64,000 nucleotides of DNA, taken from contig NC_014011.1 of NCBI RefSeq assembly GCF_000025885.1, positions 1 to 64,000 of the forward strand, in the 5' to 3' direction. The position numbers and the translations under genes were made by a program. Position 1 is the first letter of the stretch. Each line of letters starts with the position of its first letter. This stretch comes from Aminobacterium colombiense DSM 12261. GTDB taxonomy: Bacteria > Synergistota > Synergistia > Synergistales > Aminobacteriaceae. Shown piece by piece: positions 1 to 64,000 of this stretch. The notes beneath the pieces were generated by a model that was not told where the DNA came from, did no database searches, and saw only the letters and a list, made by a program, of their open reading frames with translations.

Positions 1-67
1 TAATTTTATAATCCCGCTATATATGACCCTGAGGGGCTTTATCTTTTTTATGAGAACGTGGATACAC

Positions 68-97
68 TGTGGATATGTGGATAACTTTTGTGGATGA
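68..97. promoter_or_regulatory. DnaA-box cluster upstream of dnaA
   Basis: Three overlapping or adjacent DnaA-box-like 9-mers lie just before dnaA: TGTGGATAT at 68-76, the perfect TGTGGATAA at 76-84 and TGTGGATGA at 89-97. The middle one is the exact complement of TTATCCACA. Such clusters in front of dnaA commonly serve both autoregulation of dnaA and origin function; together with the boxes after dnaA this suggests a bipartite origin. Confidence 0.75.
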
Positions 98-143
98 GCT
101 GTGGTAAGATGAAGTAAATCCATCGGCAGAGGTGAATAAATTG

Positions 144-1469
144 GTGGATAAAGATATTAATGTACTATGGGATGACATCCTAAAGAACATCGAGGAGACG
201 ATGCCAGAGGGAACAGCCGATTTATGGCTTAAGACATGTGTTCCCCTTTCTGTTATGAACGATGTACTTGTTATTGATGTTCCCAATGTTTTTGTAAAAG
301 AACAGATCTCCAAACGGTTCCAAAATGTAATTGAGGATGTTCTTATGGATAAGGGATACGCTCAATCACTGGAGCTTAAAGTTGCCTCCGAGGCAAGAAA
401 GGACGAACAGCAAAGAGCAGAACGAGCCGCCCAGCATACGGGAACTCTTCCCCGAAGCGGCCTTAATCCTAATTATATCTTCAATAGTTTTGTTGTGGGA
501 AAATCAAACCGTCTCGCCCATGCTGCCAGTCTGGCTGTAGCAGAAACGCCGGGAGAAGCCTATAACCCTCTTTTTATATGGGGAGGCGTAGGCCTTGGCA
601 AAACCCACCTGATGCACGCAATAGGGCATTACGTGCTCAATAAAAACAATTCTTTAAAAGTAACCTATGTGAGCTCTGAAAAGTTTATCAACGAATTTAT
701 TCAATCCATAAAAAATAACAGGACCCAGGAATTCAAATCTAAATACAGAAGTGTGGATATCCTTCTCATCGATGACATTCAGTTTCTTGGAAACAAAGGA
801 AGCAGCCAAGAAGAATTCTTCCACACCTTTAACCAGCTTCATGTAAGTAAAAAACAGATCGTCATATGCTCTGACCGCCCTCCTAAGGAGATCCAAAACA
901 TAGAGGATCGTCTTGTAAGCCGTTTTGAATGGGGATTAGTCACTGATATACAGATGCCCGATCTTGAGACCCGTATTGCGATCCTTCAGAAAAAAGCCCA
1001 AATTAGAAATTATGAGGTGCCTGAAGACGTTATCTCTTTTCTTGCCCAGAATGTGCCCAGCAATATAAGAGAACTCGAAGGAGCCCTTAATAGAATCATT
1101 GCCTGTGCCGAACTCAATAGTGAGCCCATTACCGAGGAAAACGCCACTCAATGGCTTAAAGATATTATTCGCCATAATTCAAAAGGGCCTGTAAGTGTCG
1201 ACACTATTCAACAAATTGTAGCGGAAAATTTCAGTTTGACCGTTGAAGACCTTGTAGGGAACAGGCGCACATCAGATATTGCCCTTGCCCGTCAGGTTGC
1301 TATGTATCTATGTCGAAAACTCACTGATATAAGTCTTCAGCAGATAGGCTTTTCTTTTAAGAAGAAAGACCATACTACAGTTCTCCATGCTCAGAGAAAA
1401 ATATCAAAACTTGTAGAAGAACAACCTAGAATGAAGGAAATTGTGGATAACATAGAGGCTAAGCTGTGA
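144..1469 (+). CDS. dnaA: Chromosomal replication initiator protein DnaA
   Basis: DnaA is the AAA+ ATPase that binds DnaA boxes, melts oriC and recruits the replicative helicase. The protein (about 441 aa, normal length) shows an N-terminal domain I, a linker, an AAA+ domain with Walker A GGVGLGKTHL near residue 150 and Walker B LLIDDIQFL, sensor regions, and a C-terminal box-binding domain IV with the signature KKDHTTVLHAQRKI. I chose GTG at 144 because the AGAGGTG at 128-134 sits 9 bases upstream; in-frame GTG at 132 and TTG at 141 are alternatives, 132 lying inside that ribosome site. It is followed by the origin gap and dnaN, the usual bacterial order. DnaA boxes on both sides suggest autoregulation. 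Confidence 0.97.
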   Translation: MDKDINVLWDDILKNIEETMPEGTADLWLKTCVPLSVMNDVLVIDVPNVFVKEQISKRFQNVIEDVLMDKGYAQSLELKVASEARKDEQQRAERAAQHTGTLPRSGLNPNYIFNSFVVGKSNRLAHAASLAVAETPGEAYNPLFIWGGVGLGKTHLMHAIGHYVLNKNNSLKVTYVSSEKFINEFIQSIKNNRTQEFKSKYRSVDILLIDDIQFLGNKGSSQEEFFHTFNQLHVSKKQIVICSDRPPKEIQNIEDRLVSRFEWGLVTDIQMPDLETRIAILQKKAQIRNYEVPEDVISFLAQNVPSNIRELEGALNRIIACAELNSEPITEENATQWLKDIIRHNSKGPVSVDTIQQIVAENFSLTVEDLVGNRRTSDIALARQVAMYLCRKLTDISLQQIGFSFKKKDHTTVLHAQRKISKLVEEQPRMKEIVDNIEAKL

Positions 1470-1696
1470 AAATAGCGTTGGACAGGATGTGAATAGTGGA
1501 ATAATGTAAGTTTTTCACAATTTCACTGTGGACAATGTGTATAACTTAGGAATTATTTGTGAGTGCCTATCCACAGAGAAAAGTCACTTTTCATAACGGC
1601 CCACGACGATTTCCACATTATCCACAGACCTTATTACTATTATTATTACTTAGATACTAAAATAATAAAGACAATAACAAGGGGAGGGAATAGATT
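1470..1696. other. oriC: Replication origin oriC unwinding region (DnaA boxes, DnaA-trios, AT-rich tract)
   Basis: The dnaA-dnaN gap holds box-like sites TGTGTATAA (1536-1544) and CTATCCACA (1567-1575) and a perfect TTATCCACA at 1618-1626. The last is followed by GACC (1627-1630) and then seven consecutive triplets of the form [C/T]T[A/T] (TTA TTA CTA TTA TTA TTA CTT, 1631-1651), which on the complementary strand are DnaA-trios, and then an AT-rich tract to about 1680. This order of box, short GC step, trios and AT-rich DNA is the same as the basal unwinding system described for Bacillus subtilis oriC, where it also lies before dnaN. The ribosome site of dnaN (GGGGAGGG near 1681) closes the region. 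Confidence 0.88.
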
Positions 1697-2848
1697 ATGA
1701 GACTCCAGGTGAGCAAACCGGATTTTATGAAAATCTGGCAAACGACAGAACGAGTTACGAGTACTAAAAGCACAATTACTTCTCTCGCCGGTATACTATG
1801 CCGAACCGATGATGCTTCTTTAACCCTTGAAGCGACAGATCTCAAAACATCTATAAAATGTATTGCTTCTGGAGTACAGATTGAAGAAGGCGGAGAAGCT
1901 ATCCTTCCAGTTAAAGTTGTTGGAGAACTTTTTAAAAAAGCTCCCACTGATACATTTACAGTTTCAGTCAAGGAAGGAAAAGGGATTATTTTCGCAGGAA
2001 GAAATACCTATCGTTTTTCTACATATCCCGTTGAGGAATTTCCTCATCTGCCATCTTCTGAAAATGCAAAATTCTTCTGTACCGTCAAAGCTGAAACGCT
2101 AGCCCAAATACTTAGTGAAGGAACAGTGGCAAGTACTTTAGGAGAAGAGTTTCCTAAATATTTAGGAGCAGCACTTTTTGAATTGAAAGGGAATGACATT
2201 CGTATTGTTTCCACTGATGGACGGCGTCTCTCCCTATCGAAAGTCCTTCTCGATGAGTATGGAGATACTGAGAAGATTCTTCTTCCTTTAGCAGGATTAA
2301 AAGAGCTGCTTCGCCAACTCTCTTCCCTTGAAGGAGATAAACCTGTTCAGATACTTCATGATGATGCACTTGCCTATTTTCAAATGGGTGATATTGAATT
2401 TTCTATTCGGAAAATAGAATCTTCCTTCCCAAATTATGAAAAAATATTGAACCCTCAGAGCACTACTACCCTGACCATTGAACGAAGTGCGTTAACAGAA
2501 GCGCTTGAAAGGGTAGATGTTGTGGTAAGGGATCATACCCGGATGGTTATCTTTAAACTATCTCCCAATGGAGATCTTCGTATGATGGGACGTGCTCCTG
2601 AGATAGGTGAAGCAGAAGAAATCCTTGACGCTCAAATTGACGGAGAACCCCTTCTCATAGCTTTTAATGTAGCGTATCTATTAGATGGATTGAAGGCCCT
2701 TCATGGTGAAAGTGTATTTATAACCTTTAATGGCCCAGAGGGACAGATGAGCATGCTCCGTCCTGGCAGGGACGATTTTCTCTATATGCTGATGCCCATT
2801 AAATTGAGTGAATCTGATTTTATACATGAAAGGGACGAAGAGGAATAG
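1697..2848 (+). CDS. dnaN: DNA polymerase III beta subunit (sliding clamp)
   Basis: The protein forms the ring-shaped processivity clamp for the replicative polymerase and a platform for repair and helicase-loading partners. At 383 aa it is close to the family norm and contains the three repeated clamp domains; the C-terminal domain ends with FLYMLMPIKL, matching the conserved M-P-[MIV]-[RK] tail that forms the client-binding pocket. The ATG at 1697 follows the purine-rich GGGGAGGG by 8-9 bases. It lies between oriC and recF, and its stop at 2846-2848 is only a few bases from where recF homology begins, so the two genes are probably translated in a coupled way. Confidence 0.97.
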   Translation: MRLQVSKPDFMKIWQTTERVTSTKSTITSLAGILCRTDDASLTLEATDLKTSIKCIASGVQIEEGGEAILPVKVVGELFKKAPTDTFTVSVKEGKGIIFAGRNTYRFSTYPVEEFPHLPSSENAKFFCTVKAETLAQILSEGTVASTLGEEFPKYLGAALFELKGNDIRIVSTDGRRLSLSKVLLDEYGDTEKILLPLAGLKELLRQLSSLEGDKPVQILHDDALAYFQMGDIEFSIRKIESSFPNYEKILNPQSTTTLTIERSALTEALERVDVVVRDHTRMVIFKLSPNGDLRMMGRAPEIGEAEEILDAQIDGEPLLIAFNVAYLLDGLKALHGESVFITFNGPEGQMSMLRPGRDDFLYMLMPIKLSESDFIHERDEEE

Positions 2849-2886
2849 CTCATTGCAAGCTTACGTCTTGGCACAACTTTAAGAAT

Positions 2887-3906
2887 TTGACGCCCCGCCG
2901 TCTTGAATGGGCTGCGGGGCTCAATTTGCTTGTTGGAAACAATGGTTCTGGAAAGACTAATGCTTTGGAAGCCATTCATATTCTTTCTGGATGGGGACCT
3001 TTCAGATCTTCTCGTAAATCGTTTCTCGTTAATTGGGATACAGAAGAAAAACAGGCTTATTTACGAGGGTATTTTAGCGGTGAGACAAATCTGGATATTG
3101 TTGCGACTGTAGGCGAGAAAAACATTATCCAGTGTGACGGAAAACGAATAACCCATGGAAATGTACGTTCACTCATCCCAGCCTTAGCTTTTCTGCCTGG
3201 AGATCTCGCTATTGTTGACGGAGCTCCGTCTGTGCGCCGTCAGTTTCTTGATCGCCTTTGCGCTCTTCTTTTTCCCCTCTATGTGAGAAAAATGAGCGAT
3301 TGCCGCAGAGCATTGCGCCATCGTGTGATTCTGCTTCGAGAAAGAAAAGATCCTTCCCTTACATCAAAAGTCCTCGCTCCTCTTGTTTCATGGATTTGGT
3401 CGACCCGAGCCGCAGCCGTCGATCTGCTAAAAATAGGCATTCAGGAATTTCGCATTCTTCTGCCTTCTGATATAGTGCTTACATTTGAAAGAGGAGGCGC
3501 TTTAGACTTGCAGGATCCCATGCAGGACTATTGGGAATCTGTAAGAAAATGGAGAGAAAAAGAACATATAACAGGAGTTCCGCAAGTTGGGCCTCAAAGG
3601 GACGATATGATAATAACAACAAAGGGACAGTCTGTATCGATAGTGATGAGCCGTGGGCAAAGAAGAAGGACAGCAGTGGCCCTCATGTTGGCAGCAGGCT
3701 GGGCTGTAGAAAGAAAGCTGCGTCGTAAACCTCTTTTGATTCTTGATGAAATAGCGGCAGAGCTTGATGACAGAGGAAGAAATATTCTCATTGATGCCCT
3801 AGTAGAGTCTTCATGGCAGGTTTTTGCCGCTACAGCTGAAAGTTCAATGAATGGTTGGCCAGGAACAGTCTGGCAAGTACGTCAGGGAAATATTACACCG
3901 AGATAA
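2887..3906 (+). CDS. recF: DNA replication/repair protein RecF, start region disturbed
   Basis: RecF is an SMC-like ABC ATPase that loads RecA at gaps together with RecO and RecR. Visible motifs are Walker A GNNGSGKT, an ABC signature region (VMSRGQRRRTAVAL) and Walker B LLILDEIAAELD. The first canonical in-frame start is TTG 2887, but conserved N-terminal sequence continues upstream in the same frame: the codons at 2857-2886 read KLTSWHNFKN, the typical first beta strand of RecF. No ATG, GTG, TTG or CTG exists in that frame back to the stop at 2827. A TTG at 2853, 8 bases after GAAGAGG (2838-2844), is off by one base. Either a one-base insertion, a lost short repeat, a rare start such as ATA 2845, or a real N-terminal defect explains this. 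Length from 2887 is 339 aa. Confidence 0.9.
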   Translation: MTPRRLEWAAGLNLLVGNNGSGKTNALEAIHILSGWGPFRSSRKSFLVNWDTEEKQAYLRGYFSGETNLDIVATVGEKNIIQCDGKRITHGNVRSLIPALAFLPGDLAIVDGAPSVRRQFLDRLCALLFPLYVRKMSDCRRALRHRVILLRERKDPSLTSKVLAPLVSWIWSTRAAAVDLLKIGIQEFRILLPSDIVLTFERGGALDLQDPMQDYWESVRKWREKEHITGVPQVGPQRDDMIITTKGQSVSIVMSRGQRRRTAVALMLAAGWAVERKLRRKPLLILDEIAAELDDRGRNILIDALVESSWQVFAATAESSMNGWPGTVWQVRQGNITPR

Positions 3907-3944
3907 TTTTGAGAGATCAAGATAGAAAAGGTGAGACGAGTCAA

Positions 3945-5843
3945 ATGGAGCAAAAAAAGTATGATGTAATTGTTGTTGGCGGCGGCCATGCAGGATGCGA
4001 AGCATCTTTAGCCGCAGCACGCATGGGAGCGAGAACGCTCATGCTGAACCTTTATCTTGATAATACGGCGCTTATGCCTTGTAATCCATCTATCGGAGGG
4101 CCCGCGAAAGGCCATCTTGTAAGAGAAGGAAATGCCTTGGGAGGAGAACAGGCCCGGGCAGCTGATTATTCTACAATGCTCGTACGGTGGCTTAATACAT
4201 CAAAAGGGCCGGCAGTCCAAGCGTTACGGGCCCAGTGTGACCTTCGCGATTATCATGATCATTTTATATGGACCATAGAGACAACCCCCAACTTGGAAGT
4301 ACATCAGGATATCGTGACAGATCTGTGGATCGAGAATGGTTCCATTCGCGGCGTTAAGACGAAATACGGTTTCACCTATGAAGCAGGCGCAGTTATTTTA
4401 ACGACAGGTACTTATTTACGAGGCCAGGTTCACATTGGTCTTTTAAACTACTCATCAGGTCCCATGGGACAAGTGCCATCTACCGAATTGAGTCGTTCTC
4501 TTCTTGAGAGTGGTATTGAAATGGGGCGCATGAGAACAGATACGACCCCCCGACTTCATATAGACACTATTGATACATCATCTCTCATTGAACAGAAAAG
4601 TGCTGAAGAACCCCTTTGCTTCGACCTCTGGGGAGAGAAAAAGACATACACCGGATATTCCTGTTACCTGACTCGGACGAACAGTTATCTTCATAATATT
4701 ATCCGCGAAAACCTTGAGCGATCTCCTCTTTGGACAGGGCGCATGAGTGGTCTTGGCCCTCGATATTGCCCTTCCATTGAAGACAAAATTATCCGTTTCC
4801 CAGATAAGGACAGTCACCTTATCTTCTTAGAGCCTGTATCACGAAAAAATAAGGAAGTCTACGTACAAAATTTTTCAACAAGCTTGCCCTACGATATTCA
4901 GGTTGAGATTGTTCATGCTCTTCCTGGCTGTGAAAAAGCCCAAATTACACGGGCTGGCTACGCAATTGAGTATGACTATGTTATACCAACCCAGCTTGCT
5001 CCTTCCCTTGAAACAAAAAATATACGGGGACTCTTCTGCGCGGGACAAATCAATGGAACATCAGGATATGAAGAGGCGGCAGCACAAGGGCTAATCGCTG
5101 GTATGAATGCGGTACTCTATACGAGAAAAGAAGCTCCTGTTGTACTTAAGAGGTCAGATGCCTATATCGGCGTACTCATTGATGATCTGGTGACAAAAGG
5201 CACAAACGAGCCCTATCGCATGCTTACAAGCCGCTGTGAATATCGCTTGCTTCTCCGTTTCGACAATGCTGATCGTCGTCTCGCCCCTATAGGAAGACGA
5301 ATGGGCCTTATCGATGATGTCAAGTGGCAGATATTGCGGGAGAAATGGGCGGCTGTGGATCATGAAAAAGAGCGACTTTCAAACCTGAGGATAAACCCAT
5401 CTGAAGAAGTAAATGATTGGTTAGTCCGCGCAGGCTCTTCTCCCCTTGAAGAAAGTGTCAGGGCGATAGATCTTTTATGCAGGCCAGAAGTGACCTATGG
5501 CGCCATGAGACCTTTTTTGCCTTCAATAGAGCGGCCATTAACGGATGAAGAAGCCCAAAGCCTTGCTATTGAAGTAAAGTATGCTGGATATATTGAGCGC
5601 CAGCAGCGTCAGGTTATCCGGCTTAGTAAAGGTGAAAAGGTCTATATTCCTGAAGATTTCAGTTATGATGAAGTTCCCGGTCTACTTTCGGAAAGCCGAC
5701 AGAAGCTCGAAAAGATCAGGCCTCAAAATCTTGCTCAGGCAAGCCGAATATCAGGGGTGACACCGGCAGATATACAGCTTCTGTCTGTTTATCTTGAAAC
5801 CAGAAGGAGGCGGAAGGAGCGTGGCATTACGCCATCGTCATGA
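3945..5843 (+). CDS. mnmG: tRNA uridine 5-carboxymethylaminomethyl modification enzyme MnmG (GidA)
   Basis: MnmG is the FAD-dependent subunit that, with the GTPase MnmE, modifies the wobble uridine of several tRNAs. The 632-aa protein begins with the FAD-binding motif VVGGGHAGCEA and contains the family signatures MPCNPSIGGPAKGHLVREG and a C-terminal MnmE-interaction region. The frame is open upstream to 3855, inside recF, but ATG 3945 is the start: AAAAGGTGAG lies about 9 bases before it and the homology begins there. It sits in the origin-proximal cluster, as in many bacteria where gidA is near oriC. mnmE is not in this window. Confidence 0.96.
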   Translation: MEQKKYDVIVVGGGHAGCEASLAAARMGARTLMLNLYLDNTALMPCNPSIGGPAKGHLVREGNALGGEQARAADYSTMLVRWLNTSKGPAVQALRAQCDLRDYHDHFIWTIETTPNLEVHQDIVTDLWIENGSIRGVKTKYGFTYEAGAVILTTGTYLRGQVHIGLLNYSSGPMGQVPSTELSRSLLESGIEMGRMRTDTTPRLHIDTIDTSSLIEQKSAEEPLCFDLWGEKKTYTGYSCYLTRTNSYLHNIIRENLERSPLWTGRMSGLGPRYCPSIEDKIIRFPDKDSHLIFLEPVSRKNKEVYVQNFSTSLPYDIQVEIVHALPGCEKAQITRAGYAIEYDYVIPTQLAPSLETKNIRGLFCAGQINGTSGYEEAAAQGLIAGMNAVLYTRKEAPVVLKRSDAYIGVLIDDLVTKGTNEPYRMLTSRCEYRLLLRFDNADRRLAPIGRRMGLIDDVKWQILREKWAAVDHEKERLSNLRINPSEEVNDWLVRAGSSPLEESVRAIDLLCRPEVTYGAMRPFLPSIERPLTDEEAQSLAIEVKYAGYIERQQRQVIRLSKGEKVYIPEDFSYDEVPGLLSESRQKLEKIRPQNLAQASRISGVTPADIQLLSVYLETRRRRKERGITPSS

Positions 5844-6294
5844 GGCAAGTTCTGTTGAAACTTTACTCGAGAGCATCTTTTCATCGAATGGGAAAAAGCA
5901 TATTCTTCTCTCTCATGTGGCCCAGCACTGGCAAAAGATAGTAGGCAACGTTCTCTCGAAACGAAGTCAGCCTTTTGCCATTGAAGGTACTTTGCTTTGT
6001 ATTCGAGCCGAAAGCCCTGCAGCGGCTCAGCGTCTTTCTATGATGGGAGCTACAATTGCTCAAAAAGTCAGTAAAGAGTGGGATTTGCCTGTTTCCGGCG
6101 TTAAGGTCGTTATTGGGAAGATTTTTCCTCGTAGGATTCCAAAAATAATAGGAAAAAAACAGGTCCTTATAACACCTAGAGCAGATGATATTTCTAAGAA
6201 TCTGGAACGTTTAAGGGATCGTATTGATGACCCTGATATAGCTATCTCTCTTGCAACGTTGATGGCAACGTGGAATCGCAGATTTGGCAAATAA
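5821..6294 (+). CDS. DUF721 protein, probable helicase loader DciA
   Basis: This 157-aa protein has the DUF721 core: LLSHVAQHWQKIVGNVL, then SKRSQPFAIEGTLLCIRAES and a following amphipathic stretch, corresponding to a KH-like fold. DUF721 includes DciA, the ancestral loader of the replicative helicase DnaB found where DnaC/DnaI are absent. GTG 5821 is preferred because AGAAGGAGG (5802-5810) lies 10 bases upstream; an upstream in-frame TTG at 5794 precedes this site. It overlaps the end of mnmG (5843) by 23 bases, so it is cotranslated. Its position at the end of the dnaA-dnaN-recF block supports a replication role; that role is inference from family and context. Confidence 0.75.
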   Translation: MALRHRHEASSVETLLESIFSSNGKKHILLSHVAQHWQKIVGNVLSKRSQPFAIEGTLLCIRAESPAAAQRLSMMGATIAQKVSKEWDLPVSGVKVVIGKIFPRRIPKIIGKKQVLITPRADDISKNLERLRDRIDDPDIAISLATLMATWNRRFGK

Positions 6295-6321
6295 AACGTT
6301 CTGGGAAAATTATCCAGGGCC

Positions 6322-6426
6322 TTATCTATTCTGTAACTTAATTAGCGTGTGTTGTGTGCCAGTGATTTCAGCAACTACACCCACCTGCTCATGTTTAGCA
6401 ACTAATTTTGAGATTTGATTGAACAT
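6322..6426 (-). CDS. Candidate small protein, 34 aa, unknown
   Basis: On the minus strand an ATG at 6426 is preceded by a perfect AGGAGG (6440-6435) at 8 bases and opens a frame of 34 codons ending in TAA at 6322. The product starts MFNQISKLVAKHEQ and continues with a Val/Ile/Thr-rich segment ending LIKLQNR. It has no membrane segment and no cysteine. I do not recognise it. The strong ribosome site and the repeats just upstream argue for a real gene; the short length and lack of recognisable homology leave doubt. Confidence 0.45.
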   Translation of the reverse strand: MFNQISKLVAKHEQVGVVAEITGTQHTLIKLQNR

Positions 6427-6438
6427 TATATATTCCTC

Positions 6439-6497
6439 CTGTTAAATTTATTTAAAATCGGAAATATCTCCTGTTAAGAGGAGAATACTGTTAACAG
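6439..6497. repeat. Three CTGTTAA repeats and a small hairpin in the 6295-6594 gap
   Basis: CTGTTAA occurs at 6439-6445, 6471-6477 and 6488-6494; the last is part of the palindrome CTGTTAACAG (6488-6497), and the middle one lies inside a 6-bp hairpin (TCTCCT 6467-6472 with AGGAGA 6479-6484). The cluster lies between the small minus-strand ORF and the gene at 6595 and could be an operator shared by both. An A/T-rich stretch with TATAAT at 6527-6532 follows, but I see no convincing -35 at the right distance. Confidence 0.4.
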
Positions 6498-6594
6498 AAT
6501 ATAAGAAATTCACAGTATTATAGATATATAATACAATTTAAACAAGGATTATGTATCATTAAACAAAAGAAATTGTAAATAGGGTGGTGAAACT

Positions 6595-7347
6595 ATGAAA
6601 AAATACAAATTCTTTTGGATGATAAGCCTAAGCTCCTTGTTTTTTATTCTTTTGTGCAGTGGAGTATGGGCCAATAGTTGGGATGATCTAGTACGTTTCT
6701 ACGATCTCGATAAAAGAATGACATATGAAGCCCGCATTCTTCGGCAAAAGCTGCTTCAGGAAGCTTATAATATTTCTTCAGAAGAACTTTGGCGTTCCTT
6801 GCGGCAAGACCTTACACCGAGGCAGAAAGCCGCAAATAGTCTCTTGCTTATCGAAAGGCTATGTTCTGGAAATCTACAGAATTGGGAAGAAGTGAAAGGG
6901 TTTTGGTATCCAGGGCTCATGCCTAAGCCTCTGGCATTGATAGAAGGATTTTATTTTTCGCTTTGGTCGCTGTCAGAGCTGCCTGACGAGGCCTCGCCGT
7001 GGCTTGCCTTTACTCTTATTAAAGACCTGCGCTCTTCTTCAAGGGGGAAGCTCTATTTTCTTGAAATGGCTCCCCATGAGTACGGCGTGATACTCAAACA
7101 GCTTAAAGCTCGTGGTGTTCCATTGCCTGATAACTGGTTTGATTTTGAGGAGAGAGGCTCATTACCACTCATTCGCTCTTTTAGGGGACGGATTGGCTAC
7201 GATAGCGTTCTTTTTAAAAATATGGTTTTTCTTAACAATGCTGGTCAGCCTGCCTCAAATGGTTATTATGCGTGGGACCGTGATAGGGGATATGTTTATC
7301 AGGTGTCAACCAGCAATCGGAGACGTATTTTTATTATCTGGGATTAG
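6595..7347 (+). CDS. Secreted protein of unknown function
   Basis: I do not recognise this 250-aa protein. It starts with a clear signal peptide: MKKYK, a hydrophobic run of about 18 residues, and a probable cleavage site after VWA near residue 27. The mature part is rich in aromatic residues (about a dozen Trp), with an Arg-rich helical segment around residues 45-80 and a C-terminal beta-like part containing NGYYAWDRDRGYVYQV. No catalytic motif or cysteine pair stands out. ATG 6595 follows AGGGTGGTG at about 4-9 bases. The gene stands between the 300-base gap after the replication block and a membrane-protein gene 42 bases downstream, with which it may be transcribed. Confidence 0.7.
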   Translation: MKKYKFFWMISLSSLFFILLCSGVWANSWDDLVRFYDLDKRMTYEARILRQKLLQEAYNISSEELWRSLRQDLTPRQKAANSLLLIERLCSGNLQNWEEVKGFWYPGLMPKPLALIEGFYFSLWSLSELPDEASPWLAFTLIKDLRSSSRGKLYFLEMAPHEYGVILKQLKARGVPLPDNWFDFEERGSLPLIRSFRGRIGYDSVLFKNMVFLNNAGQPASNGYYAWDRDRGYVYQVSTSNRRRIFIIWD

Positions 7348-7389
7348 TGATCCTTAAATACACTACACCAGGGGGCTGATCTTCTCAAC

Positions 7390-8268
7390 ATGCTTACTTT
7401 TTTGCCGTCGAAACTGAAGCAGTTTCTTCAACGCGAGTGGCTAACAACAATCTATACTACTACCGGCACTATAATAATAAGCTTTGCACTTGTCGCTTTG
7501 ATCATGCCATATAGATTTGCCAGTGCTGGGCTGACAGGTATTGCCCTTATAAGTCATTATGCCTTGAATATTTCTCCGGCGTGGATCATTGCCATAGGGA
7601 ATACTGTTTTATTGCTTTGGGGCTGGAAAGTTCTGTCCCCCCGTTTTGTAATTTGGACTTTCTATGTGTCGATCTTAATGACCGTTTCTGTTATGTTTTT
7701 TGAACTTTTTACATATCCATTAATTCAAAATGTTTTTCTCGCGGCTATCCTCGGCGGAGTTTTAGGAGGCCTTGGAATGGGGCTCATTTTTCTGGGCGGA
7801 GGCTCCAGCGGGGGAACAGATATTATTGTTATGGCGGCGAGAAAAAAATATGGTATTGATGTAGGCATGTACTCTTTTTATATAAATATGGGGATTCTTC
7901 TTGCCTCGTGGTTTGTAGTGGATCTGGAGCAGCTTCTCATGGGTGGGGTTCTTCTCTATATTGAAAGCCTCACCATTGATAACGTGCTAAAATCATTTGA
8001 TCGCAGAAAACAGCTGATGATCATTACTCAAAAGCCGGGAGAAGTAAAGCGTTTCATTATTGAAGAGCTCGATAGAAGTGCCACAATTATCGATGCTCGA
8101 GGTGCCTATTCAGGAGAACCTAAGAATATGATAATGGTGGTGCTTACCAGAAGACAGGCCATGGAACTTAAACGACACGTTGTTTCAATTGATCCCATGA
8201 CTTTTATTATTCTCTCGGATGTGGCTGAAGTGGTTGGAGATGGATTCAAACATTGGAAAAACATTTAA
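7390..8268 (+). CDS. YitT family membrane protein with DUF2179 domain
   Basis: The 292-aa protein has five to six membrane segments in its first two thirds, with the family's Gly-rich GLGMGLIFLGGGSSGGTD motif near residues 130-145, and a soluble C-terminal DUF2179 domain (residues about 205-285) containing RSATIIDARGAYSGEP. YitT/YczE-type proteins are common in Firmicutes and relatives; their biochemical role is not established, so I give only the family. ATG 7390 begins the conserved membrane region. It lies 33 bases before panC and after the secreted protein, without a visible terminator between them. Confidence 0.85.
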   Translation: MLTFLPSKLKQFLQREWLTTIYTTTGTIIISFALVALIMPYRFASAGLTGIALISHYALNISPAWIIAIGNTVLLLWGWKVLSPRFVIWTFYVSILMTVSVMFFELFTYPLIQNVFLAAILGGVLGGLGMGLIFLGGGSSGGTDIIVMAARKKYGIDVGMYSFYINMGILLASWFVVDLEQLLMGGVLLYIESLTIDNVLKSFDRRKQLMIITQKPGEVKRFIIEELDRSATIIDARGAYSGEPKNMIMVVLTRRQAMELKRHVVSIDPMTFIILSDVAEVVGDGFKHWKNI

Positions 8269-8301
8269 TAGGGCACAGAAAGGGAGGGCGAGACGAAACA
8301 A

Positions 8302-9153
8302 ATGGAAATTGTAAACAATATCGATTCAATAAGGCAAAAACTAGCTTGTAGCAGACGGCAGGGAAAAAGCATTGGTTTGGTTCCTACTATGGGGTTTCTC
8401 CATGAGGGGCACCTTTCTCTTGTCCGAAGGGCAGCGAAAGAAAACGATATAGTTGTGGTGAGTATTTTCGTCAATCCAACCCAGTTTGGGCCTCAAGAAG
8501 ATTTTGAGAGCTATCCCCGTGATCTTGAGCGTGATGCCCTTCTAGCCGAGGAGGCTGGCGCGAATTTTATTTTTTACCCAACAGTGGGAGAAATGTATCC
8601 TCAGAAATATGAAACCTTTGTAGAAGTAACGGAATTGACAAAGGAACTTTGTGGACGTTCCAGGCCAGGACATTTCCGGGGGGTAACCACTGTAGTTACA
8701 AAACTTTTCAATATTATTCTTCCGGACAAAGCTTATTTCGGACAAAAGGATGCTCAGCAGGCTATCGTTATCCAGCAGATGGTGAGAGATCTCAATCAGA
8801 ATGTTGAAATTTGCGTTTGTCCCATAATCAGGGAGAAAGACGGCCTTGCGATGAGTTCTCGTAACACATACTTAACGCCTGAAGAGCGAGAACAATCTAC
8901 TGTTCTCTCCGCATCCCTTGAAATGGCCCAGCAAATGATTGAAAATGGGGAACGAGATGCCGAAAGAATTAGAAAAGCAATGGAAGAGCTCATACTCAGC
9001 AAAGACAAAGCCCGTATAGACTACGTGGAAATTGTAAGCGCCCATAATTTGAAACCTGTTCAAGTTCTTTCTGGCAAATGCCTCATTGCGTTGGCTGTAA
9101 AATTTGGGGCTACCCGTCTTATTGATAATATAATGGTAACGGTAGCTCAATAA
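8302..9153 (+). CDS. panC: Pantothenate synthetase
   Basis: PanC joins pantoate and beta-alanine using ATP in the last step of pantothenate (vitamin B5, coenzyme A precursor) synthesis. The 283-aa protein shows the nucleotide-binding motif PTMGFLHEGHLSL, the central FGQKDAQQ and the late KDGLAMSSRNTYL motif, all diagnostic. ATG 8302 is preceded by GGGAGGGCGAG (8282-8292). panB and panD are not next to it; panE, the preceding enzyme of the pathway, lies alone at 39540. The next 440 bases hold the lysine-operon promoter and leader, so panC probably ends its transcription unit. Confidence 0.96.
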   Translation: MEIVNNIDSIRQKLACSRRQGKSIGLVPTMGFLHEGHLSLVRRAAKENDIVVVSIFVNPTQFGPQEDFESYPRDLERDALLAEEAGANFIFYPTVGEMYPQKYETFVEVTELTKELCGRSRPGHFRGVTTVVTKLFNIILPDKAYFGQKDAQQAIVIQQMVRDLNQNVEICVCPIIREKDGLAMSSRNTYLTPEEREQSTVLSASLEMAQQMIENGERDAERIRKAMEELILSKDKARIDYVEIVSAHNLKPVQVLSGKCLIALAVKFGATRLIDNIMVTVAQ

Positions 9154-9222
9154 GGAAGAAGGAATCTTAGTCTAATTGCGGGATGACGTTACCCTCGTCT
9201 AATGCGAAATCTTTTCTTTCTC

Positions 9223-9251
9223 TTGACAGTTTTATTTTTGTTTCGTATAAT
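9223..9251 (+). promoter_or_regulatory. Sigma-70 type promoter of the lysine operon
   Basis: TTGACA at 9223-9228 and TATAAT at 9246-9251 are both perfect consensus hexamers with an ideal 17-base spacer. Transcription would begin near 9258, about 45 bases before the start of the T-box stem I and 340 bases before asd. It is the best promoter in the window. Confidence 0.92.
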
Positions 9252-9302
9252 CCGACCCAATCCATGTGAAATGGAACTTTATAATTCTACATTGTTAAAG
9301 GC

Positions 9303-9566
9303 GATGAAACAAGGCGCTTTTCCAGGTCGAAACCTTACCAGAGATGGGTGTTCAGCGGCTGAGAGGCACCCTTAAGGGGACAGGAAAAGCCAAAAGCTTG
9401 TGGAGCTGGGGTGGAAAGGTGAATGAACTGGAGTACACTCACGAAATTGTCTTCACGTAACGAAGACCGAGTTGGGACACATGTAAAAATGTGTTCAAGC
9501 AGGGTGGTACCGCGGGCATTTAGATTTCAAGAGGCTCGTCCCTTCGGGGACGGGTCTCTTTTTTTA
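9303..9566 (+). promoter_or_regulatory. T-box leader upstream of asd-dapA-dapB-dapH-lysC
   Basis: The leader contains the diagnostic T-box sequence AGGGTGGTACCGCG at 9501-9514 and, just after it, a terminator stem (9531-9557) with loop TTCG and a run of seven T. Stem I is visible: GATGA at 9303-9307, TTTTCC (9318-9323) with GGAAAA (9383-9388), CCTTA (9333-9337) with TAAGG (9373-9377), an AGAGA segment (9340-9344), and apical GGGTG/CACCC. The 3' side of the internal loop between the two middle helices is GGACA (9378-9382), offering GAC (Asp) as specifier, yet AAA/AAG (Lys) codons lie next to it at 9385-9389. The bulge TGGT would pair with an A discriminator base, which suits tRNA-Lys better than tRNA-Asp. 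Uncharged tRNA would favour read-through. Confidence 0.93.
9531..9566 (+). terminator. T-box regulated intrinsic terminator
   Basis: A 12-bp stem with two G-U pairs (9531-9542 with 9546-9557, loop TTCG in the middle) is followed by a T run ending near 9565. Its 5' arm region overlaps the alternative pairing partner of the T-box sequence, as in standard terminator/antiterminator switches. Confidence 0.88.
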
Positions 9567-9597
9567 TTGGTTGTCAGGCAAAGGAGGAGTAATAATA

Positions 9598-10578
9598 ATG
9601 AGGGTAGCAGTTGTAGGCGCGACAGGTGAAGTGGGACGGACAATGGTTCGGGTACTTGAAGAGCAGGGAGTTAGACCGGACGAACTTCGACTTTTTGCTT
9701 CTGCCAGATCAGCTGGAACATCTTTGTCCTTTTGTGGAAATTCCTGTACAGTTGAAGAGCTAGGGACTAAAGTCTTAAAAGAAGGTTTTGACTACCTTCT
9801 TTTCTCTGCTGGTTCCAATGTGTCGAAACAATATGCTTCCATAGCTGCAGAAGCGGGATCAGTCGTTATTGACAATTCATCCGCCTTTAGAATGACTCCT
9901 GATATCCCTCTCGTAGTTCCTGAAATTAACGGGGATCTCTTGCGAGGGTACAGAGGTATTGTGGCCAATCCAAACTGCTCCACGATTCAAATGGTTCTTG
10001 GGCTCTATGAAATTCATCGTCGTTTTGGAATAAAATCTATAGTTGTGAGCACCTATCAATCGGTATCTGGAGCGGGAAAAAATGGAATAAATGAACTCGA
10101 GAGTCAAATTTCAGGCCATGTGGAGCCTAAAAAATTCGTTCGTCAAATTCATCTCAACGTAATTCCTCAGATTGGGGCAATTCTGGAAAATGGATTCTCG
10201 GAAGAAGAGATAAAAATGGTTGATGAAACTCATAAGATTTTGCAGGACGATTCTATAGGCATTTGGGCCACCACGGTACGTGTTCCAGTACTTTACGGCC
10301 ACTCGGAAACAATTTGGGTGGAAACGAGGAAGCCGGCATCTCTTGATGAGGTTCGAAAAGCCATAGAGGCGAGCGAAAACGTAGAATTGACAGATCAGGT
10401 GATCTCTCCTCTTGATGGCGCTGGAACAGATCTTGTCTATGTTTCCCGTCTTCGAGCTTTTGATGATACACGGTTTTTAATGTGGAATGTAGCGGATAAT
10501 ATTCGTGTTGGAGCGGCAACAAACGCCGTTCGCATCTTAAAGAAACATCGAGCTCTTAATGCTCGCAGCTTTGAATAG
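9598..10578 (+). CDS. asd: Aspartate-semialdehyde dehydrogenase
   Basis: Asd reduces aspartyl phosphate to aspartate semialdehyde, the branch metabolite for lysine, threonine and methionine. The 326-aa protein has the NADP-binding start VAVVGATGEVG, the catalytic cysteine in NPNCSTIQM and the catalytic histidine region YGHSETIWVE. ATG 9598 is used rather than an earlier in-frame TTG at 9571 because AAAGGAGG (9581-9588) lies 9 bases before it and homology starts there. It is the first gene of the T-box operon and is followed 14 bases later by dapA. Confidence 0.96.
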   Translation: MRVAVVGATGEVGRTMVRVLEEQGVRPDELRLFASARSAGTSLSFCGNSCTVEELGTKVLKEGFDYLLFSAGSNVSKQYASIAAEAGSVVIDNSSAFRMTPDIPLVVPEINGDLLRGYRGIVANPNCSTIQMVLGLYEIHRRFGIKSIVVSTYQSVSGAGKNGINELESQISGHVEPKKFVRQIHLNVIPQIGAILENGFSEEEIKMVDETHKILQDDSIGIWATTVRVPVLYGHSETIWVETRKPASLDEVRKAIEASENVELTDQVISPLDGAGTDLVYVSRLRAFDDTRFLMWNVADNIRVGAATNAVRILKKHRALNARSFE

Positions 10579-10592
10579 GAGGTGTGTGGTCT

Positions 10593-12807
<2,215 letters not shown>

Positions 12808-12824
12808 TTGGGAGGTTTTAGAAA

Positions 12825-14039
12825 GTGATCGTACAGAAATATGGCGGATCGTCAGTTGCGACACCAGAAATGATTCGAGCCATAGCAGAAAAAATAAAGA
12901 AGCGTGTGGAAGAAGGGGAAAAGCTTATAGTGGTTGTTTCAGCTATGGGAAAAACCACCAATAACCTCATTGACCTTGCGAACCAGGTTTCTTCAGATCC
13001 CCTTCCGCGAGAACTTGACATGCTTCTAGCTACAGGGGAACAGACGTCTGCGGCTCTTCTTTCAATGTCGCTGAACGATCTTGGTGTGCAAGCAGTATCA
13101 TATAATGCCTTTCAGCTTGGCATGATCACCACAGGAACTTTTTGTAATGCCCGCATCGTGGATATTGACATGAAAAAAGTTGAACGAGAGCTCAATCAGC
13201 GTGATGTAATAGTTGTTACAGGTTTTCAGGGGATCACTCCAGAAGGGGAGATCACTACATTGGGCCGAGGGGGCTCTGATACATCTGCTGTAGCTATTGC
13301 GGCAAAAGCAGGAGCCCGCTGTGAAATATATAGTGATGTGGCCGGAATCTATACCTGTGACCCTAAAATTTGCCCAAACGCTCAGAAACTCGACTATGTC
13401 ACCTATAACGAGGTACTGGAACTTTCGTCCATGGGGGCAAAGGTCCTTCATTCGAGAGCTGTGGAAATAGCAAAAAAATATAACGTTGAACTGTATTGTG
13501 CCTCGACTTTTTCAGATGAAAGGGGGACTCTTGTGGTGGGTACATTGCCTGAATGGTTGGAACAGCCTGTTGTTACAGGAGTTACATCTGATCCCAATCA
13601 GAGAAAGGTTACAATCAGCCCTATGCCTGGGGGAATACAGGCAATGAGTGCTTTGTTCACGGCATTGGCTGATAAAGGAATAAATGTGGATATGATATCC
13701 ACAGTAAACGATAATGGCCATTCTTACCTTACCTTTACAGTTGTTGAAGGAAAAGGTCCAGTGGTACGCAGTACGGTGGAAGAAGTAATGGCCTCCTATG
13801 ATGGCTGGCGCGTCACTGAAGATGATAAGGTTGCAAAAGTATCAGCAGTGGGCGTAGGGATGGAATCGGCTCCAGGTGTAGCTGCGAGATTTTTCTCCGC
13901 TCTCTGCAGGGAACAGATTCGAATGTATGGAACAAGTACTTCAGAAATTAAAATATCCACTCTTGTAGCGAAGACTGATGCCAATAGGGCAGTAAGGGCT
14001 CTAGTGCATGAGTTTGGTTTAACAGAGGTTGAAAATTAG
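12825..14039 (+). CDS. lysC: Aspartate kinase
   Basis: LysC phosphorylates aspartate, the entry step to the whole aspartate family. The 404-aa protein starts VQKYGGSSVATPE (kinase lysine in KYGG), has GRGGSDTSAVAIA in the kinase domain and two ACT domains from about residue 265, which give feedback inhibition in this class. GTG 12825 follows GGGAGG by about 11 bases. Placing lysC last behind a T-box with asd and dap genes indicates control of the entire upper pathway by the charge of one tRNA. It ends inside a strong hairpin (14035-14074). Confidence 0.96.
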   Translation: MIVQKYGGSSVATPEMIRAIAEKIKKRVEEGEKLIVVVSAMGKTTNNLIDLANQVSSDPLPRELDMLLATGEQTSAALLSMSLNDLGVQAVSYNAFQLGMITTGTFCNARIVDIDMKKVERELNQRDVIVVTGFQGITPEGEITTLGRGGSDTSAVAIAAKAGARCEIYSDVAGIYTCDPKICPNAQKLDYVTYNEVLELSSMGAKVLHSRAVEIAKKYNVELYCASTFSDERGTLVVGTLPEWLEQPVVTGVTSDPNQRKVTISPMPGGIQAMSALFTALADKGINVDMISTVNDNGHSYLTFTVVEGKGPVVRSTVEEVMASYDGWRVTEDDKVAKVSAVGVGMESAPGVAARFFSALCREQIRMYGTSTSEIKISTLVAKTDANRAVRALVHEFGLTEVEN

Positions 14040-14074
14040 CCAGAGCCGCTTCACATGAAGCGGCTCTGGCTAAT
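14035..14074 (+). terminator. 19-bp perfect hairpin overlapping the lysC stop codon
   Basis: Left arm 14035-14053 and right arm 14056-14074 are perfect reverse complements of 19 bases with a CA spacer. The left arm includes the lysC stop TAG. No T run follows on the plus strand; on the minus strand AATTTTC follows, so it may stop transcription arriving from the nifX-like side or protect the lysC mRNA end. Confidence 0.7.
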
Positions 14075-14145
14075 TCCCTAAGCAATGACGTGTTTTACTT
14101 CTTTGCAATATATTCTGTAGTGTGTTCTGCCATTCTATTTTTCCT

Positions 14146-14472
14146 TTACGAAAGCTCTTTTACTCTGATAAGAGCTTCTTTTAGTGTCAATCCTTCAGCT
14201 TTTATATACTTTATACCAGCGAGTTTTAAGGCATTTTCCGCATTGGGGCCGACATGGGGAACAATCACAATATCAATATTGTATTTTGAGAGAAGCCGAG
14301 CAGCAGCTCCTCCTGCGCCATGTCCTTGTTCTAAAAGAGGATTTTGTATCGTCTCAAGAAGAGTTCCCTCCTCATCGAGAATGACAAAATAGGGAGCCCG
14401 AGCAAAGCGTTCAGCAATAGAGCTTGTAAGAGAAGGTTCGTTAACAGCAGCAGCAATCCGCATACTTTTCAC
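14146..14472 (-). CDS. NifX/NafY-like dinitrogenase cofactor-family protein
   Basis: This 108-aa protein belongs to the NifX/NifB-C-terminal/NafY family (dinitrogenase iron-molybdenum cofactor biosynthesis fold): MRIAAAVNEP at the start, a middle segment ending GHGAGGAAARLL and then DIVIVPHVGPNAENALKLAG. Family members bind metal-sulfur clusters or are found with MinD-like ATPases in anaerobes without nitrogenase. No nitrogenase gene is present here, so the name describes the fold only. It is the last gene of a minus-strand cluster, directly after (2-base gap) the MinD-like gene at 14474. Confidence 0.82.
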   Translation of the reverse strand: MKSMRIAAAVNEPSLTSSIAERFARAPYFVILDEEGTLLETIQNPLLEQGHGAGGAAARLLSKYNIDIVIVPHVGPNAENALKLAGIKYIKAEGLTLKEALIRVKELS

Positions 14473-14473
14473 C

Positions 14474-15352
14474 TCACCTTTTTATTATGTTAATCAAATT
14501 TGTTAGATTGTTATAAATTGAGTCTATCTCCGGGCTCAGCGCTTCTAAAGGAATCTCTTTTTTTGATATGGCTTCCACAACATTTGGTCGGAAAGGAATC
14601 GAACCTAGAAAGTGCCAATTTTCTTTTTTAGCCTCATTCTTTATCTCCTCTCCCTTTGCTTCTGAGAGATCAGATTTATTGAGAACAATGGCCAGAGGAA
14701 CATCTAGAGAAGCGCAAAGCTTACTGAGACGAAGAAGGTCATGAAGTCCGGACAGCGACGGTTCCGTCACTGCAACGGCCAAAGTTGCTCCTGTAAGAGC
14801 CGAGATAGCAGGACAAGAGATTCCCGGAGGCCCATCGATAACGATAAATGGGACCCCCTCTTTGAGAGCTTCCTTTCTGCTCTCCTTTTTTAAACGGGCT
14901 ACAAGCATGCCTGAATTTTCTTCACCAGCATGAAGACGGGCATGCCAGAGTGGACCATACGTTGTTGTTCCTCGCCAGTATTGCCCCTGTTCATATGAAT
15001 GCATGGATATCGCCTGATGGGGACATACCAGGGCGCAGCCCCCGCACCCTTCACATTTCCATGGCAATAATGTGATCCCGTTATTTGCCTTTTCGAGAGC
15101 ATTAAAACGGCAAAACCCGACACATCCTCCGCAAACAGTACAGCGCTCAGTGTCTATTTCAGGAATCTTTCTTCCAGTAAAGGAAAAGGCTTGCTCGTCT
15201 TGCGGATTAAGTAAAAGTTGAAGGTTGGGAGCGTCCACATCCACGTCACAAAACACAGCCTTTCCACTAAAGGAAGAGCATAAAGCCGCCATAATGCATG
15301 TTTTTCCTGTTCCCCCCTTGCCGCTTATGATAACTATTTCTTTTGGAGTCAT
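14474..15352 (-). CDS. MinD/Mrp-type ATPase with inserted ferredoxin domain (second copy)
   Basis: The 292-aa protein has a deviant Walker A SGKGGTGKTCIM at residues 10-20, then an inserted two-cluster ferredoxin domain (CTVCGGCVGFCRF and CEGCGGCALVCPH, about residues 62-105), then VIDGPPGISCP, the switch II region of the MinD/NifH family. Such proteins are thought to couple ATP hydrolysis to Fe-S or electron handling, but function is not established. It overlaps the preceding homologous gene by 4 bases (15349-15352), consistent with an ATPase pair. Confidence 0.88.
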   Translation of the reverse strand: MTPKEIVIISGKGGTGKTCIMAALCSSFSGKAVFCDVDVDAPNLQLLLNPQDEQAFSFTGRKIPEIDTERCTVCGGCVGFCRFNALEKANNGITLLPWKCEGCGGCALVCPHQAISMHSYEQGQYWRGTTTYGPLWHARLHAGEENSGMLVARLKKESRKEALKEGVPFIVIDGPPGISCPAISALTGATLAVAVTEPSLSGLHDLLRLSKLCASLDVPLAIVLNKSDLSEAKGEEIKNEAKKENWHFLGSIPFRPNVVEAISKKEIPLEALSPEIDSIYNNLTNLINIIKR

Positions 15353-16194
15353 GACAGCACCTCTTTGACATGGTTAAGAATATCCGATGCGGCTTCCTGC
15401 CATTGTTTATCAATTAAAATGGGAGCGATTCCCTTAGCATAAGCACGAGCAACTTCTTTTGAAAAAGGCAAACGAGCAAGAATAGGCAGAGCCAAATTCT
15501 TGCAAAATATTTCAGCTTCTTCAATATTGCCAAGATCAGAGCGATTAATAACTACGCCTGCAGGAATATGAAGTTCGCGAACTGTTTCTGTGGCCAGGGC
15601 GAGGTCGGAGAGTCCAAAAGGTGTAGGTTCTGTCACCAGTATCACAAAATTGGACTGTTCCACTGCGGCAACCATGGGACAGGCATTTCCTGGAGGCCCA
15701 TCGACAATCTGGGGAAAAGGAAGAGAATCTGCTTTTTTTAGAACAGCGTGAATCAATGGAACAGGATTGGGTTCCCCAATATCTAATATCCCTTCAAGAA
15801 ACCAAAAGGATTCCTGATTTTTGATATTCATTATACCAATGGAAGCTTTACTATCTTTAATAGCCTTTTGAGGGCATACAAGTTCGCATACACCGCATCC
15901 ATGACACAACTGCATATTGACAACTGGCGCATGAGTACCGAATTGATTGAGTGCCCCAAAAGCACAATTATCAGCACAGACTCCGCATCCTTTACAACGA
16001 GCGGCTTCTATCTGGGGGACAACTTTATAAACATTTTCTTTCTTCGGATTTTTGATCTGAAGAACCAAACCAAGGTCGGGTTCGTCAACATCGAGATCAA
16101 TAGCTGTCCCCTTACTAAGAGAAAGAGCAAGGGAGGCAGCGATACACGTTTTGCCTGTGCCTCCCTTGCCGCTTGCGACTGTCAATCGAAACAT
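15349..16194 (-). CDS. MinD/Mrp-type ATPase with inserted ferredoxin domain (first copy)
   Basis: The 281-aa protein is a diverged paralogue of its downstream neighbour: ASGKGGTGKTCIAA near residue 10, two 4Fe-4S motifs CKGCGVCADNCAF and CHGCGVCELVCPQ around residues 65-110, and VDGPPGNACPM as the second nucleotide motif. The deviant Walker A has the signature lysine of the MinD/ArsA group. It lies 9 bases after a nifX-like gene and is followed by a 4-base overlap with the second copy. The arrangement NifX, MinD, MinD, NifX suggests a four-protein unit acting on a metal-sulfur centre; this is inference. Confidence 0.88.
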   Translation of the reverse strand: MFRLTVASGKGGTGKTCIAASLALSLSKGTAIDLDVDEPDLGLVLQIKNPKKENVYKVVPQIEAARCKGCGVCADNCAFGALNQFGTHAPVVNMQLCHGCGVCELVCPQKAIKDSKASIGIMNIKNQESFWFLEGILDIGEPNPVPLIHAVLKKADSLPFPQIVDGPPGNACPMVAAVEQSNFVILVTEPTPFGLSDLALATETVRELHIPAGVVINRSDLGNIEEAEIFCKNLALPILARLPFSKEVARAYAKGIAPILIDKQWQEAASDILNHVKEVLS

Positions 16195-16203
16195 GGCGAG
16201 CTC

Positions 16204-16554
16204 CTAAAGAGAGGAGTGGTCATGGCTGCATTGATCAGAAAGAACCTCAAGATTTTGATTGAGAAAAGCCTCTATTGTTAACTCTATAGACATCGGCTTA
16301 ACGCAGAGAACATCTATTCCTTGCGCTCGAAGCATTGCTGAAGCTCTTCCTCCGATACCCCCAGTAATAACCACATCCGCGCCTAAAGTTGCAATCCATT
16401 GAGGCATAGCCCCAGGCACATGTTCTCCTTTAGGTGTTGCATAAATCTTTCTTTCCACTTCTTTTTGATTTTCAACGTGAACAACAAGAAACTCCTCAAC
16501 GTGTCCAAAGTGTTCAGATACGGTATCTCCATTTTTAGCGATAGCGATTTTCAT
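16204..16554 (-). CDS. NifX/NafY-like dinitrogenase cofactor-family protein
   Basis: A 116-aa member of the same family as the product of 14146: MKIAIAKNGDTVSEHFGH is the classic start (with the conserved S-x-H-F-G), and ADVVITGGIGGRASAMLRAQGI the classic end. A short C-terminal tail ends CSHDHSSL, a Cys/His cluster that may bind metal. It is second in the minus-strand cluster, 15 bases after the DUF5320 gene, and so under the same Fur-type site. Confidence 0.87.
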   Translation of the reverse strand: MKIAIAKNGDTVSEHFGHVEEFLVVHVENQKEVERKIYATPKGEHVPGAMPQWIATLGADVVITGGIGGRASAMLRAQGIDVLCVKPMSIELTIEAFLNQNLEVLSDQCSHDHSSL

Positions 16555-16569
16555 GGGAAAGCTCCTTCA

Positions 16570-16860
16570 TTATTTATTTTCTTCAAGTTCCGCCAAACGC
16601 TTTCTCATATTTTCCATTTCTTCCTCAAGCACTGATAATTCTTCTTGAAGCACATTTCGTTCTTCTTCTATGGAAGGTTCGTATCCCCAACCGGGATAAA
16701 CTGGAGCCCCCCATCCTCCCATTCCACGACCGAAACCGAAGAAACGCCTTCCCCGACGTGGAAACCTTCTATAACCATATCCACCAAATCGGCAATAACC
16801 AAAACCGCGCCCTGTCATTGGACCTTGCCCTCGTGGTCCACTTCCATCATAACCAGGCAT
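16570..16860 (-). CDS. DUF5320 family protein, Gly/Arg/Phe-rich with coiled-coil tail
   Basis: The 96-aa protein begins with the DUF5320 hallmark MPGYDGSGPRGQGPMTGRG, continues with a low-complexity segment of Gly, Arg, Phe and Tyr (residues 20-60) and ends with a charged helix (residues 66-96, EEERNVLQEELSVLEEE) likely to form a coiled coil. The family accompanies NifX and MinD-like genes in many anaerobes; its role is unknown. ATG 16860 is preceded by AAGGAGGG. It is the first gene of the cluster, directly behind the Fur-type palindrome. Confidence 0.85.
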   Translation of the reverse strand: MPGYDGSGPRGQGPMTGRGFGYCRFGGYGYRRFPRRGRRFFGFGRGMGGWGAPVYPGWGYEPSIEEERNVLQEELSVLEEEMENMRKRLAELEENK

Positions 16861-16876
16861 ATATATCCCTCCTTAT

Positions 16877-16891
16877 TGATAATGATTATCA
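16877..16891. promoter_or_regulatory. Fur-type operator in the divergent promoter region
   Basis: TGATAATGATTATCA at 16877-16891 is a perfect 7-1-7 palindrome that matches the core of the classical Fur box (GATAATGATNATCATTATC). It lies 17 bases upstream of the DUF5320 gene on one side and 68 bases from the Fur-family gene on the other, so it probably controls both, including autoregulation. Confidence 0.85.
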
Positions 16892-16958
16892 TTTGCATAT
16901 ATACTATTCTCTGATAAAATAATTGTCAAGCCCTATATTGAGAAGGAGTTTCCATTCT

Positions 16959-17528
16959 ATGGAACACAATAAAAAGAAAAAGCGGCAAGATTTTTTTGAT
17001 ATCCTTAAAAAAGCTGGATTTCGCCTTACAAATCAGAGGCAGACGATTATAGACGTACTTATCGAAGGTGAAGCGGAGCATGGGAACATCCAGCTTATAT
17101 GGGAAAAAGCCCACGAGAAAGATCCCTCCATAGGTATTGCTACCGTTTATAGAACGGTGGGGTTGCTCTCTGATATGGGACTGCTCTATCGTTTTTCTCT
17201 CGATGAAGGATTTGAACGTTTTGAACTTCCTTCTTCTTCCATACATTTTCATCTTTATTGCCGTTGCTGCGGAAAAGTGCTTCATCTTAAACATGAAAGG
17301 GAGAAAGAAGAAATTATCACGGAATGGCTTGGAGAGGCAGGATTTCAACCTATTCCGCAAAGCCTCGAGTTTGCTGGAATGTGTAGTGATTGCGCTTCTA
17401 AAGTAAAAGATCACAAAAAAATGAAAGACCTTCCGTGTACCCTGGAAGTGGAAGGCAGGGGGAGAGGAAGAGGGCGTTGTGGCCGTAGACAGGGGTGTTT
17501 CCGTCAACAGAATAACACGACACTGTAG
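16959..17528 (+). CDS. Fur-family metal-responsive regulator with Gly/Arg-rich tail
   Basis: The 189-aa protein has the winged-helix DNA-binding domain of Fur proteins (AGFRLTNQRQTIIDVL, and IGIATVYRTVGLLSDMGL as recognition helix), a hinge, and a dimerisation domain with metal ligands in HFHLYCRCCGKV and a second Cys pair in MCSDCAS, giving the structural Cys4 zinc site. ATG 16959 is preferred over an earlier in-frame start at 16923 because GAAGGAG (16942-16948) lies 10 bases upstream. The last 40 residues, unusual for Fur, are rich in Gly and Arg with two extra cysteines. It faces the NifX/MinD cluster across the Fur-type site. Whether it senses iron, zinc or peroxide cannot be decided. Confidence 0.9.
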   Translation: MEHNKKKKRQDFFDILKKAGFRLTNQRQTIIDVLIEGEAEHGNIQLIWEKAHEKDPSIGIATVYRTVGLLSDMGLLYRFSLDEGFERFELPSSSIHFHLYCRCCGKVLHLKHEREKEEIITEWLGEAGFQPIPQSLEFAGMCSDCASKVKDHKKMKDLPCTLEVEGRGRGRGRCGRRQGCFRQQNNTTL

Positions 17529-17556
17529 AGGAGCTGATTTTTTCGGGCAGTTCCTT
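17527..17556 (+). terminator. Probable terminator after the Fur-family gene
   Basis: AGGAGCTG and CAGTTCCT form an 8-bp stem (one G-U) just after the stop, followed by TTGTTTTTA. This is a modest intrinsic terminator. Confidence 0.5.
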
Positions 17557-17668
17557 TGTTTTTACCCCAAATATTTCTCAAAATTCGTGAAATTATGCTA
17601 GTATAGTTACCACTCATTCTCCACTATTTTTTCTGCCCCTTACCTATTGCAGAAAGGGGAGATACATT

Positions 17669-18103
17669 GTGTTAGAAGAAAAAAACATAAGACTAGTGAA
17701 GATCCTGCTCGTGGAAAGAAAAGAAAAAGTGGAACAGGATATTTTTCAGAGTCTTAGAGAGTTGAAGATCCTCAATACTATTCATGTTGTTAGGAGTCGA
17801 TATGAGGCTTTAGAGTACCTCCGCCAGGTTGGAAAGTATTGGGATAGGCCGAAACCTGATATTGTGATGGCAGATTGCGATCTTCCAGGCAATTGTTGTG
17901 AGGGACTTTTGTTTGAAATGCGTAACGATCCTGCTCTTTGCTATATCCCAATTCTTTTTATAACATCCCAGGGCGAATCCGTTCCCTTTGAAACGTCTGA
18001 TTACATGGCGCGTTTTGTAGAAAAACCCTTTTCAGGAAGCAATATACTCGAAGCCCTGATGTCTTTTGACCGCTTTGGTATGGCTGTTGTTAAAGCAGAA
18101 TAA
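17669..18103 (+). CDS. Stand-alone response-regulator receiver protein
   Basis: The 144-aa protein is a single receiver domain of the Rcp1-like type with no output domain. Visible elements are ILLVERKEKV at strand 1, the phosphoacceptor Asp in VMADCDLPG (about residue 70), the Ser/Thr in LFITSQGE and the Lys in FVEKPFSG. The usual acidic pair at strand 1 (ED or DD) is ER here, which could weaken Mg binding. GTG 17669 follows AGAAAGGGGAG. No histidine kinase is nearby; it stands alone between two hairpins. It may act by protein contacts, for example in chemotaxis or phosphorelay, but this is not shown by the sequence. Confidence 0.83.
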   Translation: MLEEKNIRLVKILLVERKEKVEQDIFQSLRELKILNTIHVVRSRYEALEYLRQVGKYWDRPKPDIVMADCDLPGNCCEGLLFEMRNDPALCYIPILFITSQGESVPFETSDYMARFVEKPFSGSNILEALMSFDRFGMAVVKAE

Positions 18104-18107
18104 CAAT

Positions 18108-18141
18108 ACGTGGAGCGGGAACATAAAATTCCACTCCACGT
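18108..18141. terminator. Hairpin after the receiver gene
   Basis: ACGTGGAG at 18108-18115 pairs with CTCCACGT at 18134-18141, and the stem continues inward with one mismatch. No long T run follows on either strand, so its action as terminator is uncertain. It lies between two convergent genes. Confidence 0.5.
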
Positions 18142-18228
18142 GTCGTATCTTTCCACACCTGTGGTTAGTTTATCCACATTTTAAAGGATGCAAAGTCAGA
18201 TTTTCTTTTCTGCAGGACTATGTATTAT

Positions 18229-19008
18229 CTAATTTTTTTCTCGTGAAAGAGAAACTTTAAAATATTCTGCAATAAAACGAATCAGGTACTCGGTGACACC
18301 TTTGAGAATTTCTTCTCCCCATTCCCTGTTCGCGTCTTCTGGGGCATCTGTTCCTCCATAGGCGCCGCTTGATGTGACGTCCTTAACATCTCGAATAATC
18401 CTGACACTTCCTTTTTCGAAGGTAACGATGCTGATATGAGTATTTTGGAGGCTGTCACTTACATGGTGAATATTTGCGGGGAAAAAATCCTTCATGTTGA
18501 CCCATTCAGGTTTCAAAGCCATCATTACCGATGTTTCCTGTCCTGCCCCGTGCCCACCTGCCCACTTTGCGTTCAGCTCACCGGCAAGAGTCCACCAGTC
18601 CACAATAGCGGCGAGTCCGCCCCTTTTATAGACAGCAAGGGCTGCCTTATCGAGAGAAGGTCCGTTCCCGCCATGGCCGTTAAGAAAAATCATTTTTTTA
18701 ATGCCAGTGTCCATGAGGCTCATGGCGATGCGTGTCATTACTTCTGAAAGAATTTCAATGCCCATGTCAATTGTTCCTGGAAAGGAAGCATGGTAGGGAC
18801 AAACCCCATAAGGCATGGTAGGAAGCACCATGATTTTATCCGGGTAGGCGGCTTCGACTCTCTTGGCAAATTCTTCGGGAATGAAGTAATCTGTACCAAG
18901 GGGAGCTAGGGGGCCATGTTGTTCAACGCTTCCGAGGGGTATGAGGGCAACAGTTTCTTCCGTAATTTTTTCTTCCAGCTTTTTCCAGGTAAGAGAAGCT
19001 AGATACAT
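18229..19008 (-). CDS. Creatininase family amidohydrolase
   Basis: The 259-aa protein belongs to the creatininase/FAPy-deformylase-like family of metal-dependent amidohydrolases. Metal ligands are seen in PLGSVEQHGPLAPLGTD (Glu, His, Asp), and the family motif LNGHGGNG lies near residue 120, with HGAGQETS further on. The true substrate of this family varies (creatinine, mycofactocin peptide, formamidopyrimidine) and cannot be set here. ATG 19008 is chosen over GTG 19017 since AAGGAG lies 8 bases before it. It is convergent with the receiver gene and divergent from iadA, another amide/peptide hydrolase, which may suggest shared peptide or amide catabolism. Confidence 0.85.
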   Translation of the reverse strand: MYLASLTWKKLEEKITEETVALIPLGSVEQHGPLAPLGTDYFIPEEFAKRVEAAYPDKIMVLPTMPYGVCPYHASFPGTIDMGIEILSEVMTRIAMSLMDTGIKKMIFLNGHGGNGPSLDKAALAVYKRGGLAAIVDWWTLAGELNAKWAGGHGAGQETSVMMALKPEWVNMKDFFPANIHHVSDSLQNTHISIVTFEKGSVRIIRDVKDVTSSGAYGGTDAPEDANREWGEEILKGVTEYLIRFIAEYFKVSLSREKN

Positions 19009-19197
19009 AGGGCACACTCCTTTATAAAAGCATGATATAAGTTTAGTATACTATAGGGGGACTGGATCCCAAAGCCCAACCGGGTCTTTTTTGGTTTGCA
19101 CCAGGAAGTATGTTTTATAAAGAATTAGTGGATACATTAACATGTGCGCAGATGTTGTTTCGTAAGTTAAAAAAATTTTGAGGAAAAGATGGTATGA

Positions 19198-20379
19198 ATG
19201 ATGAATCTAATACTTATTAAAAACGGAGAGATATATAGCCCAGAATATTTGGGAAAAAGCGATCTTCTCATAGCGGGAGACTCTATTTTTTCTGTGGAGT
19301 CGTCAATTTCGGAAGATGCTGTCAAAAGCATTGCCCCTCACGCCATCATCATTGATGCCGGGGGAGCTCTTGTCGTTCCAGGATTTATTGATAGTCATGT
19401 TCATTTTAATGGTGCAGGTGGAGAAGGCGGTCCTCAATTTCGGACTCCTCCCCTTCAGCTGAGCAGTTTTATACGGGCAGGCATTACCACTGCGGCTGCG
19501 CCTCTGGGAACAGATGGTATTTCTCGGTCTTTAAGAGAGCTGCTTGCAAAAGCTCACTCCCTTGAAAATGAAGGCATCTCAACGTTTATCTATAGTGGTG
19601 CTTACGGTATGCCCTCTGTTACCATTACTGAGAATATCGTGTCTGATATTGTACTTATTGACAAAGTGATTGGCGTCAAAGTCGCTCTTTCGGATCATCG
19701 ATCCTCTCATCCTACTGTGGAAGAGCTTAGACGGCTTATCTCCGATGCTCGTATTGGCGGTATGCTAGCTGGAAAAGCGGGCATCGTAGAGGCCCATATG
19801 GGGTCAGAAGACTGGGGGCTGGATATTATTGAGGAGGCTCTTTCAGGAACTCAAATCCCCAAAAGCCAGATTCTTCCCACCCATGTCAACAGAAATGAAA
19901 AGCTCTATGCTCAAACCCTGAACTATTGCAGCAACGGCGGCGTGGCCGATCTTACAACAAGTATGGGAAGTGGGGGGCATACTGTAAAGCCGAGTGAGGG
20001 GATAGGCCGCGCAGTAGCCCATCAAGTGTCTCTCTCTCGCCTTACTATGAGTACTGACGGAAATGGAAGCATGCCTGAATTCAACGCTGAAGGGGAACTC
20101 GTGAAAATGGGAATTGGGGAGCCCTTATCTCTGTTCGCTGAATTTAGAGACACTGTTCTTGAAGAGCGTATTCCCATGGAAGAGGCTCTATCGTTGGTAA
20201 CGAAAAATGTAGCAGCACGCCTTAAACTTACTAAAAAAGGAAGACTTGTTCCTGGAGCTGATGGCGATGTGCTCATTATTTCTCCAGATACCTTGACCTT
20301 AGAGTATGTTATCGGAAAAGGCGTCCTTATGATGAAGGAAAGGTCTGTCATTAAAAAAGGAATTTTTGAAGAGGTATAA
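19198..20379 (+). CDS. iadA: Isoaspartyl dipeptidase (beta-aspartyl-peptidase)
   Basis: IadA hydrolyses beta-aspartyl dipeptides that arise from damaged proteins, and belongs to the amidohydrolase superfamily with a two-metal centre. The 393-aa protein has the expected length, metal ligands in DSHVHFNGAGGEGG, a carboxylated lysine candidate in GVKVALSDHRSSHP, histidines in EAHMGSE and PTHVNR, and the late catalytic Asp in TMSTDGNGS. ATG 19198 follows GAGGAAAAG by about 9 bases. It is closed by an intrinsic terminator and fits an organism living on peptides and amino acids. Confidence 0.94.
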   Translation: MMNLILIKNGEIYSPEYLGKSDLLIAGDSIFSVESSISEDAVKSIAPHAIIIDAGGALVVPGFIDSHVHFNGAGGEGGPQFRTPPLQLSSFIRAGITTAAAPLGTDGISRSLRELLAKAHSLENEGISTFIYSGAYGMPSVTITENIVSDIVLIDKVIGVKVALSDHRSSHPTVEELRRLISDARIGGMLAGKAGIVEAHMGSEDWGLDIIEEALSGTQIPKSQILPTHVNRNEKLYAQTLNYCSNGGVADLTTSMGSGGHTVKPSEGIGRAVAHQVSLSRLTMSTDGNGSMPEFNAEGELVKMGIGEPLSLFAEFRDTVLEERIPMEEALSLVTKNVAARLKLTKKGRLVPGADGDVLIISPDTLTLEYVIGKGVLMMKERSVIKKGIFEEV

Positions 20380-20395
20380 TAAATAAAAAAGAAGA

Positions 20396-20438
20396 AGCCA
20401 CGGAGGGTCTTTAGAGAAAAATAGCCCCGTGGCTTTTT
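20396..20438. terminator. Bidirectional intrinsic terminator after iadA
   Basis: GCCACGG at 20397-20403 pairs with CCGTGGC at 20427-20433, followed by TTTTT; on the other strand the stem is followed by a run rich in T as well (AAAAAAGAAGAA before the stem). Confidence 0.85.
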
Positions 20439-20600
20439 CAATTTCAAATTCATTGAAAACCATTTAGCATATTGTGCCAAATTCAAGTCAACCATGGTTT
20501 GAATTTATGAATTCTATTGACAATTTAGAAAGCAGCCCTATAATTCTTTATGTTATAACTCAATATTATAATAGATATAATTTTTTAGGAGGAAGCTGCG

Positions 20601-21218
20601 CTGGTTATTGACACACATTTACATTCTGAAGAGTTTTCTTCCGATAGTTTTTTACCCATAGGAGAAGCAATTCAAAAGGGAAAGAGCATGGGGCTTGATG
20701 GAATTTGCGTTACAGACCACGAAAGTATGGGGATGCGCTCCTTTGCTCGCGAGCTTTCTGTAAAATATGATTTTCTTGTACTCGTAGGTCTTGAGCTCTT
20801 AACCTATGAAGGTGACCTTCTTGTTTTTGGACTTGAATCAGTCCCAGAGAAAAAAATGCATGCATCTGACGCTCTCGAACTCGTGAACCGGCAGGGCGGT
20901 GTAGCTGTAAGTGCCCATCCTTTTCGTGATAACGGGCGAGGCATGGGGAATTTTATCCGCTCTCTTCCTGGTCTCAGTGGCATAGAAGCTTTCAACGGGA
21001 GTACTCGTCTTACCCATAATTTTAAAGCTCATGCCCTTGCAAATGAACTTGAGCTCCCTCGTCTTGGCGGAAGCGATGCCCATTTTGTCGAGCGAGTGGG
21101 ACTATATGCAACGGCTTTTCCTGGAATTATACAAAACGAAAATGATTTTATAGGGGCTATTCGTACGGGGAATGTTTACCCTGTTGTTTATGATGTGAAT
21201 CGGTTCGTCAAAGTTTAA
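20601..21218 (+). CDS. PHP-domain phosphoesterase, CTG start
   Basis: The 205-aa protein is a PHP (polymerase and histidinol phosphatase) metal-dependent phosphoesterase. The first metal motif DTHLHSEEF is at residues 4-12, followed by GICVTDHESMG, GLELLTYEGD, SAHPFRDNGRG and late GGSDAHFVERVG, covering all PHP ligand positions. The conserved HxH motif lies upstream of any ATG: the only start that includes it is CTG at 20601, with AGGAGG (20587-20592) exactly 8 bases before it. The first ATG (20688) would cut off the metal site. Substrate is unknown; trinucleotide or nucleotide phosphates are usual for short PHP proteins. Its end overlaps the convergent gene by 4 bases. Confidence 0.88.
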   Translation: MVIDTHLHSEEFSSDSFLPIGEAIQKGKSMGLDGICVTDHESMGMRSFARELSVKYDFLVLVGLELLTYEGDLLVFGLESVPEKKMHASDALELVNRQGGVAVSAHPFRDNGRGMGNFIRSLPGLSGIEAFNGSTRLTHNFKAHALANELELPRLGGSDAHFVERVGLYATAFPGIIQNENDFIGAIRTGNVYPVVYDVNRFVKV

Positions 21219-22090
21219 AAGAAATAGGCAATCCAAATAACAGCGGTCATTATGGCTGCACTTACCGGGGCTACAAAAAGATTATCCAGTTCAAATCTAA
21301 AAATTCCCTCAGTGAAAAGCGTAGCGAGCCCTCCCCAAAGGAGTATAAGCCACGGAATCTGGGCTTCTGGCACCATGAGGCCATAAATAAAACTACCAAG
21401 TAAAGCTCCAGCAAGACACGCCAGGCTTCCCTCAAGGGTCTTTCCCTCAAACCATTTCAGTTTTCCCCAGCGCTTTCCCACCAAAACAGCCCAGGCATCT
21501 CCTATAGTAGCCATGACTATAGCCTGCACTGATGCGGGGTCTGGGAAAAGGGAAGCGACAAAAGCGCCGAGGAGATAACATGTTGTCCCTGATATGGATT
21601 TTTTTCTTCTTTCATAACTGGCAGGAGCAATAGTTTTAAACAACCGCCCTAAAATAGGAACGTAACTGACGGTCTTTTCGCTGATAAATGCTATGGCAGT
21701 GGCGACCATAAGGGATTTGTTTAGGGCTCCTGGCCCCCATAAGGGGTAGATGATACACGGGAATATTAAGCCGCAGTACCTGAACATTTTTCTACGGGCA
21801 AGAGGATTGCGGAAAGCCTTTATAAATGAAGGTATTTCTTTTGCCAAGGTGAAACGCCAGTTTATGACGAACCAAATGCCCACAGGAATAAGGGAAAGAA
21901 CGCCCCAAAGGTGGGTTTCAGCGTGAACAAACCCAAGGAACATGCCGAAAAGCCAACCTATGTAGGCGCAAAGAAAAGGAGCGCTATAAAGGGTCAGCCA
22001 CAAAGTGATGGCAGCGAAAAGGCCTGCTGCCATCTCTAAAGGAAGCAACACAAAGGAAACGCCCCCTAACAAAATTGCTGATCCTATCAT
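21215..22090 (-). CDS. Integral membrane protein, dolichol/phytol kinase-like (CTP transferase superfamily)
   Basis: The 291-aa protein has about eight membrane segments. Its second half carries the pattern of the CDP-alcohol/dolichol kinase and phosphatidate cytidylyltransferase superfamily: KSISGTTCYLLGAFVASLFP, then ATIGDAWAVLVGKRWGK and EGKTLEGSLACLAGALLGS, close to the SEC59/phytol kinase signature (D-A-x-A ... G ... GK..GKT.EGS). A lipid-alcohol kinase using CTP is the best guess. The first half lacks known motifs. It is followed by convergent overlap with the PHP gene, and lies 40 bases after the deacetylase gene in the same direction. Confidence 0.7.
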   Translation of the reverse strand: MIGSAILLGGVSFVLLPLEMAAGLFAAITLWLTLYSAPFLCAYIGWLFGMFLGFVHAETHLWGVLSLIPVGIWFVINWRFTLAKEIPSFIKAFRNPLARRKMFRYCGLIFPCIIYPLWGPGALNKSLMVATAIAFISEKTVSYVPILGRLFKTIAPASYERRKKSISGTTCYLLGAFVASLFPDPASVQAIVMATIGDAWAVLVGKRWGKLKWFEGKTLEGSLACLAGALLGSFIYGLMVPEAQIPWLILLWGGLATLFTEGIFRFELDNLFVAPVSAAIMTAVIWIAYFF

Positions 22091-22130
22091 TTTTTCTCTT
22101 CCTCTTCAGTGTCAGTAAGAGTTCCCGGTT

Positions 22131-22898
22131 TTATCGCAACGGATATTCTTGCAGCGTGACGAAACGAAATCCTTTTTTTTGGAGTATAGGGATAACCTTG
22201 ATCAATCCTTCCGCCGTGTCGCTTTCTGGTTGGTTCATATGACATAGTATGATGTCTCCTGCCTTTGCCTGGAGGAGTTTTTTCATAATTGCATCTTCTG
22301 ATAAGGTCGCTCCTTCATCACCAGCAATGGAGTATCCAACAACGTTGTATCCGAGATCTTCAATAAGTGCAAGAGCTACTTCGTCATAATAATTTGTACC
22401 GGAACGAAAGAAGCGAGGTTGCCGATTCGTCACCTTCTCTATTATTACCGTTGCGTCAGAAACTTCTCTCATAACTTCTTCTACGCTGCCTGTTCCCGGT
22501 ATGCCGTAAGCGGATCGGCCGGAAACAGAGCAGGGGCAGTGGTTCATACCGTGATTTTCTATTTCGAAAAGCGGAGATGATGCCAGTTCTTTGGCAATTT
22601 CTTCGTTGGCGTTTATCCACCGCCCTGTAATAAAAAGAGTTGCTGGAATATGATGTTTGCGAAGCCAGTTTATAAGCTTTTTATCAAAGCCGTTTCCCCT
22701 TTTTCCTCCGCAGGCATCAAGGGTAAGGGCAATAACAGGCTCTTGGGTATTAAGACGGGTTCTGACCCCTGGAATGTCCTCTCCCCATAATTGGGGAGTG
22801 GCTGGGGAAGGAGCGAATGCGTGGCCAATTCCCCCCGCGAAACACCAGCTCCAGATACATGTCAATGTAAAGAGGAATGAAAAGATTTGTCTTATCAT
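22131..22898 (-). CDS. Exported polysaccharide deacetylase
   Basis: The 255-aa protein has a signal peptide (about 26 residues, ending around GHAFA) and a NodB-type carbohydrate esterase 4 domain. Motif 1 appears as ALTLDACGGKR (the usual TFDDG replaced by TLDACGG, as in the family of exported deacetylases that includes PdaA-like and delta-lactam types), motif 2 as ENHGMNHCPCS, motif 3 as RFFRSGTNYYDE. The natural substrate is likely cell-wall glycan. It starts 3 bases after the aldolase stop in the same direction, so both are probably cotranscribed. Confidence 0.82.
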   Translation of the reverse strand: MIRQIFSFLFTLTCIWSWCFAGGIGHAFAPSPATPQLWGEDIPGVRTRLNTQEPVIALTLDACGGKRGNGFDKKLINWLRKHHIPATLFITGRWINANEEIAKELASSPLFEIENHGMNHCPCSVSGRSAYGIPGTGSVEEVMREVSDATVIIEKVTNRQPRFFRSGTNYYDEVALALIEDLGYNVVGYSIAGDEGATLSEDAIMKKLLQAKAGDIILCHMNQPESDTAEGLIKVIPILQKKGFRFVTLQEYPLR

Positions 22899-22900
22899 AA

Positions 22901-23965
22901 TTATGCCAAAGCGATCTCCTTTTCAAGATAGACATTTTGTACATTTTGAATGATATGAATGCCTTCTCTGAAGGGGCGTTGAAAAGCCTTTCTACCAAGA
23001 ATGAGCCCCATGCCTCCTCCTCTTTTGTTGATGACCGCTGTCTTTACCGCTTCTTTCAAATCGTCAGTGCCCATAGAAGCTCCGCCGGAACTGATAAGTC
23101 CAACGCGCCCCATGTAACAATTGGCGACCTGATAGCGAAGGAGGTCGATGGGATGTTCGGGGACAAGCTTTTCATATACTTCAGAGGATGTTTTTCCAAA
23201 ATGCAGATCACGGAATCCTCCATTAACGACAGGAAGCTTCTGTTTTACAATATCCGCTTCGATGGTCGCACCTAAGTAGTTTGCCTGCCCTGTGAGGTCG
23301 GCGGCGAGATGATAGTCTTTTTCTTTCGTTTTAAAAGCCTTGTTTCGAAGATAGCACCAAAGAATGGTTGCCATACCCATTTCATGGGCCATATGAAAAG
23401 CCATAGAAACTTCCTGGATTTGCCGCCGTGACTCAGGGCTTCCAAAGTAGATAGTAGCTCCTACAGCTAAAGCTCCCATATCCTGAGCCTGTTTAACAGA
23501 AGCAAAAAGAACCTGATCGTATGTGTTGGGATAAGAGAGAAGTTCATTATGGTTAATTTTAAGAATAAAAGGAATGCGATGGGCATATTTTCTTGCCATA
23601 GAGCCAAGAACGCCAAGGGTACTCGCCACAGCGCTGCACTCAGCTTCAATAGCGAGCTTCACTATGTGTTCAGGGTCAAAATAAATAGGGTTGAGAGCAA
23701 AGCTTGCTCCCGCAGAGTGTTCCACTCCCTGATCCACAGGAAGAATGGAAAGATATCCTGTTCCTCCTAGCCGGCCTGTGTTAAAAAGCGTTTGTAACGA
23801 GCGTAATACAGGAATCGGACGGTCTGTTTCTGCGGAAAGGCGATCAACGAAATTAGCTGCCGGGGGGATAAGCATTTCCGATGGGATTCCCCAGCACGTG
23901 TAGTTGAGAAGAGAGTCCCCATCGTCTCCAAGAATCTCTTTTATTTCTTCAAGATACTGCGACAT
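22901..23965 (-). CDS. fbaB: Class I fructose-bisphosphate aldolase (DhnA type)
   Basis: The 354-aa protein is an archaeal-type class I aldolase of the DhnA/FbaB family, a TIM barrel that uses a Schiff-base lysine. Visible features are [15 protein letters not shown] near residue 75, the strand [11 protein letters not shown] with a candidate lysine, and the C-terminal phosphate-binding [11 protein letters not shown] and [15 protein letters not shown]. It serves glycolysis or gluconeogenesis by cleaving or forming fructose 1,6-bisphosphate. It heads a minus-strand unit with the polysaccharide deacetylase and is divergent from the dehydrogenase at 24062. Confidence 0.92.
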
Positions 23966-24061
23966 GGTCTATCCCTTCTTTCTTGGTTGATAGATATATC
24001 ACAACTATCGTACCATACGTTATACTCAGAATGTAAAATTTGAAAGGGGTGAAGTTGCTTC

Positions 24062-24934
24062 ATGAAAAACATCGGATTTATTGGTCTTGGAGTTATGGGG
24101 GCCAGTATGGCTGGTCATTTGCTCAAGGCAGGTTATTCCCTCCATGTTTACAATAGAACCCGGGTAAAAGCGGAAAAACTGATTGAACAGGGAGCCTCTT
24201 GGGAAGAAGACGTGCCATCTTTAGCCTCTAAGTGTGACAGTATTATTACTATGGTCGGTTTCCCCCGTGATGTCGAAGAGATCTATCTGGGACAGAGAGG
24301 TCTTATTGAAAATGCGCGGACGGGAACCTATCTGATAGATATGACAACTTCCAGTCCGGAGCTGGCAGCGCGAATCTATGTTGCCTCTAAAAAGAGAGGG
24401 CTTAAGGCATTGGATGCTCCTGTTTCAGGAGGGGATAAGGGCGCAAGGGAAGGGACCCTTTCTGTTATGGTGGGAGGTGACCCTGAAGATTTCGATGAAG
24501 TTCGACCTCTTTTTGAAGTGATGGGCAAGAACATTGTCTATCAAGGGGAGGCCGGAAGCGGACAACATACAAAAATGGCCAATCAGATTGCTATAGCTTC
24601 AAATATGATAGGAGTCTGTGAAGCTATTTCTTACGCCATTAAGGCGGGGCTCGACCCCGATAAAGTATTGGCTAGCATTGCTCAGGGGGCTGCAGGAAGC
24701 TGGTCTCTTTCAAATCTTGCTCCAAGGATGATCGCAGGAAATTTCGATCCTGGTTTTTATGTGAAACATTTTATTAAAGATATGAAAATAGCCCTTGAAT
24801 CTGCAGATAGGATGGGGTTGGATACCCCCGGCTTGGAAATGGCTCTTTCCATGTATAAAAAATTAGCCCTTCATGGGCATGATAACGAAGGAACTCAGGC
24901 CTTATTCAGACTTTACAGTGCTCAAAAGGATTAA
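24062..24934 (+). CDS. NAD-dependent beta-hydroxyacid dehydrogenase (3-hydroxyisobutyrate / tartronate semialdehyde family)
   Basis: The 290-aa protein has the Rossmann start IGFIGLGVMGASMAGHL, the substrate-binding DAPVSGGDKGAREGTL and the catalytic lysine in GQHTKMANQIAIA, all typical of the family that includes GarR, MmsB and glyoxylate reductases. The length is standard. The exact substrate (3-hydroxyisobutyrate, tartronate semialdehyde, succinic semialdehyde) is not shown by motif alone. ATG 24062 follows GAAAGGGGTGAAG. It is a single gene closed by a terminator shared with the convergent thioesterase. Confidence 0.9.
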   Translation: MKNIGFIGLGVMGASMAGHLLKAGYSLHVYNRTRVKAEKLIEQGASWEEDVPSLASKCDSIITMVGFPRDVEEIYLGQRGLIENARTGTYLIDMTTSSPELAARIYVASKKRGLKALDAPVSGGDKGAREGTLSVMVGGDPEDFDEVRPLFEVMGKNIVYQGEAGSGQHTKMANQIAIASNMIGVCEAISYAIKAGLDPDKVLASIAQGAAGSWSLSNLAPRMIAGNFDPGFYVKHFIKDMKIALESADRMGLDTPGLEMALSMYKKLALHGHDNEGTQALFRLYSAQKD

Positions 24935-24940
24935 AAGATG

Positions 24941-24966
24941 AGGGGCAGTTTTCAAAGACTGCCCCC
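24941..24966. terminator. Terminator between convergent genes
   Basis: AGGGGCAGT (24941-24949) pairs with ACTGCCCCCT (24958-24966) around an 8-base loop. A/T-rich sequence follows on both sides, so it can serve both the dehydrogenase and the thioesterase genes. Confidence 0.8.
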
Positions 24967-24986
24967 TATATTTATATATTTTAATG

Positions 24987-25418
24987 TTAGGGCATTTCCC
25001 GTATTTTATTAAGTTGGTTTACTCGCTCTATAGCCCGATCCATTAAGGCCATATGATTGACGATCACTCGCTCATGACGGGCAGTGAGGGTTACTCCGAT
25101 GGCATCGGAGGCTGTAATCTCAAAGAAGAGACGGTTCCCTTCTATGGATGTTAGAGTAGCCTTGAATTCAACGGTAACACCTAACATAGACGTTGCTTCG
25201 TGAATTACTTCAATAGATTTACCAACGGTGATGTATCCTTCCGGCAGAAAATGATCCACTGCCTTGATACATGCTCCAACAATGGCCTGAACACAGGCCG
25301 GAGTAGAAAGAAGCTGGTTGAGATGGATGTTCATATTACCAACAGTATCATCAATTTCGACAGTTTTCTTGATTGTGGCGGTAAGACCGGGTTGAAGAAT
25401 ATCTTTCACATTGAACAT
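24987..25418 (-). CDS. Hotdog-fold thioesterase, FlK-like
   Basis: The 143-aa protein resembles fluoroacetyl-CoA thioesterase (FlK) and its many relatives of unknown substrate: MFNVKDILQPGLTATI, LSTPACVQAIVGAC (with the Thr seen in FlK), TVGKSIEVIHEATSMLGVTV and TARHERVIVN. These relatives probably clear small acyl-CoA thioesters. ATG 25418 is chosen because AAAGGGGGG lies just before it; an in-frame start 7 codons earlier has no ribosome site. It is convergent with the dehydrogenase at 24062 and divergent from the MOSC gene. Confidence 0.87.
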   Translation of the reverse strand: MFNVKDILQPGLTATIKKTVEIDDTVGNMNIHLNQLLSTPACVQAIVGACIKAVDHFLPEGYITVGKSIEVIHEATSMLGVTVEFKATLTSIEGNRLFFEITASDAIGVTLTARHERVIVNHMALMDRAIERVNQLNKIREMP

Positions 25419-25493
25419 TGTCAGCCCCCCTTTAATCACTAATGTTATATTATTTTAACACTTGAGGACTATATAGACAAAGGGAGTGATAAC

Positions 25494-25928
25494 GTGGCAA
25501 TAGTTCTTGCCGTATGTATAAGCTCCAAGAGAAGTAGTCCGAAAAGGACTGTGGAAAAAGCTTTTTTTGCTTCTGGCGGAATAGAAGGTGATTCACATTT
25601 TGGGTTCAATGAAAGAGAAGTCAGCCTCCTTCGCCGCGAAGACGTAGAAAAAACAGAGCAACAGGCAAATATCCTTTTCCCCCCGGGATCCCTCGCAGAA
25701 AATTTGCTTGTAAAAGGTCTTCCGGAAGACCTTTCCCCTGGTACTATTCTCGCCATCGGGCCTACTGTGAAACTTGAAGTTATAGAAAAAGGGAAAAAAC
25801 CAGGAGAACCCCATACCTATGACTATAAGGGCTGGTGTTTGCTTCCCATATGGGGTTATTTTCTCAGAGTTGTGCAGGGGGGAGAAGTTGTCCCTGGGGA
25901 TCGTGTTTCTTTTTTAGAGACGAATTAG
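25494..25928 (+). CDS. MOSC domain protein
   Basis: The 144-aa protein is a stand-alone MOSC domain (MOCO sulfurase C-terminal), with IEGDSHFGFNEREVSLL, PGSLAENLLVKGL and a late VVQGGEVVPGDRV that match the family core. These small proteins are thought to carry sulfur or molybdenum cofactor for molybdo- or tungsto-enzymes. The conserved cysteine of the family is probably that in YKGWCLLP. GTG 25494 follows GGGAGTG. It is a single gene facing the helicase gene. Confidence 0.85.
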   Translation: MAIVLAVCISSKRSSPKRTVEKAFFASGGIEGDSHFGFNEREVSLLRREDVEKTEQQANILFPPGSLAENLLVKGLPEDLSPGTILAIGPTVKLEVIEKGKKPGEPHTYDYKGWCLLPIWGYFLRVVQGGEVVPGDRVSFLETN

Positions 25929-25991
25929 CAGGGAACAAAACCGGCTTGAAATATCCGCCATCTACCCTCTCGTGGGGGGAAAAATTGGTCT

Positions 25992-27575
25992 TTAGCTTTT
26001 TAAAGACCCTTCGATCTCGTTTATTTTTTCTTCAAATCCATAGATGGTGGGGTCAATATCATCTACTGTCTGATTGAGCATTTGCATACTTTTAAAATAA
26101 TATCCCTCAGGCAAATGATTAGCATACCGTTTGATTTTAAGAAGAGATTGCAGATAGTTTCGTTCATACGGGGCGATCAGCTGAGCGGCAAAGAGGGCTT
26201 CCGGCCGTTCTTCAGCAAAAAAGAGACGAGCCATTTCAAGATTTTCATCCGCGCTCATTTCTTCATACCATATATCGGCCAGCAAGGTCCGGAATCGTTT
26301 TCGCTGTTGAGGTCTCACCATACGGCGCATGGCCCTGTCGATACGATTGAGGCCTTGCCTTAACTCGGTTCTTAGAATGAAGGGGTCGATTTCTGGCAGA
26401 GAAAACCTGCTGATATAGTCAGCTTCCTCATTAATGTGAACTTCCCTCCGCAAGAGAGCTCCCCATGCTGGTCTTAGGGAAACAGTTGCAGCTTCAGGAG
26501 GGATGGAAAGCAGTTTCTTGAATTCATCTCCAGTGTCGTAACCTCTATGTTCACAAGGAGACTTGGATAGCCACGTAACGTAGCCTGTATCAAAAAGGCC
26601 CTTTCTTCCAGCCCTTCCTGCCATTTGAAGAAATTCATTCTTGCTAATAGGGGCATTATCGTGGAACTGCACCAGTTGGGCAAAAATAACAGATTCTGCT
26701 GGCAGGTTGACGCCTAAGGCCAGGGCATTTGTCCCAACAACTACATCAAGGATTCGTTCCCGGAAAGCTGATTCCACTAAGAGCTTTTCTTTTGGCAGCA
26801 TGCTTCCATGATAGATGCCTATGCCGCAGAGAAGGGGCATTTGCACTTTAGGAACATCTAGGATCGTTGCAAGTTCATAAAGGCGGCTGCGCTGTTCTCT
26901 GGGCAGCCGGCGTCGGGTTCTGGCGATGGTATAGGCCAAATCCATAGTCCCCCGCTGAGAGAAGACAAATACAAGGGCGTCGTGAACAGAAAAAAGTTGA
27001 GCGGGTTTTTTGGGAACATACACCAGATCAGTGACCCGTTCCTGGCTTTCATAGACTGTAAAAGACCGCTCAGTGATGGTTTCGAGATAACGCCCAATGA
27101 CTCCAGGCTGACTAAAGGTAGCGGACATGACAAGAATTGATGTTGTTGGGGCTGTTCCTCTTATGCCGTCAATATAGGTTCGCGCACGGTCAGGGTCTTC
27201 AAAAATATAATGAAATTCATCTATAATCAGTTTTTGATGGGGTTCTTTTGTATATTTGAGCGTATAGATCTCCTGGGTACAGCAAATAATGGGTGCCTCT
27301 TCGTTTCTTTTAAAATCCCCCGTTTCTATTCCTACGTCAAAACCCATGCGCCTCAGGTCCATGTAGCGCTCGTTGCTCAGAGCCTTTATGGGAGCTGTAA
27401 ATATAATGCGAGAAATGCCCTCCGGCATCTGGGCTTTGCCTTCCGTTGTGAGCAAGCCAGCCCAAAGATAGGCAACAAGAGTTTTCCCTGCTCCCGTAGG
27501 CGCAGAGAGAACGGCATTCTTTTCATAAATTTTTTTATACGCTTTCAGTTGCCAATTATAAAAGGAGCGCTCCAT
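25992..27575 (-). CDS. Superfamily 2 DEAD/DEAH-box (Ski2-like) helicase
   Basis: The 527-aa protein shows Walker A SAPTGAGKTLVA, motif Ia TAPIKALSNE, motif II IIDEFHY, motif III MSATFS, and in the second RecA domain DVVVGTNALALGVNLPAE and motif VI QMAGRAGRKG. The order and the GRAGR motif place it with Ski2/Mtr4-like helicases. The C-terminal 130 residues form a helical region without known domain. The role may be RNA turnover or DNA repair. It lies alone, convergent with the MOSC gene, and starts 43 bases from a long hairpin at 27618. Confidence 0.88.
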   Translation of the reverse strand: MERSFYNWQLKAYKKIYEKNAVLSAPTGAGKTLVAYLWAGLLTTEGKAQMPEGISRIIFTAPIKALSNERYMDLRRMGFDVGIETGDFKRNEEAPIICCTQEIYTLKYTKEPHQKLIIDEFHYIFEDPDRARTYIDGIRGTAPTTSILVMSATFSQPGVIGRYLETITERSFTVYESQERVTDLVYVPKKPAQLFSVHDALVFVFSQRGTMDLAYTIARTRRRLPREQRSRLYELATILDVPKVQMPLLCGIGIYHGSMLPKEKLLVESAFRERILDVVVGTNALALGVNLPAESVIFAQLVQFHDNAPISKNEFLQMAGRAGRKGLFDTGYVTWLSKSPCEHRGYDTGDEFKKLLSIPPEAATVSLRPAWGALLRREVHINEEADYISRFSLPEIDPFILRTELRQGLNRIDRAMRRMVRPQQRKRFRTLLADIWYEEMSADENLEMARLFFAEERPEALFAAQLIAPYERNYLQSLLKIKRYANHLPEGYYFKSMQMLNQTVDDIDPTIYGFEEKINEIEGSLKS

Positions 27576-27617
27576 CCTTTACCTCTTTTTAAAAAATATA
27601 TGTTCCGTACTTATTAT

Positions 27618-27654
27618 ATATGAGCTGCCTTCCTTTAAGGAAGGCAGCTCATAT
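27618..27654 (-). terminator. 18-bp perfect inverted repeat after the betaine-type operon
   Basis: Arms 27618-27635 and 27637-27654 are perfect reverse complements with one central base. It lies 7 bases after the permease stop on the minus strand. The T-richness after the stem is weak (ATATAATAAG), so the strength comes from the stem. Confidence 0.7.
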
Positions 27655-27661
27655 AGGGCCT

Positions 27662-28462
27662 TTATCTTTGGGCTTTATCCCATCGACGGGCAAATCCCTG
27701 GGTAATTCTGTCAATGGCTATGGCCATAATAACAATACTGATGCCAGCTTCAAATCCTCGGCCAACGTCGATGCGGTTGATGGAAAGCAGAACTTCCTGA
27801 CCAAGGCCCCTTGCTCCGATCATTGAAGCAACGACCACCATAGAAAGGGCCATCATAGTTGTCTGGTTTACACCGGCCATAATGGTAGGCATAGCTAAAG
27901 GCACCCGGACTTCTTTTAAAAGCTGCCACTTTGTCGCTCCATAAGCTATAGCAGCTTCTTGGGCAGGTTGAGGCACCTGCTTCAGCCCCAGATTCGTCAA
28001 GCGAATCACTGGAGGCAGAGAGTAAATAAGCGTGGCAAGAACAGCCGGAACCTTACCAAGACCAAAGAACATCATGGCCGGAATAAGATACACAAAGCTT
28101 GGCATTGTCTGCATAGCGTCCAGGATTGGCTTTACAATTGGTTCCACTCCCTTTGCTTCTGCCATGAGAATCCCAACTGGAATACCAATAAGAAGAGAGA
28201 GGAATACAGAGGCTATGACGATTGCAAGAGTTCCCATAGCCAGCTTCCAGAGACCAAAGCTTCCAATAAGAATTAGACTCAGAGGCAGTATAATCGTTGT
28301 ACTAAGGCATCGTGTTGCCTTCCACGCGAGAAAAGCAACAAAGATAATGTAAAACCACCACGGAATAATATGCAACAGGTTTTCTGTTTTTAATAGCATA
28401 GCAAGGATTCCGTTAGAAATGCTGTCGAAAGTGGGAGCCATCGCCTGAAGAAGCCAGTTCAC
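27662..28462 (-). CDS. Glycine betaine/proline-type ABC transporter permease
   Basis: The 266-aa protein has about six membrane segments and the binding-protein-dependent transport motif EAAIAYGATKWQLLKEVRVPLAMPTI, with conserved MPSFVYLIPAMMFFGLGKVPA of the ProW/OpuAB family. It should form the channel for quaternary amines or related osmolytes. GTG 28462 has only a poor ribosome site, and the frame is open without a normal start back into the ATPase gene 31 bases upstream, so coupling to upstream translation is likely. It is the last gene of the three-gene operon. Confidence 0.92.
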   Translation of the reverse strand: MNWLLQAMAPTFDSISNGILAMLLKTENLLHIIPWWFYIIFVAFLAWKATRCLSTTIILPLSLILIGSFGLWKLAMGTLAIVIASVFLSLLIGIPVGILMAEAKGVEPIVKPILDAMQTMPSFVYLIPAMMFFGLGKVPAVLATLIYSLPPVIRLTNLGLKQVPQPAQEAAIAYGATKWQLLKEVRVPLAMPTIMAGVNQTTMMALSMVVVASMIGARGLGQEVLLSINRIDVGRGFEAGISIVIMAIAIDRITQGFARRWDKAQR

Positions 28463-28493
28463 CCCATTATTTACGTGACTTGCTATATGAAAT

Positions 28494-29414
28494 TCAAGAT
28501 TCTCTGGAAATATGATCCATCACTCCTTCGCCAGGTATTTCATCCATGCTTTCCCCGTTAACAAATGCGCCTTCATCAGCCATCTGGATCTGACGCCGTT
28601 TATCCTGAACAAAACGGGCCACATACTCGTCAGCTGGGTTGGCAAGGATTTGAGCGGGAGCTCCCATTTGGACGATGGTTCCGTTTTTCATGACGGCCAT
28701 TCGGTCTCCCATGCGCATGGCTTCATCAAGGTCGTGGGTAACAAAGAAAATTGTCTTCTTCAATTCTTTTTGCAGGCGGATCAATTCATCCTGCATTTCA
28801 CGACGGATCAGAGGGTCAAGGCCACTGAACGGCTCATCCATGAGAAGGATAGGCGTATCCATCACAAGAGCCCTGGCTATGCCTACCCGTTGCCTCATCC
28901 CACCGCTGAGGGAGCTGGGATAATAGTTCTCCCACCCTTTAAGGCCAACTCTCTCGAGAGCGACGTTTGATCGTTCTCGCCGTTCTTTTTCTGATATCCC
29001 TTGAAGTTTAAGTCCGAACTCCACGTTATCTATAATGGTTTTATGGGGCAACAGACCGTAATGCTGAAAAACCATGGCTATCTGTTTGCGTCGAAACTCT
29101 GTCAGATCTTTTTTAGGGAGAGAGCTTACTTCTTGCCCATTGACCCATATTTCTCCAGATGTAGGTTCAATAAGGCGAATAACGCATCGAATCAGTGTAG
29201 ACTTTCCGCTTCCCGAAAGTCCCATAATAACGAAAACCTCGCCTTGACGGGCTGCAAGAGAAACGCCCCTTACTGCTACAACAGCATCTTCAGATTTATC
29301 GAGCTCTGTAATGAGATCACCATTTTCAACGTCTATGTCAATATCCTTTTTTGTATAGACCTTCCACAGGTCTTTTATTTCTAATGCTTTTGAGGCTTTC
29401 GTTGTATGGATCAA
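28494..29414 (-). CDS. Glycine betaine/proline-type ABC transporter ATP-binding protein
   Basis: The 306-aa protein is a ProV/OpuAA-type ATPase: VIMGLSGSGKSTLIRC (Walker A), SLSGGMRQRVGIARAL (signature), ILLMDEPFSGLDP (Walker B) and the switch histidine in FVTHDLDEA. It lacks the full CBS pair seen in OpuAA; only a short C-terminal tail follows the ATPase domain. Its start overlaps the end of the binding-protein gene by 4 bases. Confidence 0.93.
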   Translation of the reverse strand: MIHTTKASKALEIKDLWKVYTKKDIDIDVENGDLITELDKSEDAVVAVRGVSLAARQGEVFVIMGLSGSGKSTLIRCVIRLIEPTSGEIWVNGQEVSSLPKKDLTEFRRKQIAMVFQHYGLLPHKTIIDNVEFGLKLQGISEKERRERSNVALERVGLKGWENYYPSSLSGGMRQRVGIARALVMDTPILLMDEPFSGLDPLIRREMQDELIRLQKELKKTIFFVTHDLDEAMRMGDRMAVMKNGTIVQMGAPAQILANPADEYVARFVQDKRRQIQMADEGAFVNGESMDEIPGEGVMDHISRES

Positions 29415-30433
29415 TCTTTTATCACTTCCTTCTCTAGGGCCTTCTCAATCTTTGCGATAACGGATTCATCCTCTATCCAACCCTTCCATTCCTCAGAATA
29501 GTTTTTAAGAAACCATACTGCCGCTTGTTCTGCATCGACCACTCTTGTTTTCATGTAGGCAAGGGTTTTGTTATTTTGCTCGAGAGTGGTGGTATATTTT
29601 TTGAAGACCTCTGTGATTTCAGGGTTTTCGCGAGCAAACTTTGTGTTGGCGATGATGAGAACTTTCACAGAAGGAAAATCACAGCCGCGGGTTGTTTCCC
29701 AAATATCTTTTTTGTAAGGCGGTTCCTCAAGTTTGACCATATTGTACATACCCATAACTTCTGTCGGTTCCCAATAATAGGCTAGAACAGGTTTGCCTCT
29801 TTCGTAGGCGGAAGCTATGGCGGTAGCTAAGGACGTTTGGGAGCCCGGATCGAAAGCTGTGTAATTTTTATCCAGCCTGTACGCTATTACTTTTTCTGTA
29901 TTAATAGAGCTGACTTTCCATCCGGCGGGACCGTTGTAAAGACGACCTTTATTAGGTTCCTCCGGGTCTTTGAAAAGCTCCCAATACTTAGGAAGATCGT
30001 AAACGCTTTTAAGATCAGGGGCAGTAGCCTCAATGCCTCTTTCAGCATCTCCTTCTACCATATAGCGGGGAACATACCATCCTTGAGGGGCATCAGGAAA
30101 ATTCATGCCGAGGCTCGTAACGTTTCCCTTTTTCTGGGCTTCTTCCCACCATTCATGTACATTATCGGCCCATAACTCCATAGAAATATCGGCATCGCCC
30201 CGTTCTATTCCCATAAGGCCGGGAAGAGATTCAGCAAACATATAATCTACATTTTTCCCGTACCCGTGGACAATAATGTAGCCCGCGATTCGATTGTGTA
30301 CCTGTACACTATCCCAGCTGAAATCAATAAAGGTTATAGGCCGGGCAGCTTCTGCCGCTATCGCACCTAAAAACATAGTAGACAGTGCACAAAGGGTAAT
30401 TATGATTTGTTTTTTCAAGAGATGAGTTTTCAT
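29411..30433 (-). CDS. Glycine betaine-type substrate-binding protein (OpuAC domain)
   Basis: The 340-aa protein has a signal peptide (KKQIIITLCALSTMFLGAIAAEA) and an OpuAC-type periplasmic binding fold. ITFIDFSWDSVQVHNRIAGYI at the start and Trp residues such as ELWADNVHEWWEEA and YYWEPTEVMG could form the aromatic cage that binds quaternary ammonium groups. No lipobox cysteine follows the hydrophobic stretch, so it is probably soluble in the periplasm, which fits a two-membrane cell. It is the first gene of the operon and is preceded by an inverted repeat at 30474-30489. Confidence 0.92.
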   Translation of the reverse strand: MKTHLLKKQIIITLCALSTMFLGAIAAEAARPITFIDFSWDSVQVHNRIAGYIIVHGYGKNVDYMFAESLPGLMGIERGDADISMELWADNVHEWWEEAQKKGNVTSLGMNFPDAPQGWYVPRYMVEGDAERGIEATAPDLKSVYDLPKYWELFKDPEEPNKGRLYNGPAGWKVSSINTEKVIAYRLDKNYTAFDPGSQTSLATAIASAYERGKPVLAYYWEPTEVMGMYNMVKLEEPPYKKDIWETTRGCDFPSVKVLIIANTKFARENPEITEVFKKYTTTLEQNNKTLAYMKTRVVDAEQAAVWFLKNYSEEWKGWIEDESVIAKIEKALEKEVIKD

Positions 30434-30473
30434 TTAAACTCCTGCCTCCTTTAGAAATGTAAAAAATTAAACA

Positions 30474-30489
30474 TCAGAACAAATTCTGA
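30474..30489. promoter_or_regulatory. 6-4-6 inverted repeat upstream of the betaine-type operon
   Basis: TCAGAA and TTCTGA flank CAAA between the binding-protein gene and the small helix-turn-helix gene. It might be the operator for that regulator; only position supports this. Confidence 0.4.
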
Positions 30490-30534
30490 CAGTGGTGCCT
30501 TAGACGCACAAAAAGCAAAAGGAAAGGGAGTTTC

Positions 30535-30840
30535 TCAAGGCTCCCATTGGTGAGAAACGTCTTCTAACTTTTGAACTCTTTCTTTAAGGAGTCTAATTTC
30601 TTCCTGAAGTTGCGGTAAGGATATTGACGAGACTCGAGATTTTTCTCGAGCAGCAGCGATTTCTTCCCGAACGATGGGATTTCGATAAAGGGTAGAGCGG
30701 GCTATGCCCAATTTTCGCGCAACTGCTTTAAAATCAATATGCTGTTGTGACATTAACAGCTCTTCAAGGGCTGTGTGAACAGCTTCTATAAGCTCTTTTC
30801 TCTCTTTTTTTGTAGTTTGTTTATCGCTCAGACCTAGCAC
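30535..30840 (-). CDS. Small helix-turn-helix protein with C-terminal coiled coil
   Basis: The roughly 101-aa protein has a predicted helix-turn-helix FKAVARKLGIARSTLYRNP around residues 37-55 and a C-terminal heptad-like helix (LPQLQEEIRLLKERVQKLE). It resembles the DUF6262/TnpC-type DNA-binding proteins, some of which come from Tn554-like transposons, but no transposase is near. GTG 30840 is used, although AGGAGG lies only 3 bases before it; an in-frame TTG at 30873 has no ribosome site. It lies directly upstream of the betaine-type operon in the same direction behind a good promoter and may regulate it. Confidence 0.68.
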   Translation of the reverse strand: MLGLSDKQTTKKERKELIEAVHTALEELLMSQQHIDFKAVARKLGIARSTLYRNPIVREEIAAAREKSRVSSISLPQLQEEIRLLKERVQKLEDVSHQWEP

Positions 30841-30897
30841 CTTCCTCCTTTTATAGTGTATTCGATGCGTCAAAAGTGCTACAAAAGTAGCGGGGAA

Positions 30898-30926
30898 ATA
30901 ATAACACGGTATGGAAATGACGTCAA
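30898..30926 (-). promoter_or_regulatory. Promoter of the helix-turn-helix gene
   Basis: On the minus strand TTGACG (30926-30921) and TATTAT (30903-30898) are separated by 17 bases, five of six matches each to consensus. It points to the gene at 30840 and possibly the transport operon beyond. Confidence 0.65.
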
Positions 30927-31057
30927 GACAAATTGCTCGAATTTACAAAAATGAAGTTCATTTTTAACGATTTTTGTCCCTTTCTTTCACTGAGAATTCA
31001 TTATATGATCAAAAAATATCACAAATATCCAATAAAAAGTTAGGGAGGAAGATAACA

Positions 31058-31318
31058 ATGGAATGTAAATGGAAGATTACGGCTACGGAAGAGTCTCCTC
31101 ACCCACATGAAGAATGGGTGTTGATCTATTCTATTATTCCTTCTGAAGAAGAAAAAAAGGGAGGGGACAAGCCCCGTATTGTTTGGCAGCAGATAGGTGA
31201 TGAACTGACAGATCTTGCTGTAGAATATGATTTGCCTTTTGAAGTGGTAACCGAGTATCTTAAAAAAACGGAAAAGCATGTTAATAGATATGTTTCTCTC
31301 TTCATAATGGAAAATTAA
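31058..31318 (+). CDS. Small hypothetical protein
   Basis: I do not recognise this 86-aa acidic protein. It begins MECKWKITATEESPHPHEEW and has a helical second half (IGDELTDLAVEYDLPFEVVTEYLKK). It has no signal or membrane segment. ATG 31058 follows AGGGAGG by 9 bases, a strong site; an in-frame start at 30974 lies in the upstream AT-rich region and lacks one. It is 21 bases before the inositol phosphatase gene and likely cotranscribed with it. Confidence 0.72.
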   Translation: MECKWKITATEESPHPHEEWVLIYSIIPSEEEKKGGDKPRIVWQQIGDELTDLAVEYDLPFEVVTEYLKKTEKHVNRYVSLFIMEN

Positions 31319-31339
31319 ATATAAAGGAGTCTGGCGCCG

Positions 31340-32122
31340 GTGAAGGGTTCTATGGAAAAAATATTAACAGATCTTTTGCGGGATGCAGGGGAAATTATTA
31401 TGGAACAGCGTGATACTCAAATTGCCTCTCGCAGGTCAATGTCGGATTATACGACGGTTACTGATGTGAGAGTAGAGGCCTTCATTACTCAACATCTTCA
31501 GAAATATTTTCCTGAGAGTGTCATTATTGGGGAGGAGTTTTCGTCATCACGCAATTCCCTCCAGTTGAAAGGGAGTGCTTTTGTTCTTGATCCTATTGAC
31601 GGAACAGTGAACTTTTTCCATGGATATCCTGCTTTTGCCATTTCTCTTGCCTATGTGGAGAACTATTCCATACGACAGGCATATATTTATGATCCAGCGA
31701 ATGGCGAATTCTTTTTTGCCGCTAAAAATGAAGGGGCCTTTTTGAATGACTCTTTCATTTCGGTTTCACAAGCGAGAACCCTTTCAGAAAGTCTTATAGG
31801 TTTTGGAACAGCTTACAACAAAGAGCTCGGTAAAAAAGAAATAGAGATCGTTACAAAAATATATGAACGTTGTCATGATGTCAGACGGCGGGGGGCAGCT
31901 TCCCTGGATGTCGCTTATGTTGCCTGCGGCCGTCTTGACGGATATCTTGAAATGGAATTGAAGCCCTGGGACTTTTATGCGGGCCTTCTTATTTTGGAAG
32001 AGGCAGGAGGAAAGGCCTGCAACTGGAAAGGTTTACCTATTCAGGACCTTGTTAATCAGAACCTTCTTTGTACTAATAATCTAATACATCAGGAGTTGTT
32101 CAATCTTGTAAGGGAATTATAA
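31340..32122 (+). CDS. Inositol monophosphatase family protein
   Basis: The 260-aa protein carries the metal-binding motifs of the family: IGEEFSS (motif 1, Glu), FVLDPIDGTVNFFHGYP (the signature DPIDGT.NF) and KPWDFYAGLLILEEAGG (late WD motif). It removes phosphate from inositol phosphate, fructose bisphosphate or PAP-type substrates; the substrate is open. GTG 31340 has AAGGAG 10 bases upstream. It shares an operon with the small protein before it. Confidence 0.92.
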   Translation: MKGSMEKILTDLLRDAGEIIMEQRDTQIASRRSMSDYTTVTDVRVEAFITQHLQKYFPESVIIGEEFSSSRNSLQLKGSAFVLDPIDGTVNFFHGYPAFAISLAYVENYSIRQAYIYDPANGEFFFAAKNEGAFLNDSFISVSQARTLSESLIGFGTAYNKELGKKEIEIVTKIYERCHDVRRRGAASLDVAYVACGRLDGYLEMELKPWDFYAGLLILEEAGGKACNWKGLPIQDLVNQNLLCTNNLIHQELFNLVREL

Positions 32123-32262
32123 ATGAAAGTAATTTTTGACATGTCTTTTTGGGCAAAAAAACTAGCATTCCTTAAGTAGAGTGTGTTACAGTTAGTGGGA
32201 ACATTTCACTAAAGGTTTTCTTTTCAAGTTTATATATTTTTTCTTCCGGGGGGATCTGTGCG

Positions 32263-33876
32263 GTGCCACTTTCAAATGCACTTCAGGTTTTGGGGGGCGT
32301 AGGGCTCTTTTTGTTTGGCATCAAACTAATGAGCGATGCCCTGCAGGACTTAGCAGGCGATAGAATGCGACAATTGGTGGGATCCCTTACGAGCACACCT
32401 GTTCGTGGGGTCCTTATAGGTACGTTAGTGACAGTTCTTATCCAAAGCAGTAGCGGAACGACTATTATGACCGTTAGTTTTGTGCATGCTGGCCTTATGA
32501 CCTTAAAACAAGCAGTGGGAGTGATCATGGGGGCTAATATCGGCACCACTGTGATTGCCCAGGTTATAGCTTTTAAGATAAAGAATTTTGCCCTCCCAGT
32601 CATTGGTATAGGAATGCTTTTTGCTGTTTTCGGGAAATCTAAGCGGCAAAAATATATAGGCAATGGATTGGTTGGGTTCGGCCTTCTTTTTCTAGGTATG
32701 CAAACAATGGAAGGGGCTATGGATTTCCTTCAGGGACGGAAAGACCTTTTTATGATGTTCAGCCGAAGCCCTCTTCTTGGTGTTCTTGTAGGAACCCTTG
32801 TGACAATGGTTGTTCAGGCGAGTTCAGCGACAATAGGTCTTACTATTGCCATGGCCAGTCAGGGACTTTTATCCCTGGATGCGGCTGTCCCCATACTCCT
32901 TGGTGATAACATTGGTACAACGATTACGGCAGTCATTGCTTCTTTAGGATCAAACAGGTCTGCCAAACAAGCGGCGGCGGCACACGTTATGTTCAATGTT
33001 ATCGGTGTGGTCATATTTATGACCATACTACCAATTTTTAAGACGGTCATCTCTATGACGTCATCGGATATCGCGAGACAGCTTGCCAATGCCCACACCC
33101 TCTTCAACGTAACGAACACCCTCATTTTCCTTCCCTTTACATCAGTCTTTGTCAAATTGATTCAAGCTATTGTCCCAGGAAAAAGCAGCGCTATCAATGT
33201 TGGCCCCCAGTTTCTTGACCCTAAGCTCGTTACAGCTTCCCCAGCGGCAGCAATAGACGCGATAAAAAAAGAAATTTCCCACATGGGTGCCATCGCTCTC
33301 TCCATGTTGCAGGATGTTAAAAACGCTTTTGTCAATGACGACCCGAAGATGATCGATCAGGTGAATGAATCAGAAAAGATCTTGAATGAGCTGACCCATG
33401 CCATTGCGAAGTATTCGGCTGAAATATGGCAGGAAAGCATTTCAAGTGAATTGTCAGTTGTCCTTTCCGCTTACGTTAATGGCATTAGCGATATAGAACG
33501 GGTTGGAGACCACTGCCAAAACCTTATAGAGCTCTATGACTATAAAGTTGAACATAGATTAACCTTTTCCCCTGTCGCTATGCAGGAGTTCCAAGACATG
33601 TTCAATACTGTATTCAGGTCTGTTACATTAAGCCTGGAGTCGGTAGCAGAAGAGGACGTGAGTAAAGCTCATGAGGTCATAGATGTTTTGGAAGTAGAAG
33701 TTGACCGTAAGGAAAAGACCCTTCGAAAGAGTCATATTCGCCGATTGAACAGGGGGGAATGCAACCCCTCCGCGGGAGTTATTTTTATTGATATTCTCAG
33801 CAACCTCGAGCGAATTGGGGACCACGCCCATAATTTATCCTTCATTGCCCTGGATATAGCAAAAACCCATCGCTAG
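32263..33876 (+). CDS. Na/Pi cotransporter family protein with PhoU-like domain
   Basis: The 537-aa protein has the two inverted Na/Pi repeats with their signatures, LIQSSSGTTIMTVSFV near residue 65 and VVQASSATIGLTIAMASQG near residue 190, in about eight to nine membrane segments. A PhoU-like helical domain follows from about residue 330 (ISDIERVGDHCQNL and NLERIGDHAHNL). It belongs to the NptA-type group that moves phosphate with sodium or may regulate it. The GTG start 32263 follows a GGGGGGATC stretch. A pst system lies 2 kb further on, so the organism has two phosphate routes in this region. Confidence 0.93.
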   Translation: MPLSNALQVLGGVGLFLFGIKLMSDALQDLAGDRMRQLVGSLTSTPVRGVLIGTLVTVLIQSSSGTTIMTVSFVHAGLMTLKQAVGVIMGANIGTTVIAQVIAFKIKNFALPVIGIGMLFAVFGKSKRQKYIGNGLVGFGLLFLGMQTMEGAMDFLQGRKDLFMMFSRSPLLGVLVGTLVTMVVQASSATIGLTIAMASQGLLSLDAAVPILLGDNIGTTITAVIASLGSNRSAKQAAAAHVMFNVIGVVIFMTILPIFKTVISMTSSDIARQLANAHTLFNVTNTLIFLPFTSVFVKLIQAIVPGKSSAINVGPQFLDPKLVTASPAAAIDAIKKEISHMGAIALSMLQDVKNAFVNDDPKMIDQVNESEKILNELTHAIAKYSAEIWQESISSELSVVLSAYVNGISDIERVGDHCQNLIELYDYKVEHRLTFSPVAMQEFQDMFNTVFRSVTLSLESVAEEDVSKAHEVIDVLEVEVDRKEKTLRKSHIRRLNRGECNPSAGVIFIDILSNLERIGDHAHNLSFIALDIAKTHR

Positions 33877-33884
33877 AACTCTTT

Positions 33885-33914
33885 TTTGGGGCTTCCTAGG
33901 GAGCCCCAAATTTT
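33885..33914 (+). terminator. Terminator after the Na/Pi symporter gene
   Basis: TTTGGGGCT (33885-33893) pairs with AGCCCCAAA (33902-33910), followed by TTTT. Confidence 0.87.
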
Positions 33915-34013
33915 CTTTCCCTTCCATTCTAACGGGATGCTGTTATTATGGTACGGGGACGGCTGCAGCCCCGGGGATGCAAATTCGGGGGTATTCCCGG
34001 GGAGTCTCCTTTT

Positions 34014-34985
34014 TCATTCTTGGGTTCCGATATGAACTTCTCCAGAAAGCAGGGTTTCTGTAGAACCATCGCTGTGCTGAACGATAAGCCGCCCGATGTT
34101 ATCGATATCAATAGCCTTGGCAGAGAGGCGTCCCTTTGTTGTTTCGTATGTGATATGTTGTCCAATAAGATTTGAGAGTGCTCGACAGATGCGAAGATAC
34201 TCTGGGTGTTCCTTTCCTTCCAAAAATTCCTTATAAAGGGGCTCAAAAGAGTTGAGAACGGCAGCCATCAGTTTTTTTCTGTTCCATGTTTCACCTTTCT
34301 CAATACGAACAGATGTTGCTACGGACGCTACATCGTCAGGAAAATGAGGAGTATTTACGTTAATGCCGATGCCAATGACAATATGATTGATGTGATCCAA
34401 TTCGCAGCTCATTTCTGTTAAGATGCCGCAGACCTTTTTCTCTGAAAGAAGCACGTCGTTTGGCCATTTGATCTGAGGAGATAGACCGAGGCTTTCCAGT
34501 GCTTTTGCCACAGCGGCTGCTCCAATCTGGGTAATTGATGCCGCAAGGGCTGGTGAAACTTTCGGGCGGAGAATAAGGGACATCTGAATGGCCCATTCCG
34601 GTGAAGAGAACCATGAACGTCCTGAGCGGCCTCGCCCTGCCGTCTGATGTTCAGCTACAATAACCGTTCCTTCAGCGGTCCCTTCCCGTGCGTATTTCCT
34701 GGCTTCAATATTTGTGGATGGCACCTCTCTGAAATGAATAATAGGGTGGCCTAGAACTTCTGTCGTCAGAAGAGGTTCAACTTCATATTCATTCAGGAGG
34801 TCAGGAACATCTATAAGGCGATACCCTTTTCGAGCTGAAGAATCGATAGTGTATCCTTCCTCTCGAAGCTGGTTGATATGTTTCCACACGGCTGTTCGGC
34901 TTACTCCCAGCTGTTCACAGAGATCCTGACCTGAAACGTAGGTTCCCTGAGTCTGTTTCAATATATTGATGATGTGTTTTTTCAA
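34014..34985 (-). CDS. birA: Bifunctional biotin ligase / biotin operon repressor
   Basis: The 323-aa protein has an N-terminal winged helix (TYVSGQDLCEQLGVSRTAVWKHINQL), a central ligase domain with GRGRSGRSWFSSPEW (biotin/ATP loop) and KWPNDVLLSEKKVCGILTE, and a small C-terminal SH3-like domain. It attaches biotin to carboxylases and, having the DNA-binding domain, probably represses biotin genes. No biotin genes are in the window. A GC-rich stretch with CCCCGGG repeats (33960-34005) follows its stop and may form a terminator. Confidence 0.93.
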   Translation of the reverse strand: MKKHIINILKQTQGTYVSGQDLCEQLGVSRTAVWKHINQLREEGYTIDSSARKGYRLIDVPDLLNEYEVEPLLTTEVLGHPIIHFREVPSTNIEARKYAREGTAEGTVIVAEHQTAGRGRSGRSWFSSPEWAIQMSLILRPKVSPALAASITQIGAAAVAKALESLGLSPQIKWPNDVLLSEKKVCGILTEMSCELDHINHIVIGIGINVNTPHFPDDVASVATSVRIEKGETWNRKKLMAAVLNSFEPLYKEFLEGKEHPEYLRICRALSNLIGQHITYETTKGRLSAKAIDIDNIGRLIVQHSDGSTETLLSGEVHIGTQE

Positions 34986-35005
34986 AAGGATCTCTCCCTC
35001 AATAT

Positions 35006-35805
35006 TTATAATAGTTTTTTAGCGGAATATCGAATGCCAATAGCTCCTAATGGAGCTGTAACAAGTATAGATAATACAGCTATAGCTAAAATAACATCTC
35101 CTGACTCGACCCCTAATGATAGAGGTATTGCCCCCATGGCTGCTTGTACAGTAGCTTTTGGAGAATAGGAAATGATACAAAAGAGTCGTTCTTTCCAATT
35201 GAAATTCGTTCCTACAAGAGAAAAAAGAACGCCGATACTTCTACCAATCAATCCAGTTCCAATTATAGCAATACCTACTCCCCCTGCTTTAAATGCCAAT
35301 GTTACGTCTACTTGGGCGCCAACAAGAACAAAAAGCAAGATTTCGGCGAAAATCCATATTTTGTTAAGTTTTTGGGCTAAGCGTTCTCCAATTTTATTAA
35401 ATCAAGCATGGAAGGAACAACCACGGCGGGAGATACTGCAGAAAGAATAAAACCAAGTATTCCGCCTTGAATTAAGGAAAAACCTAATAATTTTACTGAT
35501 ATAAATGCTATGGTTGCTCCTTCGAACAAACCAGGCAGACAACTCATCTTTAAAGCTATGATCCCATTTTGTTTCAAGTCGTCTCTATTTATTCCCAATC
35601 CTGCACGTAACAAAATAATAATGAGGGCGATTCTTCTTAAATCGCTTGAAGCATTTAAAAGCTCAGGTTGAAGCCAGTCCAGACCATACGGGCCTATAGC
35701 TATTCCTAAAAGCAAGGTGCCCAATAAACCAGGCATTTTCAAAGTTTCAAAAATTTTATTTGTTGGCAGGGCAAATAGTAAAATAATAGCAAGACTAAAA
35801 GCCAT
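35006..35805 (-). pseudogene. Cation/proton antiporter remnant with internal deletion and frameshift
   Basis: Two minus-strand pieces make one broken CPA-family antiporter. The N-terminal piece (ATG 35805 to stop 35377) starts MAFSLAIILLFALPTNKIFE and ends at SPAVVVPSMLDLIK, which in intact proteins continues for about 140-150 more residues. The C-terminal piece continues in another frame from near 35398 (IGERLAQKLNKIWIFAEILL, then FVLVGAQVD) to the stop at 35006. The middle, which holds the conserved ion-binding region, is missing. The junction lies at about 35392-35400. A ribosome site AAAGGGTG precedes ATG 35805. The rest is well preserved, so the deletion looks recent. Confidence 0.85.
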
Positions 35806-35830
35806 AATAAAACACCCTTTCACATGGAAT

Positions 35831-35872
35831 ACAAAAATGACTCCTACAAGCATTAATACTTGTAGGAGTCAT
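35831..35872 (-). terminator. Terminator of the pst operon
   Basis: A 14-bp perfect stem (35837-35850 with 35859-35872, 8-base loop) is followed on the minus strand by TTTTTG. It lies after pstB and before the antiporter remnant. Confidence 0.9.
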
Positions 35873-35963
35873 CAGCTTTCGCATTTATAGTATTTATGGT
35901 GAACCCCATCACCCGCTATTTATTTTGAGAATAGATTATCACGAACAAACATTTTATAACACT

Positions 35964-36722
35964 TTAGCCGTAAATGCCAGAAATATACTCCGCGGTTCGG
36001 CTATCGCAAGGATTTTCAAAAAGATCTTTTGTGGGGCCTGCTTCAATAATTTCTCCGTCAAGTATGAAAAACGTCCGATGTGAAATACGACGTGCCTGAA
36101 AAAGATTATGGGTAACGATGATAATAGAATATTGCTGACATAGAGCACGAAGCATCATCTCTATATTTTGCGTGTTCTTAACGTCAAGGGAAGAACATGG
36201 TTCATCCAAAAGCAGTATTTCCGGTTCTACAGCGAGAGCTCGTGCAATACAGAGTCTCTGTTGCTGTCCCCCTGAAAGGAGAGTTGCGTTCATCGACAAA
36301 CTATCTTTGACTTCTTCAAAAAGCCCTACATCCTCAAGTTTGTTACGAATTATGACGTCAAGGTTTTTACTCTTTTTTTTCGAGCCGTATCCATAATAAC
36401 GTAAAGGATACGCCATATTGTCGTAAATAGAGAAAGGAAAGGGCGTAGGTGATTGAAAGACCATGCCGATACGACGGCGCACTTCTTCAGGACTTAGCGT
36501 AAAAGTATCCTCTCCATCAAGACGAATCTGCCCGCTCAGAGTCACCCCTCGTTCATCCTCTACAAGACGATTGAGGCTTTTAAGAAATGTGGATTTTCCA
36601 CATCCTGAAGGGCCGATAATGGCTGTAATTTGATGAGGATAGATATTTGCGTTGATGTTTTTAAGAATCTTTTTATTGTTGAAAGCGACAGCAAGCTGAT
36701 GAATTTCAAGAATAGAGGACAT
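35964..36722 (-). CDS. pstB: Phosphate ABC transporter ATP-binding protein
   Basis: PstB powers high-affinity phosphate uptake. The 252-aa protein has AIIGPSGCGKSTFLKSLNRL (Walker A, with the typical PstB SLNR), LSGGQQQRLCIARALAVEPE (signature), LLLDEPCSSLD (Walker B) and VTHNLFQARRISHRTFFI, all in PstB form. It follows pstA with a 1-base gap and ends the operon, with no phoU gene after it. Confidence 0.95.
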   Translation of the reverse strand: MSSILEIHQLAVAFNNKKILKNINANIYPHQITAIIGPSGCGKSTFLKSLNRLVEDERGVTLSGQIRLDGEDTFTLSPEEVRRRIGMVFQSPTPFPFSIYDNMAYPLRYYGYGSKKKSKNLDVIIRNKLEDVGLFEEVKDSLSMNATLLSGGQQQRLCIARALAVEPEILLLDEPCSSLDVKNTQNIEMMLRALCQQYSIIIVTHNLFQARRISHRTFFILDGEIIEAGPTKDLFENPCDSRTAEYISGIYG

Positions 36723-36723
36723 T

Positions 36724-37566
36724 TTACCTCTCCTTTCTACACATATTTATAACAAGGGGCACTACGTTGAGAATAAGTAGAAGAACAATAAGCACGAGAG
36801 CGGTTCCATATGCTTTGGAAATCGAAATCCCCTGTCCTACAAGAATATAAAGATGGTTGGACAGAGCCATTGCTGGAGAAAAAACGGAACGCGGGGATGG
36901 TGCGAAGAGAACGGCTCCTGTAAAGAGAATAGGGGCTGTTGCACCCATGGCAAAACTTCCTCCGAGAGCTATGGTTTTGGCAATGTCGTCCATACACCCC
37001 GGAAGAATCAGATGAAAAAGTGTCCACGTTTTTGTAATGCCCAAACTGATTGAAGCCTGCGTAATATTATTAGGAAATTCCAAAAGAGTTTTTTCAACTC
37101 GAACCTCAATAAAGGGAAAGATCATAATTCCAAGAATAAGCCCTCCAGACAAGAGAGACACGCCAAAACCAAGTGTAACGACAAAGAACGTATAGCCAAA
37201 TAGCCCCAGGATAATCGAGGGTATTCCCGCCATTGAATGGATTAAAAAATGGCAAAGAGATACAATCCATGTTGTTTTAGCATAAAAGGCGAGAAAAATT
37301 GCTGTAGGAAGAGCCAAAAAGGAGCCGAATGCGCAAGCAATTGTAGTAAACCAGAAACTTCCCACAATAGCTGGCCAGATTCCTCCTTCTACACCTAAAG
37401 GAAAACCCTGTGGCGTGTTTGTAAGGAAAGAAAGAGAAAGTTCCCTTCCTCCTTGAATAAAAATATATCCAAAAAGAACGCACAAAGATGCTATAACAAA
37501 AAATGCACTTGAAAAAAGCCATAGTCGAAGGGGAAATAGAGAAGCCTTCCCTTTATCGTTTACCAT
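36724..37566 (-). CDS. pstA: Phosphate ABC transporter permease
   Basis: The 280-aa protein has six membrane segments and the MetI-type loop ASISLGITKTWTLFHLILPG, with MAGIPSIILGLFGYTFFV, typical for PstA. It overlaps the end of pstC by 7 bases and pairs with it to form the membrane channel. Confidence 0.93.
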   Translation of the reverse strand: MVNDKGKASLFPLRLWLFSSAFFVIASLCVLFGYIFIQGGRELSLSFLTNTPQGFPLGVEGGIWPAIVGSFWFTTIACAFGSFLALPTAIFLAFYAKTTWIVSLCHFLIHSMAGIPSIILGLFGYTFFVVTLGFGVSLLSGGLILGIMIFPFIEVRVEKTLLEFPNNITQASISLGITKTWTLFHLILPGCMDDIAKTIALGGSFAMGATAPILFTGAVLFAPSPRSVFSPAMALSNHLYILVGQGISISKAYGTALVLIVLLLILNVVPLVINMCRKER

Positions 37567-38429
37567 TTTATCCCCTCATCAATGTGCTTGCGAATAAAAA
37601 AGAAAAAGGAATTAAAGGTAAAGAGCACAAGCATAAGAATTAATCCAGCTGCGAAAAGCGCTTGATAGTGTAAGCTGCCAACGACAGCTCCCCCCATTTC
37701 CAGAGCAATGAGAGCGGGGATCGTCTCAGCCTTGCGAAAAAGATGGGGAAATATGGGGCTGTTTCCAATAACCATCATAACTGCCATCGTTTCTCCCATA
37801 GCTCTTGAAAGGGAAAGAATCAGCGCAGCAAAAATAGCTTTTTTGGCTGTAGGAATAACTAAATAACGCATCATGTGCCATTTTGAGACACTCAGGGCTC
37901 GTGATGCCCGTTCATAATGATGAAGAACTTTAATCATAGATTCATAGCATGTGGAGACGACATAGGGCAAAATCATGATGGCTAAAAGAATTCCACCGGC
38001 GAGCACAGACTCTCCGGAAGACCACGAAAAGTGGGTCTCAAAAAATTTTACAATAATCATAAGGCCTGCAAAACCATAGACAACAGACGGGATACCGGCC
38101 ATGAGATCAATAAGAGGGAGAAGTAACCATTGAATTTTTGGGGGAGCTAAAACCGATAGAATAATAGCCATTCCGACCCCGATAGGAAGAGCAATAGCTG
38201 TTGCAAGAAGGGAAACATAAACAGTGGCGAATATCATCGGCAGAAGGCCAAAAGCAGGCGGGTCGGCCATAGGATTCCATCGTGACCCCGTTAAAAAATG
38301 AAGAAGTGGCGTCTTCTGAAAAAACATAAAACTTTCTTTTGCAATAAAAAGAAATATAAAGAATAAGAAAGAAACAGCCAGCAACGTAAGGGCCTTGCAA
38401 GCCCATACGAAAATCAATTCTTTTTTCAC
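37560..38429 (-). CDS. pstC: Phosphate ABC transporter permease
   Basis: The 289-aa protein has six membrane segments; FMFFQKTPLLHFLTGSRWNP near the N-terminus and MAGIPSVVYGFAGLMII plus RAMGETMAVMMVIGN are PstC hallmarks. It is preceded by a hairpin terminator that separates it from pstS and probably lowers its expression relative to the binding protein. Confidence 0.94.
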   Translation of the reverse strand: MKKELIFVWACKALTLLAVSFLFFIFLFIAKESFMFFQKTPLLHFLTGSRWNPMADPPAFGLLPMIFATVYVSLLATAIALPIGVGMAIILSVLAPPKIQWLLLPLIDLMAGIPSVVYGFAGLMIIVKFFETHFSWSSGESVLAGGILLAIMILPYVVSTCYESMIKVLHHYERASRALSVSKWHMMRYLVIPTAKKAIFAALILSLSRAMGETMAVMMVIGNSPIFPHLFRKAETIPALIALEMGGAVVGSLHYQALFAAGLILMLVLFTFNSFFFFIRKHIDEGIKW

Positions 38430-38458
38430 GTTTCCGAAATCCTCCTCGAATAGCTATG

Positions 38459-38489
38459 AAAAAGGCCGGAGAGGATTCTCCCCGGCCTT
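38459..38489 (-). terminator. Intra-operon terminator between pstS and pstC
   Basis: AAGGCCGG (38462-38469) pairs with CCGGCCTT (38482-38489) and the stem continues with three more pairs after one mismatch; on the minus strand TTTTT follows. It should stop most transcripts after pstS. Confidence 0.85.
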
Positions 38490-38515
38490 GAGCAAACCTT
38501 AATCAAAGGTATACC

Positions 38516-39397
38516 CTACTTTGCAGGTACGAACCCCATCTGTTCCACTATTTTCATGCCCTCAGCAGAAAGCAACTCATCAATAAACGCTTTTTCTATA
38601 GGGGACATATTTCCTTTCTTGACGACAAGAAGTGGTCGTGACACATAATATGTTCCATCGAGAATGTTTTCAACGGTAGGCTCCACTCCATCGACTTTGA
38701 GAGGGACAATTTCTCCCTTGTGCACATTAACCATGCCAAAAGAAGCATAACCGATGGCATTTTTATTTTCTATAACTTTTGTGACAAGGGCGCCCATCGA
38801 GGGAGATTGAATAGCGCTAGGAGTTACATCCACTTTTTTCATAACGCTCTTCTGGAACACTTCGTGAGCCCCGCCGCCAATGTCTCGAATAACGACGACA
38901 ATTTCTTCTTTTGCCAACGCAGGATCAAGATTATTCCACGTTCTATATTCGCCACTAAAAATCTTAACTAATTCATCCTTGGTGAGGTTGGGTTTTACCT
39001 GGCATACTTTGTTGTCAGGATTAACCGAAATGGTCAGAGCGTCTGTTCCAATATGAAACTCGTGGTAATCTCCGATAGCTTTTTTTTCTTCTTCTTTAAC
39101 GGTACGTGCTGTCATCCCAAAATTACTTGTCCCGTCAAGAACGGCCTTTACTCCTTCTCCGGAACCGCCCCCAGAGACAAAAATTTCAATTTTGGCGTCA
39201 GGAAGAGAGGCATCAATTTTATTCCACGTGCCGTATTTTTCCATAAACTGCTGTGCCACTTGTGAAATAACAGGAGCAAGGGTAGATGATCCTTTAAAGA
39301 AAATCTGACCGTCTGCAGCGATAGCAAGCTGACTTCCTGCAATAACAAGACTCATAATCATGATAGAAGCGAATAAAAAACGGAAAAACCTATGCAA
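38516..39397 (-). CDS. pstS: Phosphate-binding protein
   Basis: The 293-aa protein has a signal peptide (about 27 residues, ending SQLAIAADG) and the phosphate-binding features of PstS: FKGSSTLAPVISQVAQQF, SGGGSGEGVKAVLDGTSNFGMTART and AIGYASFGMV. The start is TTG 39397, which has AGGAGG 9 bases upstream and keeps the signal peptide complete. It is first in pstSCAB, followed by an internal terminator. I see no clear Pho box, but the 140-base gap to panE would be the place for it. Confidence 0.94.
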   Translation of the reverse strand: MHRFFRFLFASIMIMSLVIAGSQLAIAADGQIFFKGSSTLAPVISQVAQQFMEKYGTWNKIDASLPDAKIEIFVSGGGSGEGVKAVLDGTSNFGMTARTVKEEEKKAIGDYHEFHIGTDALTISVNPDNKVCQVKPNLTKDELVKIFSGEYRTWNNLDPALAKEEIVVVIRDIGGGAHEVFQKSVMKKVDVTPSAIQSPSMGALVTKVIENKNAIGYASFGMVNVHKGEIVPLKVDGVEPTVENILDGTYYVSRPLLVVKKGNMSPIEKAFIDELLSAEGMKIVEQMGFVPAK

Positions 39398-39539
39398 TTA
39401 TAACTACCTCCTATAAGTTGTATGCCAATAATTTATGTCCGAACATTGTAACCTGTAAAAGAATTTTTGTCTATGTGGTCGTAATAATGTCGAATATAAT
39501 AAAGTAGAAAAGGCAAATTAACGAAAGGAGTGTTTCTCT

Positions 39540-40457
39540 ATGCGCATTTGCATCGCGGGACTTGGAGGTGTGGGCGGCTACTTTGGAGGCCGCCTTGCAG
39601 TTGCCTATGAAACATCAGCTGAACATGAAATCTCTTTCCTTTGCCGGGGAGAACATATGAACCGCATTAGGGAAAAGGGACTTGTAGTTACAACCCCCCG
39701 GGAAACATTTGTCGCTCACCCCCGTGTAGTTTCAGATTCGCCAGCAGAAATAGGTTGTGTTGACGTACTCTTTTTCGCAGTCAAGGGATATGACTTGCAG
39801 GCCTTTGCCAAGGCTGCCCGTCCTCTATGCCATAATCAGACCCTTCTAATTCCTCTTGGAAATGGCGTAGATAATGCGGATATCCTTTGTAAAGAAAAAA
39901 TTCCAGGCATTCTTTTCAATGGTTGCGTTTACATTTCTGCCTTTATTGCCTCCCCCGGCGAAATTCGCCAGGTTGGAGGAAATTGTAAAATGATTGTAGG
40001 TCCCGTGAATGACCACATCGAGAAACATCGTTCCTTTGAAAAAGTGATGAAAGAAGGAGGCATTCTTTTCGAACTCACTCCAGAAATTGACTTGGCTGTC
40101 TGGACAAAATTTATTTTCATGAGCCCTATGGCCGCGGTAACAACCCTCAAGAGAGCGTCTTTTGGGGAGGTTCTTTCTCAAAAGAGAACCCGAGACATGG
40201 TATTAAATCTCATGAAAGAGGTTGAATCCCTTGCTCAGAAAAGGGGGATAGCCCTCCCTGGAAATATTGTTGAGGTATCTCTTGAGAAGGCTCAATCTTT
40301 CCCGCCAGAAACTCGTTCTTCTATGGAGCTCGATGCCTCAAAGGGGCGTCCTACAGAACTTGAAACTTTTGTAGGTGCTGTGGTTCGTCTTGCAGAAGAT
40401 GCAGGGATCTCCGTGCCTCTTTATGAGAAGGTTTACAAGGCGCTCCTGCAAGAATAG
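39540..40457 (+). CDS. panE: 2-dehydropantoate 2-reductase (ketopantoate reductase)
   Basis: PanE reduces ketopantoate to pantoate with NADPH, the step before PanC in pantothenate synthesis. The 305-aa protein has IAGLGGVGGYFGGRLA, LFFAVKGYDLQAFAKA, the catalytic lysine candidate in DLAVWTKFIF and the late SSMELDASKGRPTELE motif. ATG 39540 follows GAAAGGAG. PanE-like folds also include other oxoacid reductases, so specificity is probable rather than proven. It stands alone, divergent from pstS. Confidence 0.9.
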   Translation: MRICIAGLGGVGGYFGGRLAVAYETSAEHEISFLCRGEHMNRIREKGLVVTTPRETFVAHPRVVSDSPAEIGCVDVLFFAVKGYDLQAFAKAARPLCHNQTLLIPLGNGVDNADILCKEKIPGILFNGCVYISAFIASPGEIRQVGGNCKMIVGPVNDHIEKHRSFEKVMKEGGILFELTPEIDLAVWTKFIFMSPMAAVTTLKRASFGEVLSQKRTRDMVLNLMKEVESLAQKRGIALPGNIVEVSLEKAQSFPPETRSSMELDASKGRPTELETFVGAVVRLAEDAGISVPLYEKVYKALLQE

Positions 40458-40598
40458 AGGAGGAACAGATAGCCAGAGCGGAAGACAGGGGTTGTTCCCA
40501 CTCAGGAAACGATACGCTGGTGGGGTGTAGGAGGGAGGCCTCTGCCGCAATTGTGCCTCATGCATCTATCCTGCCTGTTCTTTTGCAGCGAAACCCCG
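40458..40598. other. GC-rich unexplained gap between convergent genes
   Basis: This 141-base stretch is richer in GC than its surroundings and contains complementary segments: CAGAG (near 40476) with CTCTG (near 40538), CCCAC (40499) with GTGGG (40521), AGACAGG with CCTGTTCTTTT. It has no ORF with a ribosome site that I would accept. It may simply hold terminators for both sides or a small structured RNA. I cannot assign it. Confidence 0.3.
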
Positions 40599-41270
40599 CT
40601 AGCTTTCCTGGCTCCATCCGGGGATATAAAGTTTTTTTTCAAGAAGAGAAAGAAGCCAACTGGCTAAGGTTACCATTATGAGATATATAACGCCGACAAC
40701 GGTAAAGACAAGAGTATATCTGAAGGAACGGGACGCTACAATCTTCCCGGCGCCGGTCAGTTCTATGTACGTGAGCATGTAGGCGAGAGAGGAATACTTG
40801 ATAAGATAGATCATCTCGTTAGAACAGCCAGGGATAGCCCGTCGAAAGGCCTGAGGAAGAATAATATTCAGGATGGCTTGCCATTTCGTCATGCCCAGAG
40901 CCTGAGCGGCAATGAGCTGTCCACCTTTAACGGACTGTATGGCTCCTCGTATATACTCTGAGTTATAAGCTCCATTGCAGATAATAAAACCCAATACAGA
41001 AGCAGCAAAGGGACTTAAAGTGATGCCAAAAGAGGGAAGGCCGAAATAGAGCATAAAAAGAAGAATCAAAAGAGGCGTTCCCTTAAAAAAAATAACATAG
41101 AGTCTGCAGAGGAATGAAATAGTGTTGTTCCCGTACACCCGTCCTATGGCTATGACAGTACCTGCAGCTATTCCAAAAGGAATAGACACCACAATGAGTT
41201 TTAAAGTCATGATTATGCCTGTCAGCAATGCTGGCAGCACATCCTGCTGAATAAAAAGCAGATCATTCAT
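40599..41270 (-). CDS. Polar amino-acid ABC transporter permease
   Basis: The 223-aa protein is a His/Glu/Gln/Arg-opine family permease with about five membrane segments, the FFKGTPLLILLFMLYFGLP motif and the ATPase-contact loop AAQALGMTKWQAILNIILPQAF. It overlaps the ATPase gene by 8 bases and is the last of a four-gene operon (binding protein, permease, ATPase, permease). Confidence 0.92.
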   Translation of the reverse strand: MNDLLFIQQDVLPALLTGIIMTLKLIVVSIPFGIAAGTVIAIGRVYGNNTISFLCRLYVIFFKGTPLLILLFMLYFGLPSFGITLSPFAASVLGFIICNGAYNSEYIRGAIQSVKGGQLIAAQALGMTKWQAILNIILPQAFRRAIPGCSNEMIYLIKYSSLAYMLTYIELTGAGKIVASRSFRYTLVFTVVGVIYLIMVTLASWLLSLLEKKLYIPGWSQES

Positions 41271-42042
41271 TGCTCTTCCCCAGTTCTCCGTAAAGATCCA
41301 TCAATTTGCGAAGGAACTGACGGGTTCGTTCGTATTGAGGGGTATTAAGCAATTTGTCGGGAGACCCGCTTTCAAGAATTCTGCCTTCTTCCATAAACAT
41401 AATTTCGTTTGCTACAGAACAGGCAAAACCCATTTCGTGGGTTACCACTAGCATTGTCATTCCGCCTTTAGCGAGATTGCGCATAACTTCAAGTACTTCT
41501 CCAATAAGCTCTGGGTCAAGGGCAGATGTAGGTTCATCGAAAAGCATAACATCAGGATCCATGGCTAAAGCTCTGGCTATAGAGACTCTCTGGGCTTGCC
41601 CTCCGGAAAGCTGGGTGGGATAGTGATCAGCAAAAGCCGCCATACCTACACGCTCAAGTTCCAGCATTGCTTTTTCCCGGGCATGTTTTTTATCCATGCC
41701 TTTTACTTTTAAAAGAGCAATTTCCACATTACGAAGGGCTGTCAGGTGATCAAAAAGGTAGAAGTTTTGAAAGACCATCCCCATTTTCTGGCGTAAGACG
41801 TTGATACTTTTCTTCGAATGAGTAACCTCTTCGCCGTGAAGCCAGATCTGGCCAGAATCAGGAATGGTAAGCTGATTGATGCAGCGAAGCAACGTGCTTT
41901 TGCCCGTTCCTGAAGGACCAATAAAGACCTTGGTCTCACCTTTGCGAACGGTGAAGGAAATCCCTCTTAAAACTTCAACGCCGCCGTAGGATTTATGAAT
42001 ATCCTCAACTCGCAAAATAATGTCCTTTGTTTTATCACTCAT
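41263..42042 (-). CDS. Polar amino-acid ABC transporter ATP-binding protein
   Basis: The 259-aa GlnQ-type ATPase shows FIGPSGTGKSTLLRCIN (Walker A), LSGGQAQRVSIARALAMDPD (signature), MLFDEPTSALDPE (Walker B) and VVTHEMGFA (switch His). It lies between the two permease genes, with a 2-base gap to the one upstream. A heterodimeric permease pair is expected. Confidence 0.94.
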   Translation of the reverse strand: MSDKTKDIILRVEDIHKSYGGVEVLRGISFTVRKGETKVFIGPSGTGKSTLLRCINQLTIPDSGQIWLHGEEVTHSKKSINVLRQKMGMVFQNFYLFDHLTALRNVEIALLKVKGMDKKHAREKAMLELERVGMAAFADHYPTQLSGGQAQRVSIARALAMDPDVMLFDEPTSALDPELIGEVLEVMRNLAKGGMTMLVVTHEMGFACSVANEIMFMEEGRILESGSPDKLLNTPQYERTRQFLRKLMDLYGELGKSNE

Positions 42043-42044
42043 TG

Positions 42045-42719
42045 TTACCGTTCTCCATTTCCATAGCCAGGAATTCTCATTTTATTTTCTATCATGTGAA
42101 GCAAGCGCATACCGCCATAATTTAAAAGAATAAAGATAATGGCGCAGGTTAAAAATATAGGCATAGGCTTATAGGTTCTTGAGACCACAAGGTTTGCCCT
42201 TGTAAGAATTTCAAGAACGCCTATTGCATAGGTTACCGAAGAATCTGTAAGAAGGATAGGATATTCATTTGACCAACCCGGCAGAGCAATGCGCAATGCC
42301 TGAGGCAGAATAATCCATATAATGGCCTGTAATTTATTCATCCCCAGTGATCGGGCCGCTAGCATCTGACCCTCCCCAAGGGAGAGGATACTGCCCCTGA
42401 AAATCTGAGATTGATAGGCGGCGCTTCGTAATCCGAGAACAACCACAGCAGTAGAAAAAGCCGAAGCATCTATCCTAAGAGAGGGAAAAATTCCAAAAAA
42501 GAAGAGGAAAAGCAATACGAGATTGGGAAGCCCCCTAAAAATCCATACGTAGGCTTTTACCATTTTCTGTATGGAAGCAGAACCATATACCTGACCAATG
42601 GCCAAAGGAAGCCCCATGCATAGACCAAGGGCCAGGGCCAGGGCTACAATTCTTAGCGTGACCAGTGTCCCCTGCAGCAAATATGGTAAGGACTGAACAA
42701 CAACCTCAATGTTTTCCAT
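42045..42719 (-). CDS. Polar amino-acid ABC transporter permease
   Basis: The 224-aa protein is the partner permease, with WIFRGLPNLVLLFLFFFGIFP and the loop AARSLGMNKLQAIIWIILPQAL. It is preceded by an intra-operon terminator (42769-42798), so read-through from the binding-protein gene is needed for expression. Confidence 0.92.
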   Translation of the reverse strand: MENIEVVVQSLPYLLQGTLVTLRIVALALALGLCMGLPLAIGQVYGSASIQKMVKAYVWIFRGLPNLVLLFLFFFGIFPSLRIDASAFSTAVVVLGLRSAAYQSQIFRGSILSLGEGQMLAARSLGMNKLQAIIWIILPQALRIALPGWSNEYPILLTDSSVTYAIGVLEILTRANLVVSRTYKPMPIFLTCAIIFILLNYGGMRLLHMIENKMRIPGYGNGER

Positions 42720-42768
42720 CTTCTTGAATCTCCCTTGTCAAAATCATAACAAAATCAAAGTTGTAACA

Positions 42769-42798
42769 GAAAAAAAGGGGAATGAGCCTCATTCCCCT
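42769..42798 (-). terminator. Intra-operon terminator after the amino-acid binding-protein gene
   Basis: AGGGGAATGAG (42776-42786) and CTCATTCCCCT (42788-42798) form an 11-base-arm perfect inverted repeat; on the minus strand it is followed by about seven T. It separates the binding-protein gene from the membrane components. Confidence 0.9.
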
Positions 42799-42834
42799 CA
42801 TGTTTCAGGTAATTCTACCTCAAGGTGAACTGGT

Positions 42835-43590
42835 TTAAAACATCTTATATTTCAATTTTAATTCATTCCACATTGGGGATGTCATGAGACGGTCAAGGCC
42901 TTCATTGATGAGGTCGTGAAGTTCCTTGTCCTCTTTCCTCATAGCTACGGCATATTCCTCGCCTGTAGAGATTGTTCCGATAATTTTCATATCCTTACCT
43001 TCAACAGCCTTTGCCACAATCACATCATCCATCATAGCAGCGTCTATCCGGCCATTTTCCAGGTCTTTTGCCGCCAGTGGGAAATTATCATAAAGTTTCA
43101 GATTTTGACTGGGAATTATTCCCGTTTTGACCACATAATCTTCAAGCCACATAGCTGCAGTGCAGCCGCGCTGGGTTCCAATGGTGTGCTTTCCATCAAA
43201 AAGGTTTCCCATATTTGTGTCGGTATTGTTTCGAACGCAAACAGCCTGATTAATGATCCAGTAGACCTTGCTGAAAGCTACCACTTCGCGGCGTTCCGGA
43301 GAGGCTGTCATGCCAGAATAAACCATATCGATCTTTTTAGCGAGAAGGGCTGGAATAATTCCATCCCACGCCATGGGCTGAACCTTGACTTCGAAACCCA
43401 TTTCTTTAGCGATCCATTGAATGGACTCTACGTCAAAGCCTGCGGGTTTGCCATCTTGGCCAATAAAAGAATAAGGATAGTAGTCGCCGTCAATTCCTAC
43501 TATATACGTTTTCTTGTCAGCGGCAAGAACATTGCTTGCCCCAAGAACAACAAAGATACAGCACAACAAAAGTACACCAATTTTTTTCAT
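42835..43590 (-). CDS. Polar amino-acid ABC transporter substrate-binding protein
   Basis: The 251-aa protein has a signal peptide (MKKIGVLLLCCIFVVLGASNVLAAD) and a type 2 periplasmic fold with the family motif GFDVESIQWIAKEMG followed by PAMAWDGIIPALLAKKIDMV-like sequence and TASPERREVVAFSKVYW. The ligand is probably a polar or charged amino acid; which one is not visible. It is the first gene of its operon and likely the most highly expressed because of the terminator behind it. Confidence 0.93.
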   Translation of the reverse strand: MKKIGVLLLCCIFVVLGASNVLAADKKTYIVGIDGDYYPYSFIGQDGKPAGFDVESIQWIAKEMGFEVKVQPMAWDGIIPALLAKKIDMVYSGMTASPERREVVAFSKVYWIINQAVCVRNNTDTNMGNLFDGKHTIGTQRGCTAAMWLEDYVVKTGIIPSQNLKLYDNFPLAAKDLENGRIDAAMMDDVIVAKAVEGKDMKIIGTISTGEEYAVAMRKEDKELHDLINEGLDRLMTSPMWNELKLKYKMF

Positions 43591-43698
43591 AATGTTACCC
43601 CCTCAGTGAAATAATAATTCTTCTAGATAATAATTCATCACGCTAAAGCGCCAGTCGAGTAAAGATTATAGTGAAATAAAGGGGTGCTGTCAACAGAT

Positions 43699-43727
43699 TT
43701 GACCATGTATTCTTGTGTGGGTTAGAT
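43699..43727 (+). promoter_or_regulatory. Probable promoter of the selenoprotein msrA gene
   Basis: TTGACC (43699-43704) and TTAGAT (43722-43727) are separated by 17 bases, about 95 bases before the msrA start and pointing to it. Confidence 0.55.
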
Positions 43728-43821
43728 ATACGAAGTTTTTTAGTGTATCATAATAAAAATAGGGATGTGGGGTAAGATTAAAAAGATAAAGTGATGTTTG
43801 GCATTAAAGAGAGGGCAAGGA

Positions 43822-44598
43822 ATGTGGAAACGAAGAGAATGTCTTTTTAACGGTATGACCATCATTGTCATAGGGGTGTTCCTTGCTATTTACCCGGGTA
43901 TTATTTTTGCCGAAGAATCTAATATGGAAAAGGAGATGGCATTTATGGAAAATATCCTTCCCGCCATAGATAGCGTAGAGCATAAAAGAACTGAATTAGC
44001 GACCTTTGCCCTTGGCTGATTTTGGGGGCCAGACGCCCAGTTCGGGCTTCTTTCAGGTGTTATCAGTACAAAAGTAGGGTATACCGGAGGGGACAGGCCA
44101 GATCCCACTTATCATACGTTAGGGAATCATACGGAAAGCATTCAAGTCGTATATGATCCGGATGTTATTTCTTACGAGGACCTTTTAGAGGTCTTTACAG
44201 AAGGACATGACCCCACGCTTCCTATCTTTTCGCGGCAATATATGTCTGCCATCTTCTATGAGAACGAAGAGCAGAAGGCAGGGGCTGAGGGCTGGAAAGA
44301 ACATTTGCAGCAAGAAACAGGCCGTCCAGTGCGAACGCAAATCCTCCCTCTTGAAACATTTTATCTGGCTGAGGCCTATCATCAGAAATACTGGTTGCGT
44401 ATGGACAGCGCTTTTTTCCAGGAATATAAGAAGATCTATCCTTCTCTGGACAAACTTTTGCAGTCTACGGCCGTTGCAAGGGTTAACGGATACCTTGGCG
44501 GCTACGGTACCCTAAAAGAGCTTGAGGCGGAACTCCTCCTCCTTGGTCTTTCTGAGGAAGGACAAAGGAGACTTAGAAACATTGTTTTTAGCCGTTAA
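43822..44598 (+). CDS. msrA: Exported selenocysteine-containing peptide methionine sulfoxide reductase MsrA
   Basis: MsrA reduces methionine-S-sulfoxide in oxidised proteins. The frame is interrupted by one TGA at 44017-44019, exactly where the catalytic cysteine lies: LATFALG-TGA-FWGPDAQF matches the family GCFWG motif. After it the frame stays intact to 44598 with GYTGG, YHTLGNHTESIQVVYDP, GHDPT, RQYMSAIFY and FYLAEAYHQKYW, all MsrA hallmarks. Read as Sec (residue 66) the protein is 258 aa. A signal peptide (cleavage after residue 30, IFA) suggests export. The mature part has no cysteine, so there is no resolving Cys. ATG 43822 follows AGAGAGG by 7 bases. A SECIS-like hairpin follows the TGA. 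A nonsense mutation would not be expected at this codon. Confidence 0.88.
44031..44051 (+). promoter_or_regulatory. Bacterial SECIS-like hairpin downstream of the msrA UGA codon
   Basis: AGA-C-GCCC (44031-44038) pairs with GGGC-T-TCT (44044-44051), leaving a five-base loop AGTTC that contains the G-U pair needed by SelB. The loop G lies 20 bases after the TGA, within the range of about 16-37 bases known for bacterial SECIS elements. The element lies inside the coding sequence, as usual in bacteria. Confidence 0.7.
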
Positions 44599-45017
44599 CT
44601 ATTAGGCTCCATAGAGATGAAAAGAGCTGAAGCGCTGGCTGCCTCTTGACCGGTGCTATTTTTTAAGAGAGCTGATGTGCGAATCCTCTTGCCTAGGACA
44701 GAATCAATTTTCCCATAGAATGTGTATTCTTCACCTATCTTGACTGGTTGTCTGTACCGTATTTCAAAAGTAGCTGTTACAGCCCAGATACCAGTTTCTT
44801 TCTTTACTGCCCATGCCATGGCATCATCGAAAATGGAGGCGATAATCCCGCCATGCACAATTCCTTCATACCCGCAGTGGGAGGAGTCGGGGGTTAATCG
44901 GATAATGGTTTTCCTCCGTTCACTATCCCAGTAGATTGCGAGCTTAAGGGATCGAGGGTTCGTGTTAGTGGTGTCACAAACAAAACACCCTTGCGACCCT
45001 TCCAGTTTCTCTATCAT
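44595..45017 (-). CDS. PaaI-family hotdog thioesterase
   Basis: The 140-aa protein has the PaaI/YdiI-type pattern YEGIVHGGIIASIFDDAMAWA with the active-site HGG and Asp, and TATFEIRYRQPVKIGEEYTF. A CFVC pair sits near the N-terminus. It probably hydrolyses an acyl- or aryl-CoA. ATG 45017 follows AAGGAG by 10 bases. Its end overlaps the msrA end by 4 bases in convergent orientation. Confidence 0.88.
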   Translation of the reverse strand: MIEKLEGSQGCFVCDTTNTNPRSLKLAIYWDSERRKTIIRLTPDSSHCGYEGIVHGGIIASIFDDAMAWAVKKETGIWAVTATFEIRYRQPVKIGEEYTFYGKIDSVLGKRIRTSALLKNSTGQEAASASALFISMEPNS

Positions 45018-45143
45018 TTCTATTCAACTCCTTTGCATAGAGGTAGATTTTTTAGAAAAAGCGGATTTGAAAAACGCTATAATAATACATAAAAGGTATT
45101 TGATTGCGCAATGAAGTAATATTAAACAAGGAGGTTGGATACT

Positions 45144-46268
45144 GTGAGACCGGTCCATCTTGTTTATGTATCGGCAGGCAGTGGGCATCGAATAGCGGCT
45201 CGCGCGATTCAGGAAGAACTTGATAGTCGCAGAATACCGAATGTCATAATGGATTTACTCGATTTTTCGAGTGATCTCTTTAAATGGTCATATAGTGACG
45301 TATATGCTTTTGTAAGTGAACACGCCCACCTGGCGTGCAAGGTCATGTATGAACTGACTGATCAGGATAGAGAAGAAAGCGCCGCCCTTCGTCTTCTTGA
45401 AAAAATAAATATGGAGAACGTAAAGAAGTTCATGCGTTACCTTGCCGAAAATCAGCCTGATGTTTGCGTGGGAACCCATTTTTTCCCCCTTTCCGTCCTT
45501 TCCTATATGAAAGAACAGGGTTTTTACAAAGGTAAAATATACGGTGTTGTCACCGATTATGGCCTTCATCGAATGTGGGTAAGTCCCCACGTAGACGCAT
45601 ATTTCGTTGGCGGCGCGCCGGTAAAGAAAGATCTTGTCGAAGCAGGTATTTCCAATGATAAAGTATTAATCTCCGGCATTCCAGTATTAAGGAAGTATGC
45701 TGAGAGTTATTCAAGATATACAGAGGAAAAGCCTCTTAAAACTCCCTTCTCTTTATTGTTTGTGGCGAGTAGTGTGCCTAACTCAATAGTACTTGATATT
45801 CTCGAAGGTCTTATCGAAACAGGGATCAACCTCTCCCTCACCATCATTGCAGGTCGAAACGAAGATCTTATAGACCAGCTGGAAGGGGTGGATATTCCTC
45901 ACCGGATCGATTTTAAAGTGCTTGGTTTCGTGGATAATCTGAACGACTATATGGAGGAGGCAGATCTCATGATTACCAAGCCAGGGGGACTCACTGTAAG
46001 CGAAGCGCTATGCGTCGGGGTTCCCATGATTATGATAAACCCCATACCCAAGCAGGAAATAAACAATGCCAGATATCTTGAAGCAAATGGGGCGGGGATC
46101 TGGGCAAGATCTGCAACAGATGCGGTTCATCACGTACGGGGGCTCTATACCTCTTTTGAGCGTTTGAAAAAAATAAGAGGGGCGGCGCGGAAGTTGGCCC
46201 ACCCCCACTCAGCGCAAGTTATTGCTGATAAAGTGCTGCTTTCACTGAATAAGCATTCCATGTTATAA
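45144..46268 (+). CDS. MGDG-synthase-like glycosyltransferase (diacylglycerol glucosyltransferase family)
   Basis: The 374-aa protein is a GT-B enzyme like plant MGDG synthase and Bacillus UgtP: LVYVSAGSGHRIAARAI at the start (the GxGH membrane-lipid contact), the central GVVTDYGLHRMWVSPHVDAYFV and the C-terminal donor site ITKPGGLTVSEALCVGVPMIM with NPIPKQEINNARYL. It probably transfers a sugar to diacylglycerol. GTG 45144 is chosen since AAGGAGG (45128-45134) lies 9 bases before. It is a single gene. Confidence 0.9.
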   Translation: MRPVHLVYVSAGSGHRIAARAIQEELDSRRIPNVIMDLLDFSSDLFKWSYSDVYAFVSEHAHLACKVMYELTDQDREESAALRLLEKINMENVKKFMRYLAENQPDVCVGTHFFPLSVLSYMKEQGFYKGKIYGVVTDYGLHRMWVSPHVDAYFVGGAPVKKDLVEAGISNDKVLISGIPVLRKYAESYSRYTEEKPLKTPFSLLFVASSVPNSIVLDILEGLIETGINLSLTIIAGRNEDLIDQLEGVDIPHRIDFKVLGFVDNLNDYMEEADLMITKPGGLTVSEALCVGVPMIMINPIPKQEINNARYLEANGAGIWARSATDAVHHVRGLYTSFERLKKIRGAARKLAHPHSAQVIADKVLLSLNKHSML

Positions 46269-46335
46269 AAATGGGAAAAATAGAGTACGCCACATAAATA
46301 CCTTTTGCGCTTTTCTTTTAAATGTGCTACGATTC

Positions 46336-46349
46336 AACACGTTCGTGTT
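46336..46349. promoter_or_regulatory. Short inverted repeat upstream of the FecCD-type operon
   Basis: AACACG-TT-CGTGTT at 46336-46349 is a perfect 6-2-6 palindrome 37 bases before the binding-protein start. Half-sites resemble those of the 7-14-7 repeats near nikK and fmdE but with different spacing, so the same regulator is not implied. Confidence 0.45.
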
Positions 46350-46385
46350 ATTAAAAATGTTTCTATTCTAAAGGGGTGTCAGTAA

Positions 46386-47510
46386 ATGAAATGGCGTACC
46401 GGGATATGGAGTTTTCTTCTTTTATGTTCAATTTTTTTCCCCACCCAAGGTCTTGCTTCCGAAAAAAGCGGCACTTCAATGGCAATCGCAGATGGTACAG
46501 GACAGCAAGTAGAAGTTCCAGCACCAATAGAGTATGCCATCTGTTCTGGTTCGGGGTGTCTTAGGCTTCTTACTTATTTGCAAGGTCAGCACCTTGTCGT
46601 GGCAGTGGAAGACAATGAGAAAAGAAAAGATTTCGGTCCCCGTCCTTATGCTTTGGCCAACCCTCATTTTAAAGATATGCCTCTTATGGGAGAATTTCGA
46701 GGCAATGCGAACCCCGAATTAATCCTCGGTCTCAACCCTTTGCCTCAGGTTATATTTAAAACCTACCCGAATGATGGAATTCCAGCTCATGTATTGAATG
46801 AAAAAACAGGTATCCCTGTCATAGGACTTAATTATGGCAACCTGGCCCACCTCCGAGAAGATCTTTATGCCTCTTTGCGCATTATGGGAAAGGTCATTGA
46901 TCGGGAAGAGCGAGCAGAGGCTATTGTTGATTTCTTTGAGAAGAGCATTGCGGATCTTAAAAGCAGAGTACAGGATGTTCCAGAAGCCGAGCAAAGAACA
47001 TGTTACGTTGGAGGGGTCGCGTCGAGAGGAGCTCATGGTTTTCGATCCACGGAGCTGGCTTATCCGCCCTTTATATTTACCAAGGCTCGACATGTGGCAA
47101 CTGCTGATCATGACGCTGGGGCAAAAAATACTCATGCGGATGTAGCCCGGGAAAAGCTTTTGGAATGGGATCCTGAGGTTATTTTTATAGATCTTGCCAC
47201 TCTTAACGCTGGCGGGCAGGCAAGCGCTCTGTCAGAACTGAAAAATGACCCCGTTTACCAGGAACTCCAGGCCGTAAAGAGTGGCGAAGTCTACGGAGTT
47301 CTTCCTTACAACTGGTATACACAGAATTTTGGCTCCATTCTTGCCGACGCTTACTTTGTTGGCAAGGTTCTGTATCCTGAACGCTTTCAGGATATTGACC
47401 CTCCACAAAAGGCCGATGAAATTTACACATTCCTTGTTGGAAAGGGAGTTTTCAATGAAATGAACGCTCTTTTTGAGAATATGGCTTTTCAAAAAATATC
47501 TCTAAAATAG
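46386..47510 (+). CDS. FecB/BtuF-type metal-chelate substrate-binding protein
   Basis: The 374-aa protein has a signal peptide (hydrophobic to residue 22, ending TQGLA) and the helical-backbone class III binding fold of iron-siderophore, heme and cobalamin receptors. QQVEVPAPIEYAICSGSGCLRLLTYL near the start carries a CSGSGC pair unusual for the family, and FIDLATLNAGGQASALSEL is the late domain. The ligand may be a metal complex including molybdate or nickel chelates. It leads a three-gene importer. Confidence 0.85.
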   Translation: MKWRTGIWSFLLLCSIFFPTQGLASEKSGTSMAIADGTGQQVEVPAPIEYAICSGSGCLRLLTYLQGQHLVVAVEDNEKRKDFGPRPYALANPHFKDMPLMGEFRGNANPELILGLNPLPQVIFKTYPNDGIPAHVLNEKTGIPVIGLNYGNLAHLREDLYASLRIMGKVIDREERAEAIVDFFEKSIADLKSRVQDVPEAEQRTCYVGGVASRGAHGFRSTELAYPPFIFTKARHVATADHDAGAKNTHADVAREKLLEWDPEVIFIDLATLNAGGQASALSELKNDPVYQELQAVKSGEVYGVLPYNWYTQNFGSILADAYFVGKVLYPERFQDIDPPQKADEIYTFLVGKGVFNEMNALFENMAFQKISLK

Positions 47511-47520
47511 GGAAATTGTT

Positions 47521-48591
47521 ATGCATTTGGAAGAAGGAACCCTTTCCCCGGTTTACAAAGAATATCAAGCCCAAAAAGCGCTGTGGCTTTGTGCAGGGGC
47601 TGTCCTCCTTGCTATAACGGCCATGTTGTCTATTTCCCTTGGCGCGGTCCGTATCCCTCCAATGGAAGTCCTTGCTACTGTATTAGGAAAGAGCGAGACA
47701 TCTAAGTGGCAGCTTATTATTTGGAACGTTCGCCTTCCCCAGACACTTACTGCTTTAGTGGCCGGGGCAGGCCTTTCTGTTGCTGGTGTTGTTATGCAGT
47801 CCATACTGCGAAACCCTTTGGGATCGCCTTTTACCTTGGGAATCTCAAATGCGGCCGCTTTTGGCGCTGCTCTTTCTGTTATGGTTTTTGGCGCAGGGCA
47901 AATGCAGAGCAGCCAGGTGGGTGCAGTGACTCTCTTTAATCCACTCGCTGCCACAGGCGCTGCCTTTTCAACAAGTCTAATTGCTACCGGGATCATTGTG
48001 CTTCTTTCCCGAATGAGAGGAGCAACACCTGAATCCATGGTCTTAACAGGCGTGGCACTGGCCTCTCTTTTTACGGCGGCGACAATGCTCCTGCAGTATT
48101 TTGCTGATGACGCCCAACTGGCGGCCATGGTCTTCTGGACCTTCGGCGATGTGGCCAGGGCAGGGTGGAGAGAGTTACAGATAATGAGTGTTTTTATCGG
48201 GGTCGTGTTGATTTATTTCTTTGCTCACAGGTGGGATTACAATGCTATTGATGCAGGAGAAGAAGCGGCCCTTGGTCTCGGTGTTCAGGTGCAGCGTATT
48301 CGTCTTGTGGGAATGCTCTGTGCGTCACTCATTTCGTCGGTGGTTGTTGCTTTTGTAGGGGTTATTGGCTTTGTGGGCCTTGTGTGTCCTCACATGGTCC
48401 GTTTAATTATTGGTGATGACCACCGTTTTCTTATTCCGGGAACGGCTATTTTCGGTGCATTGCTGCTCCTCGGTGCAGACACAGCGGCGAGGCTTGTTCT
48501 GGCTCCGAGAGTACTGCCCGTTTCAGTGCTCACCTCTTTTCTGGGAGCGCCTCTTTTCATCTGGCTTGTTTTGCGGAGGGGACGTTTATGA
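47521..48591 (+). CDS. FecCD-type ABC transporter permease
   Basis: The 356-aa protein has about ten membrane segments and FecCD motifs RLPQTLTALVAGAGLSVAG, LRNPLGSPFTLGISNAAAFGA and GVIGFVGLVCPHMVRLIIGDDHR. It forms a homodimeric channel. It starts 10 bases after the binding protein and overlaps the ATPase gene by 4 bases. Confidence 0.94.
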   Translation: MHLEEGTLSPVYKEYQAQKALWLCAGAVLLAITAMLSISLGAVRIPPMEVLATVLGKSETSKWQLIIWNVRLPQTLTALVAGAGLSVAGVVMQSILRNPLGSPFTLGISNAAAFGAALSVMVFGAGQMQSSQVGAVTLFNPLAATGAAFSTSLIATGIIVLLSRMRGATPESMVLTGVALASLFTAATMLLQYFADDAQLAAMVFWTFGDVARAGWRELQIMSVFIGVVLIYFFAHRWDYNAIDAGEEAALGLGVQVQRIRLVGMLCASLISSVVVAFVGVIGFVGLVCPHMVRLIIGDDHRFLIPGTAIFGALLLLGADTAARLVLAPRVLPVSVLTSFLGAPLFIWLVLRRGRL

Positions 48592-49343
48592 TCCTTTCAG
48601 TAGACGATCTTCATTTTAGCTATGGGGAAACACCTATTCTGAAAAATATTTCCCTCTCAGTGAAGAATCAGGAGATGGTTATGATTCTTGGCCCTAACGG
48701 TTCGGGCAAGACAACCCTCCTACGGTGTCTGAATGGAATTAACCGCCCTCAAAAGGGCACCATTACTCTAGAAGACAAGAACATGCGCCGCATGTCAGGA
48801 CGTGAAATAGCCAGACGCATAGGGTATGTTCCTCAAAGCAGTGAGAAAGTACGGCTCACCGCTTTTGATGCCATTCTTCTCGGCCGCCGCCCCTACGTAG
48901 GTTGGCGCCTTGCAGAGAGCGATATTAAGAAGGTTGACGCAATCATCCATACCCTTGGCCTTGATGAGTTAGCCTTGCGGTATCTTGACGAGATGAGCGG
49001 TGGTGAACTTCAGAAGGTGACCATAGCTCGTGCTTTAGTTCAGGAGCCTCGCATTTTATTGCTTGACGAACCTATCAGCAGTCTCGACGTAAAGAATCAG
49101 ATTGAAATTATGGAAACAATGAAACATATTATTAAAGGCCATGGGCTTTCAGCTGTTATGTCCCTTCATGACCTTACCATGGCATTGAGATATGGAGATC
49201 GTTTCGTTTTTATGAAAAAAGGAGAGATCCGCTATATTCTGGCCAGAGACGAAATCTCTCCCCAGGTTATTGCCGATATTTACGATATTTCAGTGGATAT
49301 TGAGTTTGTTCACGGTTCTCCTGTCATTATTCCTGCATGGTGA
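48588..49343 (+). CDS. FecE/BtuD-type ABC transporter ATP-binding protein
   Basis: The 251-aa ATPase has MILGPNGSGKTTLLRCLNGI (Walker A), EMSGGELQKVTIARALVQEP (signature), LLLDEPISSLD (Walker B) and SLHDLTMALRYGD (switch His). Its stop is 1 base from the stop of the convergent fmdE gene. Confidence 0.94.
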   Translation: MILSVDDLHFSYGETPILKNISLSVKNQEMVMILGPNGSGKTTLLRCLNGINRPQKGTITLEDKNMRRMSGREIARRIGYVPQSSEKVRLTAFDAILLGRRPYVGWRLAESDIKKVDAIIHTLGLDELALRYLDEMSGGELQKVTIARALVQEPRILLLDEPISSLDVKNQIEIMETMKHIIKGHGLSAVMSLHDLTMALRYGDRFVFMKKGEIRYILARDEISPQVIADIYDISVDIEFVHGSPVIIPAW

Positions 49344-49344
49344 T

Positions 49345-49962
49345 TCAGGGCCGGGGAACAATCTTTTCAAAACAGGGGGCACAATAGTATTCTCCTTTGA
49401 AACACCGGGCTTTTGTCTCCATAACACCTTCTCTGCAAAGGGCGCACGTCAGGCTTTGTGCCATAGGGGCATGAGGAGGAACTGCCTCTCTCACTGTTCC
49501 AATTTCAAAAAGCTCTTCCACTGGCATGGTCATAATAGCATCGCATCGCTCTTGACGAAGGGCAGCGAAACGCCGACGTTCTTCTTCCGTTATGGTATGA
49601 GTGTTAACTTTGGCCTGAAGTTCCCGATAATCAGGACTTCCAGTCCCTTTTCCAGATTCTTTTTTTAATACAAGGCGAATGGACTTCCCGTCCTTTCTCC
49701 TATAAAAGGAAAAGGCCATTTTCCCGTAGGGACGAATAATAAGGTTTCCCTTTCCAAGTGTACATCCTGTAAGAAACTGGATAGCATCGATTCCGCACAT
49801 ATCTGTTTCACATAGAGCCACCATTTCTTCGTCAGAACTGTGCCCTACTTCAGCGAGAGCTATCTGGGCGGCACGTATGCCAATGGCTAAACCAGGACAC
49901 CAATGTCCATGGAAATGAATAATTTGTTCAAGGCATTCAGAAGTTATTGACGGCATGGCCAC
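49345..49962 (-). CDS. FmdE family protein with C-terminal zinc ribbon
   Basis: The 205-aa protein has the FmdE domain (FHGHWCPGLAIGIRAAQIAL, ALCETDMCGIDAIQFLTGCTLGKGNL) and ends with a zinc ribbon CALCREGVMETKARC...CAPCFE. FmdE was named from the molybdenum formylmethanofuran dehydrogenase operon of methanogens but is widespread in anaerobes and probably handles a metal or metal cofactor. GTG 49962 follows AGAGGAGG by 6 bases. It faces the FecCD-type importer, and its promoter carries a 7-14-7 inverted repeat like that of the nickel operon. Confidence 0.88.
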   Translation of the reverse strand: MAMPSITSECLEQIIHFHGHWCPGLAIGIRAAQIALAEVGHSSDEEMVALCETDMCGIDAIQFLTGCTLGKGNLIIRPYGKMAFSFYRRKDGKSIRLVLKKESGKGTGSPDYRELQAKVNTHTITEEERRRFAALRQERCDAIMTMPVEELFEIGTVREAVPPHAPMAQSLTCALCREGVMETKARCFKGEYYCAPCFEKIVPRP

Positions 49963-49979
49963 AGCGAACCTCCTCTTTC

Positions 49980-50014
49980 GTGTTACAAAGTTTTAAAATC
50001 ATAACACTATTATA
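49980..50014 (-). promoter_or_regulatory. NikR-like inverted repeat and -10 box upstream of fmdE
   Basis: GTGTTAC (49980-49986) and ATAACAC (50001-50007) are separated by 14 bases, one mismatch from a perfect repeat; TATAAT of the minus strand (50014-50009) directly precedes it, so a bound protein would cover the transcription start of fmdE. A second element, the palindrome AGTTTTAAAACT at 50047-50058, recurs in part inside the spacer (AGTTTTAAAA at 49989-49998). Confidence 0.55.
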
Positions 50015-50139
50015 TATCAAGCAGTGAAAAGAAAAACCCTTTATTGAGTTTTAAAACTTTACAAAAAAAGATTTTTAGGTAAAAATGTTTGCGTTCAGGG
50101 AAGACCTGAAAAGAAATTAAAAAATTAATTAAGGAGAAT

Positions 50140-51252
50140 GTGACCCCTATGCTTACTAATATCCTCACCGCCTTGGCTGTTGTTGTGAATGGTATCCCTC
50201 AGGGATTGCTGGCACTCAGTTTTGGTTTTGCTGCCTTCCCCACGGCTATCGCTTTTATTATTGGTATTGCTGGCTCTCTTGCATTTAACTCTGTTGCCAC
50301 CATCTCTTTCCAGGCAGAAACGATCACTTTGGCAGGAACAATGGGACGTAACGTCCGCGAACGCCTTAGCCTTGTTTTCTGGGGCGCGGCTTTTCTTTTT
50401 ATCCCCTCTGTTTTCGGATTGAATGAAGCCATTGTTGCCTTTATTGGCCCTACCATCGTAACATCTATGATGGCAGGCGTTGGAATTATGCTGGCCTATG
50501 TGGCCATTGAACTTTTCAATGCTGAACGGTGGTCTGGAACTGCTTCTATGATTTCGGGGCTTGCTGTCTGGCTTGTAACAAAAGATCTGGCATGGACAAT
50601 TATTATATCTGTTCTTGTTTCTACTGCCGTCTATAACTACCTTCGAGTCAGCAAAAAAGTTGCTATTGAGGAAACAAAAATTGACCTTTCCAGAGAGCGC
50701 TTTAACTTTGGTGACATTGAGTGGCGTTTCTGGAAAAACCCCCGTGTTTTTGTAGGAGCCCTTGCTCTCGCTTGTCTTAACATCGGAGCTAATATCAGTT
50801 TTGGAAAGATCACAGGAAGCATTGCCGGGGCCGAGACAAATATCGACCACCTTGCCATTTACTCCAGTCTGGCCGATATGGGGTCTTCTCTTTTTGGCGG
50901 CGGTCCTGTGGAAGCTATTATCTCTGGGACAGCTACAGCACCTAAGCCCATTCTAGCTTCTGTGCTTATGATGGGCATTATGGCCGTGATCCTTCTTATG
51001 AAACTTCTTCCCATTATTGGCCAGTACGTCCATCGTTCGTCTATTGCCGGGTTTCTGTTTATTCTTGGTACTTTTGTTACTTTTGCTACCAACATTCAGG
51101 GAGCCATTGCTTCCGCTCCGGAATTTGCCGGTCCTTACGGGTTTGGTCCCTGGGGCATGGTGATTGGGGCGACGACCCTTGTCTCTGCCCGGTGGAACCC
51201 ATTCTTTGGCCTCTTGGCCGGGTTGGCGATAAAATTTTATTTTGGAGTGTGA
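50140..51252 (+). CDS. NCS2-like purine/nucleobase permease
   Basis: The protein (about 367-370 aa) has ten to twelve hydrophobic segments and resembles AzgA/NCS2 purine permeases: GIPQGLLALSFGFAAFPTAIAF, NSVATISFQAETITLAG, and late SLADMGSSLFGGGPVEAIISG. It is shorter than typical NCS2 members (430-450 aa). GTG 50140 and ATG 50149 are both possible after AAGGAG at 50131. The phosphoribosyltransferase gene 8 bases downstream supports purine uptake and salvage. Confidence 0.82.
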   Translation: MTPMLTNILTALAVVVNGIPQGLLALSFGFAAFPTAIAFIIGIAGSLAFNSVATISFQAETITLAGTMGRNVRERLSLVFWGAAFLFIPSVFGLNEAIVAFIGPTIVTSMMAGVGIMLAYVAIELFNAERWSGTASMISGLAVWLVTKDLAWTIIISVLVSTAVYNYLRVSKKVAIEETKIDLSRERFNFGDIEWRFWKNPRVFVGALALACLNIGANISFGKITGSIAGAETNIDHLAIYSSLADMGSSLFGGGPVEAIISGTATAPKPILASVLMMGIMAVILLMKLLPIIGQYVHRSSIAGFLFILGTFVTFATNIQGAIASAPEFAGPYGFGPWGMVIGATTLVSARWNPFFGLLAGLAIKFYFGV

Positions 51253-51259
51253 TGCAAAA

Positions 51260-51802
51260 ATGAACGACACCTACGAACTGCATATTTCTGGATTAACCAG
51301 GAATCTAAAAAAGGTGAGAGTCGCAGATGACCTTGTTATAGCATCGTTTGTAATGCTTGGAGATACAGAACTCATTGAACGGACGGCTGAGGACCTTTAT
51401 CGTAAACTTCCAGATGGCATTGATTATCTAGTCTGTCCTGAGGCAAAAGGAATTCCCCTTACTCATGCTATTGCCAGACGTTTAGGCATTAATTACGTTA
51501 TAGTCCGTAAGTCTGTAAAGGGATATATGGAAAATCCCGTGATAGAAAAGGTGCAGTCCATTACTACCCGTGAGCCGCAGATTATAGTTCTCGACGGCCT
51601 GGATGCCCAAAAGCTGGAAAACAAGCGGGTGTGTATTGTAGACGACGTGGTCTCCACAGGGGGATCCCTCAAAGCCCTTGAGAGCCTTCTTTCCCACGTT
51701 AATTGCACAGTGGTGACCAAGGTTGCCGTTCTTCTCGAGGAAGGCGGTTACGAAAGTAAGGATCTGGTCTATCTCGCGAGGTTGCCCGTATTTAAAGAAT
51801 AG
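51260..51802 (+). CDS. Adenine phosphoribosyltransferase-like protein
   Basis: The 180-aa protein is a type I phosphoribosyltransferase with the PRPP loop VCIVDDVVSTGGSLKAL at about residue 130 and VCPEAKGIPLTHAIARRLG as the Apt-like purine loop region. It makes a nucleotide from a purine base and PRPP; adenine is the best guess, and xanthine is possible. ATG 51260 lies 7 bases after the permease stop. It forms an import-and-trap unit with the permease. Confidence 0.88.
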   Translation: MNDTYELHISGLTRNLKKVRVADDLVIASFVMLGDTELIERTAEDLYRKLPDGIDYLVCPEAKGIPLTHAIARRLGINYVIVRKSVKGYMENPVIEKVQSITTREPQIIVLDGLDAQKLENKRVCIVDDVVSTGGSLKALESLLSHVNCTVVTKVAVLLEEGGYESKDLVYLARLPVFKE

Positions 51803-51813
51803 TTACTTTTTAG

Positions 51814-51861
51814 ACAGCATAAAAGCTCAGCTTTTTCGAAAAAGCTGAGCTTTTATGCTGT
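51814..51861. terminator. 48-base perfect palindrome, bidirectional terminator
   Basis: Arms 51814-51837 and 51838-51861 are perfect reverse complements of 24 bases. Internal T runs (CTTTTTC and the complement) lie inside the stem, and shorter hairpin TTCGAA...TTCGAA follows at 51861-51878. It closes both the purine genes and the metal-resistance operon from the other side. Confidence 0.82.
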
Positions 51862-51934
51862 TCGAACGTCTGTTCGAAACACTCTTTCCAGGAAAATAGG
51901 GTGTCGCTCAGAGATAATTCAGAGGAAGGAGCAC

Positions 51935-54061
51935 TTATGCCGGCTCAAACCGGATCGTACGCATAGAGTTCAAAACAGCAAGCAAGGCAACCCCTACATC
52001 GGCGAATACAGCTTCCCACATTCCTGCCATTCCAGCTATTCCAAGGGCGATGAAAAAGCCTTTTGTAGCAAGGGCCAGGATTATATTCTGCCAGACGATT
52101 TTACGGGTTCGGCGAGCCAGAACAAGGGCATCCGCAACCTTGGATGGATTATCGTCGAGGATGACCACGTCAGCTGTTTCTATTGCTGCTTCTGAGCCAA
52201 GGCCTCCCATAGCTATGCCGATGTCGGCAGCGGCTAAAGCAGGGGCATCGTTGAGGCCATCACCCACAAAGATGGTTGTTTCATTGGCAGACAGCCCTGA
52301 TTTCAGCCTGGCCAGCTCCGCAACCTTATCCTGGGGCAAAAGGCTGGCGACGTATTGATCTACGCCTATCTCACGAGCTACCCACTCCGCTCCCTTTTCG
52401 GTATCGCCTGTCAGCATGATCGTAGCCGCCAATCCGGCCTTCTTGAGGGCTTTCAATGTGCTGTGCGCGTCAGGACGGATCACATCAGAAACAATAATAT
52501 AACCGAGGTACTGACCGCCCTTTGCTATGTGGACTACGGTTCCCCGCTCCGGGTCTGAAAGGTTCTGGAAACCTTCTCCCTCTAAGAATTTTTTATTCCC
52601 AGCAAGGATCCGATGACCTTCAACAATGCCCCGTAAGCCCTTTCCGGAGATTTCTTCGAGATCTTTTGGAGGTAAAAGTTCTATTCCTCCCGCCGCCTCA
52701 GTAATTGAACGGGCGATGGGGTGATTCGAGCCTTGTTCCAGCGAGGCGGCTAGGGAAAGTATCTCTTCTTCTGAAACTCCCTGCTGGGGCACAATCTTTG
52801 TTACAGAGAAAACCCCTTGTGTCAGGGTTCCTGTCTTGTCAAAAGCCACCACTTTCGCAGAATTCATAGCATCAAGGACATTTCCACCCTTTATGAGGAT
52901 GCCATGGCGCGATCCAGCCCCTATTCCTCCAAAATATCCAAGAGGAATACTGATCACCAAAGCGCAGGGGCATGAAATAACGAGAAGGACCAGCGCCCGA
53001 TAAATCCAATTCATAAACGAACCATTTCCGAGAAGGGGTGGAATGGCGGCTACTGCTAAAGCTCCCATAACTACTGCAGGAGTGTAGTAGCGGGCAAAGG
53101 TTGTAATAAACCGTTCAGTTGGCGATTTCCGCGCTACAGCGAACTCGACCATTTCAAGAATTCGCGCAATAGTTGTTTCTTCAAAGGCAGATGTTACACG
53201 AATGGTGAGAGCCCCTCGTAGGTTTATGCTTCCGCCATATACCCTTTTGCCAGGTTCTGCCGTTACAGGTATCGATTCCCCGGTGAGGGGGGATTGATCA
53301 ATTTGGGAAATTCCCGATTCAATAATTCCATCCAGGGGGATTTTTTCTCCCGGCCGAACCAGGATATGGTCGTTTACGGCAACATCTTCGGGTTTGACAT
53401 TTCTTTCTTCTCCGCCGCTAAGGAGTCTGGCAAATTGAGGGCGAGCAGCAAGAAGGGCGCGGATAGAGCTGCGGGACCTTGATGCTGATAATTCCTGGAA
53501 TAGTTCTCCAGTTCTATAAAAAAGCATAACTGCTACAGCCTCTGGAAGTTCCCCAATAAGAATGGCAGCGATTGTGGCGATAGACATTAGGAAGAACTCG
53601 TCCATGCCTTTCAGGCCCTTTAGATTTTTAACGGTACTCCAGAGCACTTCCTGTCCGCTAAGAAAGTAAGCGGCGAGGAAGATGGAATATTCACCTAGGC
53701 TATAAGGTGTTGCTGCCAGCTGTTCTCTAAAAGCAAGTCCTATGATAAAGAGGATGGCGGCAATTCCAAGGCCCTTTCCTTCTTCCTTAAATCTCTTTAT
53801 TAAAAAACTCTTGCCTGAAGAGGGCTTTTCTGAAGAAGCATTTTCCACATTATTAACGGGTGTTACTGTTACCCCTGGTTCTATGCGAGTTACAATGGCC
53901 CTGATCTTTTCCTCAAGGTCACTTCCATCGTTCTCAACTCTCAATATTTTTGTATCGATATCAAACAATACCCCACTTACTCCTGGAAGGGCGGATATGT
54001 CTGCCTCTATTCGAGAAGCGCAACTCTGACAGTTCAGTTTCTTAATTCTATAGAGCGGCAT
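51935..54061 (-). CDS. Heavy-metal-translocating P1B-type ATPase (Zn/Cd/Pb type)
   Basis: The 708-aa protein has an N-terminal metal-binding domain with KLNCQSCASRIEAD (CxxC), a proline-rich linker, the membrane metal site LLVISCPCALVISIPLG (CPC), the phosphorylation motif AFDKTGTLTQGV, and FVGDGLNDAPALAAADIG. The Asp-x-Gly or Lys features of group P1B-2 (LAVLNSMRTIRF at the end) suggest Zn, Cd or Pb export. It is the last gene of the ArsR-led operon, 39 bases after the permease gene. Confidence 0.93.
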   Translation of the reverse strand: MPLYRIKKLNCQSCASRIEADISALPGVSGVLFDIDTKILRVENDGSDLEEKIRAIVTRIEPGVTVTPVNNVENASSEKPSSGKSFLIKRFKEEGKGLGIAAILFIIGLAFREQLAATPYSLGEYSIFLAAYFLSGQEVLWSTVKNLKGLKGMDEFFLMSIATIAAILIGELPEAVAVMLFYRTGELFQELSASRSRSSIRALLAARPQFARLLSGGEERNVKPEDVAVNDHILVRPGEKIPLDGIIESGISQIDQSPLTGESIPVTAEPGKRVYGGSINLRGALTIRVTSAFEETTIARILEMVEFAVARKSPTERFITTFARYYTPAVVMGALAVAAIPPLLGNGSFMNWIYRALVLLVISCPCALVISIPLGYFGGIGAGSRHGILIKGGNVLDAMNSAKVVAFDKTGTLTQGVFSVTKIVPQQGVSEEEILSLAASLEQGSNHPIARSITEAAGGIELLPPKDLEEISGKGLRGIVEGHRILAGNKKFLEGEGFQNLSDPERGTVVHIAKGGQYLGYIIVSDVIRPDAHSTLKALKKAGLAATIMLTGDTEKGAEWVAREIGVDQYVASLLPQDKVAELARLKSGLSANETTIFVGDGLNDAPALAAADIGIAMGGLGSEAAIETADVVILDDNPSKVADALVLARRTRKIVWQNIILALATKGFFIALGIAGMAGMWEAVFADVGVALLAVLNSMRTIRFEPA

Positions 54062-54099
54062 CGGTACTCACATCCTTTTTGGCCAGTTTTAGAACAATG

Positions 54100-55263
54100 C
54101 TAAAAGAAAGCGCCGTAAATGCTTCCTGCCACAGTGGATAAAAAAATAACAAGGGCAACGTAGGCTGCTGTTTTTTTTGTTCCCATAATGTTACGGATCA
54201 CCAGCATGTTGGGAAGGGAAAGGGCAGGTCCTGCCAGAAGGAGCGCAAGAGCAGGGCCTTTGCCCATACCGGCTCCCATAAGCCCTTGGAGAATGGGGAC
54301 TTCTGTCAATGTGGCGAAATACATGAAAGCTCCGGCAACGGAGGCAAAAAAGTTCGAAAAGATTGAGTTCCCTCCGACAAGGGCCGCAACATAATGACTT
54401 GGAATAAGGGCTTCGTAGCCGGGACGGCCCAACAAGAAGCCCGCAAGAAGAACCCCCGAAAAAAGCAGGGGTAATACTTGCAGCCCATATCCCCATGTAG
54501 CGCTGAGCCATTCAGTTTGCTCATCACGGGAAAACCACTTCATTGTTGTCAAAAGAGTAGAACCAAGGGCAGTTCCTGCCAAGATCCACTTTGCATCATA
54601 TATCGCGGCCCATGTTCCGGACTCTACCTTGGGGGCGGCCCAGTTGGCAAATATAAGAAAGAAGACCATGCTGGCCATAGTCCATAGGGTTTTCCATAGG
54701 GGACGGGCTGGTTCTTCAATAGGTAGAGAAGCGAACCCTTCTTGCCGCTTCTTTTCTTCTTCTTTAAAAATGAAAGCCATTGCAAGTCCTATAAGTATGC
54801 TGAAAGAGATAGCGCCAATGGCACGGGCGAGCCCCATTTCAAAACCGAGAACTCGGGCTGTCAATATAATGGCGAGGATGTTGATGGCCGGGCCTGAATA
54901 GAGAAAGGCAGAAGCAGGGCCAATACCGGCTCCACGGCTGTAAATTCCCGCAAAAAGGGGAAGGACGGTGCATGAACAGACCGCAAGGATAGTGCCTGAA
55001 ACAGCAGCGACAGAGTATGAAACGATTTTTTGCGCCTGGTTTCCAAGATATTTCATCACTGACTGCTGACTGACGAAAACAGAAATCGCTCCAGCAATAA
55101 AAAATGCGGGAACAAGGCAAAGCAGTACATGCTCCCTGGCATATTCATGAAGCATGGCGAAGGCTTCTATAGCGGCTCCATGTACTCGGGGATTGTTGGC
55201 TGGTAAAAAATAAAAGAAAAGGAAAGCTGCAACGATCCATATAAATTTTTTGCGGTCACTCAT
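54100..55263 (-). CDS. ArsP/UPF0718-type permease
   Basis: The 387-aa protein has about ten membrane segments in two halves separated by a charged loop (KEEEKKRQEG) and the hallmark CSCTVLPLFAGIYSRGAGIGPASAFLYSGPAINILA, found in the ArsP/DUF318 permeases that export methylated arsenicals or other metalloids. ATG 55263 follows AAAGGAAG by 9 bases; an earlier in-frame start 14 codons upstream lacks a site. It lies between the mini-thioredoxin and the P-type ATPase genes under ArsR control. Confidence 0.87.
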   Translation of the reverse strand: MSDRKKFIWIVAAFLFFYFLPANNPRVHGAAIEAFAMLHEYAREHVLLCLVPAFFIAGAISVFVSQQSVMKYLGNQAQKIVSYSVAAVSGTILAVCSCTVLPLFAGIYSRGAGIGPASAFLYSGPAINILAIILTARVLGFEMGLARAIGAISFSILIGLAMAFIFKEEEKKRQEGFASLPIEEPARPLWKTLWTMASMVFFLIFANWAAPKVESGTWAAIYDAKWILAGTALGSTLLTTMKWFSRDEQTEWLSATWGYGLQVLPLLFSGVLLAGFLLGRPGYEALIPSHYVAALVGGNSIFSNFFASVAGAFMYFATLTEVPILQGLMGAGMGKGPALALLLAGPALSLPNMLVIRNIMGTKKTAAYVALVIFLSTVAGSIYGAFF

Positions 55264-55350
55264 AACAAAAGACTTCCTTTCACTTATAGGTGGCGGATAG
55301 TTCACATAAGGGCCTAAAATAAACCCCGACGGCTAATCGGGGGTATGTTT

Positions 55351-55593
55351 TTATTTTGCCTTCTCGCGAAGAAGGTCTTTCAGAACTGCTTCTGTTGGAA
55401 CCCGACCGGATAAAAGAACCTTCCCGTCTACAACAAGGCCGGGAGTTCCCAGCACTCCAAAGGACATAATCTCTTTAATATCTGTTACCTTTTCAATTTC
55501 GTAATCGAGGTCTAGCTCCTGAGCCACTTTTTCTGCCATTTCAGCAAGTTTTTTACATTTTGGGCAACCTGTTCCCAATATCTGTATTTTCAT
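55351..55593 (-). CDS. Thioredoxin-like redox-active disulfide protein 2
   Basis: The 80-aa protein has the mini-thioredoxin pattern MKIQILGTGCPKCKKLAEM with a CPKC active site, cis-proline region VLGTPGLVVDGKVL and GRVPTEAVLKDLL. Such proteins travel with ArsP-type permeases and ArsR regulators and may supply electrons or hold metal. ATG 55593 lies inside the arsR end, a 41-base overlap in another frame. Confidence 0.92.
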   Translation of the reverse strand: MKIQILGTGCPKCKKLAEMAEKVAQELDLDYEIEKVTDIKEIMSFGVLGTPGLVVDGKVLLSGRVPTEAVLKDLLREKAK

Positions 55594-55933
55594 CTTCCCT
55601 CTCCTTTCTCGCCGCACAAAAACACTGTAAGTGATGTTCCTCATAAACTGGATGCCCCTGGATAACGCGCTCAACACATTGAAGCATTGAAGCGAGGCAG
55701 CGCATTTTCAGAGAATAGTAAATATGCAGCCCGTCTTTTCGGTCTTCAATAATGTGGAGATCGCGGAGTATGGCTAAATGTTTGCTGATCGTCGTCCTGT
55801 CAAAGTGAAAAAGTTCCGCTATTTCACAGGCGCACATCTCACCCTTTTCCAGAGTTTCCACAATAGAAAGACGAACAGGATGACCTAGGGCTTTGAAAAT
55901 AGCTGCTTTTTCCTGTTGTAGGCTTGCGTCCAA
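55553..55933 (-). CDS. ArsR/SmtB-family repressor
   Basis: The 126-aa protein has the winged-helix HFDRTTISKHLAILRDLHIIEDRKDGLHIYYSL and a CAC pair at the start of the metal helix (EMCACEIAELF) plus a C-terminal CFCAARKE, so sulfur ligands for arsenite, cadmium or lead are likely. TTG 55933 has AAGGAGGGG before it. It heads the minus-strand resistance operon. A 15-bp inverted repeat at 55939-55976 is the likely operator and includes the ribosome site. Confidence 0.92.
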   Translation of the reverse strand: MDASLQQEKAAIFKALGHPVRLSIVETLEKGEMCACEIAELFHFDRTTISKHLAILRDLHIIEDRKDGLHIYYSLKMRCLASMLQCVERVIQGHPVYEEHHLQCFCAARKEREDENTDIGNRLPKM

Positions 55934-55938
55934 GTCAA

Positions 55939-55976
55939 CCCCTCCTTATGTGGCGATATTACCACATAAGGAGGGG
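55939..55976. promoter_or_regulatory. 15-bp inverted repeat, likely ArsR operator covering the arsR ribosome site
   Basis: Arms 55939-55953 and 55962-55976 are perfect reverse complements with an 8-base spacer. The arm next to arsR contains its AAGGAGGGG. In DNA it would suit an ArsR dimer; in RNA it would hide the ribosome site in a hairpin. It also lies 13 bases past the end of nikO's stop on the other side and may terminate that operon. Confidence 0.7.
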
Positions 55977-55989
55977 TACCTGTCAATGC

Positions 55990-56646
55990 CTATTGTGCAA
56001 ATGTAAGCATTCCAGAGGAGAGCTCATATCCCCGGCGGGTTACATGTTCTAGAAAGGGAATGTCATGTGAGGCAATGATGAGAGCCATGTCAAGTTGATT
56101 TAGAACGTCTACAAGGTTTTGCCAGGCCCTTTCATCGAGACCGCTTGAAGGTTCGTCGAGCAACAATAGGTCTGGTTTCATTGCAAGAACAGCAGCTAAG
56201 GCCCCGAGTCTCTTTTGTCCTCCGGAAAGGGCGTAAGGAGGGGTATGAGCGAGGTTGTCTATGTTAAGGGTTTTCAAAACATTTATAGCTTGTTCATAGG
56301 CTTCTTCTTTATTTATTCCTCCATTGAGAGGGCCAAAGAGCACATCATCAAGCAGGGTCGGGCAAAAGAGCTGGTCATCGGGATCTTGAAAAAGAAAGCC
56401 TATGGTTTGACGTAAATATCGAAGATCCTTTTGGTTTTTAATAACTTTCCCCTTAACAATAATGTCTCCCTTCTGTGGGCGAAGCAGGCCCATTATCAGA
56501 GAGAAAAGAGTTGTTTTACCCGCACCATTTTCCCCTCGAATATAAATTTTTTCTTTCTCAAAAATTTCAAAAGAGAGATGTGTAAACAGAGGCGAACTTC
56601 TGGGATAGGCAAAAGCAATACTTTTTAAGCGTAACAGTGGCATCAT
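55990..56646 (-). CDS. nikO: Nickel ECF transporter ATP-binding protein (CbiO/NikO type)
   Basis: The 218-aa ATPase is of the CbiO/NikO group: IRGENGAGKTTLFSLIMGLL (Walker A), YALSGGQKRLGALAAVLAMKPD (signature), LLLDEPSSGLD (Walker B), IIASHDIPFLE (switch). The start ATG 56646 overlaps the nikQ stop (ATGA), so it is coupled. The metal, nickel or cobalt, depends on partner genes nikK and nikL, which indicate nickel. Confidence 0.91.
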   Translation of the reverse strand: MMPLLRLKSIAFAYPRSSPLFTHLSFEIFEKEKIYIRGENGAGKTTLFSLIMGLLRPQKGDIIVKGKVIKNQKDLRYLRQTIGFLFQDPDDQLFCPTLLDDVLFGPLNGGINKEEAYEQAINVLKTLNIDNLAHTPPYALSGGQKRLGALAAVLAMKPDLLLLDEPSSGLDERAWQNLVDVLNQLDMALIIASHDIPFLEHVTRRGYELSSGMLTFAQ

Positions 56647-57365
56647 AGAATAAAACACCCAGCCAACAAAATGTAGAGGGCTGCCATGCAAAGAGTATCA
56701 GGGGGGGAGGATGTCGCGCAAAAGGAGAAAAAGGGAAAAGAGCCGTTAAAACCTCGTAACGCCATAGCTTTAGAGACTCGCTCTGAACGGATGATACTTC
56801 GTATAAGCAGCATACCGACGAGGTTGCCGTAAGCTCTAAAAGTTGAAAAGGATACAGTGGGATGAAATCCCCTTAACACCATGCTTTTATGAATTTTTTG
56901 TGCTTCTTCCGATAAAACGTGAGCGTATCGATAAGTAAAATGAAGCAAAAGAATAAGTTTTTGAGGCACGTGAAGACGATGAAGTGCCTGTAAAAGATCT
57001 GGCATTGTTGTTGTTCGTAAAAGTGAGATGAAAGCCAAAGTTGCCGCATGAGCTCGTATTGTAATAAGCAATGCAAGGCGCACACCATTTTCAGAGGAAA
57101 GGGGAAGCGTGAGCCACATCATAAGAAGAAAGCTATCAAGGGCAAGAAGGCGAGTGATAATAACTTTGATAGGAATACGGGCAATAGTGACAAGCATGAA
57201 GGCATACATCAGCAGAAAAAATTGAGCGGCAACTGATGGCAAAAGAGCGACACATAAGGCGAAAAGAAAGACAAGCACAACTTTGATTGCTGCAGAGACT
57301 CGACTTAAAAAACTATCAGGAATATAAACTTGGTAATTCAATGAAGGGAAGTTACTATTGCCCAT
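56643..57365 (-). CDS. nikQ: Nickel ECF transporter transmembrane coupling protein (CbiQ/NikQ type)
   Basis: The 240-aa protein has four to six membrane helices and the two coupling motifs of ECF T components in similar form, SMVLRGFH and AMALRGFNG (A-R-G pattern). ATG 57365 follows GGAGG by about 9 bases and overlaps nikL by 11. It couples the substrate subunit NikM to the ATPase NikO. Confidence 0.9.
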   Translation of the reverse strand: MGNSNFPSLNYQVYIPDSFLSRVSAAIKVVLVFLFALCVALLPSVAAQFFLLMYAFMLVTIARIPIKVIITRLLALDSFLLMMWLTLPLSSENGVRLALLITIRAHAATLAFISLLRTTTMPDLLQALHRLHVPQKLILLLHFTYRYAHVLSEEAQKIHKSMVLRGFHPTVSFSTFRAYGNLVGMLLIRSIIRSERVSKAMALRGFNGSFPFFSFCATSSPPDTLCMAALYILLAGCFIL

Positions 57366-57954
57366 ATTTTTTACGTCCTCCAGCCCAGAAAGCCATCCCG
57401 GCAAGGCCTGCAATATACCCTATTCCTCCGATAATTTCACTGAATTTAGGTTTCGAAAGTTCCTTTCGGAGCAGGGAAAGTTCGTTCCGGATAGGGGCTA
57501 TTTCTTTCTGAACAATTTCTTGTGTGAGAGCAGAAATCTTTTCTTCAGAAAGAGAACTTGCTGTATTTGAACTTTCTGATGCCACTAAAGCTGTTTTTTC
57601 GATTCTATCGTTTGGTTCTGCTGCTTCTATGGTTACTATAGTTTGACCCAGATGTCCTATCCCGCCATTTACCGAGACTAGAAGAGATTGAATACCTATT
57701 GCATCAACGGGGATAGAAAATTGTCCCCTTTCGTCTGTCGTTCCTTCGACGATGAGGCTGTTATTTTTAGCATTTTTAACGTGTATTGCAGAATGACGGG
57801 CAGGCGCTCCATCATTGAAATAGGCTTCTCCAACGAGGGTGTTGTTTTCCATATAGGCGAAAACATTTAGTTTATGGGCAGACGCAGGGCCAGTCCACAA
57901 AAAAAGAAGCACAGTCATACTCACAAATTTAAGGGATAACGTTTTTATTTCCAT
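57355..57954 (-). CDS. nikL: NikL/CbiL-type accessory subunit of the nickel ECF transporter
   Basis: The 199-aa protein has a signal peptide, a beta-sandwich part starting AHKLNVFAYMENNTLVGEAYF with the His just after the cleavage site, a coiled segment (QEIVQKEIAPIRNELSLLRKEL) and a C-terminal membrane helix (GGIGYIAGLAGMAFWAGG). This is the NikL layout, which replaces NikN in one group of nickel ECF systems. ATG 57954 overlaps the nikM end by 10 bases. Confidence 0.85.
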   Translation of the reverse strand: MEIKTLSLKFVSMTVLLFLWTGPASAHKLNVFAYMENNTLVGEAYFNDGAPARHSAIHVKNAKNNSLIVEGTTDERGQFSIPVDAIGIQSLLVSVNGGIGHLGQTIVTIEAAEPNDRIEKTALVASESSNTASSLSEEKISALTQEIVQKEIAPIRNELSLLRKELSKPKFSEIIGGIGYIAGLAGMAFWAGGRKKYGQ

Positions 57955-58553
57955 TTCTCCCAATCCTCCAAAAGAGATGGCATAGTGCGAAAGACGTATG
58001 TTGCGACAAAAACTCCGATAAGAGACTCTATTCCCATAATGGGAATATGGGCAAGAAGAATAAGTTTGGCAGTCATGAAAAATACCTCACCACTTCCTGC
58101 AAGGGCAAGGGCCGTAAAAATACCGGCACCAGCTACTCCTGTCGCTCCAGCAAGAGCCCCGGCAAGCCAGGCAGGCTTGCCAAGATGAAGAACATATCGT
58201 CCTAATAGACCTCCCAATACGCCAGATAGACTCATGGTGCATGTATTGACTCCGAGCACCACAACCCCTCCGAATTGAAAAAGGAGGGCCTGAAGAAAGA
58301 GAGCAACAAGATATGAGGGAAAAAGACCCATTCCTAATATAAGGCCTCCAATGCCGTTCAAAACCAGGTGGGCACTTGTCGGACCGATGTTGACATGTAT
58401 AAGAGATGAAACAAACAAAGCAGCAGAGACGATCCCCGCACGAGGGATCATCTCTGCATCAATTCTTTTTAAGCCTACTGCAACACCTGCAGCAGCTCCT
58501 GTTGCCCCAATGAGAAGAACAGGGAGAGAAAGAACGCCTTCCGCAATATGCAT
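57945..58553 (-). CDS. nikM: Nickel ECF transporter substrate-binding membrane subunit (CbiM/NikM type)
   Basis: The 202-aa membrane protein starts with MHIAEG, the N-terminal metal-coordinating sequence of CbiM/NikM, and contains HVNIGPTSAHLVLNGIGGL (second His motif). It has about seven membrane helices. Its ATG shares one base with the nikK stop (TAATG). Confidence 0.94.
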   Translation of the reverse strand: MHIAEGVLSLPVLLIGATGAAAGVAVGLKRIDAEMIPRAGIVSAALFVSSLIHVNIGPTSAHLVLNGIGGLILGMGLFPSYLVALFLQALLFQFGGVVVLGVNTCTMSLSGVLGGLLGRYVLHLGKPAWLAGALAGATGVAGAGIFTALALAGSGEVFFMTAKLILLAHIPIMGIESLIGVFVATYVFRTMPSLLEDWEKWK

Positions 58554-59344
58554 TAGTTTTTATTCACCGTTTTCAGCCACAAAACTGCCCCTAATTCTAT
58601 AGCGGCATCATTTTTACCATCAGGAGTTTTCATTGTTTCAGGAGCATCGGAAAGAGCTGCAAAACCCCACCAGCCTTCCCAAGGCATTACATACGTAAAA
58701 ATACCTTGGTCATCTGTGCGTACTACTTGAGTAATAAAAGGATCAGCCGGAGCTTTAATGGCCTTTTTATCATTATAAAACTCGACTTCTACGTCTGCGC
58801 CGGAAACAGGTTTTCCATCAACCACAACTTTTCCTTGAAAAACATTTCCTGCCCACAGACCATAAGGATGAGTAAGAGGAAGAATTTCTGCACGAAGCCC
58901 TACTGCTTCATCCCAGCCATCTTTCATTCCGAACGCGTTAACAATGGTTTTTGTGTAATGAATAATATATTTGTTTTCTGCTGGCTCCCAATATGGAGAG
59001 GGTTCTACGTAAAAGATATGGTCTCCAGGGCGTTTTACTACATAAGATGCCTTCCAGCTTTTCAAACCGTCTTTAGATATTTTTTCATTAAGAAAGTTCA
59101 GAAGATCTGTTTTTTCTGAGCGAACCAGAACCCCAAATTGAACGGGCTTTTCCATATTCATAAGGTGTTGTTCAAAAGGATGTGTGAAGAGAAGATCAAG
59201 ATCAATTTGTTTGTTGTCATCTTGGGATACGATATTTTGATTAGGAATAATAACTTGAAAATGTGCCCGTAATGGAGAGGCAAAAACAAAAAAAGAGCAA
59301 ACCATAACAAGAGGAACAATAATTTGTTTTTTCCAGATTCTCAC
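58553..59344 (-). CDS. nikK: NikK-like DUF4198 periplasmic protein
   Basis: The 263-aa protein has a signal peptide ending SPLRA and then [10 protein letters not shown], with a histidine right after the cleavage site as in NikK and other DUF4198 proteins, a carboxypeptidase-like beta sandwich [19 protein letters not shown], and [15 protein letters not shown]4198 proteins bind nickel for NikM-type uptake. GTG 59344 is chosen since GAGGGGG lies 9 bases upstream and the TTG at 59362 lies inside it. It is first in the nikKMLQO operon. Confidence 0.86.
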
Positions 59345-59370
59345 CGCTAAAAACCCCCTCAAAAATTATC

Positions 59371-59398
59371 GTAACACGAATTTCTATTATAGTGTTAC
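59371..59398 (-). promoter_or_regulatory. NikR-like operator over the -10 box of the nik operon
   Basis: GTAACAC (59371-59377) and GTGTTAC (59392-59398) form a perfect 7-14-7 inverted repeat. The minus-strand -10 hexamer TATAAT (59391-59386) lies in the spacer; TTGACA at 59419-59414 is 22 bases upstream of it, longer than ideal. Binding here would block transcription, so a nickel-responsive repressor such as NikR is likely; no nikR gene lies in the window. Confidence 0.72.
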
Positions 59399-59568
59399 TC
59401 TTTGGACTTAGTTTGTCAAGTTAAATAACGGTATAATATATAAAAGGTCCATAGTCCGCTTTGCTTTCTTGTGTTTTTTGATACCGACATTGTTTTATCA
59501 GGTTAAAAGAGTACCGGTGGCAGCTTGGTTTATGACATTGAAAATTGAAAATGAAGGGAGGGGCAATC

Positions 59569-60447
59569 ATGAAGAAGCATGAATTTTATATTGTAGATGT
59601 TTTTGCGGAAAAAAAATATTCGGGGAACCAGCTTGCTGTAGTTCTTGGAGCAGGAGATCTTTCGAAAGAGGATATGGAGAGTATTACGAGAGAGATGAAC
59701 TATTCAGAAACAACCTTTATTTTGAATCATTCTCCAGTAAACGGAGGCTATCCTGCACGGATATTTACTCCAGGGGGGGAAGTCCCTTTTGCAGGCCATC
59801 CCACTTTGGGAACAGCTGCTGTTATCGCCAGGGAAATAGCGCCTGGAAACCCTGATTTTATTACTTTAAACCTCCAGGTTGGGCCGATTCCCGTGATGAG
59901 AAAGGATCATCTTTATATTATGAAGCAGAACCAGCCAGAGTTCGGCCCTGTCTATCCCCCCGAAGATCTGGCGAGGGTGTTGTCCATTGATGCAAAGGAA
60001 ATAGAAACAGGTGCCCCTGTCCAATGGGTTTCCACCGGTTTGCCCACAGTTATAGTGCCTCTTAAACGAAGAGAGGTCCTGAGTCGAATCTGCATAAATC
60101 GTAATGAATACGAGGATTTCATAGAGAGAATGGGCAAAGTCGCAATTTCAATCTATTGCAAAGAACCTATCCACAGACATAACCATCTTCATGTCAGGGT
60201 TCTTACCTCGTGTTTCGGGGTGGAAGAAGATCCCGCAACGGGAAGCTCTGGAGGGTGCCTGGCTGCCTATCTTGTTCGCCATAAGGTCATGGGGGCATCT
60301 GTAATAGAGGATGTGAGGGTAGAACAGGGATACTCTCTTCAGCGTCCCTCTCTTCTTTTTCTCTCTGCATCCGACCAGGATGGCGGAAAAATTGATGTAC
60401 ACGTGGGCGGAAGCGTCATTTTTGTAGCAAAGGGCGAGTTGATCTAA
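59569..60447 (+). CDS. PhzF family epimerase/isomerase
   Basis: The 292-aa protein has the PhzF fold with two repeats: FYIVDVFAEKKYSGNQLAVV (with the G-N-x-x-A-V motif), the catalytic Glu in NYSETTFI, FTPGGEVPFAGHPTLGTAA and EEDPATGSSGGCLAAYL. Family members isomerise or epimerise small acids; phenazine synthesis itself is not implied. ATG 59569 follows GGGAGGGG. It is a single gene with its own terminator, divergent from the nik operon. Confidence 0.9.
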   Translation: MKKHEFYIVDVFAEKKYSGNQLAVVLGAGDLSKEDMESITREMNYSETTFILNHSPVNGGYPARIFTPGGEVPFAGHPTLGTAAVIAREIAPGNPDFITLNLQVGPIPVMRKDHLYIMKQNQPEFGPVYPPEDLARVLSIDAKEIETGAPVQWVSTGLPTVIVPLKRREVLSRICINRNEYEDFIERMGKVAISIYCKEPIHRHNHLHVRVLTSCFGVEEDPATGSSGGCLAAYLVRHKVMGASVIEDVRVEQGYSLQRPSLLFLSASDQDGGKIDVHVGGSVIFVAKGELI

Positions 60448-60479
60448 AAAGGGCTGTCCTTTTCGTGGACAGCCCTTTT
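60447..60479. terminator. Terminator after the PhzF-like gene
   Basis: A 13-bp perfect stem (60447-60459 with 60467-60479) starts with an A run and ends with a T run, so it works on both strands for the convergent genes. Confidence 0.9.
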
Positions 60480-60498
60480 ATCTGATTAACTATTTTGA

Positions 60499-62061
60499 TC
60501 AATAGGAACCAGGTTTTTTCCCGACTAAAGAGCCGGAGTTTTTTTGTCTCTTCCCGCCTTTTACGGCAACGGCCATTTTCTTTTCAGTCCATCGCGCCAG
60601 GCGCACGAAGGGCAACCCAAGCAAAAAATAAATGATGGCAACAATAATGCCAGTGCCGAAATAGTCGTAATAGGTTGTAGCCAGCTGGCCATAGGCCTTT
60701 GTCAAATCCACCATGGTAATGACGGAGACCAGTGACGAATCTTTCAAAAGAGAGATAAAGTCATTGGTTACCGGTGGCAAGGCGACTCGCAAGGCCTGAG
60801 GCAATACCACGTGTCTCAGAGCCTGCCACCGTGTCATTCCAAGAGCCAAAGCCCCTTCCATTTGTTGGCGAGGCACAGATAGGAGCCCAGCTCTGTAGTT
60901 TTCAGCTTCATAGGCGGCGTAATTGAGCCCAAGGCCTAATATTCCGGCAAAGAACGGGCTCAGTTTTATCCCTATGTTGGGGAGACCATAAAATATAAAG
61001 AAGAGCTGAATCAGGACAGGCGTTCCCCGAATTGCCTCAATATATCCGATGGCCAGACGAGAGAGCAAAGTAGGCCCAAATATTTTAGTCATGGCCAAAA
61101 GCAGGCCGAGGAAAATAGCCAGAACCATAGATGCAATGGATACCTTCATGGTAACGATGGCTGCCTTGCCCAATATAGGCAGGAAGCTTGCGTATCGATT
61201 TAACCGTTTGGCTAAAGTAATGTCAGGTTTTTGGTGTTCCGCCCAATGGTTGAACATGGAAGCTTCGATCTTGCTTGGAGAAAAATCCTGAAACATTTCG
61301 GCCATCATGGGGCTCCACATGTTCCAGCGGTCATAGATCTCCCGAAGTTTCCCGCTGTCTCGAAGATAGACGATAGCTTCATTTATATCTGAAAGCAGTT
61401 GCTTGTCTTCTTTGCGAACAGCAATTCCATACTCCATACGTCCAACGGGAGGGCCCACAAATACTATTTCAGGGTTGAACCCTGCATAGTAGACGCCGAT
61501 GGGATCGTCAAAGAGTGTTGCGTCAAGACGTCCGTTTTCGAGATCGTTAAAGGCATTGATCTCATCTTCGTAGGTTCGTATGTCCTTAATGCCGGCCTCT
61601 ACGAGGGTGAAATAAGCATAGGATTGTTTTAGGGTTCCCACAACTTTTCCCTTGCAATCTTCAAGGGTTTCAATGTCTTTTGTCCCCTTCCGGACGGCAA
61701 TCTGTAGAAAGGTTGCGTAGTAAGGTATGGAGAAATTTACAACCTCTTTATGTTCCGGCGTGATTTCAAGGCCATCAAGGGTGACATCGTATAAATGTCG
61801 TTCCAGGCCAGGAATAAGATTATCCCATCCGTTCTGGACAAATTCGGTTTCCATACCAAGATAATCGGCGATGGCATCTATGATCTCCACTTCGTAGCCA
61901 ATGAGGCGATCCATATCGAAGGGATCGTAGAACATATAGGGTACGCCCCCCTCAGTATCTCCTCCCCATTTGAGCACAGGTTTATCGGTAGCGTAGAGAG
62001 GAGACCCACACGCCGCAAAAACAATAAACAGAGCGCAAAGGAATCGTATCAGCCTTTTCAT
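60499..62061 (-). CDS. Amino-acid ABC transporter, fused substrate-binding protein and permease
   Basis: The 520-aa protein has a signal peptide, a type 2 binding domain (residues about 25-265; GYEVEIIDAIADYLGME, PEHKEVVNFSIPYYA), a linker and a His/Glu/Gln-type permease domain (residues about 300-500; IRGTPVLIQLFFIFYGLP and GALALGMTRWQALRHVVLPQAL). Such fusions tether two binding domains to each transporter dimer. No separate binding-protein gene is near. It directly follows the ATPase gene (no gap). Confidence 0.93.
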   Translation of the reverse strand: MKRLIRFLCALFIVFAACGSPLYATDKPVLKWGGDTEGGVPYMFYDPFDMDRLIGYEVEIIDAIADYLGMETEFVQNGWDNLIPGLERHLYDVTLDGLEITPEHKEVVNFSIPYYATFLQIAVRKGTKDIETLEDCKGKVVGTLKQSYAYFTLVEAGIKDIRTYEDEINAFNDLENGRLDATLFDDPIGVYYAGFNPEIVFVGPPVGRMEYGIAVRKEDKQLLSDINEAIVYLRDSGKLREIYDRWNMWSPMMAEMFQDFSPSKIEASMFNHWAEHQKPDITLAKRLNRYASFLPILGKAAIVTMKVSIASMVLAIFLGLLLAMTKIFGPTLLSRLAIGYIEAIRGTPVLIQLFFIFYGLPNIGIKLSPFFAGILGLGLNYAAYEAENYRAGLLSVPRQQMEGALALGMTRWQALRHVVLPQALRVALPPVTNDFISLLKDSSLVSVITMVDLTKAYGQLATTYYDYFGTGIIVAIIYFLLGLPFVRLARWTEKKMAVAVKGGKRQKNSGSLVGKKPGSY

Positions 62062-62847
62062 TTATGCTACATCCTCTGAAAAGTGTCTGAGAAATGCTTT
62101 CGTTCGTTTGTTTTGAGGTGTTTCAAACAGAACATCGCCGTCAGCCATTTCAACGATCTCCCCGCCGTCCATAAAGACAATATAGTCAGAAGCGTTGCGG
62201 GCGAATCGCATTTGATGGGTTACGATGATCTGAGTCATGCCTTCATTATCAAGATCTTTCATGACCTGCAGAACTTCCCCCACTAATTCGGGGTCGAGGG
62301 CTGAAGTCGGTTCATCATAGAGCATGACTTTGGGATTCATGGCGAGGGCGCGAGCAATAGCCCCACGTTGAGTTTGTCCGCCAGATAGGGTGGCTGGATA
62401 TTTGTGGGCGTGTTCGGAAAGGCCAACTTTTTCAAGCAATCTCAACGCTATTTCATGAGCTTCTTCTTCACTGGCCTTTTTAACGACCATAGGGGCCAGC
62501 ATAACATTTTCGAGAACGGTCCGGTGAGGAAAAAGATTAAAACTTTGAAATACCATTCCAACTTCCTGTCTCATATGATGACAGGCTTCCAGAAAGCTTT
62601 TGTCCAGTTCCTTTTCCTTGCCGGTGCGGCTTACCGTAACGCCGGCGATAGTAATGGTTCCGGAATCGATGTACTCGAGACAATTGAGACACCGTAAGAA
62701 CGTTGACTTGCCGCATCCTGACGGCCCTATGATAGAGACCAGATCCCCCTCATGAATGTCTATGGAGATTCCATTCAAAACTTCTCCATCCTCAAAGCTC
62801 TTGTACAGATTTTCAACGTGAATCAAAGGTATAGCCGCACGTGTCAA
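62062..62847 (-). CDS. Amino-acid ABC transporter ATP-binding protein
   Basis: The 261-aa GlnQ-type ATPase has SIIGPSGCGKSTFLRCLNCL, LSGGQTQRGAIARALAMNPK, MLYDEPTSALDPE and VTHQMRFARNASD. A small insertion (GKEKELDKSFLEACHH) before the Q-loop is like that in some glutamine transporters. TTG 62847 follows AGGAGG by 9-10 bases. It is the first gene of a two-gene operon with the fused receptor-permease. Confidence 0.93.
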   Translation of the reverse strand: MTRAAIPLIHVENLYKSFEDGEVLNGISIDIHEGDLVSIIGPSGCGKSTFLRCLNCLEYIDSGTITIAGVTVSRTGKEKELDKSFLEACHHMRQEVGMVFQSFNLFPHRTVLENVMLAPMVVKKASEEEAHEIALRLLEKVGLSEHAHKYPATLSGGQTQRGAIARALAMNPKVMLYDEPTSALDPELVGEVLQVMKDLDNEGMTQIIVTHQMRFARNASDYIVFMDGGEIVEMADGDVLFETPQNKRTKAFLRHFSEDVA

Positions 62848-63053
62848 CCCGTCTCAACCTCCTAACTATTTTTTTGTGTGATTTCACTCTCCCCGATTTG
62901 GTTTTGAGTCTTCATATTTTGATTACAAGCAGGCATAGTATGACAGAAAAAAAAGCAGATGCAAGATGTAAATTTAAAGGAAAAAACAAAAAATAATGTT
63001 TTTCTATACGTTATAATTTCATTATGGATATTAACAGGGAGGGATCTTTTTCG

Positions 63054-64000
63054 ATGTTAGAAAAAAAGCTTATATGCACTGCCTGCGGATCAACGTTTTC
63101 TCTTCGAGAGAACCTTGCACGTTGCCAAAAGTGCAGGGAGCCACTTGAGATCGAGGAGTTTATTTCAAAGAATATCGATACGGAAGAACGATCGGACATC
63201 TTCAAACGGTATAAGAGCTTTTTCCCCTTTCAGTCCAGTTGCAGCGGTCTTTCCCTTGGCGAAGGAATGACCCCCCTTCTTTCAGCTCCCTCCTTTGCTG
63301 AAAAATACGGGGTGAAAGAAATATTTTTAAAGAACGAAACAGTAAACCCCACGTGGTCTTTTAAAGACCGGGGAACAGCCGCGTCCATTCACCATGCCAT
63401 TGAACTTGGTTTTCGCCGAATCGGAACTGTCTCTACAGGAAATATGGCAGCTTCCGTAGCTGCTTTCGGGGCAAGAGCAGGCCTTGAAACGACAATCCTT
63501 GTGAAGGGGGATATCCCTTCTGAAAAACTCAATCCGGTTGCCATCTATAATGCCCGTCTGATCAAGGCTCTGGGCGACTATGACCGACTTTACGAAGAAA
63601 GCCTCCGCCTGGGAGAAAGATATGGCATCTACTTTATGAATTCCGACGTTCCCTTCAGGGTCGAAGGGTCTAAGACCATTGCTTTTGAAATATGTGAACA
63701 GACAGAGTTTAATGTTCCTGACTTTGTTATTATACCAACAAGTGCCGGCGGCAACATTCGAGGCATAGAAAAAGGGTTTAGAGAGTTTTACAAATCCGGG
63801 CTTATTCCTCACATACCAACGATTGTCGCGGCTCAGGCAGAAGGATGTGCACCAATAGCGAGAGCCTACGAAAAGAATTCTCTCACTATTGAGCGGTTCC
63901 CCAACCCCCACACTGTCGCCCACGCCATAGAAAACCCTTTCCCCCCAAGCGGCAACCAGGTGTTAAGAATGCTTCACAGGCAAAGGGGGGTAGCTGTGGC
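63054..64000 (+). CDS. thrC: Threonine synthase, 3' end beyond the window
   Basis: The frame is open from ATG 63054 to the window end, about 315 codons. The start has a zinc-ribbon-like N-terminus (CTACGS and ARCQKC), followed by the PLP lysine in TWSFKDRGTAAS, STGNMAASVAAFGARAG (phosphate-binding) and IIPTSAGGNIRG. It converts phosphohomoserine to threonine and uses the aspartate semialdehyde branch made by asd and lysC. AGGGAGG (63037-63043) lies 10 bases before ATG 63054; an in-frame ATG at 63024 precedes this site. TATAAT at 63012-63017 may be its -10 box. Confidence 0.93.
   Translation, partial: MLEKKLICTACGSTFSLRENLARCQKCREPLEIEEFISKNIDTEERSDIFKRYKSFFPFQSSCSGLSLGEGMTPLLSAPSFAEKYGVKEIFLKNETVNPTWSFKDRGTAASIHHAIELGFRRIGTVSTGNMAASVAAFGARAGLETTILVKGDIPSEKLNPVAIYNARLIKALGDYDRLYEESLRLGERYGIYFMNSDVPFRVEGSKTIAFEICEQTEFNVPDFVIIPTSAGGNIRGIEKGFREFYKSGLIPHIPTIVAAQAEGCAPIARAYEKNSLTIERFPNPHTVAHAIENPFPPSGNQVLRMLHRQRGVAV

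Follow-up and report, generated by a model that had tools for sequence, protein, structure and literature searches.

A selenocysteine MsrA of known type in Aminobacterium colombiense, probably an exported and dual-start variant

A locus of Aminobacterium colombiense DSM 12261 raises two questions: by what means an enzyme that has one selenocysteine (Sec) and lacks a resolving cysteine could be re-reduced when outside the cytoplasm, and whether the product of one MsrA gene is sent to two compartments in bacteria other than Neisseria. The stretch of DNA analysed here (the window; positions 1 to 64,000 of contig NC_014011.1, 64,000 nucleotides) carries an msrA gene at 43822..44598; all features of the window described below lie on the + strand unless stated otherwise. 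Sec-MsrA has to date been characterised as a cytosolic clostridial enzyme, and our literature search for an exported Sec-MsrA found no report. We conclude that the A. colombiense protein is a real selenoprotein of known type, and probably an exported and dual-start variant of it.

The msrA frame, defined by open reading frame, Pfam matches and homologues, runs from an ATG at 43822 to a TAA ending at 44598 and encodes a 258-aa precursor whose sole in-frame TGA (44017..44019) is residue 66. Translation and homologue alignment place this codon at the catalytic position, opposite the catalytic Cys/Sec16 of the enzyme from C. (Alkaliphilus) oremlandii (CoMsrA), just where the preliminary description of this DNA had put it. 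The same description considered the family sequence intact on both sides of the TGA, and it is: the catalytic domain (PF01625, residues 60-194, 43999..44403) matches PMSR with E=5.6e-41, and the active-site residues listed for CoMsrA (Y47, E55, Q89, Y90, H137, Y140) are all kept. Further downstream, Pfam places a C-terminal helical domain of Sec-MsrA at 44455..44556 (PF20939 'Selenoprotein MsrA, helical domain', E=3.9e-7), with support from an AlphaFold model. For the mature chain, this model reaches a pLDDT of 96 and a TM of 0.91 to 4lwj. The closest solved structures all represent the C. oremlandii enzyme in one form or another, and identity to it across the full mature chain is ~45-46%. The translation contains no Cys beyond residue 7, as first reported; but the missing resolving Cys, thought unusual at the time, is normal for 1-Cys Sec-MsrA, being absent from CoMsrA, and in 48 of 80 Sec homologues the sequence past the Sec is likewise free of Cys.

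TGA occupies the catalytic codon in all 26 Synergistales homologues, the close relatives compared, and readable homologues from other genomes have TGA in 56 and Cys in 23 of 79 cases. Because the same codon is TGA in so many homologues (26/26 and 56/79), chance or decay can be dismissed as its source. Cys versions of the helical-domain MsrA were seen in haloarchaea and Halanaerobium (L098, L107, L113, L115, L118, L119; L073, L089), and L073 and L089 bear signal peptides. A search for the Sec machinery, proposed earlier as a check, recovered selA, selB, selD and selC (tRNA-Sec) from the A. colombiense genome, which measures 1,980,592 bases in strain ALA-1T (PMC3035294). The SelD gene itself (C1:1095498-1096433) has an in-frame TGA and looks like a further selenoprotein gene, as does that of a peroxiredoxin (TFVU; C1:1653859-1654257). 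For the congener Aminobacterium sp. MB27-C1, 13 selenoprotein genes have already been listed (PMC12013277).

A putative SECIS-type hairpin, GCCC-AGUUC-GGGC (44035..44047), begins 15 nt past the UGA, within the region where a SECIS had been anticipated. Its 4-bp stem and 5-nt loop (AGUUC, starting 19 nt past the UGA, its second position a G) have an energy of -13.3 kcal/mol and fit the published bacterial SECIS model (PMC13188914). At least three of the four pairs form in 72/80 Sec homologues versus 0/10 Cys homologues. The codons that contribute to the stem are locked, with CGG used for 22/23 Arg versus 21% elsewhere in those genes and GGG for 25/26 Gly versus 28%, and the outermost pair is G-C in 27 genes and U-A in another 27. 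The single-sequence fold energy of the hairpin was no better than that of shuffles (z -0.33), RNAalifold on the homologue alignment favoured a different fold, and a search of Rfam, which covers bacterial SECIS poorly, gave no meaningful match. The predicted SECIS assignment is thus one that rests on conservation, not on folding energy. A decayed pseudogene or a sequencing error at 44017, which the single in-frame stop and a genome paper that counts 38 pseudogenes with selenocysteine unmentioned (PMC3035294) might suggest, is vanishingly improbable and is ruled out by the identical TGA in every close homologue, a hairpin kept only alongside TGA, and a complete Sec machinery. By comparative sequence evidence, the A. 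colombiense MsrA is almost certainly a genuine selenoprotein of the CoMsrA (1-Cys, helical-domain) type.

We consider its location next. The N-terminal segment MWKRRECLFNGMTIIVIGVFLAIYPGIIFA (43822..43911) resembles a signal peptide by hydropathy and inspection, with KRR followed by a hydrophobic stretch and a plausible cleavage site after A30, between IIFA and EE. The signal peptide of the preliminary description stays plausible on these two grounds, and it is common to most Sec relatives of the order, an equivalent segment being found by hydropathy in 20/26 Synergistales Sec homologues; what had been overlooked is a second ATG, at 43945, with an equally good Shine-Dalgarno sequence. Upstream of the long, signal-bearing frame lie a Shine-Dalgarno sequence, AGAGGG (43810..43815; anti-SD duplex of -8.3 kcal/mol for ATG 43822), and a promoter-like site (TAGATA-17-TATCAT, 43723..43751; 9/12 in a consensus scan only) within a leader block common to the sister species. 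On the opposite strand, a perfect TTGACA-17-TATAAT promoter (window 43693-43665, -) stands ahead of divergent amino-acid ABC transporter genes (43590-40599).

Under a hydropathy rule, about 49 of the 80 Sec homologues, drawn from many phyla, have a signal-like segment or a lipobox with an upstream start, and lipoboxes occur in several of them (L075, L083, L082, L066). Cytosolic types occur in five f2 genomes and in the sister species L025 (G031). In L025, whose protein is 69% identical, the msrA leader is retained and the signal segment is missing; between this species and A. colombiense the enzyme has apparently switched compartment inside one genus. At least one form of the A. colombiense MsrA is very probably exported, judging from its predicted N-terminus and those of its relatives. 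From this survey, anaerobes may commonly carry Sec-MsrA in exported and lipoprotein versions, and perhaps in dual-start versions as well.

The second ATG, at 43945, would yield a predicted cytosolic form of 217 aa without a signal peptide (43945..44598). It is preceded by its own Shine-Dalgarno sequence, AAGGAG (43930..43935), at a spacing of 9 nt that matches the two congeneric start sites, and its anti-SD energy of -8.7 kcal/mol is close to the -8.3 of ATG 43822; the intervening ATGs range from -1.0 to -3.3 kcal/mol. Defining an internal site as an ATG with a Shine-Dalgarno of at least 5 nt downstream of the signal peptide, we found one in 21 of 49 signal-bearing Sec genes, A. colombiense included. 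Synonymous shuffles expect 9.4 +/- 2.1 and none of 1000 reached 21; this test was run on the same, mutually related sequences in which the pattern was first spotted and is not an independent replication, and part of the Shine-Dalgarno excess stems from K/E/G-rich linkers, with which the shuffles already yield 9.4. Control exported ORFs of the same loci have an internal site in 1/70 (Fisher 5e-9). The signal is present in both halves of the data (Synergistales 8/20, others 13/29) and persists among representatives at 65% identity, and the internal starts have better anti-SD energies than mature-chain Met codons of the same genes (p=0.0004). The dual label is spread across lineages, as it requires 11 changes on a quick tree. 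Production of an exported and a cytosolic form from the one A. colombiense msrA gene is, from these sequence patterns, about an even call, and identity, export and dual start held jointly are likewise finely balanced.

Two readings of the locus would do with a single product. In the first, only the start at 43822 is used, the enzyme functions in the envelope alone and the internal ATG is idle. We regard this as a real possibility, somewhat short of probable. The favourable Shine-Dalgarno sequence at 43822 fits it, and only the signal-bearing start is present in the congener L026 and in the g2/g8 genera; the enrichment of internal ATG/Shine-Dalgarno sites at this spot across lineages and the sister species, which retained only a cytosolic start, argue against it. 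With L026 lacking the internal ATG and L025 the signal peptide, neither form can be essential. In the second reading, which we judge improbable, the true start is ATG 43945, the upstream segment is decayed or unused, and the enzyme is recycled by glutaredoxin as CoMsrA is. The sister species starts in this cytosolic manner, with AAAGGAGG, the five f2 genomes are cytosolic too, and the A. colombiense genome encodes a cytosolic CPWC glutaredoxin. Against this, the hydrophobic segment upstream is open; it has KRR before it, a plausible cleavage site at its end and a Shine-Dalgarno sequence of its own, and its counterparts recur in most Synergistales Sec homologues.

If the exported and dual-start reading holds, the reductant of each form has to be considered. 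To say that an unknown partner "must" recycle the enzyme in the periplasm was too strong, given a possible cytosolic form and a candidate Sec-thioredoxin/CcdA pair. The sole DsbD_TM protein gene of the genome (C1:1652541-1653242) encodes Cys in SPC and GPC motifs, and directly upstream of it is a thioredoxin gene whose product has an N-terminal hydrophobic (membrane) segment and Sec in a UPAC motif. The UPAC Sec-thioredoxin and CcdA/DsbD-type genes form an apparent operon (C1:1652115-1653242, about L141:3612-4739), so that CcdA/DsbD and an exported-type thioredoxin are both present as a predicted pair. The best NCBIfam score of the CcdA-like member is to the arsenical permease ArsG, below the cut-off, and a literature search for ArsEFG selenoproteins returned nothing useful. 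No linkage of msrA to thioredoxin/CcdA genes was found in any msrA flank examined. In 12 of the 20 Synergistota genomes with an exported Sec-MsrA, thioredoxin and CcdA genes lie side by side; the pair is also seen in genomes that lack Sec-MsrA, and in family f10 genomes with an exported Sec-MsrA the Sec-thioredoxin/CcdA pair is absent or weak. The reductant of CoMsrA, an enzyme with no Cys, is glutaredoxin rather than thioredoxin (PMC4333827, PMC4479559). A thioredoxin-like partner is for this reason uncertain. The UPAC Sec-thioredoxin is accordingly put forward as a tentative candidate partner of the exported MsrA.

We hypothesize that the long product, initiated at ATG 43822, would be exported by means of its signal peptide and repair Met-S-sulfoxide in envelope proteins, and that the second initiation at ATG 43945 would supply the signal-less cytosolic form. 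In both compartments, Sec66 would attack the sulfoxide and be converted to selenenic acid. Because MsrA has no resolving Cys, an outside thiol or selenol would be needed to reduce the selenenic acid. The CPWC glutaredoxin may serve the cytosolic form, as for CoMsrA, and the membrane-anchored UPAC Sec-thioredoxin, itself reduced through the adjacent CcdA/DsbD-type protein, may serve the exported form. The full scheme, in which a phylum-spanning Sec-MsrA family with two starts places a one-Sec, no-Cys enzyme on either side of the membrane, with Aminobacterium adding a Sec-to-Sec envelope relay of UPAC thioredoxin and CcdA, is speculative and on balance unlikely to hold in its entirety.

Compared with known systems, the location is the new part; having Sec, a C-terminal helical domain and no cysteine is already known for the CoMsrA type. 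CoMsrA (PDB 4lwj, 4u66) shares with the A. colombiense protein the Sec in GUFWG, the lack of any other Cys, the helical domain and the active-site residues, but has no signal peptide, its Sec being residue 16, and a dual start has not been reported for it. The PilB protein of Neisseria (MsrA/B) offers a likeness for the two locations of an Msr from one gene, which for A. colombiense msrA are deduced from sequence: the short form of the N. meningitidis protein, made from an internal AUG, was demonstrated in E. coli, and DsbD supplies the electrons (PMC6210582), while in later work on N. gonorrhoeae the short form was not observed (PMC6372556). PilB differs in being a Cys protein of three domains, one of them an N-terminal thioredoxin domain. 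For the electron supply to the predicted exported MsrA, the S. pneumoniae relay of CcdA, the surface thioredoxin Etrx and the exported MsrAB2 (PMC3914529) provides a model; its members are Cys proteins with genes partly in one operon, whereas in A. colombiense the thioredoxin carries Sec and msrA has no linkage to the pair. Tandem use of Sec has a precedent in C. oremlandii, where, according to work cited in PMC4479559, a Sec-glutaredoxin recycles Sec-MsrA. There the Sec redoxin is a cytosolic glutaredoxin, whereas the A. colombiense candidate is a membrane-anchored Sec-thioredoxin.
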